This document shows, one piece after another, positions 1 through 64,000 of a stretch of 64,000 nucleotides of DNA. Source of the DNA: Lineus longissimus (taxonomy: Eukaryota > Nemertea > Pilidiophora > Heteronemertea > Lineidae). The notes under the pieces are model-generated. The model was given only the letters and a program-made list of their open reading frames with translations, made no database searches and had not been told where the DNA came from. Every line of letters starts with the position of its first letter. Within the stretch, counting starts at the first letter, position 1. The position numbers and the translations under genes are program-made. The DNA lies in the NCBI RefSeq assembly GCF_910592395.1, contig NC_088324.1:11062953-11126952 (forward strand), read 5' to 3'.

Positions 1-158
1 TAATTTTTATAACAAAGTTGACAAGTATTATTTAACTCTTGGTTATTGCCATTGTAGTTTCAACTTCTAACACCTGGAAGCTTGTTGTTTCCTAGTCGGA
101 ATGAAATTTGTGCTTTTACCATAAAATCAGGAAGATCAATCAAGTATTTTCTGGATTT
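1..158 (-). mobile_element. LINE fragment, C-terminal part of the reverse-transcriptase ORF
   Basis: This stretch is nearly identical to positions about 2810-2962, which lie inside the LINE remnant at 2475-4040. It covers the same antisense coding segment for a Cys-rich C-terminus, differing by a few substitutions and one extra T near 150. It stops abruptly where the 259-bp satellite array begins, so two copies of one LINE segment flank the array. It cannot encode a protein on its own. The left end is cut by the window edge. Confidence 0.8.
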
Positions 159-159
159 C

Positions 160-2460
160 ACCACCCGTCAGGTGCTGCCATCTGGCCGAAGATTGGAAAA
201 GCTCCATCCAACTTTCACAGCCTACGGCCAGGTGGCAGCACCTGCCGGTAACGAAGTCTCACTTGCTACTCAAAACCACATTTCTATGCCTATTGGGCGA
301 ATTTCTTCATTTCATGAGTGTTGGACTCGATGAAATACATAACTTTCATTATTAAAACCTAAACTTTGAAAACGGGAAGCTCGGAAATGACTGTATTAAT
401 GTTTGCATGTGGTGAGTTACCACCCGTCAGGTGCTGCCATCTGGCCGACGATTGGAAAAGCTCCATCCAACTTTCACAGCCTACGGCCAGGTGGCAGCAC
501 CTGCCGGTAACGAAGTCTCACTTGTTACTCAATACCACATTTCTATGCCTATTGGGCGAATTTCTTCATTTCATGAGTGTTGGACTCGATGAAATACATA
601 ACTTTCATGATTAAAACCTAAACTTTGAAAACGGGAAGCTCGGAAATGACTGTATTAATGTTTGCATGTGGCGAGTTACCACCCGTCAGGTGCTGCCATC
701 TGGCCGACGATTGGAAAAGCTCCATCCAACTTTCACAGCCTACGGCCAGGTGGCAGCACCTGCCGGTAACGAAGTCTCACTTGTTACTCAATACCACATT
801 TCTATGCCTATTGGCCGAATTTCTTCATTTCATGAGTGTTGGACTCGATGAAATACGTAACTTTCATGATTAAAACCTAAACTTTGAAAACAGGAAGCTC
901 GGAAATGACTGTATTAATGTTTGTATGTGGCGAGTTACCACCCGTCAGGTGCTGCCATCTGGCCGACGATTGGAAAAGCTCCATCCAACTTTCACAGCCT
1001 ACGGCCAGGTGGCAGCACCTGCCGGTAACGAAGTCTCACTTGCTACTCAAAACCACATTTCTATGCCTATTGGGCGAATTTCTTCATTTCATGAGTGTTG
1101 GACTCGATGAAATACGCAACTTTCATGATTAAAACCTAAACTTTGAAAACAGGAAGCTCGGATATGACTGTATGAATGTTTTTATGTGGCGATTTGCGAC
1201 CCGTCAGGTGCTGCCATCTGGCCGACGATTGGAAAAGCTCCATCCAACTTTCACAGCCTACGGCCAGGTGGCAGCACCTGCCGGTAACGAAGTCTCACTT
1301 GTTACTCAAAACCACATTTCTACGCCTATTGGGCGAATTTCTTCATTTCATGAGTGTTGGACTCGATGAAATACATAACTTTCATGATTAAAACCTAAAC
1401 TTTGAAAACGGGAAGCTCGGAAATGACTGTATTAATGTTTGTATGTGGCGAGTTACCACCCGTCAGGTGCTGCCATCTGGCCGACGATTGGAAAAGCTCC
1501 ATCCAACTTTCACAGCCTACGGCCAGGTGGCAGCACCTGCCGGTAACGAAGTCTCACTTGTTACTCAAAACCACATTTCTACGCCTATTGGGCGAATTTC
1601 TTCATTTCATGAGTGTTGGACTCGATGAAATACATAACTTTCATGATTAAAACCTAAACTTTGAAAACGGGAAGCTCGGAAATGACTGTATTAATGTTTG
1701 CATGTGGCGATTTGCGACCCGTCAGGTGCTGCCATCTGGCCGACGATTGGAAAAGCTCCATCCAACTTTCACAGCCTACGGCCAGGTGGCAGCACCTGCC
1801 GGTAACGAAGTCTCACTTGTTACTCAAAACCACATTTCTATGCCTATTGGGCGAATTTCTTCATTTCATGAGTGTTGGACTCGATGAAATTCGTAACTTT
1901 CATGATTAAAACCTAAACTTTGAAAACAGGAAGCTCGGAAATGACTGTATTAATGTTTGCATGTGGCGAGTTACCACCCGTCAGGTGCTGCCATCTGGCC
2001 GACAATTGGAAAAGCTCCATCCAACTTTCACAGCCTACGGCCAGGTGGCAGCACCTGCCGGTAACGAAGTTTCACTTGTTACTCAAAACCACATTTCTAT
2101 GCCTATTGGGCGAATTTCTTCATTTCATGAGTGTTGGACTCGATGAAATACGCAACTTTCATGATTAAAACCTAAACTTTGAAAACAGGAAGCTCGGATA
2201 TGACTGTATGAATGTTTTTATGTGGCGATTTGCGACCCGTCAGGTGCTGCCATCTGGCCGACGATTGGAAAAGCTGCATCCAACTTTCACAGCCTACGGC
2301 CAGGTGGCAGCACCTGCCGGTAACGAAGTTATGTTATGTTATGTTATGTTATGTTATGTTATGTTATGTCTCAGACATGTGACTGATTAAATGATTAAAA
2401 TGATTAAATGATTAAAACCTAAACTTTGAAAACAGGAAGCTCGGAAATGACTGCATGAAT
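160..2460. repeat. 259-bp satellite array, nine copies plus remnants
   Basis: A block starting ACCCGTCAGGTGCTGCCA recurs at about 162, 421, 680, 939, 1198, 1457, 1716, 1975 and 2234, an exact 259-bp period with about 95% or greater identity. Each unit contains an 18-19 bp near-perfect inverted repeat (CAGGTGCTGCCATCTGGCC and GGCCAGGTGGCAGCACCTG) around a loop of roughly 40 nt. The ninth unit is interrupted at about 2328-2370 by an (ATGTT)n microsatellite, then the end of a unit resumes near 2395. The overlapping 61-82 codon ORFs repeated along the array follow from the periodicity and are not genes. Confidence 0.95.
2328..2370. repeat. (ATGTT)n microsatellite interrupting the satellite
   Basis: About eight perfect pentanucleotide repeats lie inside the ninth 259-bp satellite unit, replacing its second half. 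This looks like a local slippage expansion. Confidence 0.9.
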
Positions 2461-2474
2461 GTTTGTATGTGGCG

Positions 2475-4040
2475 AATGAATGAATGAATTTTATGAATGA
2501 ATTTTATTACTCAGACCTTAATAAAAGGTACAAGAGTACCAAAAGGTAACATAATAACATATATACAAGTGAGAAATAAAGGAGGAAAGCACCTATCCTC
2601 TATTAACATTATAATTTCTAAAAAAATTCAAAATCTTGCTGCAAAAAATAGCTTATTTCTTAAGTTTTTGTTCTGATGTTTGGTTTAAAGATGTACTAAA
2701 TTTGAGCATATTTGGACGGTGGAAAAAAATACTGACCAAGGTATCTGTATCTGTCCATTTCAAAATGTGGACAGACAAGTAGGTAATGGAATTCATCTCC
2801 AACATCATTTTTATCACAAAGTTGACAAGTATTATTTAACTCTTGGTTATTGCCATTGTAGTTTCGACCTCTAACACCTGGAAGCTTGTTGTTTCCTAGT
2901 CGGAATGAAATTTGTGCTTTTACCATAAAATCAGGAAGATCAATCAAGTATTTCTGGATTTCAAACTTGTTGTCCTCATTACACAACGACCTGTACACAG
3001 AGCACTTGGGGTGATCAAATATATCACTTATACAACGTTGCTTAGATTGATCTGTGAGACATTGATTAATTTTACATTTTAACCATGAAGGATTGACTTG
3101 GTTTCTTTCAACCCATAAATAACCAATTCCACAATTGTTCAAACTGGATTACAGCATGCAGTAAACAACTTTCCCAGACAACTTAAAATAGTAATACCCC
3201 TATAGTTGCCAGGGTCCTGTTTGTCACCTTTGTTTTCATATAGCGCTTGTATAACACCAACAGTCCAAGCTGAGGGAATAACACCAGTTTTTCGGACTAG
3301 GTTGAAAAGTTTACAAAAAATTCCAATCATATTACCCTCCGAGGCTTTGGTGTGCTCGTTTGAAATGTAATCAAGGCCCTGAGCTTTACCATTTTTAAGC
3401 TTCTTAATAGCTTTTCTAATTTCCTCAATAGTAAATGTCTTGTTCAAGATTTCATTTTCATTCCCGAGTTCTATGTTGATGTTTCCATCGACTGCATGAT
3501 CCGGCGGAGCCTGATTTAGATTTTTGAAATGGTCATGCAATACTTCTTCGGATATCTGTTTAAAGATATCACTAGACTTCTTACTTTTATTACTCACAAT
3601 AGCCCAGTATTCCTTGGGATTGGTACTGCGTAAGTTTCTAATTTTCTGATCCACAGCTTTCTTGTGTTTTCTGTAACACCTTTTCATAACCATTTTGTAC
3701 TCTTTACTTGAACGCTTCAAATTATTGAAGTTTTCAGTGTTTTTTACCTGTCTGTACTCCTTTTGAGCTCTACAAAAAAGTTTTCTGGAGGCCTCACATT
3801 CTTCATTGAACCAGTCTTTCGTGACATGTGCTTTTTTCTTTTTGCTGTTTTTCCTTTGAGAACCATGTAAACCATTGACATTTTTTGGAAATGACAGGAA
3901 AGAAGCATTACTAAAAACAACACCTATTCGATCAACCATAATGTCCCCACGGTTAGGATGATGTGATATGTATGTAGTAATTCCCAACGGCAGCCAACCT
4001 GAGAGATTACTACCTACAACCTTCCCCATGCAACGTATCC
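2475..4040 (-). mobile_element. Degenerate non-LTR retrotransposon (LINE), internally deleted
   Basis: On the minus strand the first ORF (4029-3139) ends in an N-terminal reverse-transcriptase region with recognisable LINE motifs: a segment reading KNGKAQGLDYISNE, then NYRGITILSCLGKLF, the start of the RT fingers. The next ORF (3142-2696) is the far C-terminus of such a protein, with a zinc-knuckle-like CQLC...H...C pattern (CQLCDKNDVGDEFHYLLVCPHF region). The intervening palm domain with its catalytic Asp residues is missing, so the copy is dead. The 3' end at about 2475-2510 carries short ATTC-type tandem repeats, as in CR1/RTE-like LINEs. It seems inserted at the edge of the satellite array. 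The clade assignment is tentative. Confidence 0.85.
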
Positions 4041-4065
4041 CACACCTCGCATTATTTCAAGTTCT

Positions 4066-4157
4066 GAACTTCGCCATCGCCATCTTCAGGGCAAGATAGG
4101 AACTGAAACGGTCGTTTCAGTTCCTATCTTGCCCTGAAGATGGCGATGGCGAAGTTC
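4066..4157. repeat. Perfect palindrome, 45-bp arms, 2-bp spacer
   Basis: The left arm 4066-4110 (begins GAACTTCGCCATCGCCATC) is the exact reverse complement of the right arm 4113-4157, with only GT between them. It lies just beyond the 5' end of the LINE remnant. Such a young, perfect palindrome could be a fold-back transposon end, a recent inverted duplication, or an assembly or replication-template-switch junction. Confidence 0.95.
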
Positions 4158-4406
4158 TTTCATGAAGTCCAGGAGACTCCGATAACCAGCTCAAAGAGGC
4201 GGGATTTGGGCCACGTAGATCAACAATTAAACTGGGAGGAGTGGATGAGCTTCGAATCCTTGGTAGAGCCTGTTGTTTTCTTATAACAAGGTCCATGAGC
4301 TTGTTTACATAGTGGCAATTTGTCAATGCAAAAATAAAGGGCGGACAAGCATTTCCAGGTTTCCATTTCTTCAAGGAGTCTACACTAAAATACCTTGGTA
4401 GCCACT
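4117..4406 (-). CDS. Unidentified exon-like ORF next to the palindrome
   Basis: On the minus strand a polypyrimidine tract followed by TTTGCAG gives a plausible splice acceptor at 4407. The downstream reading frame runs about 96 codons to the stop at 4117, starting EWLPRYFSVDSLKKW and containing a Cys-Pro-Pro-Phe-Ile-Phe-Ala stretch. Composition looks protein-like up to about 4160, but the last 15 residues are read from the palindrome arm. I do not recognise the family. It may be an old transposon-encoded fragment or a terminal exon of a gene disrupted by the repeats. No upstream partner exon was found within 1.4 kb. Confidence 0.3.
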
Positions 4407-4429
4407 CTGCAAACAAAGAAAGCCAACAT

Positions 4430-5797
4430 CAGCATTTTGCCTGTGAAAATATATTTATTACATTTCTTGATATTTCTTTTTAAAGTATGTTTCCAAGGAG
4501 CTGATAGTGTTTGCAGACCAGCATCCTATCTCTATGTGCAGTGACTGACTAACATCTCCTTGCTTACATACTTAAGTCAAAATTACTCGTAAGGTAAAGT
4601 GGTACCATGTAGTAACATAATTGTACGACACTCAGCATGACATTTGGACTATATCAATTTTCTATTATTTATACCAAAGTATTACGATTCCAAACACCAA
4701 TAAGATCATAGATGTCACACCGATTTGCTACTGACAACCAATAACAGCCTTTAGACCATGTTTGAGAATGATTTCGATATTGGTCTTATCTTGACACAGC
4801 TCTTTGATAAATGCATGACAGTCTGGTTTACGTGAAACATCTGACACTAGGTTTTTCTAATAAATATTGAAAATATACTGCCTCATAGTAAATCACACTA
4901 CATCCAGATCTTAAGATAATTCTTGCAAAAAAGACCCATTGGTAATCCTTACTAATCTCTACAAAAGAAGAACTGTTTTGTCCATACCAGCAATCGAATA
5001 TCATGGAATCAATTCTATCGAATAGCATTACAAAATACATATGCCTATGGACATATATAAGTATATTTGAACTTTGCATTCAAGGCACAGTCCATCAACG
5101 TGAACAGTTCTTCTTCCAATTACATACTAAATATTTGGGACATGGACTTTCCTGGGCCGATTCAGGAGGACAAGATGCTTGGAACCTCATATTACTCGGT
5201 GTTTAGGATTTTGATTCTCTGGAGTGATGAAAAGGTATTGATAACTGATGGACTGGACCCCTTATTAATTAATCGAGAACGTTGAGAGAGAAAGAACAGG
5301 TAGACATCAGACCCTGAAAGAGTGTAAAATGTAAAGACATATAGAAAATTGGTCAACACCTTAAGATTGCTAGCCTACACATCAATGCTAATTGCATACC
5401 GGAACACTACAAGATCTGACTATGAGTGAACATTCGAAATTGCATTTCTCCAAAAGTGACCAAATTTTTTATATCAGTACATGATAATCTATTGCTACAC
5501 ATCACAATTATACTAGACATATCAGAATGGTGGAAATATCACATGTTCAACCAAATAACCCACTGGCATGGAAGCAGGCAGCCTAATATGGAATGACTAT
5601 ACACTCAAAAGCTCTCGTACTCAGGTTCCAGCTATTCAAAGTAAGTCCATGTCATCACAACATTCATTTTGACCCCCAAGACACTGACCACTGCATCACT
5701 AGCATAATGAAACGGCCAGGGGCCATTGTGCTCACCGTATAGATATTTGGTGCTTTGGAATTCATCCAGATTAAGAAACATTGTACATGTATAGTAT
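4430..5797. other. Intergenic, no feature recognised
   Basis: AT-rich DNA with only short, non-conserved ORFs. I see no gene, RNA or clear repeat. Confidence 0.6.
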
Positions 5798-6659
5798 ATA
5801 GGTCAAACCAAAGTCGGTATGACATGTGATGTATCGTTGCTTGGAGTAAGTACCATAAGAATATCATCAAAAACAAGTCACTAATTAACGAGATATTGCA
5901 CTTTTTACCTATTTTAGTTTTGGCCTCCTGGTGGCCGAGTTGAGTACCAGATCAGATCGAAATTCCGTGTCCGAGGTTACATGACGAAGGGAGTGATGTG
6001 TAAAAAATTTCAAGTTCAAAGCTTTAGTGGTTAAGAAATGTGCCATAGTTTACACTCTAACGGCCAATTTACGCCATATGACCTCTGTGACCTTGAAAAG
6101 TAGGTCAAATTGAAAACCCGTAGGACATGTGATGTATTTTTCCTAAGAGTACCTACCATAAAAATCTTATCGAAAACAAGTCACTTATAAGCGAGATATC
6201 ACACTTTTTAGATTTCCACTTTTGGCCCCCTGGTGGCAAAGTTGAGAATAAGATCAAACTGAAATTCAGCACCAAAGGCTATGTGATATAGGGGGTTATA
6301 TGTACCAAGTTTCAAGTTAATAGCTTTAGTGGTTAAGAAACGTGGCATAGTTTACACTCTAATGGCCAATTTACGCCATATGACCTCTGTGACCTTGAAA
6401 AGTAGGTCAAATTAAAAACACATACGATATAAGATGTATATTTGCTATGAGTACCTACAACAAAAGTTTCATCGAAAACAAGTCACTAATAAGCGAGATA
6501 TCACACTTTTTAGATATCGACATTTGGCCCCCTGGTGGCCAAACAGAGAATCAGATCAGACCGAAAATCAGTGTCAGAGGTCAGCTGACCTAGGGCATTC
6601 TGTGTACAAAGTTTCAAGTTCATAGCCCTAGCAGTTAAGAAACGTGCCACTGTTAGGAT

Positions 6660-6726
<67 letters not shown>

Positions 6727-6770
6727 ACACAGCGCTATCATATAGACTCCCCTTACGGTGAGCCAAAAAA
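5798..6770 (+). mobile_element. Non-autonomous element with three 302-bp tandem units and (ACG)n tail
   Basis: Three diverged copies of one unit follow each other at a 302-bp period. Each contains GGCC(C/T)CCTGGTGG at 5923, 6225 and 6527, a GAAAACAAGTCACT segment and a TTTCAAGTT...TAGC segment. The third unit runs into a pure ACG tract (6660-6725) and a short tail ending in TAGACTCCCCTTACGG. No ORF of consequence is present. The layout (internal tandem repeats, microsatellite, fixed 3' tail) fits non-autonomous repeats common in marine invertebrate genomes. The family name is not known to me. Confidence 0.75.
6660..6725. repeat. (ACG)n microsatellite
   Basis: About 22 uninterrupted ACG units near the 3' end of the 302-bp tandem element. 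Confidence 0.95.
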
Positions 6771-7272
6771 CAATTCAATTACTTTGGTGTTTTTACTGGG
6801 TAGGTTTTGACAATTATAAAAGAGTTCTCTGTTTATAGTGCCGGCCTGAAAAGGTTTTGATACCAGAGGTACGGTGAATCAGTCACCAGGACAACATATG
6901 TATACATCTGAGTGTACAAATCAATAATTAAATGTCTTAAATTGACAAAATGTCATCCAAAGTAATGTAAGTAAGTAAGTCATTGTTTTATAGCAAAAAC
7001 ACAAGTAAATAAAGCCATACAAATAACGTATCTTCAACATACCCAATCATCCTAGGAAGATATATTTCAACCCATACCCTGCCCATCTCCACATAAAATA
7101 TTATCTACAACAATATTGCAACAAAAACCTTTATGATAAGTACATTACTGGTACTAAAAACATCACAAGGACTCGTTAGATCAGCTGTGATATTACTTCT
7201 AGTGAGAGTATAACAGTCATCAAAGGAAAGAAACCCAGGAAAAAATATAATTTGAGATTCTCATAAAAAACT
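6771..7272. other. 3' flank of the O-fucosyltransferase gene
   Basis: This region lies immediately downstream of the POFUT1 stop on the minus strand and presumably includes its 3' UTR. It is AT-rich, and I did not find a convincing AATAAA on that strand close to the stop. Confidence 0.4.
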
Positions 7273-10200
7273 TCAAAATTCATCATGATCTTGGACGGGT
7301 TTTGATTTCTCTTTTGAAGGATGAGGATAGGCCCAGAACGATGATGCTCTTCCGTTGATATCACGCTCCCTTTTGGCAAAACTTGAGAACGTCGATACGC
7401 AGTTCGCGATGAAATGGTCTGCTTGGGCGAGAAGGTAGAGATCGAGGTGAGGGCTGGAGGGCTCGTAGCGGATTACCTTAATCTGGAATGATAAGAATTA
7501 TATGGTCAAGACGATGAGAAGACAAGAAGAGAATTGCCAATTGTCTTGCCCAGCTTGCACGGACGAAATGTTGTAAACATTGTGATGTTGATGCTCACCA
7601 TCTGAAGGCAAAGACTATTCAGTGGCGTGTGCAGCGGCCTTCAAATCAGGAGAAAGATTTATGACCAAGCTGGCTGTTGATTTCTCTAAGGACGTGTGGA
7701 CCTTGAACCGGATGAGACTGACTGACGATGAATGATGTGACTATACTCCCCTAAGGATTAGTACCCAACTGATAATGGACAGCCAAGGTGGTCATGGACT
7801 GGTTATGCTGATCAACGCTATTGGGCATTTGTCAATGAATCATGATTCATTTTGTCAGCTGACAAATTGATGAGTGTTTGGCTGTGTATTAACAAATGCG
7901 ATTAGACTAGGTTGGAAGGCAGTTGCAGGCAGAATACTGACAGGACCATATAGCCTGCCATGTGTCCTTTGGACAATCATTCTGATCTCAGTCTGGAGAA
8001 TGCTTGGCACCCAACTCTAGAGAGACAGAAACTAAAAATTTAATTTTTCAATCAATTTGGGCAACAGCCGAGGAAAATTCATCAATTTTCTCTGGCCTGG
8101 CAGACAACAATAACACAGCAGACTTCACCCAAATTACGCTTGGCGAGACGAGATATTTTTCCTTGATTGGGACATTTTACAGAGTATTACTGAATACTGA
8201 TTTCTGTTCTATGATCGCCGAGGGATTCCCAAATAGCCATCTATCTTGTAACGCTTGTTAAGATTTGACAGCTCAGCCTTAAACGGTTCTTCGAAGATAA
8301 CCGAAAGTGATGAAGAAGCGGCTGTAACATTGTGAACTGACCAACAAACAATCATATCTATGTGGTTTTTGGTTTTTCTTATCGACTTGGACAAATTGCC
8401 AGCCATAATTATCACTGTGTTTGGGTTTTCTACATGATAAGACAGAAAAGCATGCATGCGATCACTCTTTGAAGTTAGTAAAACCGAATTTGATTGATAG
8501 GCTGACTTAATCTCTAACCATATATGAATCTCCAATACCCACTGACTCATCAGAAAACTGGCCTTGGACAATGATGTCTGTTGGACTGAATGGCAGTCAG
8601 TTGTCAGCCAATTCAGTCAAATTTCCAAAGAAGTATTGAATACATCATCTGATTTTACCCTCCTTGCCAAAAGTGACTCATAAAGATATCGACAACTGTC
8701 AACTATAGGGACGGTTGTCGAACTACATGGACCATTGTTTCAGCTTAAATTAGTTGGCAAATATTGCCTTCACATATCCCTGGTGATTTATAACATCTAG
8801 ATATGCATGTCTTGTAACATGTATCAGTTCCTATATCAGTCCGAGCACGATGGATGGTCTCGGGAATGGTCCCAATGGGGCAGAGGGAAATTAGATTGTT
8901 CTCCTGTTCTTGGTGGAACTTTTATCATGGACGACAGATTGTCCATAAATGTATCTATATTTACAATTACCAGTTGGCTAAATCAACTGTATCAGTTTAT
9001 TACATGGGATGTTGAAAGGAATAATGTCTCTTCAAATACATGTACATTTGAACTACAGCAGTCCGAAAACTGAAGGAGACTTCCGAGACAAATTCCTTTG
9101 CTAGGGATATTTTGAAGCAACGTCATACCATCCCAGCCCCGCAAACAGTTAACAGCCCGCAGACCAATTCATAACTCGCACGTCAAATAATCAAATTATT
9201 ATCAGCAAACGATTCACTCAAAATCTCATCTGAATACAACGTAACGCCATTTACGTCTTTATCAACAATATCCCATAATCTAATAATACGGCGGAAAAGA
9301 AATCATCGACTCAATAATAATTTTCAGAAATTCGATAAAGTACCATCTCGATGATAAGGAGATGCGCCTGAATAAAGAGATTACGGGATATTAAGGATCT
9401 CATCTCTTCCGATGTCACAATCAAGTCACAGAATCAATAACTCAATCACAATTTTCATAAGTGCGACTTTGAGATTCGATCAACTTTTGACACGCTCATG
9501 TGAAGTGGGGGATGATTGAAGAGGTATCCAGTCAATTAGAGCATCATTTGAGATTTGTCAATCTGATGTTACTATCTGATATAAAACGATGATTTGGTCA
9601 TAGTTCCGAAAGTGTTCAGCAAATTGGGTTGAGTTGCTGGGGAGAAATTTAACCTGGACGATAGACTGGGGACCTCATCCACTATAACGGAATACCAAGA
9701 ATGTAGTATTGGTGTCCATTATAGAGGTACTGATTGTCACATCCAGTTGTCAAATGTGGTTAATCTATTTTTTGGCAATGAAAATTACAGAAAATATCTA
9801 GCATGACCTACATCACACTGTTGTGTACAGAGCAGTACCCAACGATGCATATCATGAATCACTGGATGCACAGCAACTGGACATGATGACCATTACAGCA
9901 GCAAACGATTATGATGACGATATTGATGACGTTTTTGATGATGATGATGATGAAGAAATCCTATCCTACCACAGTATGCCTTCATATCAGTCTCTAAAAT
10001 ACACCCAATCGAATATTTGCCGATGCAAGTGTATTAAAGAAACTATCCTGTGGCCTTCTATGAATGGATGGAAATCCGTAAGCAAAAAAATAAATGTTAA
10101 ATAATACACACTTTTAATGATTTTAGATATTTTTCAAACTCTGGAATCATGTGATTCGAATCCGCCGCAACGAATAGCGTCTTTGCTTGTGTCTTCTTGG

Positions 10201-13200
10201 CTAACTCTTTGACTTGATACAAGATAGTCTTTGTTGTAGGGAAGCACATTTCCTGAGTGAGCGTGCCCGGTTTGGGATGATGACCAATACACTGCGGGGA
10301 GGCAAACATATTTGGGATTCGGTCGTTGATGTGTTCGCATGTTCTTTCCTGGAAAGATATGAGAATGAAGAAAAAGATGATAATTTTTAGTTGTTGAATG
10401 AGAGAAAAGACCATGGCCAGTTCTCATCCAGAGATAAATTTGGTTTCTATGCCTAATCCCAAAAGATTTTCCACTTTGACATATCTCAATAATAGCCCTT
10501 TTCGAATTGCAATTGACTCATGTATCAATGCAAATGATGCCTTTCATCACAACTTGACACATTCAGAAGAAACAGAAACCTCAATAGCAAACTGCCGCTG
10601 TTAGCGATATTAGCGGAGAGCCCTCGATGAGCATAGCTAGCTTCGTTGAGAGGCTAAGTGGCAGGACCCATTAGCACAGCATCAAAATATCCACAATCAA
10701 ACAGCTAGCATGATAATGACAAGTGTTGCACTTCAAAACCCATGGAAATCATGCGTCGACATCATCAGCAACAAATGCAGTGATGACGATTGCAACACAT
10801 GCGCTAACTCTCAAGCAATGTAATGCCATTAGCTCCTCATCTCACCCTTCAAGCAAAGAACCATTATCTTTACTGCTGATGACTGTTCCATCAAAATTTT
10901 GTAACGCCACTGTAAGGCATCAGATTCCAATGGGATGAACGGATTCGTAGTTATTCACAGACTATTTATTACCCCAAGGCTGTATTTTCTTCCCGGGGAA
11001 GGGGAGCTCACTTCGATGAAATGTTTTGAGCATCCCTGTACCAAAACATGTGTGACAGTTTAAGCCATGGTATGTTGTATTTGATGTCCATGCCAGGGCA
11101 ACTAGAAGACCCTGCACAGGTGGTCAGTAGCCATGTTAGATTTGTACTTCTCATGGTCAACAATGGATGATACCCTTCGACCTTTTGATAACCAACATCA
11201 TTCCCCATCCCACTGCCTTGGTTGATCTTCACATGTCCTGGATGTCAGCACAGTGACCTAACCAACAGGGCTCAATGGCTCTTCACCAAACACCCACATA
11301 ATACCACTGATAATACATATAGGAAATGATTGAGATCGGAAAGAAAAACATCTCTATTTGCCTAAGACCCTGAGCTATATTGGATAATCCTCCGGGGAAA
11401 TATCACAAAAATAACAGAACAGGGATGATCCATGATTTGTTTATGAAATCGCCAGACTGTTTGCCAACTTGAGCGCTCTTTCAGACACATTATTTGTCAT
11501 AGTTGGGATCAGTTGGTTATATTTCAGACACATGTCTTGTCATTTGAGATGCACGCCAGACATTCAGTTAGTTTTTGGTAACGAATCTGGCTGTCCTAAG
11601 TTCTGCCACAGAGCCCCAGAGCCCCAGCATTCCTCTGTATTCTTCATTTGTAGGGAGCAGGAATGAAGCATGGGAGCTGAATTCTGGACTCCAGTGGAAG
11701 TTTCAGTACTGTTGTTACTGTGACAGCATTCTGTCATAAGAAAAGTTCACGTGCAATGCTATCAAACATCGAGAAGACAGCAGTGACGTGGGAAACCTTT
11801 CAACGCCCCAAACCACCACCACTTTCTATCAAATCAACGACAGACACAACCTGAGTGCACTTGTCACATATAATATCTAATATATGAAGAGATCGACGAT
11901 CAATGGGCGTATATTGCTCATCTACTCCAGGTAAGCCATTCTCTTCAACACTGACAACCAGAAATAAAGTAGCTTTTAAAGGGCTATGCCGTTCGTAATA
12001 CTGGTGGTCCAGGAAAATGTGACGCACTACACAATGCCTGGTGCAGTTATTATGAACATGAATTCACTGCAACCTGGTATTTATAGTATTTGTATATCTA
12101 TATACACAACAGCAATGCTGAAATTTATGTTTACTGCGTATTCACAAAACAACACTTTACCTGAAGAGGAAATGATGACTTTCAAACTACTCGAAGAGAA
12201 GTAGTGCCAAAAGCAAATACTTAAACGAATGGCTCAGTTGTCCAATAACGGAAACTGAGAGATGATCTTGATGACACTGCATTACATTGAAAACCCTTGA
12301 CGAAACAACGACTGTATCAACAGCACAGTGGTCCAATAATGCAAACTGAGAGATGACACTAAATGACACTAAATGACACTTCACTGAAAACTTGTGACAC
12401 AACTGTAGCTGCATTACAACCATTTCAGAAGTTCTTTTTCAAGATTGCTGGAGTGCTACAGTGAGAATATAGCATCTCCAATTGGCAGGCAGCCAAAGTC
12501 ACTTAGTTGAGGTTGGTAGAAGGCGACTTGAATACCAAGGCTGCCCTTCACATTTTGGCCATATAAGTGTTGTATAATGGGCTGATATGGAATCTCATTT
12601 AAAATTGACAGTTGATTTCACCACGGATAGTTCAGGGGCCGAGGGCATCAATTCGTCCAACTACATGTACACTGTTAGAATGAAAATCTACTAACATGTC
12701 TAGTTTGGCTGAGTGTAAATAGACTTTCAAAGCCTTAGACAGTTTATCTAACAATATATAATCACAAGGTAAATATCAGTAAGTTCAGCTCACCCAATCA
12801 ACACCATTGCGAAGATGAATCCCAATCCATGGTCCTTCGGGGATATATTCTTGTATAAATTTATCACCTTGCTTGGTGATTTTCTCATTCCATATCAAAT
12901 ACTGCTGTAGTTGCCAATCATCCTCGGAGATGGGGAAGTTTGCTGGTGCACCAACGAACGCCAGCACGAGATGATGCTCTGCAGGGTATCTGGAACAAAA
13001 GATAGGAAATTTGCTGACCTGCTGAACACTTGGCTAAGGTTTTATTTACCTCATAATTCTTTATAAATTTCTCATATTTTCCATTAAAAGAAGCAATATC
13101 AAAGGTTTGTCTCTCAACCTTGATGTCACAAGCAGTTCTATGGAAAGATTGGTCTCTTTTTAGAAATTTTGGTGGTCCTGAAAAGAACCGTTGGGGATAT

Positions 13201-16200
13201 TTGCATTCACTCATCACTCTCATCATCCTCGGAGTCGCTCAACCGTTCAAAGCGCTCCACCTTGTCCTGCAATTCCAACATCTCTGCATGCTTGGAGAGT
13301 GCATATTCGCGGTACGCAGCTCTGACGCCCTCTAGCGTGACTTGTTGGAGTCGCAACGTGTACATCCAGGAACGTCGCATCTCGATTGTTGCTTTCACCA
13401 GTCGTTTATTTGTTTCTAGCAACTTCCTGTCCAGGATTACAACTTGCTCGCCAGCCCTGTACATCTTTCGCTCAACCTCCCGCAGCTGAGACCGGATCTT
13501 GGCTGTTAGCGTCTGACGGTTGTAGGCCATGGTGAGACTAGTGGGGAAATATTAACTTGAACTTCTGTGACCTGAACTGAGACCTGTGACAAAGACCGAG
13601 TTTTGTGACCTAGACTGAGTTTTGTGACCTAGACTGAGTTCTGTGACCTGGACTTGTGATCTGTGACCTGGACTTGTGCTGTGCGACCTGGACTTGTGCT
13701 CTGCGACCTGGACTTGTGTTCTGTGACCTGGACTTGTGTTCTGCGACCTGGACTTTGAGTTTGTAGTGGACGACTCAAATCGAACAAGACAAATATAGCT
13801 TCACTTTCGTTAGGGTTGGAAAACAACTGATGAAATCAAAAATTACAAACTATTTTATACCCGTCCCCAGGAATTGCCAGTGTCACAAGGTAATTCACTG
13901 ACATTTGATAAGATTCTGTCAAATTTGTCATGATAAAATTACTGAACTAATCTGTCAAATATGAGTAAACATCACCCTAATTAGGCAAGCCCATTAGGCC
14001 TTTGTTCATTAATCAATACACCTGTTAATTAACTCACCTTCAAATGACTATCAAATCAGAGAAGCAAGCAAAAATGCTAATTAGAAGTTAATTACCCCCT
14101 ACAATTAAATTCCTGTAAAATCATGCAATTACCCATTCATTATTTACACTTATTTTCATCAGGTTTTAATTAGTGATTTTATTGATAAGTCAATAATTTG
14201 GTACAGCTTGACTTGTGATTTTAGTGATGAAGTGAATAAGGTCACACATATAATTGTAGATGATCTGATAATCGAAATTCCCATAATAACATGTTGACAG
14301 GTTCAAACAAAACATGATGTGAACCTTAGGTTGAAGGCTTGGTGATGTTATAGGAATATGTCAATATCTGACTGAGGAATCTACCTGACATGAAGTGGGG
14401 TATAAAACCCAGGGCTGGAAATGCAACCTCACAATCCATTTGACCACCACAGTGTTAACTTAAGATTTATCCCAAGTCATATCTCAATTAACTTAAGTTA
14501 TATCCCAAGTCACATCTCGGAAATCTTCAAGAATGGAAGTCATGGAAGCCGACATTGATGTTCTCTTCGAAATCCAAGACACCGAGCGAAAGATTTTCAA
14601 GGCCTGTGAGCAAGTCCTCCTGATCGACAGAAAACTACAAGATCTACAGAAGCGATTCCAGGTGGCGACTACCAACGGACGGCGAGCCTCCCGCTACAAC
14701 CTGAAGATCCAGATCGTGACCTTGGAGGGCGTGAAGAGAGCCTATCATACATACACCAACCTCAAGGCCGAAGAAATTGCAGAAATGACCGAGAAGCTGT
14801 ACAACGAATCAAGCACCGAAGATGAGTTCTATGACACCGATGAGTGAGATGAAAGATCAAGATCCTGCTTCAAATGGTTCTTTTCAGAACCACAAAATAT
14901 TTTCAAAGAGACCAATCATTAATCACATCTGCTTGAAGAAATGAAAGATTGAATCCCTCAGGTTTTAGCTACAGGCATCCTGACTCCCAAATAGAGTCAT
15001 AATGTTAAAATGATTGATTTAAATGCTGTACGCAACTTGACACAAGAAAGCTCCGAGATCGGCAACGTGTGGGGCAAGATGGCTGTACAGTGAAAAGTTT
15101 TGTCACAGAGTAATTAAGAGGCTTGACTGTTCATTTTTACTTACTTTCTTAACCACTTTTGCATTTGTCGAGGGTTTTTGGCATCAAACTGTAATGGTTG
15201 GTAGAACTCTGACTTTTCAAAGTCAATACTGTACGTATCCCAAAATGGGCCAAACGGATTGCCGTCTTTGGCATTGCAGTCTCCCTTGGTTGGACCATGG
15301 CGCGGATAATAACAATATGCTGAAATAGAAATTTGCTCTGATTGAAATCGCAAACATGATGAACAAGAGACAGAGTACATTGAAATAAGTTCTATGTATT
15401 TTTCTGGCCAGAGTGCATTTTGCACTATCCAATCAAGGTTACTTCCCTTCATTCTGTTACCAATATCACCACACATTTTGAGATTTGCCAAAATTCATGT
15501 CCCCCCCCCCCCCCACCCAACACAGATACCGAAACTTTTGTACTGTCAATATCACCATACCTGTCCGTTGGCCGGCTGGCCATATACTTGGAGCAAGCTC
15601 CGACATAAAATCTTCCATCGTTATAACGCGATGATACTGTTTTATTGGATCCACTTCAAAGTAAGTTTTGAAAGGCACTTGGACCTAAAAGAAAGGAGGC
15701 TTATTACAAATTGACACTTCAGTTGGATGCTGAGCAGTACAGTGTCTTGAAAACCAACCACTCAAGACGGACACTGGACAAAGTAATTATAAGGACATTC
15801 CCAGTGTTAAAGCAAGAATTTCTCATTAGGGAGTCAAACCAGCAGTTTTTAAGTCGATTTCAAATAAAAAATTAGAACTTTCAATAATAAATTTCATCAC
15901 AGCTGGATTTTCTGAAGCAAAACATCACATTATTATAGTTGAGCCACCAAGGATTAAGAAAGACAAATCTTTATTAATTCTTGGCCATACTTACAGATTT
16001 ATAGCTTCCAGGTCGATACTCGACGAAGGGAGGTAGCACCAAAGTTCTATTTACTGCACGGGCAAACGAGAGTGCCCCCAAGTAGTGATCGGCTTGGTTA
16101 CCAAACCGACCTGTTAAATATAAAACAAAGATATAGCATCAATTTGGGAAAAGTGAGGAGGGCGTCTTCCCTGAATATCGGGAAAAGCGGTTTTGGACTT

Positions 16201-18199
16201 CTTCAACCAGACAACCTTTTTTGTTTCCATCAGCTAAATAGATGCAGAGAAGCAAGACCATCTTGACAGGGTGCTTTTAATATATGGTATTTTAATCATT
16301 TTTTAGAGCCAATTGTAAGCCTGTCGCATTGTTGAAGCTAACGAGTTTGGCAGGGCGCGGGGACTCTAAAATTAGGCTTAACTTAACAGTTTATAACATA
16401 GCATATGCCATTCTTCAATCCCATAACAATTAATTTGAGCCAGATTACAGAACAGATATCGAAGGATTGAATCACTGCCACTGACATCAAAATATAATGC
16501 AGCCGTTGCTGGTGAACGACTCTATCTCGGAAGATGACAGATCGGTCTCGGGATGGTGAAACAATCGATAGTAGGCCAATATGGTGATAAAATTGACAGC
16601 GGGCCGGGGATTCAGAAATCAAGATAATTGTCTCACTAGTTTTTTTAAATGTCTATGGATAGATGTAAGCAATTCTCTAAGTCTCCACAACAGTCCCTAG
16701 TTACTATTGTGGAAATGGTCTGTTTTGGTACCAGGGATTCAAGACAAACCAAATATGATCAATTACAACATGTAAATAAAAGCTGTCACATAATTAGTTC
16801 AACGTCAGCTGATGACTCCAAGGATCAAAATTGCCTTGCTCCATCCTGAATGCCCAGCGAGACAAAGAGGTCATCATTTGTTACCAACAGGCCTCAACCA
16901 ATCCACAGGTTTTTGCCATAACTCCTTACACCACTCATCTGGCACAGCAGGGACCACACACTGTCACAGCTTGACCAATCATCATTTGATAGCATGCCCA
17001 GCCAATCATATTGACATGCCGTCCGTACAAATCATACCTTCAACCAAAATTCTGGTATATAACTTATAAAGATTCCTTCATTTTGAGCAGAAAGACAAAG
17101 TTGCCAAGCTGACATTGTTATAACACAAACCGCCAATTGAAAATACCAAACAGATTTTATAGTCAAAATGTTAAATCCTGGCGGTGCCATTTTAGACAAG
17201 CTCCACACTGAAACGATTTAAGCGATATAAATTTCACAAATAATGACATTCAGGAAAGTGCCTCATATTGTTCAGCACTCGTAACTTATATGTCATTGGA
17301 TTTAGCTCCGCCAATTCAGATTAAGAGTTAGATTAAAACATCCAGTATCTTTTTGGATAGGATTATCTTATGACACAAACTTTGCAGATAAATGTTAGGA
17401 ATTTCTGAGAATTTAAAATACTGTGTAATTATACTTTGTATCCAACTTTTAATCTTTATCAATAACGGAGAGATTTAGCATTTGTTACAAATGTTAAGAG
17501 ATTCTGGCTTGTTGTTGCATTCAGTTTTTGCACTGAATCCAGAGACTTGAAACTGTCCATCTGGGGACAATAAAGGATCTTGAAATCACGAAGAATTCCA
17601 TGGCAGGTTTGATGGCTCTGTCAGCTGATTGGTCAGTTCTGGTTATGTGCAAACCGTACGAACGGCCTGTCAGGGATATCAGCTAATGTTAGTCAATGTC
17701 ACACTGTCTCATGCTTTCATGTGCCATGAACATGCAAGCTTCAATGGTGACGAAAACAAGGACATAGTTAACTACCGTACTTGTTTAAAACGATAAGCGC
17801 AATCACTGAATTAGCATCAAATCCCCCATGAATCCTTTGAAAAGTGGCACCTATTCCGTGATCGGGGAATGCAAACACATTCCCTTTGATGCTAGCATGC
17901 ACAGGCAGTGTGTGTCACTGTGGTACATCCTCTAGTACAGGTGTAGATGTGTACTGTCACTACAGTACTGCATGGTGATCATGTATGATGATGTACTCTG
18001 CATAGCAAATTTTGATAATTTTCAAAGTCAAATAACTATCGAAAAAAACTGCTGCAAGTGATCAAAACTGGTGTTTTCACTTACCCATACATGGACAGAA
18101 CAGAATGTATCCCTGTTTGTCGACATCAGCACCGAATACGGGATATAAACAGCAAATTATTGAGAGGAAAACGAGGAAACCCGACACGTCCTCCATCAT
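7273..18199 (-). CDS. POFUT1: GDP-fucose protein O-fucosyltransferase 1
   Basis: Seven exons join in frame to 390 codons (human protein 388): 18199-18085, 16110-15995, 15684-15561, 15319-15145, 12989-12794, 10348-10112 and 7482-7273, all with GT/AG ends. Exon 1 gives a signal peptide ([17 protein letters not shown], cleavage near VFGA) and CPCMG. Exon 2 continues [11 protein letters not shown], the N-terminal family motif. Exon 4 carries EGNPFGPFW-like [11 protein letters not shown]. Exon 5 ends [11 protein letters not shown], whose Arg is the GDP-fucose-binding catalytic residue. Exon 6 has MFASPQC and FVAADSN, and exon 7 [22 protein letters not shown]. The protein ends HDEF, matching the KDEL-like ER retention tail (RDEF in human). 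The enzyme adds O-fucose to EGF repeats of Notch and similar proteins in the ER. Intron 4 contains two other genes. The gene is divergent from the SIRT4-like gene. The first of two adjacent ATGs was taken as the start. Confidence 0.96.
7483..10111 (-). other. POFUT1 intron 6
   Basis: A 2.6-kb intron with a phase 0 junction. The short ORFs inside (for example one at 9823-10104 with a run of Asp from GAT repeats, and one at 8209-8571) show no recognisable domain. Nothing else was identified. Confidence 0.8.
10349..12793 (-). other. POFUT1 intron 5
   Basis: A 2.4-kb phase 0 intron. It has short low-complexity stretches (for example AAATGACACT repeated near 12356-12378) but no gene or RNA that I can support. 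Confidence 0.8.
13151..13163 (-). promoter_or_regulatory. Histone-downstream-element-like site of nested gene A
   Basis: Read on the minus strand, 10 nt after the stem-loop, the sequence is CTAAAAAGAGACC. The AAAGAGACCAATC core is shared exactly with the site after nested gene B at 14905-14917. Purine-rich elements here (CAAGAAAGA in sea urchin, AAAGAGCTG in mouse) pair with U7 snRNA in histone pre-mRNA cleavage. Confidence 0.75.
13174..13189 (-). terminator. Histone-type 3' stem-loop of nested gene A
   Basis: Minus-strand GGTTCTTTTCAGGACC forms a 6-bp stem (one G-U pair) with a UUUC tetraloop and is followed by ACCAA. It lies 17 nt after the stop codon. It meets the metazoan replication-dependent histone consensus (GG-C base of stem, U-rich 4-nt loop, ACC flank). 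Confidence 0.88.
13207..13530 (-). CDS. Nested gene A: small coiled-coil/acidic-tail protein with histone-type 3' end
   Basis: Single-exon ORF of 107 residues inside POFUT1 intron 4, on the same strand as the host. The start has a strong context (CACCATGG). The protein is mostly predicted helix, charged, with a core from about residue 16: [18 protein letters not shown], then [20 protein letters not shown]. It ends in an acidic tail ([10 protein letters not shown]). It is paralogous to nested gene B (about 30 identities over 68 aligned core residues, no large gaps). I recognise no known family, and it has no histone-fold signature. Transcription signals are a TATA box at 13859-13851 and an initiator-like TCAGTT at 13830-13825. 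The 3' end shows a histone stem-loop and U7-like element. The 5' UTR of about 300 nt is largely a 20-bp tandem repeat. The context suggests an S-phase-regulated mRNA, and the function is unknown. Confidence 0.85.
   Translation of the reverse strand: MAYNRQTLTAKIRSQLREVERKMYRAGEQVVILDRKLLETNKRLVKATIEMRRSWMYTLRLQQVTLEGVRAAYREYALSKHAEMLELQDKVERFERLSDSEDDESDE
13560..13758 (-). repeat. 20-bp tandem repeat in the 5' UTR of nested gene A
   Basis: Six units in perfect 20-bp register (13641-13755; plus-strand unit CTGTGACCTGGACTTGTGNT) and about three more degenerate units before them. They lie between the presumed transcription start (about 13828) and the ATG at 13530, so they would be transcribed into the leader. 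Confidence 0.85.
13825..13859 (-). promoter_or_regulatory. TATA box and initiator of nested gene A
   Basis: Minus-strand TATAAAATA at 13859-13851, with TCAGTT at 13830-13825. The A of the initiator lies 31 nt downstream of the TATA start, the canonical RNA polymerase II spacing. Confidence 0.7.
13870..14400. promoter_or_regulatory. Shared divergent promoter region of nested genes A and B
   Basis: About 540 bp separate the two TATA boxes. The interval has a cluster of TAATTA/ATTAAT cores at about 13978, 14008, 14026, 14077, 14087 and 14166, with a related CAATTAAA at 14102. These resemble homeodomain binding cores. No CCAAT box or histone octamer was seen. Confidence 0.45.
14401..14431 (+). 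promoter_or_regulatory. TATA box and initiator of nested gene B
   Basis: TATAAAACCC starts at 14401 in a G-rich context, and an initiator-like TCACA has its A at 14431, exactly 30 nt downstream. The implied leader is about 100 nt and contains two copies of a roughly 30-bp block ending TATCCCAAGTCAYATCTC (about 14457-14518). Confidence 0.72.
14533..14847 (+). CDS. Nested gene B: small coiled-coil/acidic-tail protein with histone-type 3' end
   Basis: Single-exon ORF of 104 residues in POFUT1 intron 4, antisense to the host gene and divergent from nested gene A. The core matches gene [19 protein letters not shown] at about residues 18-35, then [14 protein letters not shown], then [13 protein letters not shown] near 63-75. 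It ends in an acidic tail ([12 protein letters not shown]). Helical and charged throughout the core, with no signal peptide or membrane segment. The first ATG of the ORF follows the TATA-directed start by about 100 nt, so it is the likely initiator. The mRNA should be intronless and end at a histone stem-loop, and no AATAAA occurs in the next 250 nt. Not a known histone, function unknown. An S-phase chromatin or chaperone-like role is inference only. Confidence 0.85.
   Translation: MEVMEADIDVLFEIQDTERKIFKACEQVLLIDRKLQDLQKRFQVATTNGRRASRYNLKIQIVTLEGVKRAYHTYTNLKAEEIAEMTEKLYNESSTEDEFYDTDE
14876..14891 (+). terminator. Histone-type 3' stem-loop of nested gene B
   Basis: GGTTCTTTTCAGAACC is a perfect 6-bp stem with a UUUC loop, preceded by CAAAT and followed by ACAAA, 28 nt after the stop. 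It fits the replication-dependent histone mRNA consensus without mismatch in the stem-loop. Confidence 0.92.
14904..14917 (+). promoter_or_regulatory. Histone-downstream-element-like site of nested gene B
   Basis: CAAAGAGACCAATC starts 12 nt after the stem-loop. Its AAAGAGACCAATC part is identical to the site after gene A although the flanks differ, which suggests selection on U7 pairing or a related processing signal. Confidence 0.75.
15320..18084 (-). other. POFUT1 introns 1-3
   Basis: Three introns: 15320-15560 (241 bp, containing a run of about 15 C at 15502), 15685-15994 (310 bp) and 16111-18084 (about 2.0 kb, the first intron). No further genes were identified in them. Confidence 0.85.
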
Positions 18200-18611
18200 G
18201 TTCACTGATTGGGGATGCCCTTACTGGGAATCCCGAATATGACCTCAGGAATTCCCAAAGATTTAGTTTTTCCTTGTTCCCGCTGATGCGCTGGCGGCGC
18301 TAGCTCCCAATATTTCTGTAAGGACTTTGATTAACTGTAAACAAATACCACTTTAACACAATCAAACGGTCTGATCCTTATTTTTGTGAGCTAATTTTGT
18401 GTAAAAAGTATTAAAGTTGATATTCAATATAGGTATCTCATTATTGAAGTGGTACATTTCTTGAAATCATTGGGGAATCCCTTGCCCAGGGGATCAGCTG
18501 GTAAGTCCCATGCACTACTACAGTACAGTGTACATGTGTTTCCATACTACTGTCTGCAGGTGATGTACCTTTCTCTTTTCAGCTTCTGCATTGTGACAAG
18601 ACTAAATTGAA
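18200..18611. promoter_or_regulatory. Compact head-to-head promoter, POFUT1 / SIRT4-like
   Basis: Only about 410 bp separate the two divergent start codons. The part nearest POFUT1 is locally GC-rich (around 18285-18302), and no TATA box was seen. GTAAGT at 18501 and a pyrimidine-rich TTTTCAG ending at 18582 could bound an 82-bp 5' UTR intron of the sirtuin gene. Confidence 0.55.
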
Positions 18612-20147
18612 ATGGCTGGAACAATCTGCAGGGGATCTTTCTACAAGCTTCAAGGACTTGGCCTCCAACAATCGTTAATCAGAACTTTCTCCTTCTCCCA
18701 ATCTTCAATGGCAAAGATCCTGCAGGAACCTAATCTACGCTTTGTCCCCGAGAGCAACCCAGTTCTGGAGAGTGATATCAAAACTTGCAGACTTTGTTGA
18801 AAAGCACAAAAGGATTTTCGTCCTTACTGGGGCTGGTATGTCAACTGCTAGTGGAATACCTGATTACCGATCAGAGGGGGTGGGGCTCTATGCAAGGGGT
18901 GACAAACGCCCAATTCAACATGGAGACTTTTTAAAAAGTGAGAAAAACCGGCAGAGATATTGGGCTCGAAATTATGTTGGCTGGCCCAAATTTTCATCGG
19001 TCTTGCCAAATAGTGGACACAAGATTCTTAGTGACTGGGAAAAAAGGAAGAAAATCTCCTGGCTTGTGACCCAAAATGTTGATGCTCTTCACCACAAGGC
19101 TGGGAGCAGGAACGTGACTGAGCTGCATGGTTGTTCTCACCGGGTGGAGTGTTTGCAGTGCGGTTCTGGCATGATGCGTCATCGGCTCCAGGAGTTGATA
19201 GCGGACATGAATCCACACTTCCATGAAGAATCTCTTGACATTGCCCCAGATGGTGATGTGCAGCTTTCAGATTATCAAGTTAGGAGTTTTCAGGTGAGTT
19301 CACTTGTGTCCATTATGTTAGAGGAAACAAGAGGCGCGCAGGAGCCAGGTAGGTCAGACTAAGTTACACAAAGACGCCTGTAGGGGCCTCCCCTCTCACA
19401 GTACATCAAAACCATTCATGGTTGTATGAGGAATAAAATGATTGCTCAATCAAACACAACCCGTGCCCCAAACTGCTCATACTAGTCACCCAAAGACCGC
19501 CAATTGGACCCCCTGGCATTTGCCTGCAAACCATGAAAGGAATAAAATGCTTTTTATGTACATGTACTTACTTCCCTTCTTTCAGGTTCCATCTTGTCCT
19601 TCTTGTGGCGGCGTCCTCCAACCTCAGATTGTATTCTTTGGTGCCAACGTTGCCAAACCCATTGTAATGTTCGTCTTCAGGAAAGTGGAAGAATGTGACA
19701 GCGTATTGGTCCTTGGGTCTTCACTGGAGGTGAGAATTTTATTGTCCTTTTTTCTGATGGTGATTAATTTTCGAACTCAGTCAGAGAATAGGCAGGTTTT
19801 GCCACCCTTTCAAATGTGAAAGTACCCTATTGGATTAGATGATTGTATTATGAACTACAGACACCATTTTAAACTCTAAAGTCTCAATTAGTTCCAGTTT
19901 CACATGTTTTCTTGAGCTCTATTGCCAATGAACAATTGCTAATGATATGATATCTCTTCACTCTTGACAGGTTTACTCTGGGTACAGGTTTGTTGTTGCC
20001 GCCTCAAAACGTGAGCTACCGATAGCCATCGTCAATATTGGCCCGACACGTGCCGAGGACCTAGCCACAATCAAAATCCGTGGACAATGTATGGACGTAC
20101 TTGAACGGACTGATGCTCTCTTGCAAGAACGATTCAAAGCCAGTTAA
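18612..20147 (+). CDS. SIRT4: SIRT4-type mitochondrial sirtuin, with a one-base frame disruption
   Basis: Exons 18612-19293, 19586-19729 and 19971-20147, with phase 0 GT-AG introns, encode about 333 residues (human SIRT4 is 314). The N-terminus is Arg/Ser/Phe-rich like a mitochondrial targeting peptide. The NAD-binding motifs are [22 protein letters not shown] and TQNVDALH; the catalytic His is in ELHGC. The zinc Cys pairs are CLQC (exon 1) and CPSC (exon 2). The C-terminus has GSSLEVYSGYRF and [10 protein letters not shown], typical of SIRT4. The start-codon frame runs to SDI and then stops at 18800. The conserved frame continues at [11 protein letters not shown], so the AAAA at 18780-18783 holds one base too many (or two too few). 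This could be a base-calling or assembly error, a polymorphism, or early decay. An AATAAA at 20355 follows the stop. SIRT4-class enzymes act as NAD-dependent deacylases/ADP-ribosyltransferases in mitochondria. Confidence 0.9.
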
Positions 20148-20354
20148 TTCTGATGCGACTGAATTTTGGATTGGCTAAAGTAAAGGCCTTGGGTGCCCAA
20201 TGATGTAGATGTATGTCTCTTACGCCTGGCTGTTAGGTGCCCAAGGGCAAAGATCAACATTGCAACAAAGGGTTTGAAGTTCAAAAGCGAAGCATTGGTT
20301 TGTAAAGCATAGATTATTGTGATTCTAGATGCTCTAGTCAAATTAAATGTTTAA

Positions 20355-20360
20355 AATAAA
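20355..20360 (+). terminator. Polyadenylation signal of the SIRT4-like gene
   Basis: AATAAA, 208 nt after the stop codon of the SIRT4-like gene. Confidence 0.65.
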
Positions 20361-23300
20361 CCTAGTTTTTTAAAATTATTTGCTTACTTCTTTTCGACTT
20401 TGGCAACTGCTCTTGGAAAATGTACAGTTGAGTCTTGTATCCAGGCCATCGGTCGCTCTTGGAAGATGTGCGGTTGTGTCTTTCCTGTTGATATAGCCAC
20501 TGGCAATGGCAATGGCCTTTGATAGATATACTGTAAAATCGGCCAAGAGTCATCTCAATGTTCTATTGATAGCATCACTTTGACAATAATGAACTGGTAC
20601 ATGTACTAGTATTACATGGTGTTGCAAGCTTGTATCAAGATAGCTCCTTACCGACATTACAGTAATCACTGATCAACTAGAAAGTCCCATGAGCTGCTCC
20701 GGCAAATTTAAGGTTTCAAGAATAGATCATTCCACCTAGCAGTGCAGTCCAGATCTTGAGACACTAACGTGGGTTGGTGGAACTGAAATGCCACAAAAGG
20801 GCAATTTCCTACTTGGAGGTCAACATGCCACGAGTAGGACAAATATAAAAAGGACTCAATATTTCAACCATAACAGTTTTATTTATCATGATAATACATT
20901 GTCAGTCACATTCGATGAAAGGGCTACCAACAGGAGATCACGATACAGAGTTGCGAGCCAAAGGTGGTGAGAAAACCTCACAAGCATTGTAGATCATACT
21001 GTCTGTCTGCCTCAAAGTCGACTGTGAGAGGCAAGACAGTGAGCAAGAACTAGACTTTTGTGGGTGACCAAGCCCTACTATCATTATAACGGTGCCTAAT
21101 CGAATGAATACATTGGTTACATGCCACAACAGACTCCTCACTTGAATCTTCACTGGAACAAATTTGAGGCGGCATATCAAGAGACTGTTCGCTTGTGGTG
21201 TTTTCCCTTCTTCCGTGTTCGCCTGTGACGCCCCACATACAAAATAAACCCTTGGTTGTACCAGGGAACATGCTATGGTGACTATGGATACAACCCCACA
21301 AGTCAACAAGCTCACAACAGAACAGCCTACAGATACTTAGCCTCAGAGGGGTGAAATGCACTCTTTGCTTCATAGCTAACACTCTCAATTTCACCTGACA
21401 CAAAAGATCGGGCTCGTCTATTGTTACTGCAAATCTATTCCCCAACGCAATACTGTTGTATCAATTAGGCACAGTGATAATGGAGCATGCACCATTACCA
21501 TATCTAGCCGAATATGATCTTTAGCAAAGCTCTAAATAGCGACAAGCTTGATAAGAATTAGTATACAACCTCATGAGTAGTAATGTCTCTTGGGTAGAAA
21601 TTCAACAACTGGAAATGTATCCCAGCAGTTGGTATTGCAGTGAAATGCAAAGACACATCAGCAAGTATTAGGTGGTGTACGCATCTGGAGCAAAAGACAA
21701 GAGGAGTTTTTGTATACAAAGGGTCATGTAGGTAAGACTGTCCACGTCTTCTGTGTCAAATTTATTTTACGTTTGGAACATTCCCCAGCTCATACAAGAC
21801 CCTCCTTGAATTTCTACCCAACATTATCACTGCATTCAATCAGGAGCCATTGCATTTTAGGGGGCAGGACGACTTTTAGGAATGTCATCCCTTTGAGGAA
21901 GACTACATGCAGGAGACAGATTTAGAACAACACCAAAAGGTGTCTGCACAATCTCTGCTACTATCTCACAATATATCAGCACTGTTCGCGCTTGTTGTCA
22001 AGTCACCAGACTGAGTTTCATAACCGATGCATATCACTTACCTGAAGACCACCAATTGGTCCCCAAGTGTCTGCCTACAACCCCCTTTGAATACGATGCC
22101 CTGCCACCAAAAAGTTGCAACCACTCCTGATTAGTATAACAATGTACCACATGTATGCATAATGATTGATATATCGAATATACACTTGTGACTGTATCTT
22201 ACAATGACTTCTTTGAGCTCCGGACAACCACATAAAAAATCATTTTGTGTGGAAAATTCTTTTAAACCAGGTTTTAAGCCACAGAACAAGTCTAAATATA
22301 ACACTGACGGCATACAGTCATCTTATCACAATATTTCACCAACAAAGTGCATCATTTGATGAGAGTAGGGACATTGTTGCAAACTGTGTTCAATCATGGC
22401 ATGCATGGCCTGGCTATGGCGTCTTGTCATTTGAACGACCACTTCATCTTCGTGACTTCTTGAAGTCAACCAACCTGACTTCAGCCTTGTCATGTTATTT
22501 TTACAGACATTGGCCCAACCATTTACTCTTAACCACAACAAATTACAATTCTGATCAACAATCTTCAGTAATCCATCCCAACTCTTTCCCAAAATAAATC
22601 ACATTAAACCATGGACCGTCTGCTCTTCGACCATAAACTGTATGCCGTCAGTGGTGTTGGCAGCCCTCTATAGCCCTCTATAGCCAATAGGTTACAACTA
22701 GGTCCGGGCGTCCAATCTCTGCAGTAGTTGCGTGTTAGCTCCTTTTACCCAGTTTAAAAAGGGTGCAGCCATCTACTAACATGTTAGAAGAAAGCTATCT
22801 GCTTAGCTTATTCTGGAGATGGACCTTCAGACCACACTGATGTAACCTAACAAAATTTCCTAACATTTATGAGAATATTGGACAAGAATTACTAAGTGGC
22901 TAAACCAGTAACATGTTAAAGCAATGAACAAGGGGAATGTCCTTTAAAATGAAAATCAACAGACTCTCCTTTCTTGACTACAAATGACACCGATTTCTCA
23001 GAGTCTTCTTTCTCTTGGAGCATGTTGGATCCTGATACTCTTGATGGGGGTCAGGCGATGCCCAGTAAATTGACCAACAAAGTAACGCTTGGTGAGCAGA
23101 CCGAAGACAATCAAATTTTGCTAGTTCCAAGCAGCATGCTTGGACACCATTGCTAAAAGATGGGTGCTCATACGTTGCTAAGGTCAAAATGGCATCAAAT
23201 ATCAAGTCTGTCCCGCCATCAGAGATGTCTGAAACCAACAAGCCCTATAAGTACAAACCAATCCAATCACATGGCAGACGTCTCAAACACAGAAACAAGC

Positions 23301-26300
23301 TTCTTAGTTTGAGACAGTAACAGCACAACCTCTTTTCCTATCAAAACTCGTAAGAGACTAAGACCAAAATTCAAACTAACATCAGAAGTATAAATATTGC
23401 CTCAAGGATCGTATTAGTATCATTACCGTTTACGTCATAACGTTATTTTCAATCGTATTTCGGTGATAATATGCACAACGCCACGATGAAACGGTGCCAA
23501 TAGAACCTCCAACGTTACACTTCCCCACTTAACACACCACAATCTTTCTCCCTGTTTGAACAAACCAAATGGTTTTGTGAAAAAACACCATCATCTTAGC
23601 GAAAGATTATGCAAATTAGAACAAATGAACACATAACATAAGAAGCTAAAATATTGACAGCAAACAATCATGATGTGCACATTAGCGAAATGACCAGGTG
23701 TCTCGAAAAAATGGTTTTTGTCGGCACAACGTTTTGCTTCCAGGGTCAAGAATGAGATCAGAGGGAAATATGGACACTACGACATCACTCACATTCAGAC
23801 CACGAATTTACTTTTGCATCACAGGTTATGACAGGTACCTGTTTTGATGGGTATTGGTCTTTTACACAACTGCAACAGTTACCATATCATTTTTAAGGAC
23901 AATCTCACAACCACTTGAGGTTGAACACTATTAAGGCCTGTGAATGTTGGAAATATTTTTCACCATAAGTCTGTTCCCCACAAAATACGTTAACTATGAG
24001 CTATTTTAACCCACCCTTTCCAATTGTCTGCCAACAAAAACACATCTGTCAGGACACCCTCAACAACAACATCAGCAGCAGAAATGAACTAGCTAAGTGA
24101 CCCCATGGGCCATGTGCTCAAGGTTGTGGCAAAAATCATAGATCAATTCAAAATCCACCCACTTTTGCATGAAATAATGAAAAACCTATTTCTAAAAACA
24201 AAATTAGACACCGGATAAAAAGAAACTACACAGCCTCTTGAATACAATAAGTTCGAAGTGTCTACAGTTACAACCTACAGTGTTCTCCCTTACACTTACA
24301 GTTACAACCTACAGTGTTCTCCCTTACACTTGATAAATGGAAATCTTTCTTTGCCAAAACACTCACATTAAGCTATAACTGCACGAGATGCTCTCTGCAC
24401 TTTTTTCATCCAACCAGGGTCACCACTCTGGAGAATCCATTTTTCAGCTCACCAAGATCAGGCTGGCCTCCCAACTAAACTGAGCACACTTATTGGCTGT
24501 AACATTGCGATGCACTCATTTTCCCAGGTTAAGCCAGCTCAGTCTGTTGGAGAGCCTGCAAGAATACAAATGATTACCGACAAGTTGAAAAGCCGATTCC
24601 CCAAGTTGTAACATTTTATACATGTAGGCTGGATCAAACGCCTTAGTTTTATAGTGATAGTCTCTTTAAAGCAAAGTCTCAGATTCTAAGCTCCTTGGAC
24701 AAGTTGGAGAACACTGAAATCTATCTTGCAGAATAAGAAGTTAAACTAATCTACCTTGCAGAATAAGAGATGAAATTTAATTTCCAAGCACTTGTGAGCA
24801 AAATCGTCAATGTATGATTGTATTAGCTGAACCAGAGAAATTCAAGGGATTTGTCCTTAAGTCTTCAAAATTGATATAATGACAAGGTGATGCAAATGCA
24901 GGGTGATAACTGGCTTGAGCGAACCTGCCTTGGTAAGGAGTACGCAGGACTAAGCAGTTAGAAGTCTGCTGCCAATTCCTTTTTCGTCTCAAAAGTCGCT
25001 GAAGACTTTGAGACAAACCCCTTTAGTTTCTCAACAATATTTACACTGGAACCGGTACTAACATTATAACATCATAAATTGGAACAAATTACACAATTAC
25101 AACTTCCTTCATATTCAAAACATTGTCACGGGACCTCTTGTGAATGATGGACTTCAGAGACTCTAACAAGAGAACATCTTATCACCCAACATCAAACTCG
25201 AGGATATAGTCGGTGATCACAGCTGATTAATTTTGAAGCCAACCTCTACTAGTCTATGAGGCCCCCTGAAGGTTGCATCCCTGTTTCCCGAGACTTTACA
25301 TTAGCTTTTTTGGAGAGCATTTTCTCAGAATCTTAATCTTTTGAAACTAATGAAAATTGAAACAATTTTAAGAGCCAGGACTTGTAATGGTAGCAACACA
25401 ACTTGACCAATCGTTACCGAGGAAACTCTGCCCATAGTACCCATCAAATGCTGACTGAACAGCATGGAGGGAACCTTTGGGAACAAAAGGGTACCAGCAA
25501 AACTATGGCTGCCGCTACGTGGCGCTGACTGTCATAACGGTAATGCATGGTGGGACAAAGACGCGACATGTCCTCCTCTTTCTTCGTGTTCACTCATCAT
25601 ACTGCCGATCCTGTTTCCCGATCCTGTTAGTCGTCCTCCTCTGTATCCTGAAATCCTGTCGGAGTTTTGACGTCACCGACACATACGTGAAAATCAGCGC
25701 CACCCATTGGGATATTTGCATGTACATATACTGCTACCAAAACAAGTCCACATCACCTAACATACATATCACACTTCACAGTGTTTATACGACCTCTCAA
25801 GCTTTTGAAGATCTCTATCTGCATCTCAAAACAGCGCAACGACAACAACATAATTCTACACCTAGCGTCTCCGTGCATATGTTAAAAGATCACAGTTCTT
25901 TCCTCCGTTAGTGGATGCTTCATCTTACTGCTTCCTACCCACACTTTTCCTACGGTCAGTTTTTTTGTCCAGCTCGATATTCAATTTGAGAGTAATGTGA
26001 CTGAAGAATGATAAAATCTTACCTCTTTATATACAAAAGTTTAGAAAAGACTCGTGACATGCTGTTCCTTGGGATCCGAAGATTCCAATTTGACTAGGAA
26101 TCCAGTCATGAAATAAAGTAAACTCACGAATACAAACTGTCGAAGACATCCTAAGTTGTCTTAGTCTCTCGTGTAGTAGTTTCAGCAGTGCCCAATTGGC
26201 ATCTCTGTTGTGAAAAGCACCACAATATCTTCCTAATTTGTCCTGCTACCAGGAAGAGCATGTCCCAATTTGACAATACAATACTGCAACCTCAGTCAAG

Positions 26301-27159
26301 AGCCATCCTGTCTCATATAAAGTGATGCCAAAGGCAATGTTCAGGAATTTTACTGATAGGACACTACCATTTACATGGTTGTGACAGCTCCTGACTGATT
26401 TTACAGCAGAATAATCTTTTAATTTTCAATGTTTTAGATGATACCTGCACAAGTCATGGATAAAACTTTAGGAAAAGGTAACAGGTGGTGCGGTTGACAG
26501 GCTTTACAATAACCCACACTGTAGTCACCATGATTTACCTCCTCAAATCAACTTGTAGGTCTACATATTTATAGTCTTCGTATCTTACCATCTTTTTCTT
26601 CTCCATCATTTTTGAAGATCTAGTTTGTGAAACTTGACTATTTTAACTCCACGAAGGACACACAAAAGCAATTCTAATTGAAACCCCCAAATTGACGTTC
26701 GGGTGCCTCTCATTCTCAACATGCCAGTGTTTGTGATCCGTTCCTTTCAAACCATCAGAGAGAAGTCAAGACCAAGTGTCTCTCAGATATTCCATTGGTG
26801 ATTTTACTCTCAGAGAGCAAATTATTGCCACACAACTCACACATTGAGATTTACCTGAATAGATCTTTTTCCTGACGAAAAGGCAAACTGACAACAGCAG
26901 TGGAGACTGTACTGCTGGTGACATCTGCTGGAATTCTCCATTCCCTACAAGCGATCAATAGACGTTTTGCACGACATTCCAGACGTCACTATGCCACCGC
27001 TTCAGGAAAAAATCTAATAGCAGATATATATCAAAAGCTTATTTATATATATACGTCTTCAAGACTGAGCACAAAGATCAGTTCACAGCCAACTGCTCAC
27101 TATTTCCGTTTTTTTTGGATTATACATTGATTTTTTCCTTTAAGGCCAAGGATGCGATT
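20361..27159. other. Intergenic, no gene recognised
   Basis: Many short ORFs (the longest about 144 codons, 25477-25911) lack domains, splice context or protein-like composition. A 34-bp tandem duplication lies at 24264-24331. Nothing else could be supported. Confidence 0.6.
24264..24331. repeat. 34-bp tandem duplication
   Basis: Two identical adjacent copies of a 34-bp unit beginning ACAGTTACAACCTACAGTG. Confidence 0.9.
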
Positions 27160-27165
27160 TTTATT
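27160..27165 (-). terminator. Polyadenylation signal of ELAV-like gene 1
   Basis: AATAAA on the minus strand, about 210 nt after the stop codon at 27374-27376. Confidence 0.55.
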
Positions 27166-27373
27166 GTCTCACAATTTAATTGCAATTCAACAGAAATAGC
27201 TCATCGTCCCCTTTAATAAGATTTCTCACAAGGGACACCCCTCAGCTCAATGTGTACACTTCCGACACGTTTAGACAAGTTACAGCAGACAAGTTTAACA
27301 ATCACGCAGAAAGACATACTACTGACATATCAATTCACTCCAACATATCAATTTCCTAGCGTTATTTTCCACC

Positions 27374-28744
27374 TTAACTTTTGTTATTCTTATCATCTTT
27401 GAACTTGATCTGTAGGGGATACTGGCAAAGTGCGGACTTGCCATTCAAGATCTTAATCACCTGGCAAGCTTCGTTGTAATTTGCCATCGTAACAAACCCA
27501 TAGTTTTTACCCTTGTTGTTCTTGTGGTCGAACATGACGTTAACTTTCAAGACGGTGCCATATTTGCCGAACAATTGCCATAACTGATGCTCTTGGGTGT
27601 CGGGTCCGATGTTGTAAACAAACAAAATATGACCTTCCGCCTCCGCCCCAGAGCCAGTGTCCATGAAAAAGTCATCATTCTGGAAATTCTGATTCATGGC
27701 GCCATTATTGAAACCACCCCTTGCGCCAGCACCCTGTTGGAAGCTACCGCCCCCTCGGTTGCCACCACGTGGATTTGCAAAACCATTCCCCTGACCATAG
27801 TGGCTGTACTCATCAAAATAATCACCACCACCACCAGCGCCATATCCTTGATTATTGTAACTGTTCTGAGCACCACCGCGGCCGTATCCTTGGTTACCAC
27901 CGAAACCACCCCTGGGGTTTCCTTGATTGTATCCACCACCGCCTCCGGTTCCATAGAAGCCACCACTATTGTTATTGTAGCCGCCCTGACCCTGCATAGG
28001 GTTGAAGCGATTCCCAAATCGTCCACCTTGGTTCCTCATCGGGCCACCAAATCCTGGGCCGCCACCTCCACCCATTGCGTATCCACCAAATCCTCCTCCA
28101 CGTCCACCACCACGGCCTCCTCCTCGTCCACCTTCATGACCACCAGGTGGCGCCCGCACCTTCGAAGCATTATCCTGGGCAAACCTCACAACCAAATTCT
28201 TCCCCACGCCAAGCACATCCTTCCCATTCATATCATCAATGGACTGTTGGGCTGCGTCCTTGTTCTCGAACAATACAAACCCCGTCCCCTTGCATTCGCC
28301 GGTCTGATTGGTCAAGATTTTGGCCTGGATTATAACGCCATACGGCTTAAACAAATCTTCCAAATTCAACTGCGTCATGGTCGATGGCAGGCCCTGGACA
28401 TAGAGATTTGTGTTTTTCGTAGATTCACCGGGCGGCCTCGCGTATGCAACTTTCAGGGTCTTCTCCTTCAACTGCAAGCGATTCAAGGTTTTGATTGCCT
28501 GCTCAGCATGTTCCGCTTCACCATACTCAACGAAGCCGAAACCGTAACTCCACCCGGTGTGCTTGTGCCGGATGATTTTGCAACTTTTGACAGGGCCGAT
28601 TGCCGCGAATAATTCCTTCATGTCATCGTCGTTCAACTCCTGGGGAAGGTAGTTGACAATAAGGTTACACTTGCTATCTTTACCAGAGAAATTATGCTGG
28701 TAATTTTCTGCATTACAGTTGTCCTGCGTATCCATGTCGGTCAT
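27374..28744 (-). CDS. ELAV/Hu-like RNA-binding protein with RGG/Gly-rich hinge (intronless)
   Basis: Uninterrupted ORF of 456 residues with the ELAV layout RRM1-RRM2-hinge-RRM3. RRM1 (about 26-103) has RNP2 LIVNYLPQ and RNP1 SYGFGFVEY. RRM2 (about 112-190) has NLYVQGLP and KGTGFVLF. RRM3 (about 372-450) has LFVYNIGP and KNYGFVTM. ELAV/Hu proteins bind U-rich or AU-rich elements in mRNA and control stability and splicing, often in neurons. Unusual here is a 170-residue hinge (about 197-368) very rich in Gly with RGG, GGY and Asn/Gln stretches, much longer than in typical Hu proteins and suggestive of phase separation. Canonical ELAV genes have several introns and this one has none, so it probably arose by retroposition. 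It is paralogous to the gene at 45876-46877. The start is the first ATG of the ORF. Confidence 0.93.
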   Translation of the reverse strand: MTDMDTQDNCNAENYQHNFSGKDSKCNLIVNYLPQELNDDDMKELFAAIGPVKSCKIIRHKHTGWSYGFGFVEYGEAEHAEQAIKTLNRLQLKEKTLKVAYARPPGESTKNTNLYVQGLPSTMTQLNLEDLFKPYGVIIQAKILTNQTGECKGTGFVLFENKDAAQQSIDDMNGKDVLGVGKNLVVRFAQDNASKVRAPPGGHEGGRGGGRGGGRGGGFGGYAMGGGGGPGFGGPMRNQGGRFGNRFNPMQGQGGYNNNSGGFYGTGGGGGYNQGNPRGGFGGNQGYGRGGAQNSYNNQGYGAGGGGDYFDEYSHYGQGNGFANPRGGNRGGGSFQQGAGARGGFNNGAMNQNFQNDDFFMDTGSGAEAEGHILFVYNIGPDTQEHQLWQLFGKYGTVLKVNVMFDHKNNKGKNYGFVTMANYNEACQVIKILNGKSALCQYPLQIKFKDDKNNKS

Positions 28745-30654
28745 TCAAAAAGTGTGGGCCAGTTGTAAGAAGTCTGTCCAAGTGGTTCAAAAACAGAAAC
28801 CTTTCGTCGCCTTTGACGTCAAAACTGACCTTCTTTGGTGGAATTTGAAGAAACTTTCAAAAACAGTTCTATTGAGACTGGAGGAATTTACTGCAGGTTT
28901 TGACGATCTTTGTTGAGGCTGTGATCTTTAATTTCTCATCAAATTTGGTCTTCTGTTGTCTGGATCAAGAAAAAAGAGAAAAAAATATGATCCCGTTGTT
29001 TACAAGACAAGTCATAAAATTTTCATGAAATAAACAAAACATGTAAAAAATTTCTAAGACAACTCTTTGGATGTATGGTATAAAACTTCCCATTCTCACT
29101 TTGAAAAATGATTTTATATCTTTTTGATTCTTGTTTGCCGGAACTTGTTTGTAAATCTAAAGCTCCCAATTCCAATTAGCAATAATTCAACATATAACAC
29201 CCAAAATGTTGTCTCAACTATGAAACCTTGGGATCTCTTCTTCAAAAACCGCACTGGAAAAAATAAAAACTTTAATATTTTAGTAAAAACTTCCAATATT
29301 TGGGAAAAATTTGACAAAATATGTAAACATGAAAACAACCCAAAGCAGAATTTTCTAGGCCTCATGAAAAATAGCAAACTTTGCTTCCAAGGGTAACATT
29401 GGTTATATTTCAAGATAAATTACCCCTGGAAACACAGCGGTACTGCAACTACACCAATGGTAATGTTCGGGTTACATTCCTCAGAAAAAAATCATAGAAC
29501 TCCCAGCAGTACTACTAAATTTTAACTGTAAAATCCACTTCTTTTTTTTTTGAAAAAATCCCAGCTACCCCAAACTTTATCCATTCATTCAATAGGCTTT
29601 TGAATCATCGAAGAAAGTTGTATCAAATGGTAAGCAAAAGAAAAATACCTAATCCTAAGAAAAAGATGAAAAATGAAAACTCCTGAAGCAAAAAGATCCA
29701 TTAAAAATATTCTTGAAACTTCATCAAAATGACACCTGGTAAATATTCATGGTCCCTCATCAAAATGGCATCTGCTAATTTCCTTGAAAAGAAAAAAAAT
29801 ATCAATCAGTAAGTTTCAATATTCGAAGAAAAATTTGGCAAAGAAGAAACATTAATCAATATTTCATGATCAACTAACTACCAGAAAATAGCTTTGTTAA
29901 AAGAAAAATGTGCAGTAAGAAAATAAACCAGCGATAAAGTATAGATAGACAGTTTCAAACATGATTAAAACTACAATTTCAAAACAGAATGAAAAATTGA
30001 CAATGCGATGAAAACTGTCCAGTGAGAAAGATGACCAAATCTGAGAGTTTGAATAAAACTGCAGTCCAGTGAACCGTTAAGTGTCGGAGATCAAGATTTC
30101 GTTTTTTATGGCCTGAACTTGGCAGTCGACTTGCTCATCACCCTCACTCAGGTTTGATTGGGATATGATCAGCAAGTTGATCCCCTAAACCTGTAAATGA
30201 CGATGGGAAGATTCAGACTTCTCAGTAGTGTTTTTTTCATTTCTGCTCAGAAATTGGCTTGATAACCTGAAGATTTTCCTTCCCCGATTTCCAGCACTGG
30301 ATATCACAGGAAGGATCACTGGATCAGAGGTTATGAGGAAGTATTCTTGTAGGTCTAAATGCACCTCTGACACTCCCCCTCCACAAGCCAATGACACAAC
30401 GATGCCCTTATCTAGACCCTTTATTTGGATACTTTCCTTGTGACTCTTTGCCAAAAACAACAGATCATAACTAAGTCAATGAAACGAACAACAATGAATT
30501 AAAACAAGATAAAATCTTTGGATGGTAAAGTTTATTTTTAACATTGATAAACCTGTACAAGAATCTGTACACTAGTTACGTTCGAAACATAAATAAAATG
30601 GCACAAAAAACTCAGTCCTAACATTGACCAGAATGTGGTTCTCAACGCTAAGAG

Positions 30655-31140
30655 AATGCTGTTTCTATGACAACCAGTTACCACCAGCAACTAGAATTAC
30701 CAATACCAATAGCAACCAGTGCTACCAATATCACCATTAGCAACCAGTATCAGCATTAGCAACCACTACCACCATGAGCAAGAGTTCTACCAATAGCAGC
30801 CAGTACTACCAATAGCATCGAGTGTTGCCTTGGAAACAAATACATGTGTTACCATTACAAGCTTAAAAGTTGCTCTTGGTAACTGTTGCCAATGGAGACC
30901 TCTTCAGTATTTCAACTCCAGTTTGCGTGACTTATCTATACATTTTGCAGTAAATCAATCAACAGATGTCATACAAACTTCAGGTGGAACAAAAAAATTA
31001 TCAGCTACCTGCTAATTTGAAAAGTCATGTAACTGGCATATCAACCATATCAACTACTCAGAAAACGTAGTCATCTGTATCTAGGACAGGTTGTCTAGCA
31101 ACCAGTGGTCACTATGTCAACCATGTAACTAAGCAACCGC
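30655..31140. repeat. Degenerate AGCAACCAG / TACCAATAG repeat tract
   Basis: About seven copies of AGCAAC (often TTAGCAACCA or ATAGCAACCA), interleaved with TACCAATA, at 30675-30790, then again at 31095 and 31132. The tract lies 2-2.4 kb upstream of ELAV-like gene 1. Confidence 0.7.
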
Positions 31141-34100
31141 ATCAACTAAATATTCACAATTTCATCATCTACGCACTTACTATGTACGCATCTTCACAAA
31201 AAATCAAAAGAGAAGTAAAATCACCCATAAAACTTGTACATGTAGTTTTTCCAATTATTGCAACACGGCAATATTAATTATGATATTGATTTATGAAGAC
31301 TATCTAAAACAAGGAAGTGCACCTCCGTACCAATATGCAGATATTCAGTGGTGAGCGTATTGTCATCAAATAAAACATTGGTCTCCAATAAACTGTTATC
31401 ACATTTCCTTTTGGCAGCACTTGTGATCACGATACAAAAACAGCCGATGTTTTTCACCCCTGATTTTCCCCAAAATAATCCCCGTTTACCGGAAAACAAA
31501 GCATTATCTATTGTTGCCTGATTATTGAAGCACCCATACCCTGAAATGGGCAAACCAGGGGAAAAACAAAACTTGCCGATTTTTCCTCAAACTTGACTGA
31601 AACAACCGATGCAGTGATAACATACCACACTCTCAAAAGGTGAAGGTATACTTCAGACAACTTTGTAGCAAAATTGACGCTTGACACTGTGACGATTCTA
31701 GTCTCAACACGAGTCCCTAGGTGGCAGTGTATGCCCTAACAATACCAGTACAATTATGGACAAATCACACTCACATGCCTGGTACATGTATAAGCAAGCT
31801 TTTAATATAAGCACCATAACTTAAAATAGCAAGGCTTTCAGAGGCAAGCTGGTTGGAGAGCTAAAAATAATAAAATTTGACATTTTCATCAATAGTGTTG
31901 CTTATTGCAAACGCAGCTTTCAAAACACCTCATGCAACACTGTCTGACAACCTGCCAGTAGCCACACACAAGATCAAGGGTACTGAACTCCGTTGAACCA
32001 GGTGGCGTTTTGAACAGCGGAAAACTTTAGGAAACCAATAAATCAACTTCAATTGCCTTCATATTTCACAAGTCTCTACAACCAGCTGGTCACTAAAAGA
32101 TGTCATCCCCTACCTTAGCACAACACCACCAGCACTGCTGGCTAAACTTATCATTTTGAATCTTTAGCCTTAGAAGAGTCTAAACTAGAGCGCTAAACCT
32201 GATCAAACACGCCAACTGGTTAATTTTTTCTCCATATAAAGTGAAATCATGTTCGAAATGTGATTTTCGTACACTTCAAACAACCAACCCACGCAATTTC
32301 AAAACAGATTGGTTACCTCAAGTTTGGAGAGTTGGCAGAGGTGACTGCCATGATATTCACGATGTTTACAGACAAGAAACACTTACATCTGTTTTTTCCA
32401 CAAACATGAGCTAAGCTATGGGTAATTATATCTCCAAAATACGCGGTCGTCCGGCTCTAACTTAGACAAGCACATGGTCAGGAACGTATCTCAAACCTTA
32501 AAGTGCATGAATTGATCATGACCAACTACATGTTGAAATGCGCTTCCCTTCCTCTACCATGTCTACTAAAATAGGCTCCTAAAACCTGTAACTACTGATT
32601 CAGCGATTCGGTCTACTCAGCAGAGACGATAAGCAAGACGTCACACAGGTATAATTTTCACGACTTCAATTGCTGATGAAAGTGAAAATCACGAAATACG
32701 CAGGACAGTATACAAACTAAGAGAATGACAAAGACTTGTGCGGTCACAAAGACCCAGCATACAAAAAGAAATGCAATGTGCTGTTCCTGTTAATAGCCAC
32801 TAGCAGATTTGAGGGCTATCTAGGATGGGGATGGGATGGAGAGCAATTTTTGATATGTCAGGTCCAAAGTAACCGAATCATTTGCACCTAAATGACTATA
32901 TAAAGCTATTAATATAGCCTATAACTGAGCCTTCTAAATGCACAAGCACCTAGTTGATAAGCATGGAGTCTTCCAAATAAATGCAAGAGACCCAGTCCCC
33001 AGGCAATGGCCACCCCATCCCCGAAGGTTAGGAACCAGATTGTAACAGGAACAATCTACAAATTCTTATAAGGAAATTATTTGACGTACAATTCCACCGA
33101 TACCCTGATTGTCGACTGCATACGTGCATTATATCCATAACAAGTCATTCATTATGTACATACAAGCATCTTCGCAAGTTGAAATGATTTCATTCCAACC
33201 AAACCAGCTTCAGCTACTAATCAAATGAAAGACAAATATTCCGATCCGCAAACACTCTTTAGTAGCAGGATGTCGAGCTACCCTAACTCTTAACGCAAAA
33301 CACTTTCATATGTCCATGATGAATGACCTCTTATTCTCCTCCAACAACACCATCTTACACATCACATTTATAGATAGAAAGTTGAAAGTACATGTCCACA
33401 ATTTGACCAACTCTTGCAATCCTCCCTTTTCTCACCTCTGAACGACTTTTGGCTTCTGCCATTCTAGACTGGGCTTCTTTTCAGCTATCTCAAAGCATCA
33501 TGTTTAAGAATTCTTCTAATTGAAATTGATTACGTTAAAAATTTCACTTGACAGTAGTCAATGTCTGATGTCTATAGCAACGGTGCTAAACATGCCAGAG
33601 TCCTCAAACACCAAGTGTACTGCTCTATTGCACCAATTCACCCAGTCGGTAACAATGCCAGCTACCAGAGCTAGCAACAGTTACCAGAAGTAAGAAAAGC
33701 CTGAAACCTTTTTTCATCTGAGAGATTGCCCCACATAATTCAGGATAGCAAAACTTAGTCAAATAGTTGAAACAGTTGAATACGACTGAGGTACAGTAAA
33801 GCTGAGGTACATTTGTAGTCATTACTTCTCTTCACCTGATACTTTTGAAAACATGTCCTTCGGACTCAAAAAATCTGGAAAATCTGACTAGAAAAAACTC
33901 GAAGAATTCCAAACTATTATTCACATCAAAACTTTGTCTCATGCAACTTGGAAAGTTTGATTGGCCAATTGGGAACTTACGTTACTGTCAATATTGCTCA
34001 CGGTTGGTCGTGTCTGCTTATCTTTCTTACACGGTTAAACCAAGATGATCCTTGATGTAGTTCAGTCTGCTATGGGTTTCTAATGTCATTTGTGCTCCAA

Positions 34101-37100
34101 GAGATGCAAGGTTATGTTAGCAGTTTTTCTGACAAAATAGTCTGACAAAACCCAGCACCGACAATATATTCCAATCAAACTTTCTTTGTTCAAAATACTG
34201 TCTGATCGCTATGGACTGCAACCTGCAAGCTACCCTGTTCAAACCACTGGGCACAACACATACCCCATGGGTTTGTCATAATACAGTGGTAAAACACAGC
34301 TAAACCTGAATTTTCAAGTATCACATTTCATTTCCTGACAGTTTTCAGTTCGTGGTGTTGCCAGTTGGTTCATACCAATTATTCTCTTAATTTCGTCAAA
34401 CTTGACTAAAAGAACCTTCTGGCAATGTGCAGACATTTCAAAATTCACAGACAGGCGAGTTACTACATCTGAGTTAAAAAGAAAATTTGAGATTGAATTG
34501 TGACAACCTAGAATAACACAATCAGGATTGTTTCTGAAATCTACTAGATCTGTTTTTTTATATAAACAGTACCATCGCCTCTTTGAGAGAAAAAATTGTT
34601 GAAAATTAGTTTTAAACCAAAAAATAGCCAAGTAACCTTTCTATGTACTATAAGAATAGCAAATTAAGCATCATGACTGCTATGGAGCAGGAGGGAAGGC
34701 TTCAAGTATATCTCTGTACATCACAGCCATTTCTTTAGCTACAGGGACAAATATCCTAAAGAGTTCACAGAGAGCCACATCTTTTTTTAGCTCAGATCAG
34801 TTTCCTTACACATCTGACTCCTGACATCATGATGCAATTCCTACTTTCCTTCGTCCTCAAACTCTAGAACAATCTTAGATACATATTTTTGTATTTCATA
34901 CAAATTAAGAATAAATACTTACACAAATAAATAATGTGACAGGAGACCAAGTCTTCATCTGGTAAATGAATAAATGCAAAGATAGCAAAACATAAATTTG
35001 GGATCATGTACCAATTTAAACCTAAATCAAATGTAAAATTCTCGATCATTTTGAATTCAAATTTACTTTATTGTACCAAGGATTAGATTTACAAACAAAT
35101 CACAGGTGTAAATGATATGAAGTGATTTATGAAATCAAAGAATTCTGCTTCTAAATTATTCATCTAATCATTATCTTCTTTTCATAATGGATCACTTTAT
35201 ATGTAAGCAGAACAAAACGTTCTAAAAATGAAGAAATTCAAAAAAGGTCTCACTCAGCATCAATTCAATTCAAGTTTGAGGTTTAGAAATTGCATGAAGT
35301 CACAACTTGCAAGCCAGAACTGCAGCCTTCAGCCCATATTCCATGGGATTGGGAGGACCCCAGTGTGAATGTTTGATATTCATCAACTAGGAAGTGTGAC
35401 TCTAAACCTGATCAGCCCCAAAGATCAGGCCAACAGGGAATGGACTGTGCAGACATTGCCGATGTATTTGTTCCTGAACACCTGCAGCCTTTCGTACATG
35501 CCATATCTGTTGTGTACCAGCAAAGAAGGGGATGACACTGACAGCGCCAAGGTCACATTGCTGGCAGTAGGAAATTAGATGGACCTTGGCAAATGAGATA
35601 AGGATAGCAATTAACAAATCGCAACAATATCTTGGTGTAGGTCGGAGCACACTTTTCATTGCTATACAGTCATACAGTTGTGACAGTGCATTTGAACAGC
35701 ATCTTTTTGCAATCCATCATAACGTAAGGTACCCAGAAACAGCTGTGAAGAAGGTGCAACAATTATCTTGTTGTGAGTCATGTATGCATTCACACAACAG
35801 CTATCTGCAATTGGATTGCATACAGGTCCCATCACCTGTCAGGCACCCGAAAACAGCTGTACCAAAACTGAAGGAGCAAGCAATTTATACCTCATATTGT
35901 TATTGGGCACTTGTAGCATCTTGTTGCATTGTTCGAGAAGTGGACACCAGGCCTACTTGGCTTACATGCCATCAGGGGCTCTTGTCAGAGAAGAAGAGTG
36001 CTACAACACCTGCTCATACTACAGGGAATGTTTGCATCAAGGTTGGTTATAACACTGATGGTGTTGTCCTGTACAAGAGTCAGCATCCCCAGCTAGAGGG
36101 CTTTGCAGTGAGAAGTATTGACGGCCGTCACTCCTCATCTCAAGGCCTGCCTCCATTCCTGTGGGTGCAGCCAGATTAAACAGTAGCAAAACACTTCCAT
36201 CTTGGCAAGCTGAGCAAGGTTTACTGCAGCACCACTGACATACAGAACTGCTGGACTAGAAAATTCCCACAGGAAAATCATGCACTTTTGCAAAACTTGA
36301 CATGTGAAAGCACCCCATTCATACAGATTTATTTATTCATGATGATGGGCTGGCATGCTATGGCTACTAATTACTCAAAGACAGAGTGGCCCTCTCAGTG
36401 AATTTGCCTCAACTGGTCCACATTTAAAGCTCCCTACACCAGATTCCAGATTCCAGGCCAGACTGCCGGTAGGAAGTTTTAGCATTGTTGTACCCGCAAC
36501 TTTTGAACAACATTCTACTGTTTTCTTATCCAGAGGTCTTCCCAGGAACTCTCCAAAAGTTACCGAAAGTGAATGAAGTCATTCATGGCGCTCAGACTCA
36601 TTTATTTATGTATTGCTATCTACTGGCACAACGTCTGCCGGGGCTTCTAATTACTTAGCAAGTGCCCTCCAACCACTCTCAAGGGTAAGGTCAATACATT
36701 GATGCAAAGCCTCCAAGGCAGCCAAACAACGACTTACATTATTTATATTGGCATAAAAGGCAGAAGTGAAGAAGTCTTTCCAAGTGGCACAGCGCACTAT
36801 GAGAGGTCTGGATGCAAAATGAGTTCATGGCAAATGCTCCTTTAAAGTACTGGGCTCAAATCTAATTGGACACAAAAGGCCTCAGCACCCTCCTTATTGA
36901 CTCCACCAAAATAGTCAAATCCAGAAAATAGAAACTGGAATGTGCTTAAATGAAAATTTCCATTTGTCTTTTAGTTCTAAATCATCTGCAAGTACCACCC
37001 TCGTCAATAAATGATATCATTCTTCAAGCACGTTGTCTCGACATGACACATATCAGACTTACGACTTTTATAATACAAAATCATGCATACTTACTCTTTA

Positions 37101-39089
37101 AATATTGCAGTCTCGAGGAGCTTGAAATCATATACAAGAATTTTTATTGCCTGGTATTATGATCGATGAAATCTTCAGCACTAATTTGCACAGTATTCAT
37201 GCATGTTAGGCGTTGTACTTTGATAGTACAGCTATTTGGTGCAAATGAATTCAAGGCATTTCGGACAGATAACTATGCAATTTTGGAATGATATCAAAAG
37301 TACCGATTGTGCCGATTTTCCAACAAGACGTTATTTTGCCTGGAAACACTGTTCAACGGCTGTGCTGACTATCACAACACTTTTTGGTTGGTCATGACGT
37401 TGGCCATTGGCAATGACAACCACAGGCTGTTCAAAAGCACCTCGCCCCACTCAAATAGTTTTTGGTTAACTTCTTGACAACATTTGTAACGACTGCTGTG
37501 CTTTCAACTGTGCACTGTGTTTGTCCCTGCTTGGCGAGACGACTTACCCAACACCAAAGCATCATTTGTCTAAACCAGAGCAGACAAAGGAAGGCAAATG
37601 GCCATTCGATACCAGAATCGGACAAGTCGGAAATGATTGTGGCTGAGGCCAGAAATCACAGCTTATTCTCATTAATGTCATACCAAGTTAAGGAAGCAGG
37701 CATCTTTTACGCATCCTAATGAAAATTTATGAATTTAGAATTGGATGATCGACTGGATTGAGGATTAGGTGATCCCTCTTGCCAAGATATGGCCACAATA
37801 ATTGAAAATGCAGCTTTAATACCACATCCAATAGGCATCCTAATCTGGGTAGTGGTGTCCCAACAACTTTTAAGTATGAAATGGTTCTGATGCTGGTTGC
37901 ATGCTATAAGGAAAGAACTACAATGGGTCACTTCAATTTCAAATAGAGTACTGCAAGGAAAAGGGAGTAAGTGCAATTCCTTTTACCTGATATCATCTCC
38001 AACAAACATTGATGAAAATCCAATCACCAAGGACTATAGCACATTAAATGAAAGCATCCATCAAATCACTAGATCTGCACTAATCATGATAAAACGCCAC
38101 TGTTTCCAAGATTAGCGTTGAGAAGTAGCTTTTTCCTGAACATTATTTGATGGCTTGGTTTTAATACTGAAACACCAAGGTCAATTTCTCAGGATCCAAG
38201 CCAGTGGTCTTCATGACTTCAACTTGCAATTGCACTTTTCGCAAATTAATCATGTATGGGAGTGCCTTTTCCTTTTCGATGCTAATCTTGAGAACCAGAT
38301 GAGACCCAAAGGTATCGGGAGCCTTGCCTTTTCTGCCAGCCAAAGTCTCCCAAGTGACATTTCTGTCTGATCATGCAGCTTTTGAAAAAAGTGTTTGAAA
38401 TCCAACAATGAGTGCAGACACCCAGAAGTATAACTGAAAACCACTTGCAGCATTTTTCAGAAGGGAAATTAGTCTGCACAGTTTTTTGCCGGACCCGAGC
38501 AGAACAATCGGACTGATGTGTATATGGTGTGCAATTTTTAGGTAATTTACTGATCCTTTCTGACTCACCCATGCAGCTCAGATCAATATTGTTCCTGGTA
38601 CAACCTTTACCGGATTATTGTTGCCAACAATAAGTTTAGTAATTGGCTAATTCAGAAAATGCAACACTTCAGACATGAGTGGACTTTGTTTTTCCCGTCA
38701 CCATGACTACAGTTGGTGGCAGACATTTTTCCTTGCACGGAGTCTATCAAGTCAAGAGTATCACCGAGTTCCTGACAATTTACCTCAAATATGACATTAG
38801 AAATCTAGACATGACATATTAATGTTGCCATGACAATCATGTCAGTATAATATTACGACTACCACAGACCTCCATGAGCAGTTGATCAAAGAGTGGGAGG
38901 TTCTAAAAGCATCTTGCAAGAAGTTTTTGCCAGGAGACAGTAGGAATTTCGTTTGGGATGGATATGATCCGCTGTTTATAAAGATGGTGCAATAACCACA
39001 GCTTGGAATGCATAACTGATTCATCATCTTATAACAGAGCTTCCACAGAAGGTCTTCTCTTCCAGCACAAACCAAAGACACCCTATTTG

Positions 39090-39200
39090 GTACAAGTGGC
39101 TCAGACTTTGGGCTGGCGGTCATGAGGTCCCTGGTTGAAACCCAGTCGGTGTGAGACTTGCAGCAGGTCTCTTCCTCCAACATGCTTTACTGCACCCAGG
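39090..39200 (+). mobile_element. SINE-like fragment
   Basis: GGTTGAAACCCAGTCGGTG, followed by a CAGGTCTCTTCCTCCAACAT segment, resembles the piece at 58615-58735 (GGTTTCGACGCTCAGTCGG, then CAGGTTTCCTCCTACAT). Both have a B-box-like GGTTNNANNC core as in tRNA-derived SINEs. The boundaries are unclear. Confidence 0.4.
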
Positions 39201-42200
39201 TGTAATGAAAAACCTAGAACTCAGATGAATCCTTGGTCTGAATAGTATGTCCAACATGGCATGATGGACTCAAACGAGAAAGTTTTAAAACCAAAGGCTT
39301 GATGACCAGTAATCGGATGCTTCCTGCAGAGATTTCGTATGATCTTCCAGACATATTTGCGGCAGCATCTTGAGAATACACATGTGCATTCCTATAAGTA
39401 CAAAGCCCTGACTAGACAAGGAATTATATATATCAATCATCATAACCTGACACATAGGTCAATAATCATTTGCTGATCATGCTCACACACTACTGCCCGC
39501 AACCTGTGGATATCGCAAACTTAAGTGCGGGTGGGCCAAATGCCAAGTAGAAGATCGTCTTCACCAGAATGAACTTGACCATTGGTTTTTTATGAATCGT
39601 GGTCCAAGTCAATACTTTGAAACTGTCTGGCCCCCTTGACAGTGATGCAACAGGCAACAGCTTAGACTATTCCTGTCTCTTTTGTAAAATAATTGGTAAC
39701 CTCACCACCTGTCGCATCAGAGGAGGCGTACTCTTATCCTGCTGGTTTGTGCAGCAGCTGTGGGATCTACATGTCTGCTTTACAGTGAAGCGGGGAGAGA
39801 AATACCAGGAGGGAAGTGATGAAGACAATCATCGTCCAAATCTGCCAGTTCACCACGTGGAATCCTGTGGTCAGCATGCACTGACTTGCTGCTGTGTGCA
39901 ACAAAAAGATCACTCGTCTATTGGTAAAACCGCTGTGATTTCTGTCGCATGCGATTATGATCGCAAGTTGCAACAATGATTGCTTGTTTGGCGTGGTGCT
40001 TTAGATGCAGAAGTACAAACAGTGACGTGTGTACATTTTTAGATACCATCCAGAATAGCAACTCAGTATCAACTATCAAAGTCTCCACACTGACTGCAAG
40101 CATTGACAGAACTCCACTAACCTGAGGTCAATGTGTTTTTTAAAACCAAGACTTATGGGTCAATGATGAGCCCCCTTCCATCGAAGCTGCAAAGGTGAGA
40201 CTTGCCTGAACATCACAACGCAAAAATGGCTTTAACGCCCAATGGGGGACTTTGACTGATGCCAAACTGCCATCAAACAATGTTTAATGCGATCAGTACA
40301 TTTTCATTCACCACAGTTAGAGAATTAGTAAATTGATGCTAACATGTCCTAATCTGGTTACAGCTCTCTGGCCCATGGAAACCTTTCACGCAAAAAGTGG
40401 CTCCAAATAGGTATCTTTCTAAACTAGTACTTAGTGGCACTTTCCACGCACGATATTGAATTAGGCGTGTGCCCCAGAGAATGCTGGGATTGATCCGCCT
40501 TGGCGTCGGGTCATATGAATAGCCTACTGAAATAGAAGGATCAATTATCTGTGTTTGCTCTGCATACATACAAATGGAGATGTCGATCTAGGCGTGTACA
40601 TCAATACACGCTGTCTCGTCTCACATAAGCTTCAGAGGAGCAATGGACAGTTCCTTGCCCTACGCTTCTGATGGGACAAGCGACATGACCCACACTCCAT
40701 GACCATGCAGCCTTCCTGAGGAAGTATGATGTCAATCCTCAACAACCTGTTATAGCAACTAGCCATCCCAAGAATTGGCAGGTTAACCTTTTGAATTGAC
40801 CACTTTGCAGTACCATGCAAGGGAAGAAAGAGCATGTAGATGACCCTTGCATGCAAAGGAGATGCAGAGCAAACTTAATGAAACACTATACTAGGATCTT
40901 CATGGTAGCAGTCCAAGAAGCTGATCTTTGTATCGACCCGAGTGTGCAAGCTAGGATGCTAAGCAAACACTTTGAACAAAGATTTTTATGCAACGACATG
41001 TTAGCAAGTCGATGTGTCCACTTTTACATTCGCAACCTGAGTGTAAGAAGCTTTATCACGCATGCGTCTCAGAAAAAAAACTTTGCCAGGATGTTCATGA
41101 ATTGAATGTAGACAAGCATAGAATCCTCTACTTACGGCACTGCCCTTAAGTCTTCTAACAGGCACTGCTCTTAAGTCTTCTAACAAGAAGATCCTTTTCA
41201 GGAACAGGATATCTTAGATGTTTGGATGAGCCTACTAATACTAAGGCATTGCTTTTGGAATGAGGAAGTCAGACATGTTATGTCAAGGTAGAGTTGCCCG
41301 GATTGATATCTGTTGACTTGGCAAAGAATCAGATCAGACCTCAGTAGGCTCAGTCTACCGCAGTTTTATTCAAAGATGTTTGTTCAATTCCAATCACATA
41401 CATGTAGCTCTAGAAGAAGGTCAGTTCATAGCAGAGTTCGATAACTTGCTTGCCTGTAGAGCTCCTCAGTATATTAGCGGAGGAGCTCAGTGGTAAAGTT
41501 ATGTCTCAATCCTTGTCAAAATTTTCCAGTAACTGAAAACTGCAGATAAAGAGAGTCGCATCTTTTCTCTCTGATGAGGATACTTTTCTCATCGAAGCAC
41601 TTGCTTTTTAAGGCAAAACTGTGGAAGCCAGAAACAGAAGCAAGACTTGATGCCATCACAAAATCAGATAGATACCAGATACTCAAGTAATTGTTTTAAA
41701 TACGATGGCTATTAATAAACAACCAGGTGCAAGGATTCTCACTACATACAATATAAACATGACACTCCAACAAAACAATATTAGGATAAGGCTAAGTGAT
41801 GCAGCTTGAGCTAGAACAAGAGTTTTCAAGTGAGATAATACAGCTTCAAAAGTAAATGCAATCCAGGGTAGGGCAACTGGTAGAGAAAGACCAACACAAA
41901 ACTCACATTGGCATGACACACTTGACTTAGCACCAGAAAGTTTAGCCACGTCTAGCAACGACATTCTGAAGGGCAACAACCTTCAAATTAAAGACCCATC
42001 TACAAGGAGAAGTCGTGGGAGGATTTTAAGAGCTTCAAGGGCCGGATAAACCACAGACCAGAATTGGTGGATTGCCCTGACCATACACATGACTAGAATG
42101 CAACAAATGCACCACAATCCTAGCTTGAAACCTTGTCGTTTCCCTGTATACGCCTACAAAAATCATTAAATAGAATATTGATACTATTGGACAAGTCGTG

Positions 42201-45200
42201 GGAGTTCTCTAACACAGTCTGTAGCATCATTTTACAAACACGTGGAGGCTGACTCAACCAGCACCTGAAGAGACCAGGGCTCCATCCAATGCCTGGCACA
42301 TTCTGCAGTATTTTGTCCCCTGATGAAAAGAAGGCAAGACTTTCGGCCGGAGCCAAAGTCACTGAAGACTAACCTGTGGGGAACCGCCAAAGACCTCTAG
42401 CTAACAGCCGATTTTGTTGCGGCCTGACAGAGGCTATGGTGCAAAGGTCTGAACGCAGACAAGAGACATCCAGTAGACAGAACAACGCCACTGAACACCT
42501 CTTCAAAGCATCAACAACATTCCACAGACACTCAATCCTTGACAAAATGTTCTCGAGTTCGAATGATCTTTGCAAGACAATACAAAGACATGACCATACC
42601 ATATCCAACATGATTAATTCTAAGATGTCTCGTTAGATACTAGAAGATTATACAGTATAATGGTTATTTACAGGACGACATGATCATATGTAACAAGTAC
42701 CAGAGAAAGTAACTATCACAGCTCAAATGCTCTCCTTGAGATCACTTTCATTATGCTAAACAATGGTTAGAACATATCAAATTTTTGAGAAGTGAGCACT
42801 CCTATGAGTCCTGTGCATCTTGTAATTTTGAATCGAAGAGACGAGCAAGACAGAGCAGGACAAACAATCAGGGGATACAACAGGTTTATACATGTTATAA
42901 CGAATTCCAAGATCATAAAGTGAAAACTTCACCAAGGCCAGCCAATGCCATCACACGAAAGATAACTCTAATCCCCTATAACTCGCTACTATCATCCCGG
43001 CCATCTCAATCAACAGGCTAATTAATAAAGTATTCACAAGTTTCCCTGTGAGACTGAATTGATGTGCATACCAGCCATCGTGGCCACCGAATCTTCCATA
43101 ACAACAGTCCTCTCAGAGCCAACAGGCAATTGGGCCATGTCATTTTGGCATTAAGGAGTTCTCACTTGTTTCAGCTGGACATGGGATAGGAGTTGGTGCA
43201 CAAACTTGAGAGACAATAGTCAAAGTATTTGCATGATTAGAGTGGCTCGCAAACGAGTGATGTAATAACAGTAGCCTACCCAGTAAGTCAGCCATTTTAC
43301 TCTGTCATAGCAGAGCACCAACACTAGAGGCCCCGATCTGGAAATCGTCAGACTCCTATGTGGCTATGGAGTTATGCCGACAAAATCATAGATGCCAGTT
43401 TTCGTGCATTCATTTGGTGTTTTCAACTTCCTTCTATCCATTTGACTAAGGATTTACGATTCTACATACTGCACTGATGCAAACCAAGTGCTGATAAAAA
43501 CAAGACAGGAAGCATAATCATCAAGTCCACATAAACTTCCCTGGCGTAAAAAATTGACCATTTATACGATATTCCTTTTTAATAGACGGCAAATGTGCCC
43601 ATATTGGTAATCCACTGGGCCATATAACTGTGAGCAGGCAAATAGATGGATTCAGAACGGAGTTGGCCAACTGCCATCCAGTTTTCGCTAAGTATGAGAT
43701 ACATTATTCTACACAATTCGAAACATGTAGACCATCTACCATCTCATGGCAAAATGCTTCCAATACATACAAAGATAGTATGCAAACTGGCTTTTTTAAT
43801 TGAACAGTTATTTGAATTATTTTTTTTTTTCCATGAAATGAATTTACCAGCTGGCTCAATCTGCCTTGCGACAACAGGAGGTATCTTCATTTTACAAAAT
43901 AAAATCTCAATTCCTTTCCTCCTGCCACCCTGCTTGACTCACATATTCAGTTATTACTTAGCTTAATAGTCAACTTTACCTACTATGTTATGAGACCCTT
44001 ATGCTAAGGGTCAGGGATTTTTCGGTCAGATTCCTACATATTCAGCGCAGGAAGGCTATCAGTTCTCCCACCTCGAAGAGAGGTATCAGATCGCGATAGA
44101 GGCTCATCACTGGTATGATATGAATGAGATCGGTATGACATAAATGAGATCGGAGTTATCAAGAGAAGAAGGTAGCTGTGCCAAACTGCAATGTAAAGCA
44201 AGAGCTAGGAGCCTGAGCCACAGACAGGATATCCAATGAAACAGAAACATGGGACTCAGTCATATTTGATGTTTTAGTCCACAGAATAAAAATGTATTCC
44301 AGATTTTGGACATATGTTTTACCAAGCATGGCAGGAATCGCAATGTAATGATTGCACATGCACGTGCATGTGCACGTATCATAGTAACAATTCCATGTAA
44401 AGGCCATTCCCCTTTCCCACCGGATGTTGGCCAATATCTTAAGAGTACTTCCCCACCCTTTCACAAACAGTTAACTCACATACACACTTGATGTAATTCT
44501 GTTCCTGACGTCATTTACATGCGAGTTGGAAGATAGGTTATCTCGATTTTTCACCTCGAGACAGAACAGGGTACTTCAGCTGATTGAGAGCTGTACAACA
44601 TTCAGATCAGTAGTTAGTTTTTAGCTCAGCTGGCAATTAAGTTTTTTTCAGAATGCCTAGCAACAATAGAATTGGCATTTTCTTTCCTCGCCTAGCCAAA
44701 AATCTGCCAACGCATCGCAAAACAATCAGAGGTGCAAGATTCTGAATACCAATAAAAATTCATTTTTTCATCACCCACATAAAAATAGCAGGTTATCAGA
44801 GTAACATGTACTTCCAGTTATAAATACATGGAACCATACAGTTACCAAGGTATCTGTATTTTAGGACAACCAACGTCATCCACTCAATATTGGAATTTTC
44901 GCCAGAGCACCTTTGCCGTCAAATGTGTGTACAATGGAAAGATATGTTGGAAATACTGCTATACATGGTACATAAATCTACTTAAATACTAGTGAAATAA
45001 TGAATCGAATTAGTGTTTTGGTGGATGGTGAAAATGTGGGTCGAATTTCAACCACGTCATTTTCACACTGAAATTGCACCAATATGAAAGGCAGGCGCAC
45101 TGCAGATGCCGAGGGGGACATTGGGATGTTGGTGAAGACCCTACGCCATGCATTGAGCTGTAGAGAAACCAAATCAATCTGTCCTACATGTAGATGTATC

Positions 45201-45584
45201 TTGAAAGACACAATAACTAGTGAGCTGACTTGCCTGATCTAGAATGAGTATGATCACACTTTCTTTGAATTGAAAATGTCACTTCCATAATCATGAGAAG
45301 CAAACACACACTATGTGACACTCTGCATTGAATGAGACTTTTAAAGGCATCTTCAAATTCAAAACAACACTTTAGATATTTGACTGGAGACCTTTTCAAT
45401 TATGGTTGCTATGGACATCACAACTATGGTAACTATGCAACAAGAATCTTTGCGAGTGTGAAGCTAAGCAGAGTCATGGGAATGACTGAGAAAGATCTTT
45501 TGATAAAAGTGTAAGAAGTGGATTATTATGGCTGTGAAAATATGTCACCATCACAGTAACCAGTAGAATCCAGATATCACAATA

Positions 45585-45825
45585 CCAGCAAGCAACGCAG
45601 AACCATGACATGTATCCTAGCAACGGATACATTTCTCAATCATCGCCTGCGGAGGACTGCATCACAACACCTTAGCAACAATATTAATTTGTGCTTGGTC
45701 ACTAGGCAACATGTAACCTAGCAACAGTTACAACAGATTATGTTGCCCAGTATCCCAGAACAAATCAGTCAGAATGTTGCTTAGCAACACTAACTGTGTT
45801 GAGTACACCTTAGCAACAGATGCAA
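45585..45825 (-). repeat. GTTGCTA cluster downstream of ELAV-like gene 2
   Basis: In the sense of the ELAV-like transcript, GTTGC(T/C)(A/T) occurs about seven times in 240 nt beginning roughly 50 nt after the stop. It probably lies in the 3' UTR. Confidence 0.6.
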
Positions 45826-45875
45826 AGTGTGTCAACTTCGGTAAAATTTACAAATTTGACCTAAGTTTGTTATAA

Positions 45876-46877
45876 TTAAGTTTTCTTATTATAATAAGAG
45901 ACTTGTAGCGGCTTGTCGATCATGTAGTAACGGCCATTTAGAGCCGCAATGGAATTATCCGCATCATGACCATTTGCCATGGTAACGAACCCATAATTTT
46001 TACACATATTTTTGGCATGATCCCAAATCACATTTACCTTTAACACACGACCGTAAGCGGAAAATAGCGACCATAATTGTCGCTCCTCCGCGTAAGGTCC
46101 AATATTATAAACATACAATGTGTAACCCTGATTGTCTCCGCCGTTTGCACAAAAACTTCCAGGGGGCGCTGGCATACTCAGACCACCACCCATCATGGGA
46201 TTGTAACGATTTGGATAACGGAAGCCTTGGTTTCTGATTGGCCCACCAAAGTATCCTCTCGGTGGCGGCGGAGGTGGGTGCAACATCGGTGGCGGTCGCA
46301 CCTTCTTGGCGTTTTCTTCGGCGAACTTGATGTTGAGCGGTTCCGGTCCTCCCGGTAGCATCTTGCCTGTCATTAACTCCATGGCTCTCGCAGCCTGATC
46401 CTTTAACTCAAAGAGTACAAACCCAACGCCCGTACACTCTCCACCCTTATTCGATAAGATTTTACAATTGATAATTGTCCCAAACTCTGTGAATAATTCC
46501 TCCAAGTCCATCGCAGTGATATTTTTTGGCAACCCACGAATGTAAAGATTTGTTTGTTTACTTTGCTCCCCCTGGGGGCGAGCGAATGCAACTTTTAATC
46601 TCTTGTGTTGATATTCCACACCATTTAGTTGCTCTATCGCCATCACAGCATCCCGATTATGATCATATTCGACGAAACCAAATCCGTAACTATACCCTGT
46701 ACTGCGGTCACGTATTATTTTGGTTTTCGTGACATTGATTGGCCCAATCGCCGCAAACATTTCCCTAAATTCTTGATCAGAGAGAGTCTGTGGTACATAG
46801 TTCACAATCAGATTCGTACGCGTATCCTCGCCGCTGACCGTGTCATGGTCATGGTCGGTATCCATAGCAGCCATCAT
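45876..46877 (-). CDS. ELAV/Hu-like RNA-binding protein, short-hinge paralogue (intronless)
   Basis: Uninterrupted ORF of 333 residues, close to the usual Hu protein length. RRM1 (about 21-100) has LIVNYVPQ and SYGFGFVEY and a small insertion in the loop before KIIRD. RRM2 (about 109-187) has NLYIRGLP and GVGFVLF. RRM3 (about 252-330) has LYVYNIGP and KNYGFVTM. The hinge (about 194-250) is Pro-rich (HPPPPPP) and keeps a GGPxRNQG...NRxNPM block also found in the hinge of the paralogue at 27374-28744, so the hinge of the two genes is homologous although the RGG expansion is private to the other. Role expected: binding of AU/U-rich mRNA elements. It lacks introns, like its paralogue, and lies 17 kb away on the same strand. 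Two start ATGs lie close together (MMAAM), and the first was used. Confidence 0.93.
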   Translation of the reverse strand: MMAAMDTDHDHDTVSGEDTRTNLIVNYVPQTLSDQEFREMFAAIGPINVTKTKIIRDRSTGYSYGFGFVEYDHNRDAVMAIEQLNGVEYQHKRLKVAFARPQGEQSKQTNLYIRGLPKNITAMDLEELFTEFGTIINCKILSNKGGECTGVGFVLFELKDQAARAMELMTGKMLPGGPEPLNIKFAEENAKKVRPPPMLHPPPPPPRGYFGGPIRNQGFRYPNRYNPMMGGGLSMPAPPGSFCANGGDNQGYTLYVYNIGPYAEERQLWSLFSAYGRVLKVNVIWDHAKNMCKNYGFVTMANGHDADNSIAALNGRYYMIDKPLQVSYYNKKT

Positions 46878-49800
46878 GAATGTAACGGGAGATCACAATA
46901 AATGGAGAAAGTCCAAGATGGCAGTAATGCGATAATCCCAACGGACAAAATGCAAGTTCTAGCACAAGTTCAAATCACAGCCTGTAGCCTTTTCACAGCT
47001 TTGAAAGAAGATGGCGAAATACTTCTTCCAGGTTTACTGAAGGTCCAGTATTTGAGGTAACTGTTTGATGTTGGACTAAAGTTCAAATCCCAGATTGTTA
47101 TAATCCAGGAGTTTTCTCACAGTACACTGGCTGATCACAGATTTGAGGTATGGAGTTCCAAAGACGACAGTGGTATCCTGTGCAGTCCTTGAGCCTTCTT
47201 TAGGCCGGAAAAAAATTGAAAAAAAAGTTAAAAATTTATGTACGAGTGCTAACTGCCCATATTTACCACTAGAAAAGAGAACAAAAGAATGTTAGCAACA
47301 AGCGATCAGTGAAATAAATACTTGCACCTCACCGCAAGACCCGTACAAATAATTCAAATGGAAAGATATCATAGACCATGAGCAATCTTGCATTTTTTTC
47401 TCAAAAGAAACGTCTCCTTGGCACCATTACGAGACACTCCCATTTCAAATATTGCCGTGAGCCAAGACCTTTCTCAGGTGGCGGTCTATGAGCAGTTGTT
47501 TTTTTATAAAACACAACAGCCAACTGGTGCAGAATTGACTTTCTCTGGACTTCTTGAAGGAAAATGCAGGATTGGTCATGGACCATAAAAAACGTAAGGG
47601 CAACATCAAATGATGTGATATGCGACTACGAGATGTTCATTCCATTGGCATTGCCCTGAAGTTATCCAATGCCAGCCCGAGTTTCAGTGTTTCAAGTTTC
47701 ATATCAGACCTCCCTCATCTTTTAAAAAAGACCATTGGTCATCTGCCACTTTATACACACCATTAGTGCTAACCTTTAACGTCGATAATGAAAATCTTCA
47801 GAGACAAAATGAACCCTCCCAAGTCCACATGAATTGCAACTGATGAATTTTCGGCTCAAAACTTTCGAAACGATTGATAACGAAACTGAAACCTGAACGA
47901 AGACATTCTGTCATGAATATTTCCTGTTTTTAGTTTATAGAAGAGCTACAGTTGTTTATCTGCTTCCTGGCAATAAGAGTTGGGAGGAGTCATTTTGTGC
48001 ATTTGAATGCAAAATACATATAATAGGAGATTGCTGTAGACAAGTGCTTGAGGATAAGGCAAAAGCTCAAGACTTTTAAACCAGGACAGCGAAATCTGGC
48101 CTCGAACCTTCAAACCAAACATCCACTGAATCCCACAATCTTTTGTTTTCAGTGACTTCATGTAGCAAGGTGAAATAACTAGGTTTTCCAACAGATAAAA
48201 AAGGAAAATAAAGCTCAAAATAAAACAATATCATGTATCCTACTATAGAAAACATCATTTCAGAAGGTCAGGATGCCGAGATAATCACTTCTTCAATAAT
48301 GATGAGCACCATTTTGTGTAAAGGTCACCACACAGCCAAGTGCCCTTACAATGACAATGACTAATTACAAAAGTAAGGACGGTATAAATCATGTCATTGT
48401 GCAACATAAGCAAAACAAGAAATAAAGAAGTAACAGGAATAAAATAAGTCAACAAAATGTAAGAGAGTAACCTAATATTATTCAAGAACAGATCATAATT
48501 TTAAAGGAATTTTTGAACAAAAAATGTCTAGTACAGCCAATGTCTAGACGTTGCACTTGACTTACAGTTACACTCAAGTGGGAGTACATGTCACATATGG
48601 AACGCAAAAGTAAGTTGTGTAAAAATCTTTGAAAGTGGTGAGAAAAAAATTCCCCTTACCGTCTCTTGAAATATGGAATTGGCAGAAAAATATTACTGAA
48701 CTTCTGAAAAATAAAAAAATAAAAGATATAAAAAGTCTGGAAATCTTCATGGGAAAATCTATTGACATGGTGAAATGGTTGGGAAAAACTGGAGCTGTAC
48801 TGGCAACACTAATAGCAACTCATCGTGTTGCTTCAGTGCAGTGACCCCATAGGGGAAGCAGGGGTGTCCCCCTCCCGGGGTGAAAGGTGTTGAGCCCTGG
48901 ACTGGGTCAAGTGTGAGGAGACAGGCCCATGGATGGTTGGTTCCCGACAGCATGTTCTGTGGCAGTTTAGCGAAGACACCATTATCCATGCAATTGTAAG
49001 GCATCCCTTGACCACTCTTTCCAAACTTGACCTTTGCTGGACTTCGATTTTAGAAGCTTGAGAGGCCAAAATCCTCCTGAGATCACAAAAAGGATCAACT
49101 CAACATCCATGAGAGAAGAAGAAAAGAGATAACAGTTGGGTCACTAGAAAATTATCCACTAAAAATATATATTTCCATTCTATATATAGACGGTTGATAG
49201 CAGGGCAACGTATCCCAGATAGGGCCTCGCATCACTTTTTTAATGGACCAGTGCTCATTTAGCACTGACATTGTACATCTTTTTTTTAACAACACCAACA
49301 TGATCTCCGCTTATGGTCGCAGTGCGGTGGCGTTGTTATGGTTGCAACTATTTGGCGATATCACACAGAGATTGGACACTTTATTACATCATCATTATCT
49401 TATTTCTATCTTGCACCACACTATATTCATAATCAGTCATTAATGCAGTGCATAACAACAGGTTCATATACCTTGAGAATGACTCAACCAGCACCTCTTC
49501 TGCATAACAATCCACATGATGATGTGTAGACTGTAGAAGTGTAGTGTATTTTGTACTGTCAGTGTACATTGATACACACAATACACAAAATCCTGCGCAA
49601 AATCAGTCACTTCCTCTTGCAATAGCATATCCCGAAAAATTTCTGCAGTTACAAAACCTACAGCAAAATGAGCATATCTGTGCAAATGTGCAGTAAGGCG
49701 GTTACCTAAAGAGGAATTTTGACGAGATCACAAGGTCAATTTAGATGTCGAACAGGTGACAGACGGATCAGAAAAATCAGCCTCGCCAGCCAGACAGCAT

Positions 49801-52800
49801 GTCGCAAGCACAACCAGACGGACACCAGCCGAGACACTTTTTCAAAACCGGAATTCGGAATAAATACACAACTCATGAATGAAATAATGGTCTCAAAATG
49901 TTCCTTTGGTTTTTTTCTACTTGCTGCGCCAAGTATATCGCATTTGGTCAAGGATTTCCTGCTTATTTTTCCATTGAAAAATACCTACCCGTAGTGAACC
50001 GGCGAGAAAAAGATGGCCGACACGTGTGAGCTCTTCGATTTCTTAGTGTTGTCTTCGCCCGCCAGGGGATTGTCTTGTGCAAATCTCAGACTGGATGGGA
50101 CAAAATGGGATGTGACTATCATACATCTAAGTGGTGGGAAATTCAAGTCAAGAATTAGAGATGGCAAAGTGTTCAGCATAGAACTGAACATTTAAATCAT
50201 TGAAATGAGCTGTGAAATGCAGTAATTGCCAGTTGTTCTTGTGGTTGTGACATTGTCTTCAATTGACAATTACCGACAACATTGAAACGAATTAGATTTT
50301 TCCACTGCCATATATTTCTGTGATTATCTGTAAATACAATAAAAGGCACATCGACATTTCCAGGTCTACAGTGCCTCATGCCTCCCAACAGCTTGTGACA
50401 AAAACATTCATGCTTCTGAATAGGTTGTGACAATGAACTCAAGCCTTTGGGCAAGTTGTGACATTTGCCTTGTTGTCTTATTACATCCTGCCCTACCTGG
50501 GGTACTGCTTCGTTTTACAGATTGACTTTCAAGGTGGAGACGGGATTTGAAGGCAAGCCAGAAGGCTCAAGTTAGGGAGAGGAATCAAAGAATTTGTGAC
50601 AACGCACATTAGGCAGGTTCTGTATACTGCAAGAGCAAGGCGATGATGTCATGTACATTTAATTTTTTGGCTTCACACACTTTTGCTACAGTTCCTTACC
50701 TCTGGATGCCTCCCCTTAGGAAAAATGTGTCTCAATTTCAGCATGGTAAATCCAAAATTCACCATGGTATTAAAACCGACAGCACTTCACCATAGTGAAT
50801 TGGGACGGTGAAATATTTTACCATGGCGAGCATGGTGAACTCTGAATTCACCATGGTTAACGCTGCATTCACCATGGTGAGCATGGTAATTAAACTCTGA
50901 TTTTACCATGGTGAATCCGAGATCTTTTTCGTAAGGGTCCGAACAGTATCATCAACGCATGGAAATTCCTTTTATTCAGTTAAAAAATTAAGCAAACAAA
51001 GTTTATCATTAAGACAGAGTAACTTTTATTCTTTAAACTATAACTTACTTCACAATAGCTATTGAACAGAATATGTTGTCAATTTACCAAACGATTAGTT
51101 TTCTAAGAATATTTGTTGCAATGTCATTGGTTTTTCTCATCAATAAGGGCATACACATCTTGACCAAGCCTTGGATCCACTCCGCCGACCCGGACTCCGT
51201 TACACCGGACCGATTAACTCTGATGGTACAGAACGGAGCGTACAGTGCCAGCACAACAAATCTTTTTGCAGCCAAATTTGTCTCAGGCACAGCCTTATTT
51301 TCAGGTAGCCTCTTTCCTTTACAGCGTTGACAGAGAACTTCATACACTAATTGTGGAGGTGGAACTGGACCCTGCTCTATTAGGCTTTCGCCATTTTAGT
51401 GACTATAATAAGAGATGATGCAATGGACACACCTTGATCATTTGAAGAACATAAAGAGACAACTAGAGCTTATTTACAGCATTTCTGAGACTACATTTGG
51501 TACAAAAATAGCCAGATACAAATTATATTTGTACCAATATATACAGTATAAAGATCATTCATCGAAAAATGTTTCACACTGTGGTCTGGCCACAATTTTG
51601 GCTCATTTCAAGTAATTTTATGTACCGATTAAGACTACATAGAGTTCATCTTGGTATAGTAAGACACACAGAGAATTTACATGTCATTGGAGGACTATAA
51701 GACACAACAAACTTATATAGACAGTAGCGAATTAATTAATCCACTGGGATAAAAAGATACTGCTGATAGATTATGTCCATCGGCTAATTTCAATTGAAAT
51801 TCATCAACAGCTAATGGGCGTACAAATGTAATTTAATTCTTGGCAGTTTTGCTTTCAATTCAATTTTTTACTGACTTCTATTAATAAACCACAGCACAGT
51901 CATGAACTGCATGTGTGAGAAATGACTGAATAAAGACAAAAGATCCAGTCTAAACTTTCTTATCACAAACCTTGACTAACTGTTTATAAGTCCTTACTGT
52001 CAAAATAGCAAAATAAACTATAGAAAGTATATCACACCGGCTATACATGTACATGCATTTATATTATGATAGCATCCATCAGTCAAAATAAGATATTATC
52101 TTTTTCTTCAGATATACAATCAAAATGTAGAACTGATATTTTGAGACAATTGTGGTTTATAGCTCAACTAGACGAAATTGATATTGTGATGTGACGTAAA
52201 GTCGAGGAAAACCTGTTAGGCACTTTTGACAGAAAGGTTGCAAGGAGACAGGATGTCGATGGCCTCCCCACATGAACTTCCTTCGAAACAGAAAATGACG
52301 GTCATTTTTTATTTTCTGACTAGCTTGATAAGTTCCACAAAGACGAACCAGAGTCCAAGTAAGACAAATGCGCACTCTCAGAATACGTCAGAAGACCTAA
52401 CCCACGATAAAGTTACTTCTGGCATAAGGTGCGCGATGACTGGTCAGCGCTCAAACAAACTTTGTTGAACACATCTATAAACTTTGCAACGTTTGGGAAA
52501 ATAAAATGCATACTGATCAATATTTTCAATTCTTCAATATGACTAGATAGGATTTCATAAAATGACTTGAGTAGTAATGGATGGATAAGAGCCACAAGAA
52601 GCAATTTACAGCGACCAACGACAGACAATATGACAGATAGTTCTGCTGACAGCTGGTTCCCTCCACCCCGATAGATATTCAAATGGTGGTACATGTATTA
52701 TCTCAGCCTGCGGGTAGGGGCATAGGCCTACACGATGAACACAAAAAGGCCTATTGCAGCCAACTGATATTCTGTCTTCTGGTATATTCAAACAACCGAA

Positions 52801-53809
52801 ATATATGGCAGTGTCTGCCAACGATCCTCTTCAAAATTACCAACATTTATCATACATACAACAAGAAGTATTTAAACCACAAAAACTGTTTCACATTTAC
52901 AAAAGTTGTAAAAAATAGACCCCGCAAAGAATCAATCCTTCCACATTTACAAATTTTTCGTCAGTTATCCCCAAGTTTGATCCCAAAAGTTAAATCTAAC
53001 TGGCCGTTCAACCATTTTTAAAACAAGTTCATTTCAATAGGTAAGTGGTTCTATCTATGGTCAAGGAAACATACCAAACTTCTCCTGCAATATAAAAATG
53101 TCTTTGAACTTCATTCATGCAAACTTATTTTGGAAAACTTAACGTCAACAGGAGAAAGTTTTGGTGTCAATAACCTTAAAATAGCTTGCCTTTATAGAAC
53201 CTCAATGCATTTTCGATTTGTAAACAGACACCAAATTTAAAGGTAAACCGTCTGGAACAGCAGATGAAGAGAATTTCGAAGCAAGCAGTCAAATTAAAGC
53301 TCTTTTATATTCATTCAGTACACCTCATTTTAGTACGTGTAATTCCGATTCAACACACCTCAGGACGCAACATGAAACTATGGGGAAGGGTGGGAAATAG
53401 TTATTGTTAGCCATTATCCTGTTTGGAATCATGAATCTATACAAGAGAATTGCCGCTATAAATGATATCATTTTAATCTATATATTTGTCCTTGGACAAT
53501 AAGTAAACTGCCTAATGCAAACCCTATCAGGAACTGTCATCCTCCTGTTTCTACAACTCATCGGGGCTTTGATGCATAAACATTCCGATCACCTGAACTT
53601 GATACCAAATGCCTGTACAGAAGTACACAGAGAAAACACAAAAAGTTATATCAAGTTACGATGAACAGGGCCTGGTGGTTCAAAACTAGTTAAATACTGT
53701 TCTCTATTTCAATGATAAGTAAATAACACGTCATTTTGAAGAACCAAGCCCTTGATGCAAATCATCCTTCCAACGTTTGTCCTGAAATGATTCCACTTCT
53801 CTGTCCTAT
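46878..53809. other. Intergenic, between ELAV-like gene 2 and stomatin
   Basis: No supported gene. A 60-codon ORF at 50013-50195 begins with AAGATGGCCGAC, a start context typical of real 5' exons, but nothing else supports it. A cluster of CCATGG palindromes lies at 50740-50920. Confidence 0.55.
50735..50925. repeat. Cluster of TTCACCATGGTGAA-like palindromes
   Basis: About nine variants of CACCATGGTGA or CCATGGT/GCATGGT occur in 190 bp (for example near 50760, 50790, 50820, 50835, 50850, 50865, 50880 and 50905). Several are perfectly self-complementary. No coding potential. Confidence 0.75.
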
Positions 53810-56800
53810 TTATCGCTTCATGAACGTCTGCAGGAAGTCAATCGGTAGCGGGAAGATGATCGTGGAGTTTTTCTCGGCTGAAATCGTGTTCAACGTCTGC
53901 AGATATCGGAGCTGCAGGGCGGCAGGGGATTCGTTGATGACGTCAGCCGCTTCCTTCAATGCCCGGGAGGCTTTTTGTTCACCCTCAGCCGCAATGACCT
54001 GAATAAGGAGAACGCAGAGTAAGACGGGGAGCATTTAAAATATGCAAGGAGACTTTTTATAATATGGTTAACTATTGGAAAGGAGGGCATGAAATTTGTA
54101 GTGATTTGAATGATAACAGCAGCAGTAGGAAGATGACTTGAAACGTTGATATATAGGAACCGGCAGCAACCTAACACCAAGCCACACAACTTGACACGCC
54201 AAGGCCACGACATCACCTTACTCCAAACCTACCTTTGCTCTGGCCTCACGAGTAGCCTCGGCCTCTGCGGCCATGGCTCTCTGTAGCTGCACGGGCAAGC
54301 GCACATCCTTACTGAAATAACAAGGAGACAGTAAAATACCTATCAGGGACATACCTTGGCACGGGCTTCGCGAGCTGCCTCGGCTTCTGCAGCCATAGCT
54401 CTCTGGAGCTGGACGGGGAGACGTACATCTTTGCTGTAAACAGTAAGATAGAACGCGTCAGTTGCGCGGTTCTAAGTTTCTAGGCTAAGTTATTCAAACT
54501 GTAATTCTCCATTAGTCGATGCGACCATAACCAGAATGCTTTAGGTTTTGGCTCTCATATATTGGGCTTCACAACACAGATCGTATCTGTAGATTGTTTC
54601 ATAATATTATGTAAAATTTAAGTTTTCGTGACACTGAGGTATAGCTAAATGCCTCATAGGCCATTTTTATTACAATGTAAGACCACGCATCTAATATTTG
54701 TGTCTGAGAATATTCCAGTCTGAACAACTTAGCTCTGTTTTTGTCATATTGTGGCTTGTTGTTACTATTTGTGTTGTTAAATCAACTCAGATGTTGCAGT
54801 TCAGTATCACACAATAAGGGGTTGTATCGACTCCATTTCTAAAGACTTATGAGCACTAGTTGATGATTAGGGCAGTGTTAAGTATATCACTGAAGACTTA
54901 AACCTCTCATTACATGTTGAGATTAGATCTGTTGAGAAACTCCAAATAATCAACAAATGGCACAACATCAATGGTGATAAGTAGCGAATTGAGATGATAG
55001 GTGTAAAATGATAAGATAGCTTGGAAAGTAGAATTTCGAAATGAACTTTAAGATATGAAAAGTAGAGATCAGTGGAAAAAATATCAAAAGATTAAGCACA
55101 GATATTTTCTGCTCTTGTCTCGCCGCTCTAGCATTATATATCTCAAGGAGGCAGTTCTCTTGTTATTAAAGCTCATTATCATTCACCATATAAAGCATAT
55201 TAGCTGGGTTAAAGCATTACACTTAAAGCCAGGCACACTCCTCTGACAAGACAACTTTCAACAAGTCCATGACTAAGTGATAAATGCAAACAACAGCAAT
55301 TTCTTGTCACAGACTCTTGAAAGCCATTTTGCCGCATGCGTCCATGAAGAGCCTGACAACATGCAGACTACAAGTCTACTTACACTTCAACACGTTCGAC
55401 AAGAATACCCCATGGGTCAGTCGCCTCATCCAATACTTCCTACGATTAAAAATAAACACAGAAAACGTCACTGGACTATTTGCAGGAGATAACAGTGATG
55501 CATCCATGCAGCTAGGGGGAGGGGGGAGGATAGCTGAAAGAAATCAAAGACTCAGGCTGAAGATGAGAAACTTCATAACTTTATAATGCAACTAAAATTT
55601 ATTGGTCCAGGGCAAATGGGGCCGATTATCATTAATATGAGTGGTGGGAGGGTAACTTGTTTCAATTGGGATTCAAACATTGGGATTAACCAAACACATT
55701 TCAGGTAATTTTGTCGACATATCAATGTATTTTTAATGTTGGTCACCACTTTGCATCAGTTTGAACAGCCACCATTTTCCCTGGACATAAGATGACAACA
55801 CTGCACGCAACAAGACCACTACCTTCAGACTGTCACAGACTACCAGGCACCATGCATTGATTGGTAGCGCCCCCTTTTGTACTCACATTTCAACACGCTC
55901 GACCAGAATGCCCCACGAGTCAGTAGCCTCGTCAAGATTACTCTAATTAGGGAAAAATCATAAGATAATAAACATTTTACACATCTTACATATTACTGAA
56001 ACCAAAATCACTAAACTTCTTGATTGGCATTAAGTTCTTGTGTTCAGGGTAAAACAACTTATAAGAAATCAATTTTCTTCTCGTGGTATTAAAGGAGGGG
56101 CTGTTTGAGATAAAGCCCTGTGACACTAATGATCATCACGTCGTTCCTGTGTAGAATAGAGGGCAAGGGGGTATCAAGTCTATTCTGATGTGGCACTGGA
56201 AATGGCAGGTTATAATCAGTTACCATTTTAACAGACAGATGGCATGGCAGTTCCAGGTAAGCCTTGCGCTGCCGTTTTATGTACAGTGTGTGTATGTCGA
56301 TGAAAACCAAGTAGCATGGTGAAACAATTAACTGGCAAATAACATTTTTATACTAATACGAATATCATTCAGCGCAGTCATTCGTTGTTATTTTGATGGC
56401 TGGAAGAAACAAAATCATCAATTATTGATTGGGAAGAAGACACATTACTGAAAGAGAAACATTAGTTTCTTCATTTGACAAATCTGCTATCTTTTAGTAA
56501 TGACCGTAAACATCCCAGACAATATTGGCCAAACTACACGATTTACTGTATTAACCATCTCAAATGTAATGTATTATTGATGAATACTGACTCGTAACTC
56601 AGTTGCTATGAGTAAATAGTGGAATTTTAAAAGCTCTGCTTCAAACTGTGATAAAAACTTGATGGCAGTCATAGGGTTTTTCTTGCTCACCTGTGCTTTA
56701 CAAAGCTAAATGTTAGGGAGCAGAAACTAATAAATAAAATTCCCCAGATTCTTAGACAAGCAGAGAAATACTGAAAAATGATCTGCTTCTCACTCCGAAG

Positions 56801-59800
56801 GAACTTTGATATCACTGCAGAAACCTGTGATCAGAAGATATCAATAGCAATGAGTAAATTGTCATGTTCGGCTGTATGATTGGTATGAGTGAGGTGTAAA
56901 AGCTTTCAGCTATATCACAAGTGTGAGGAACTGACAAGATTTTCCCATCTACAGGTTGAGGAACTCTAAACATGACAAGCGTGGTGAGGACTTCCAAATG
57001 TTGAGAACATCACGATGTCCAATAACCTCAGATGGTGTTAATAACACTTATCAATTTCTTATCAATGTGTTGAACAAAGTACTGATCAGAAGATGAGGTT
57101 CTTTTTCAAAATATCATTTGTCAGTTGTGATTCTGATGTGGAGTGTCAGCACTATTTGTTACCACTGGGCCAGGCCATTCAGGCCATTATCATGCATCAC
57201 TTCCAAGTTATCAGGCTACAGTTAACAACATATCTGCCAGACAAGTTTTTACTCAAAAACACATGGACGAATTCTGACTTGTGCTTACATATACAGGTGA
57301 AAACCAAAACAACCTGCGAAAACATACAGTACTTTTTTCTTATTTTGATCATCTCTCATCTTTATCTCAAAGTTAACGTGTGAGAAAAATGGGTTCTTCT
57401 ATACTTTATTCTTTTCTTGAACGCGATGAACTGTTAGTGAGCCTCAACCTGATCGTGAAACTGGTGGAATCACCAAGATGTCACAGCTGATGCAGCTGTT
57501 ACAGTTGTGACATCTGACGTCTTAATCTTAAGAAGCTGGAGGGAAAATTCTCCTCAGGGATAGATTTTTCTTGGTCATATCATTTCCAATAAGATGGAAA
57601 TTGAACTTGTCATCATTGTAAAGCGGGGAAGGGGAGATGACAGAAAGAGGAAGGGCTGTATTTAGGAGTTTTGTTTCATTGGAAGGATGTAGAGCCGGTG
57701 TAAACATGTTTGACAAGGTCAGATCATAACCATGGCAGTTTTCAGTAATCAAACTCACAATCTAAAAAGTCGTCACTCAGACTGCCAAGTACACAAGCCA
57801 TACACCAGCCATGCTTCCACTCCAATGAGCATCTGGATCAACATCCCCAAGGAAATCCTGAGTTGATGTATCCGACAAACTGACCTGGACAGCGGCACAC
57901 TCTGTCAATACATCACAGATTGCATTCATATGCAAATAGGGATCTGCCCAACCAGGAGGCAACCACTTCAATCACGCTGTCCCTGTGGGGTGGGAATTCA
58001 GCTAGGATCATGACCATAATGGAAAATCAGATATCACGCTATCCAAATCTCGATACCTTTCACCACAAAGTGCATATATTTAGGTGTTTGAGCCATGATT
58101 TTGATGAACACTGTAAATTTGCTAATACGGAAAGATACCAAGTGCCAGGGAAGTTCTAATACCTCAACATTTTGCATAAGTGCCATGTTTGTTCATTCAT
58201 AATTTGAACTCTGAAATTGCAAGGAATTAGAATTTAAGATCAATGACAAAAGACTGACACCATACAGGTACAAGGAATGTTTGAAGCCAAGCAGTTTGGC
58301 ATGGATCAATACATGAGCCACTGCTTCATGGCTCCTGGAAAGATCGCAAGTCAACCATTTCAATCACAGTATCCCTGTGGGTGGAAAATCGGCTGGGGAT
58401 CCATCCATAATATGGATGCTTAGATGGCAGAGTGAAGTGTTAAGAATAGGTATACTACAGGGATATTTCACTCAAAGGCAAATGAACACTGAGCTGACTT
58501 GTAAGATCAGTGCTTGACATCTTTGCGACCTGGGTTCTATGGTACTGGTACTAAAGGCCATGTCAACTGAATGATTTTACTGTCTGAGTGGCACACTGGT
58601 ATTAAGGACCAGTGTAACACATCGGACCTGGCACCTTTGAGATTGTGGTTTCGACGCTCAGTCGGTGCACACCTTCATGTGTTTAAGAGAGTGACTCCCT
58701 GACAGTGCAGGTTTCCTCCTACATCACATTCTATTACAAATCACCCAATAAAGAGCGAACAATGTCCACCTTGTATGCTCTCAACCCGAAGTTACACATA
58801 AATTCCGACTCCTTTTACAATATGCCACTGTTGATCACCTCCTTGTCAGCCCACAAAAAGACATCGGACGCACATTAACCTAGCGTACTTGTCTGAGGGT
58901 CTACACAATCGATGTAGTACTGTAAGACTCCAACCAGATACATCATGGCCTTCAGCCACGACCAAAATTGGCTAAATTATCAGAAAATCCATAGAAAAAG
59001 GATTATTTTGCTTCCTATATTCTCATGATATCCTTTCATTGTCGAATAATCTATTTACGACATGCGTTTCTTCGGTGCGTTATTGGGAATCTGTATAGAA
59101 GATGACATTTGTGGCTGAGCAAGGATGAGTGGAGAATCGGATGAAAAATGTTCAATTCCCAGAGACGATAAAGGAATGTTGATCACCAACTCTTGCCGCA
59201 GGTGCAATGACCACCACAAACATGAGATTGCATAAGGCAGGTTGCGGCAATGAAAATCACCAGTCTGCTGGGCTCTTGAGGCTTCAAAGAAGAAGAGTAC
59301 TTTTAAGTGGAAGACGATGACACCCATAATCAAATTCATAAACACCACCTGATTACTTGGCGTTTTCCATTCCAGGGCTTCTTCTATAACTCCGACAAGT
59401 TCCAGTTTTCCTTTTTTTCTCCAAAACAGACGTGTTCTGGATTTTGAGTTAATACCAATGAACTTTTTTCTTCTTTGATCTGATACCGAACTATTTAAGT
59501 GTGAATATAGACCATTATTGATCCAAAACTGCTGTGAGACACCCAGAAAAAAGTACCTTGTTAATTTTCCATTATCATCAGATCTTTGGGAATATTCAGT
59601 CCTTTTATGTTTCTCTACAAAAAAACACAAACCAAATTAGACCTCGATGAAGAAATTCACCTGGAACAAATTATCTTTGTCTTTGATGTGGACAATCTTC
59701 ATATTTCTAGCTGAAAATGATAGTGCAAAAGGGTAGGGGTCACTGCAAGAGCAAACAAGTTTACAGATAAGAATGTTTCTCACAGCAACAATGATGAATC

Positions 59801-60194
59801 TTCTGAAGGGCCTGTTATTTTAACTTTGCATAAGCTAAAGAGTTATTTCAATATGTTAGTGCTACAATTCGACAACTACTGTACAGTAGCCTACTCCGCA
59901 ACTTCTTTAATCATTTGTTATTAGAGTACATTTAAGTTTTTTTCTCAAGATTTGTCATCAATAAGAAAGATTTGCCCACTTCCAACTTACCTGCATGGCA
60001 TTGCTAATAGTCTCCCTCTCGGAAAGAATCTCAGCCAAGTTCTTGGTACCGAGGACATTACGGAGAGTGGTTTGTGCGAGCAGCCGCGTGGAGTGGTGCG
60101 CATCCTCGACATTTGCGACGGAAACGGTGGCGTTGTTTACACGATAGTAGACAACGGCATCAACGGAGACAGTCACGCTGTCTTTGGTCAGGAC
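53810..60194 (-). CDS. STOM: Stomatin (SPFH/band-7 membrane protein), 3' exons with two duplicated exons
   Basis: Exons on the minus strand: 60194-59991 (68 codons, [19 protein letters not shown]...[16 protein letters not shown]), then one of 55942-55887 or 55439-55384, then one of 54433-54355 or 54311-54233, then 53998-53810 ([17 protein letters not shown]...[14 protein letters not shown]...FPLPIDFLQ, stop). Intron phases (0, 2, 0) match human STOM. The deduced part covers the PHB/SPFH domain from its middle to the C-terminus and ends FMKR. Stomatins are hairpin-anchored inner-leaflet proteins that oligomerise in cholesterol-rich membrane and modulate ion channels. Exons for the N-terminus and membrane hairpin were not found up to 64000 and probably lie beyond the window. 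The duplicated exons are listed separately. Confidence in the family is high; STOM versus another stomatin-like paralogue is less certain. Confidence 0.93.
54233..54311 (-). other. STOM: Stomatin alternative exon B2
   Basis: 79 bp encoding [26 protein letters not shown], with acceptor TTTCAG and donor GTAGGT. It differs from B1 by one residue (Thr for Ala) and many silent changes. It starts with one base that completes the Ile or Val codon of exon A. Confidence 0.88.
54355..54433 (-). other. STOM: Stomatin alternative exon B1
   Basis: 79 bp encoding the same 26-residue segment as B2 ([12 protein letters not shown] at its end), with acceptor TTACAG and donor GTATGT. Only 43 bp lie between B1 and B2, and inclusion of both would break the frame, so their use should be mutually exclusive. 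Confidence 0.88.
55384..55439 (-). other. STOM: Stomatin alternative exon A2
   Basis: 56 bp encoding [18 protein letters not shown] plus two bases (GT), with donor GTAAGT and acceptor CGTAG. It is homologous to A1. It joins either B exon to give Val-Lys-Asp. Confidence 0.85.
55887..55942 (-). other. STOM: Stomatin alternative exon A1
   Basis: 56 bp encoding [18 protein letters not shown] plus two bases (AT), with donor GTGAGT and acceptor AATTAG. It joins either B exon to give Ile-Lys-Asp, as in human stomatin. A1 plus A2 together would shift the frame. Confidence 0.87.
55943..59990 (-). other. Large intron of the stomatin gene
   Basis: A 4.0-kb intron. It contains an unexplained 191-codon minus-strand ORF at 59055-59630 with no recognised domain, a SINE-like piece at 58615-58735, and two related segments of about 60 bp (near 57960 and 58350, both with CAACCA-TTCAATCAC and CCCTGTGGG). 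The long ORF is treated as doubtful. Confidence 0.6.
58600..58740 (+). mobile_element. SINE-like element
   Basis: Shows a GGTTTCGACGC B-box-like core, CAGTCGG, and a CAGGTTTCCTCCTACATCAC segment, also found in degenerate form near 39100-39190. This suggests a dispersed tRNA-derived repeat. The ends were not resolved. Confidence 0.4.
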
Positions 60195-62689
60195 CTGGAA
60201 CCAAACGAGCGAGATATTCAGCATGGGAGTGTAAAATCTCATCAATGAAGGCCATGCAAAGAAGTGTACTAAATATGTTAACAACAAAACACAAACCTGG
60301 GTTGTTTGCTAAGTAATGACAAGGCAAAGGTTGCTAGGTCATGCAAAGAGGCTGGTCCTTTTAACTAAGTAAGTTGAGCAGAAAGCGTAAATATGAATGA
60401 AAAACAACCCAAGCAGTCCACGCAGTCTGTCTGCATCCTCGCATTCATAATTCCCGTCTATCACCAACTGACTGACACTCATCGAGACAGAATGCTATTT
60501 CTACATTCACCATGGTACCCACTCGCATATATGAATAATGCTGATCTTCACCCTGACCAGAAGCAGTTCACTGATACTCTTCTTTGAGAAGGAATATAGT
60601 ATTACAAGAGGGACTGCATTGTTCTCGATTCCATGGAGGATGCGCTGAGAAGATGGATTGGCACCTCCGGTGACAACATACCACGAAGATGAATACATCT
60701 ACATTGGATGTGACATTAAATAAAACATTATACAAATCCATTTGGCAAAATGGGGCATGTTCAGTTTATCTTCAAATTAACAACTCTTTCAAACCCTAAA
60801 CATAACAATTAAGAGCCTCTGACTATTTCATCGCAATAGCAGCAAACACAGAACCTCATTTCTGCGGGGTTGAAATTAACTTAACACAACGATTCCATTA
60901 ATGTCATCCCTTGAGGATCTCGTATGTTGACTTAGAAGAAATTACTATAAAAGTTTTTCAAACTAATTTCATTTTGCTGATAGACACTGATCACTAATAT
61001 TCGCACTTGATCCAGACATTTGTTAACTCTTTCAATGCCAGAGCCATGTTTTGCCACTTTTGCCCAAAAATGGGTGAATTGCTGTACATTGTGCATTAGA
61101 TGGTGCAAAGTGGCCGACACTGTGCTGGTCCACGGAGAAGCGCCACTGAATATTCTCACCTGGGCAATAGTCGTGTAAACATTGTTGATAAAATCGATGA
61201 TAATCTCTGAGCCATCGGCATCTGCAGCCTCTGAAGGCCTGGGAGGTAATCTGGCAGATGGCACTCGATGAAGAATTACCGATGTCACCAGACTGGAGCA
61301 ACGCTTTTAATTTTCCACCCTAGAGGTCTCGACTTGTTCATTTACTAAAAGAATTATACTGCTGGCTTCTGCTTGCCATTTCCCTGGAGGCATACATTAT
61401 TCAGAGAAATATGGCGGCAAATGAATGGATTTGCCAAGGGTTTGCCCTTGGACTACACAAATCAACTCCAATGACAGAATAAGATTCCTTTATGATAGAA
61501 CAGGCTGGTTCATTGGCCCACTAAGCTTTATATACCTCCATCTGTATAGTTCCACATGCCAGATGTGCACTTCACATTACAGTGTCCAAGACAATTCTGG
61601 CAGCAGACTCAGCAGCCTTCCTGCATGACAGCTGATGTGATATTGAGACAACACAATCTTAGAGCTCAGCACATTCCAATCACCAAGAACAACAGTAGGT
61701 GTCCCAATCTCGATAGTCATCGTGCTCAAGTGCGTATGCCATGTTTTGGTTGATTAGCTGACATTTTCGATTACGTCAATATTGCCGAGTTGACACAGTG
61801 GTAAACAATGCCAGCTGTGCCATGGGTGAGGCCTGGCTTTATACAAGACATACAGCGAAAAACAGTGAATGGCCAACACACCAAACCCTGATGTAGTTTC
61901 TATGCATTGTGACCATTGAAAATAAGTTTAGTACACTCTGGCTTGAGCATTTCATCAGGCACAAATTGCGGAGAACCAAATAAGAGATCTGGATCAAGCA
62001 ACAATCTCGAATCCTTTCAATCAAGTACAGGCACAGTTTAGCCTACACCAGCACCTCAGAAACAACTGTTACTGAAGCTTGGCTCGGTCTGTACCATAAT
62101 AGCTTTCTATTACCATCAAAAAGCGATTCAATCAAAAAGCCAAGATGTCCTCCTGAGCCGCAACGAAATTAACTCATCAGCAGTCAGAATGCTTGAATGA
62201 ACATAGTGTGTTCTACGAGATTACCTCAACCAGCAGCATCCGGTCTAACTGTGTCATGGATGGGACAGCAAATAAATTGCTGGGAGTAAAAGAATTTTCT
62301 ACTGATGATGGAGAATCACGCGTCCCCAAAGCTTTTGGATAATGCCACCGAATATTGGGTGGAAGGATATAATAGAATGCTCAATGTCTTTTCATTTCAC
62401 CTGGTGACCAACGCTTTCAACCAGTCAGGCAAAATCCTTCTTACAAAAGGTCTCCGAGGGCAAGTACCAAAGAGCTGGTCATCTGAGCAGCACTACAAGG
62501 CTTTACGGCAAGTCATGTTAAAGATGCTACTATAGCTAAAGAACCTCTTGACTAAACCTAAGAATACACTATTTCGAACAACCCATTCACCTTTATGAAT
62601 GATGTTTTGGGTGCAACTCCAAGACAGATCTGTTCCCCTCTAAAACACACACTATTCCCAATACAAATGATAGTGGCTTTTATGTAGCC

Positions 62690-62895
62690 CAGGTCACTGA
62701 CCAGGGTAGGTCACAAAGCCCTTTAAATGACTGTCTCTGTGACAGGTCAAGCTCCGCAGAGGCACCCTGGGGAGGGGTATCAAGGAGTTGCTCGTGCGGC
62801 ACACAGCTCAACTCGTGAAGGACAAAGCGATGACCAGCAGCCCTTGCCTTGATAATCGGTTGCCTTAACCATTTTGCCACTGCACTCAACTACTG
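62690..62895 (-). mobile_element. Probable tRNA-derived SINE
   Basis: On the minus strand the segment starts GCAGTGGCAAAATGGTTAAGG, which resembles the A-box region of Leu/Ser-type tRNAs, followed by GC-rich unique sequence. It is markedly more GC-rich than its surroundings. The B box is degenerate. Confidence 0.4.
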
Positions 62896-63706
62896 TACTA
62901 CATCACCCAAGAACCAGGGACAAAATTTGATAACCACAGAAGCCGTAATCAAGTTAATAAGCTTTGTACACAAGAGTAATCATCATGAAACCCAACTCAG
63001 TCAATATGCTTAGTGTCTACTCACTTTGAGGTGGGAGACTGGAGCGCAATTCAATATTCTCTGATTATATCTATGTAAGCCATGGAGTTCAAACAAATAG
63101 CACTGGGCGATTTTGGTAGTCCAATGTAGTGAAAGTGTGTTATAGAAACAAATAAAAGAACCGAAGTCTTTTGGATTGACTTTCTCATCACAAATCATGC
63201 ACTTTTTGATTGACAGAACTATTTCTGTGAACTAGACTTACAAGTCTTCAGGCGGAAAGTTCCGTCTATCCATCAGTCAATCGATTCTAGCAAAAATGGA
63301 AGAGCCTTGAAACTAATAGTACCAAAGATTCTCCTACAAATGTTGACCAAGACCTCCCATAAAAATTCCATCTCAAGAATTATTATCGACTATGCATCAA
63401 GTGACCAGGAAATCAATCTTGGAGCGTGACTTAAGACGCCCCAGAGAGAATCAATCTTGCTTGCGAGGCTATAGGAGCCAAATCATAGAAAACTGATTTG
63501 ATTTTGAAGCTCAAGTTTCCCCCCAAGGACAAAATCAAAGTTATGGATATTTCAATTTGGGTATTAGACACAGGTCAACGCTTGGAGTCTGAAGTGCAAT
63601 GTCTGCGAGAGCCTGAATCACCGATTTTTAGTCCAAAAAATATTTTCACCAGGACGCATAATTTTTCTTATTCCCTCAGATAAGAGATAACACGGCAAAA
63701 CCCAGA

Positions 63707-64000
63707 CAACTGATTTAAGGCGCAGTTCCAGACGATCCATCTTTGAGATGAAAGTGTATGTAAGGATAATTTACTGCCTCTAAACTAATCTTTTAGCTGC
63801 GAAATCGATAACCATGTGTCATATAAGACAAATGAGGTTTATTCAGCAACCGCAAAGTAATATTTTACTATCATTTGCCACACCCGTACATCACTTCCAG
63901 CTGTGCAAAAGCAGCAACTGATTTAAGGCGCAGTTCCAGACGATCCATCTTTGAGATGAAAGTGTATGTAAGGATAATTTACTGCCTCTAAACTAATCTT
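63707..64000. repeat. Direct repeat, 86-bp copies at 208-bp spacing
   Basis: The 86 bp at 63707-63792 (starting CAACTGATTTAAGGCGCAG) recurs without change at 63915-64000, where the window ends. It may be the start of a 208-bp tandem array. Confidence 0.9.

Follow-up and report, generated by a model that had tools for sequence, protein, structure and literature searches.

The window (the whole 64-kb stretch of DNA that was analysed) contains two intronless open reading frames (ORFs) that lie within the same intron of the POFUT1 gene and are divergently oriented, gene 1 on the minus strand and gene 2 on the plus strand. Their places and their lengths of 107 and 104 codons are as claimed in a preliminary description of this DNA. 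That account also placed them inside POFUT1, and this is borne out both by the GT..AG borders of the intron and by the exons on either side of it, whose joined sequence gives a single unbroken alignment of all 124 residues with POFUT1 chains of solved structure (best E 7.5e-31). The features of the locus are as follows.

12990-15144, minus strand: POFUT1 intron enclosing the pair (GTAAGT ... TTCCAG, GT..AG; 2155 nt)
13147-13159, minus strand: gene 1 downstream element AAAGAGACCAATC, exact match, with an AAAGAG purine core
13174-13189, minus strand: gene 1 histone-type stem-loop GGTTCTTTTCAGGACC (6 bp, loop TTTC), 17 nt past the stop codon
13207-13530, minus strand: gene 1 coding sequence (107 aa, P0001; intronless, acidic tail)
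13854-13859, minus strand: gene 1 TATA box in GGGTATAAAA, 329 nt upstream of the ATG
14401-14406, plus strand: gene 2 TATA box in GGGTATAAAA, 132 nt upstream of the ATG
14533-14847, plus strand: gene 2 coding sequence (104 aa, P0002; intronless, acidic tail)
14876-14891, plus strand: gene 2 histone-type stem-loop GGTTCTTTTCAGAACC, 28 nt past the stop codon
14905-14917, plus strand: gene 2 downstream element AAAGAGACCAATC, exact match, with an AAAGAG core

Both coding regions are intronless, as single ORFs that align along their homologues. They have a GC3 of 0.63 (gene 1) and 0.65 (gene 2) against a GC content of 0.40 in the region 12001-16000, and their products are 43% identical over 77 aa. 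The homologue P0006 aligns to the gene 1 locus by tblastn (69.5% over 82 aa), and P0003 aligns to P0002 along its full length with 74% identity, the final 13 residues being identical. The single contig listed for P0003 (gene-2-like) is 4088 bases long, and so is that for P0006 (gene-1-like), which suggests that the pairing of the two genes is itself conserved. No further significant copy of the family was detected in the window beyond these two loci, either by tblastn with 33 family members or by a six-frame profile search, the remaining matches being short (E 0.05 to 1 and 4 to 9, respectively).

A histone-consensus stem-loop is present shortly after the stop codon of both genes, at the distances (17 and 28 nt) and with the 6-bp stem and UUUC loop that the preliminary description had reported. 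The two stem-loop sequences differ at one base. When the pattern GGYYCTTTTCAGRRCCAC was searched with up to 2 mismatches, there were two matches in the 64 kb, both exact, where 0.01 would be expected. The 3' end of gene 2 scores 35.9 bits (14871-14916) against the Rfam model RF00032 (Histone3), exceeding the gathering score of 34, whereas that of gene 1 falls just under it at 31.5 bits (13148-13194; E = 1.4e-6, for 2.3 kb searched). Nothing else in the window besides gene 2 reaches the gathering score. RF00032 describes histone mRNAs, whereas the coding regions of these genes cannot be recognised as those of histones. When each end is folded as far as roughly the predicted cleavage site, the minimum-energy structure is the 6-bp stem with its UUUC loop, and in the uncut gene 1 strand the best fold instead pairs the 5' arm of the stem-loop with the downstream element. 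Shuffle z-scores of the two folded ends are unremarkable (-1.36 and -0.73), so fold stability was dropped as evidence and the stem-loop argument is built on sequence.

The element downstream of the stem-loop is identical in the two genes. Searching for AAAGAGACCAATC at 2 mismatches recovers 3 matches where 2.86 are expected by chance, so this 13-nt block has weight solely through its place and its exactness. It had been described as an identical block lying 10-12 nt beyond the stem; the identity stands, but by a hand count the purine core starts slightly further on, 13-14 nt past the stem in both genes. PMC7026596 gives AAAGAG as the purine core of the element that pairs with U7. This core is present downstream of both genes, and pairing with the U7 RNA of this species is putative. 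One stem-loop difference and an unchanged 13-nt block, in genes whose proteins have fallen to 43% identity, form the pattern that selection acting on the 3' end would produce.

The two proteins belong to a larger family. A family search returned 30 proteins at E<=10, 29 of them at E<=1e-7, and the alignment has a conserved core containing DRKL and TLEGVR, with a gap in 1 of the 31 rows across core residues 24-89. The distribution of hydrophobic residues points to an amphipathic helix spanning roughly residues 9-35, and the C-terminal 14 residues are acidic in the 10 members for which this was computed. Membership of a known family was rejected, because matches in Pfam, NCBIfam and the PDB are weak and spread over unrelated families. 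P0001 and P0002 reach no Pfam cut-off, and the best E among the 33 members is 0.0016 (DUF1392 in P0001, which scores 19.1 bits where the cut-off is 25). NCBIfam, scanned with 8 of the 33 members, gives a best E of 0.019, far under its cut-off, and the PDB gives nothing significant (best E 1.5 with P0002 as query, 0.094 with the family profile). An origin in prokaryotes or viruses was also rejected, with no relative found among 84,980 prokaryote species or viral contigs in two scans each, which used short peptide patterns that can miss distant relatives. Judged from these comparisons the family is real, and none of the libraries searched has a name for it, in keeping with the earlier proposal of an undescribed family.

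The proteins might be extremely diverged histones with a hidden histone fold, in which case the histone 3' end would be ordinary inheritance. Short intronless genes of 100-107 aa, a divergent pair with TATA boxes and the stem-loop are all histone-like, and by eye the motif VTLEGVRxAY faintly resembles the VTAMDVVYAL stretch of H4. Against this, no histone model is among the Pfam matches of any of the 33 members at E<=1, in agreement with the preliminary description, which had found no resemblance to histones; the suggested amphipathic helix and the acidic C terminus also speak against it. Alignment of the 31-row profile by hhalign to typed H2A, H2B, H3 and H4 gives probabilities of 0.1-0.2%, a weak test because the H4-versus-H3 control failed as well (0.8%). 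On balance we regard a hidden histone as improbable. The genes share with the replication-dependent histone genes (H2A, H2B, H3, H4 and H1) their short intronless form, TATA boxes and divergent pairing, as well as a 6-bp stem, UUUC loop, ACC/ACA flank and AAAGAG 13-14 nt downstream. They differ in that none of the searches made here matched their proteins to a histone, in the acidic tail of those proteins, and in being nested inside the intron of an unrelated gene.

Possible traces of the same 3' end are found in homologues. A scan of the 33 family sequences for peptides that might be translated from a histone stem-loop matched exactly three (P0004, P0021 and P0028), once each and in the tail past the usual end of the protein. 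The ORFs of these three extend past that end, and their tails fit the stem-loop in three different reading frames. In 2000 rounds of whole-protein shuffling, 1838 gave no match, 156 gave one, 6 gave two and none gave three; the three tails had been spotted by eye before the scan was written, and the measure is peptide compatibility rather than the DNA itself. Shuffling the tails alone gives 17, 7 and 18 matches per 20000. Three-frame translation of the gene 2 flank includes LFRT, where homologue tails show LFRA, and the P0004 tail continues KRGQS, which, read by eye, fits AAAGAGGCCAATC. In the tree the carriers are spread over three groups, those of gene 1 and gene 2 and one of 19 rows, with P0028 on a long branch of unresolved position. 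This bears on the condition set in the preliminary description, that homologues without the stem-loop would refute the idea: three in different parts of the family have compatible tails, and the other 28 of 31 lend no support. Most of these end before the element's place, and P0027 and P0032 (the latter chimeric by eye) extend past the usual end without a compatible tail. From the protein tails, the histone-type 3' end looks like a family trait.

These results bear on two further explanations. Short ORFs are common in the window (27 ORFs of 60 aa or longer overlap positions 10000-18000), and the hairpins might lie by chance beside spurious ORFs; this was rejected on the stem-loop expectation of 0.01 in 64 kb, the 30-match protein family and the read-through shuffles, and it is also at odds with a GC3 well over the regional GC, leaving it a negligible probability. 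Alternatively, a single duplication might have given a non-histone gene its histone 3' end, which then stayed on as a neutral, functionless passenger. The DNA is readable for two copies only, gene 1 lies under the Rfam gathering score and most homologues are without support, all of which would suit a passenger; nevertheless, the stem-loop and 13-nt block were kept while the proteins diverged, and the three homologues with compatible tails are spread across the tree. We consider this very improbable.

We propose, with a probability of roughly 0.8, that both ORFs are functional genes of an undescribed eukaryotic protein family, distinct from the histones, whose mRNAs are produced in the manner of replication-dependent histone mRNAs. 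Each of the two intronless genes would be transcribed from its own TATA promoter, and the pre-mRNA would be cut about 4-5 nt past the stem-loop by SLBP and the U7 snRNP, the latter pairing with the AAAGAG element; a matching U7 5' end would contain CUCUUU, ideally GGUCUCUUU. The mature mRNA would end in the stem-loop, lacking a poly(A) tail, and would be stable mainly in S phase. The sequences show the genes, the family, the 3' elements of both copies and compatible tails in three further homologues; the cleavage by SLBP/U7, the lack of poly(A) and the link to S phase we infer by extension from what is established for histone mRNAs.

The mRNAs could also have both kinds of end, being cut at the stem-loop while cells divide and polyadenylated otherwise. 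Dual processing of this kind is reported for H2A.X mRNA (PMC7807067). In a poly(A)-signal scan covering about 0.7 kb after each gene, AATAAA occurs at 13041-13046, about 160 nt past the gene 1 stop, so the gene 1 mRNA may also be polyadenylated. Neither AATAAA nor ATTAAA occurs within about 750 nt past the gene 2 stop, which argues against dual ends, and we think this arrangement unlikely for the pair. The stem-loop might be put to dual use in gene 1 as in H2A.X, which is itself a histone, whereas P0001 and P0002 are not recognisably so.

We further favour, with less assurance than for the two genes themselves, a reading in which this is a whole animal non-histone family with SLBP/U7 processing as its ancestral mode of 3' end formation, made with DNA replication and serving as a hitherto unrecognised partner of newly formed chromatin. 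As to the protein, our guess, a doubtful one, is that it is mostly helical and probably dimerises, with an acidic, CK2-site-like tail, and that it is made beside histones as a chromatin or histone-supply partner.

The histone-type mRNA-ending signal is regarded as reserved for histones, and no report of a non-histone protein family with such a 3' end was recognised among the titles and abstract openings covered by a literature search. Its presence in these two genes, and apparently in some distant relatives, points to a new protein whose production keeps pace with DNA replication. A conserved non-histone family with a histone-type 3' end would, if true, break the histone-only rule and point to a protein needed in proportion to DNA synthesis, and it would provide a testable candidate for a new partner in histone supply or chromatin assembly.

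The two divergent open reading frames of the preliminary description are present, and their nesting in a POFUT1 intron is borne out by the flanking exons: once joined, they align as one piece, along their whole length of 124 residues, with POFUT1 chains of solved structure (best E 7.5e-31), and they match the Pfam O-FucT model at 44.3 bits.

12990–15144, minus strand: POFUT1 intron of 2155 nt holding genes 1 and 2, placed by its flanking exons
13207–13530, minus strand: gene 1, encoding P0001 (107 aa)
13174–13189, minus strand: gene 1 stem-loop
13147–13159, minus strand: gene 1 downstream block
14533–14847, plus strand: gene 2, encoding P0002 (104 aa)
14876–14891, plus strand: gene 2 stem-loop
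14905–14917, plus strand: gene 2 downstream block

A Sir2-domain reading frame (18679–19362, plus strand; 114.7 bits), SIRT4-like by eye, lies near POFUT1. Two ORF pieces at 2696–4056 (minus strand) resemble by eye a broken non-LTR retrotransposon reverse transcriptase, and no Pfam match to them was found at E ≤ 0.001. The window also contains two long uninterrupted reading frames with three RRM stretches each, ELAV/Hu-like by eye; introns are usual in ELAV/Hu-like RRM genes.

27374–28744, minus strand: 456 codons stop to stop, RRM_1 at 183.4 bits
45876–46892, minus strand: 338 codons stop to stop, RRM_1 at 162.5 bits

Both copies of the reported 16-nt histone-type stem-loop followed by AAAGAGACCAATC were found 3′ of the two genes. 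With up to two mismatches allowed, the stem-loop pattern occurs at only these two sites in the window, exactly in each case, against 0.01 expected. The Rfam Histone3 model (RF00032), whose gathering score is 34, gives 35.9 bits for gene 2 and a sub-threshold 31.5 bits for gene 1. The downstream block alone, at two mismatches, is not significant (3 found versus 2.86 expected); each copy, however, is free of mismatches and sits in register with its stem-loop, with 13–14 nt from stem-loop to purine element. Folding to about the predicted cut site forms the expected stem-loop in both mRNAs. In the uncut gene 1 strand (13147–13189, minus strand) the stem's 5′ arm preferentially pairs with the purine element downstream, possibly a switch or a by-product of two conserved motifs.

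In histone genes SLBP binds the stem-loop. The U7 snRNP base-pairs to the element downstream, which has AAAGAG as its purine core (PMC7026596), and cleavage of the pre-mRNA takes place about five nucleotides past the stem (PMC6303110). Genes 1 and 2, like histone genes, have both elements. The stem-loop, the spacing of the purine element and the expected fold make SLBP/U7 processing of their pre-mRNAs likely by analogy, and the mRNAs would likely also lack poly(A) and be coupled to S phase. In the roughly 750 nt past the gene 2 stop, neither AATAAA nor ATTAAA was found; gene 1 has one AATAAA about 160 nt past its stop.

A GGGTATAAAA element precedes both genes, its TATA box lying 329 nt upstream of the gene 1 ATG and 132 nt upstream of the gene 2 ATG. 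Between the gene 1 TATA box and ATG is a short tandem repeat run, tgtgacctggacttg-like by eye (13580–13760), which would give the gene 1 mRNA a longer 5′ leader than is usual for the histone type. Third-position GC is 0.63 in gene 1 and 0.65 in gene 2, versus an overall GC of 0.40 in 12001–16000.

The proteins belong to a genuine family. An initial protein search returned a single relative at E ≤ 0.001 (P0003, 74% identical), a three-row profile gave five at E ≤ 10, and a seven-row profile gave 30 at E ≤ 10, 29 of these at E ≤ 1e-7. These matches, the window's two proteins and P0007 from the three-row search make a set of 33 sequences. Its members share a core containing DRKL and TLEGVR, gapped within residues 24–89 in just one of 31 rows, and a short acidic tail closes most of them. 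The arrangement of hydrophobic residues points to an amphipathic helix at about residues 9–35, the second half being less clear, as a reading of pattern and not of structure. Pattern-based scans of prokaryote contigs (84,980 species) and viral contigs found no relatives, which points to a eukaryotic family.

A tree of 31 rows, excluding P0032 and P0033, contains a gene-1 group (P0001, P0006 and P0014; 100/99), a gene-2 group (P0002, P0003, P0004 and P0007; 98/98), a 19-row group (96/98) and several long branches of unsure place. P0003 and P0006 are each given on a single 4088-base contig; the two contigs are probably one, which would then carry this gene pair in a second animal.

At E ≤ 1, the Pfam matches to the 33 sequences include no histone model, which upholds the claim that the proteins do not resemble histones and counts against a histone fold. 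An hhalign comparison of the 31-row profile with the four core histones was negative; because the positive control, H4 against H3, was negative too, the family may still have a very remote histone fold.

A few homologous reading frames run past the usual end: P0021 ends in RFFSEPQNV, P0028 has KALFRAST and P0004 extends likewise. When the gene 2 flank is translated in its three frames, one of them reads LFRTTK; set beside these translations, the tails resemble a single stem-loop read in three different frames. This likeness was noticed by eye before we scanned all 33 sequences for stretches that a paired stem-loop of the histone type could encode, with T, C or A allowed as the third loop base. 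The scan matched exactly P0004, P0021 and P0028, once each and always in the tail. When all 33 proteins were shuffled 2000 times, 1838 rounds had no match, 156 had one and 6 had two, and three matches never occurred; shuffled tails alone gave 17, 7 and 18 matches per 20000. By our own reading, KRGQS of P0004 also agrees with the downstream element if a single base is altered. Against a family-wide stem-loop, 28 of the 31 homologues lend no support: P0027 and P0032, the latter chimeric in appearance, extend beyond the usual end without compatible residues, and the rest end before the place of the element. Of the carriers, P0001 belongs to the gene-1 group, P0002 and P0004 to the gene-2 group and P0021 to the 19-row group, while P0028 sits on a long branch of unsure place; this spread argues that the stem-loop goes back to the family's ancestor or has been retained for a long time.

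That P0001 and P0002 are helical chromatin or histone-supply partners is a tentative and rather unlikely suggestion; the acidic, serine-rich tail is, we presume, like those of histone-handling proteins. The cell would profit from producing the proteins in the histones' window, under the histones' decay control. In the literature searched, mostly outside subscription papers, we recognised no other non-histone family with a histone-type 3′ end. The processing system itself is already known; what appears to be new is an entire non-histone family relying on it.
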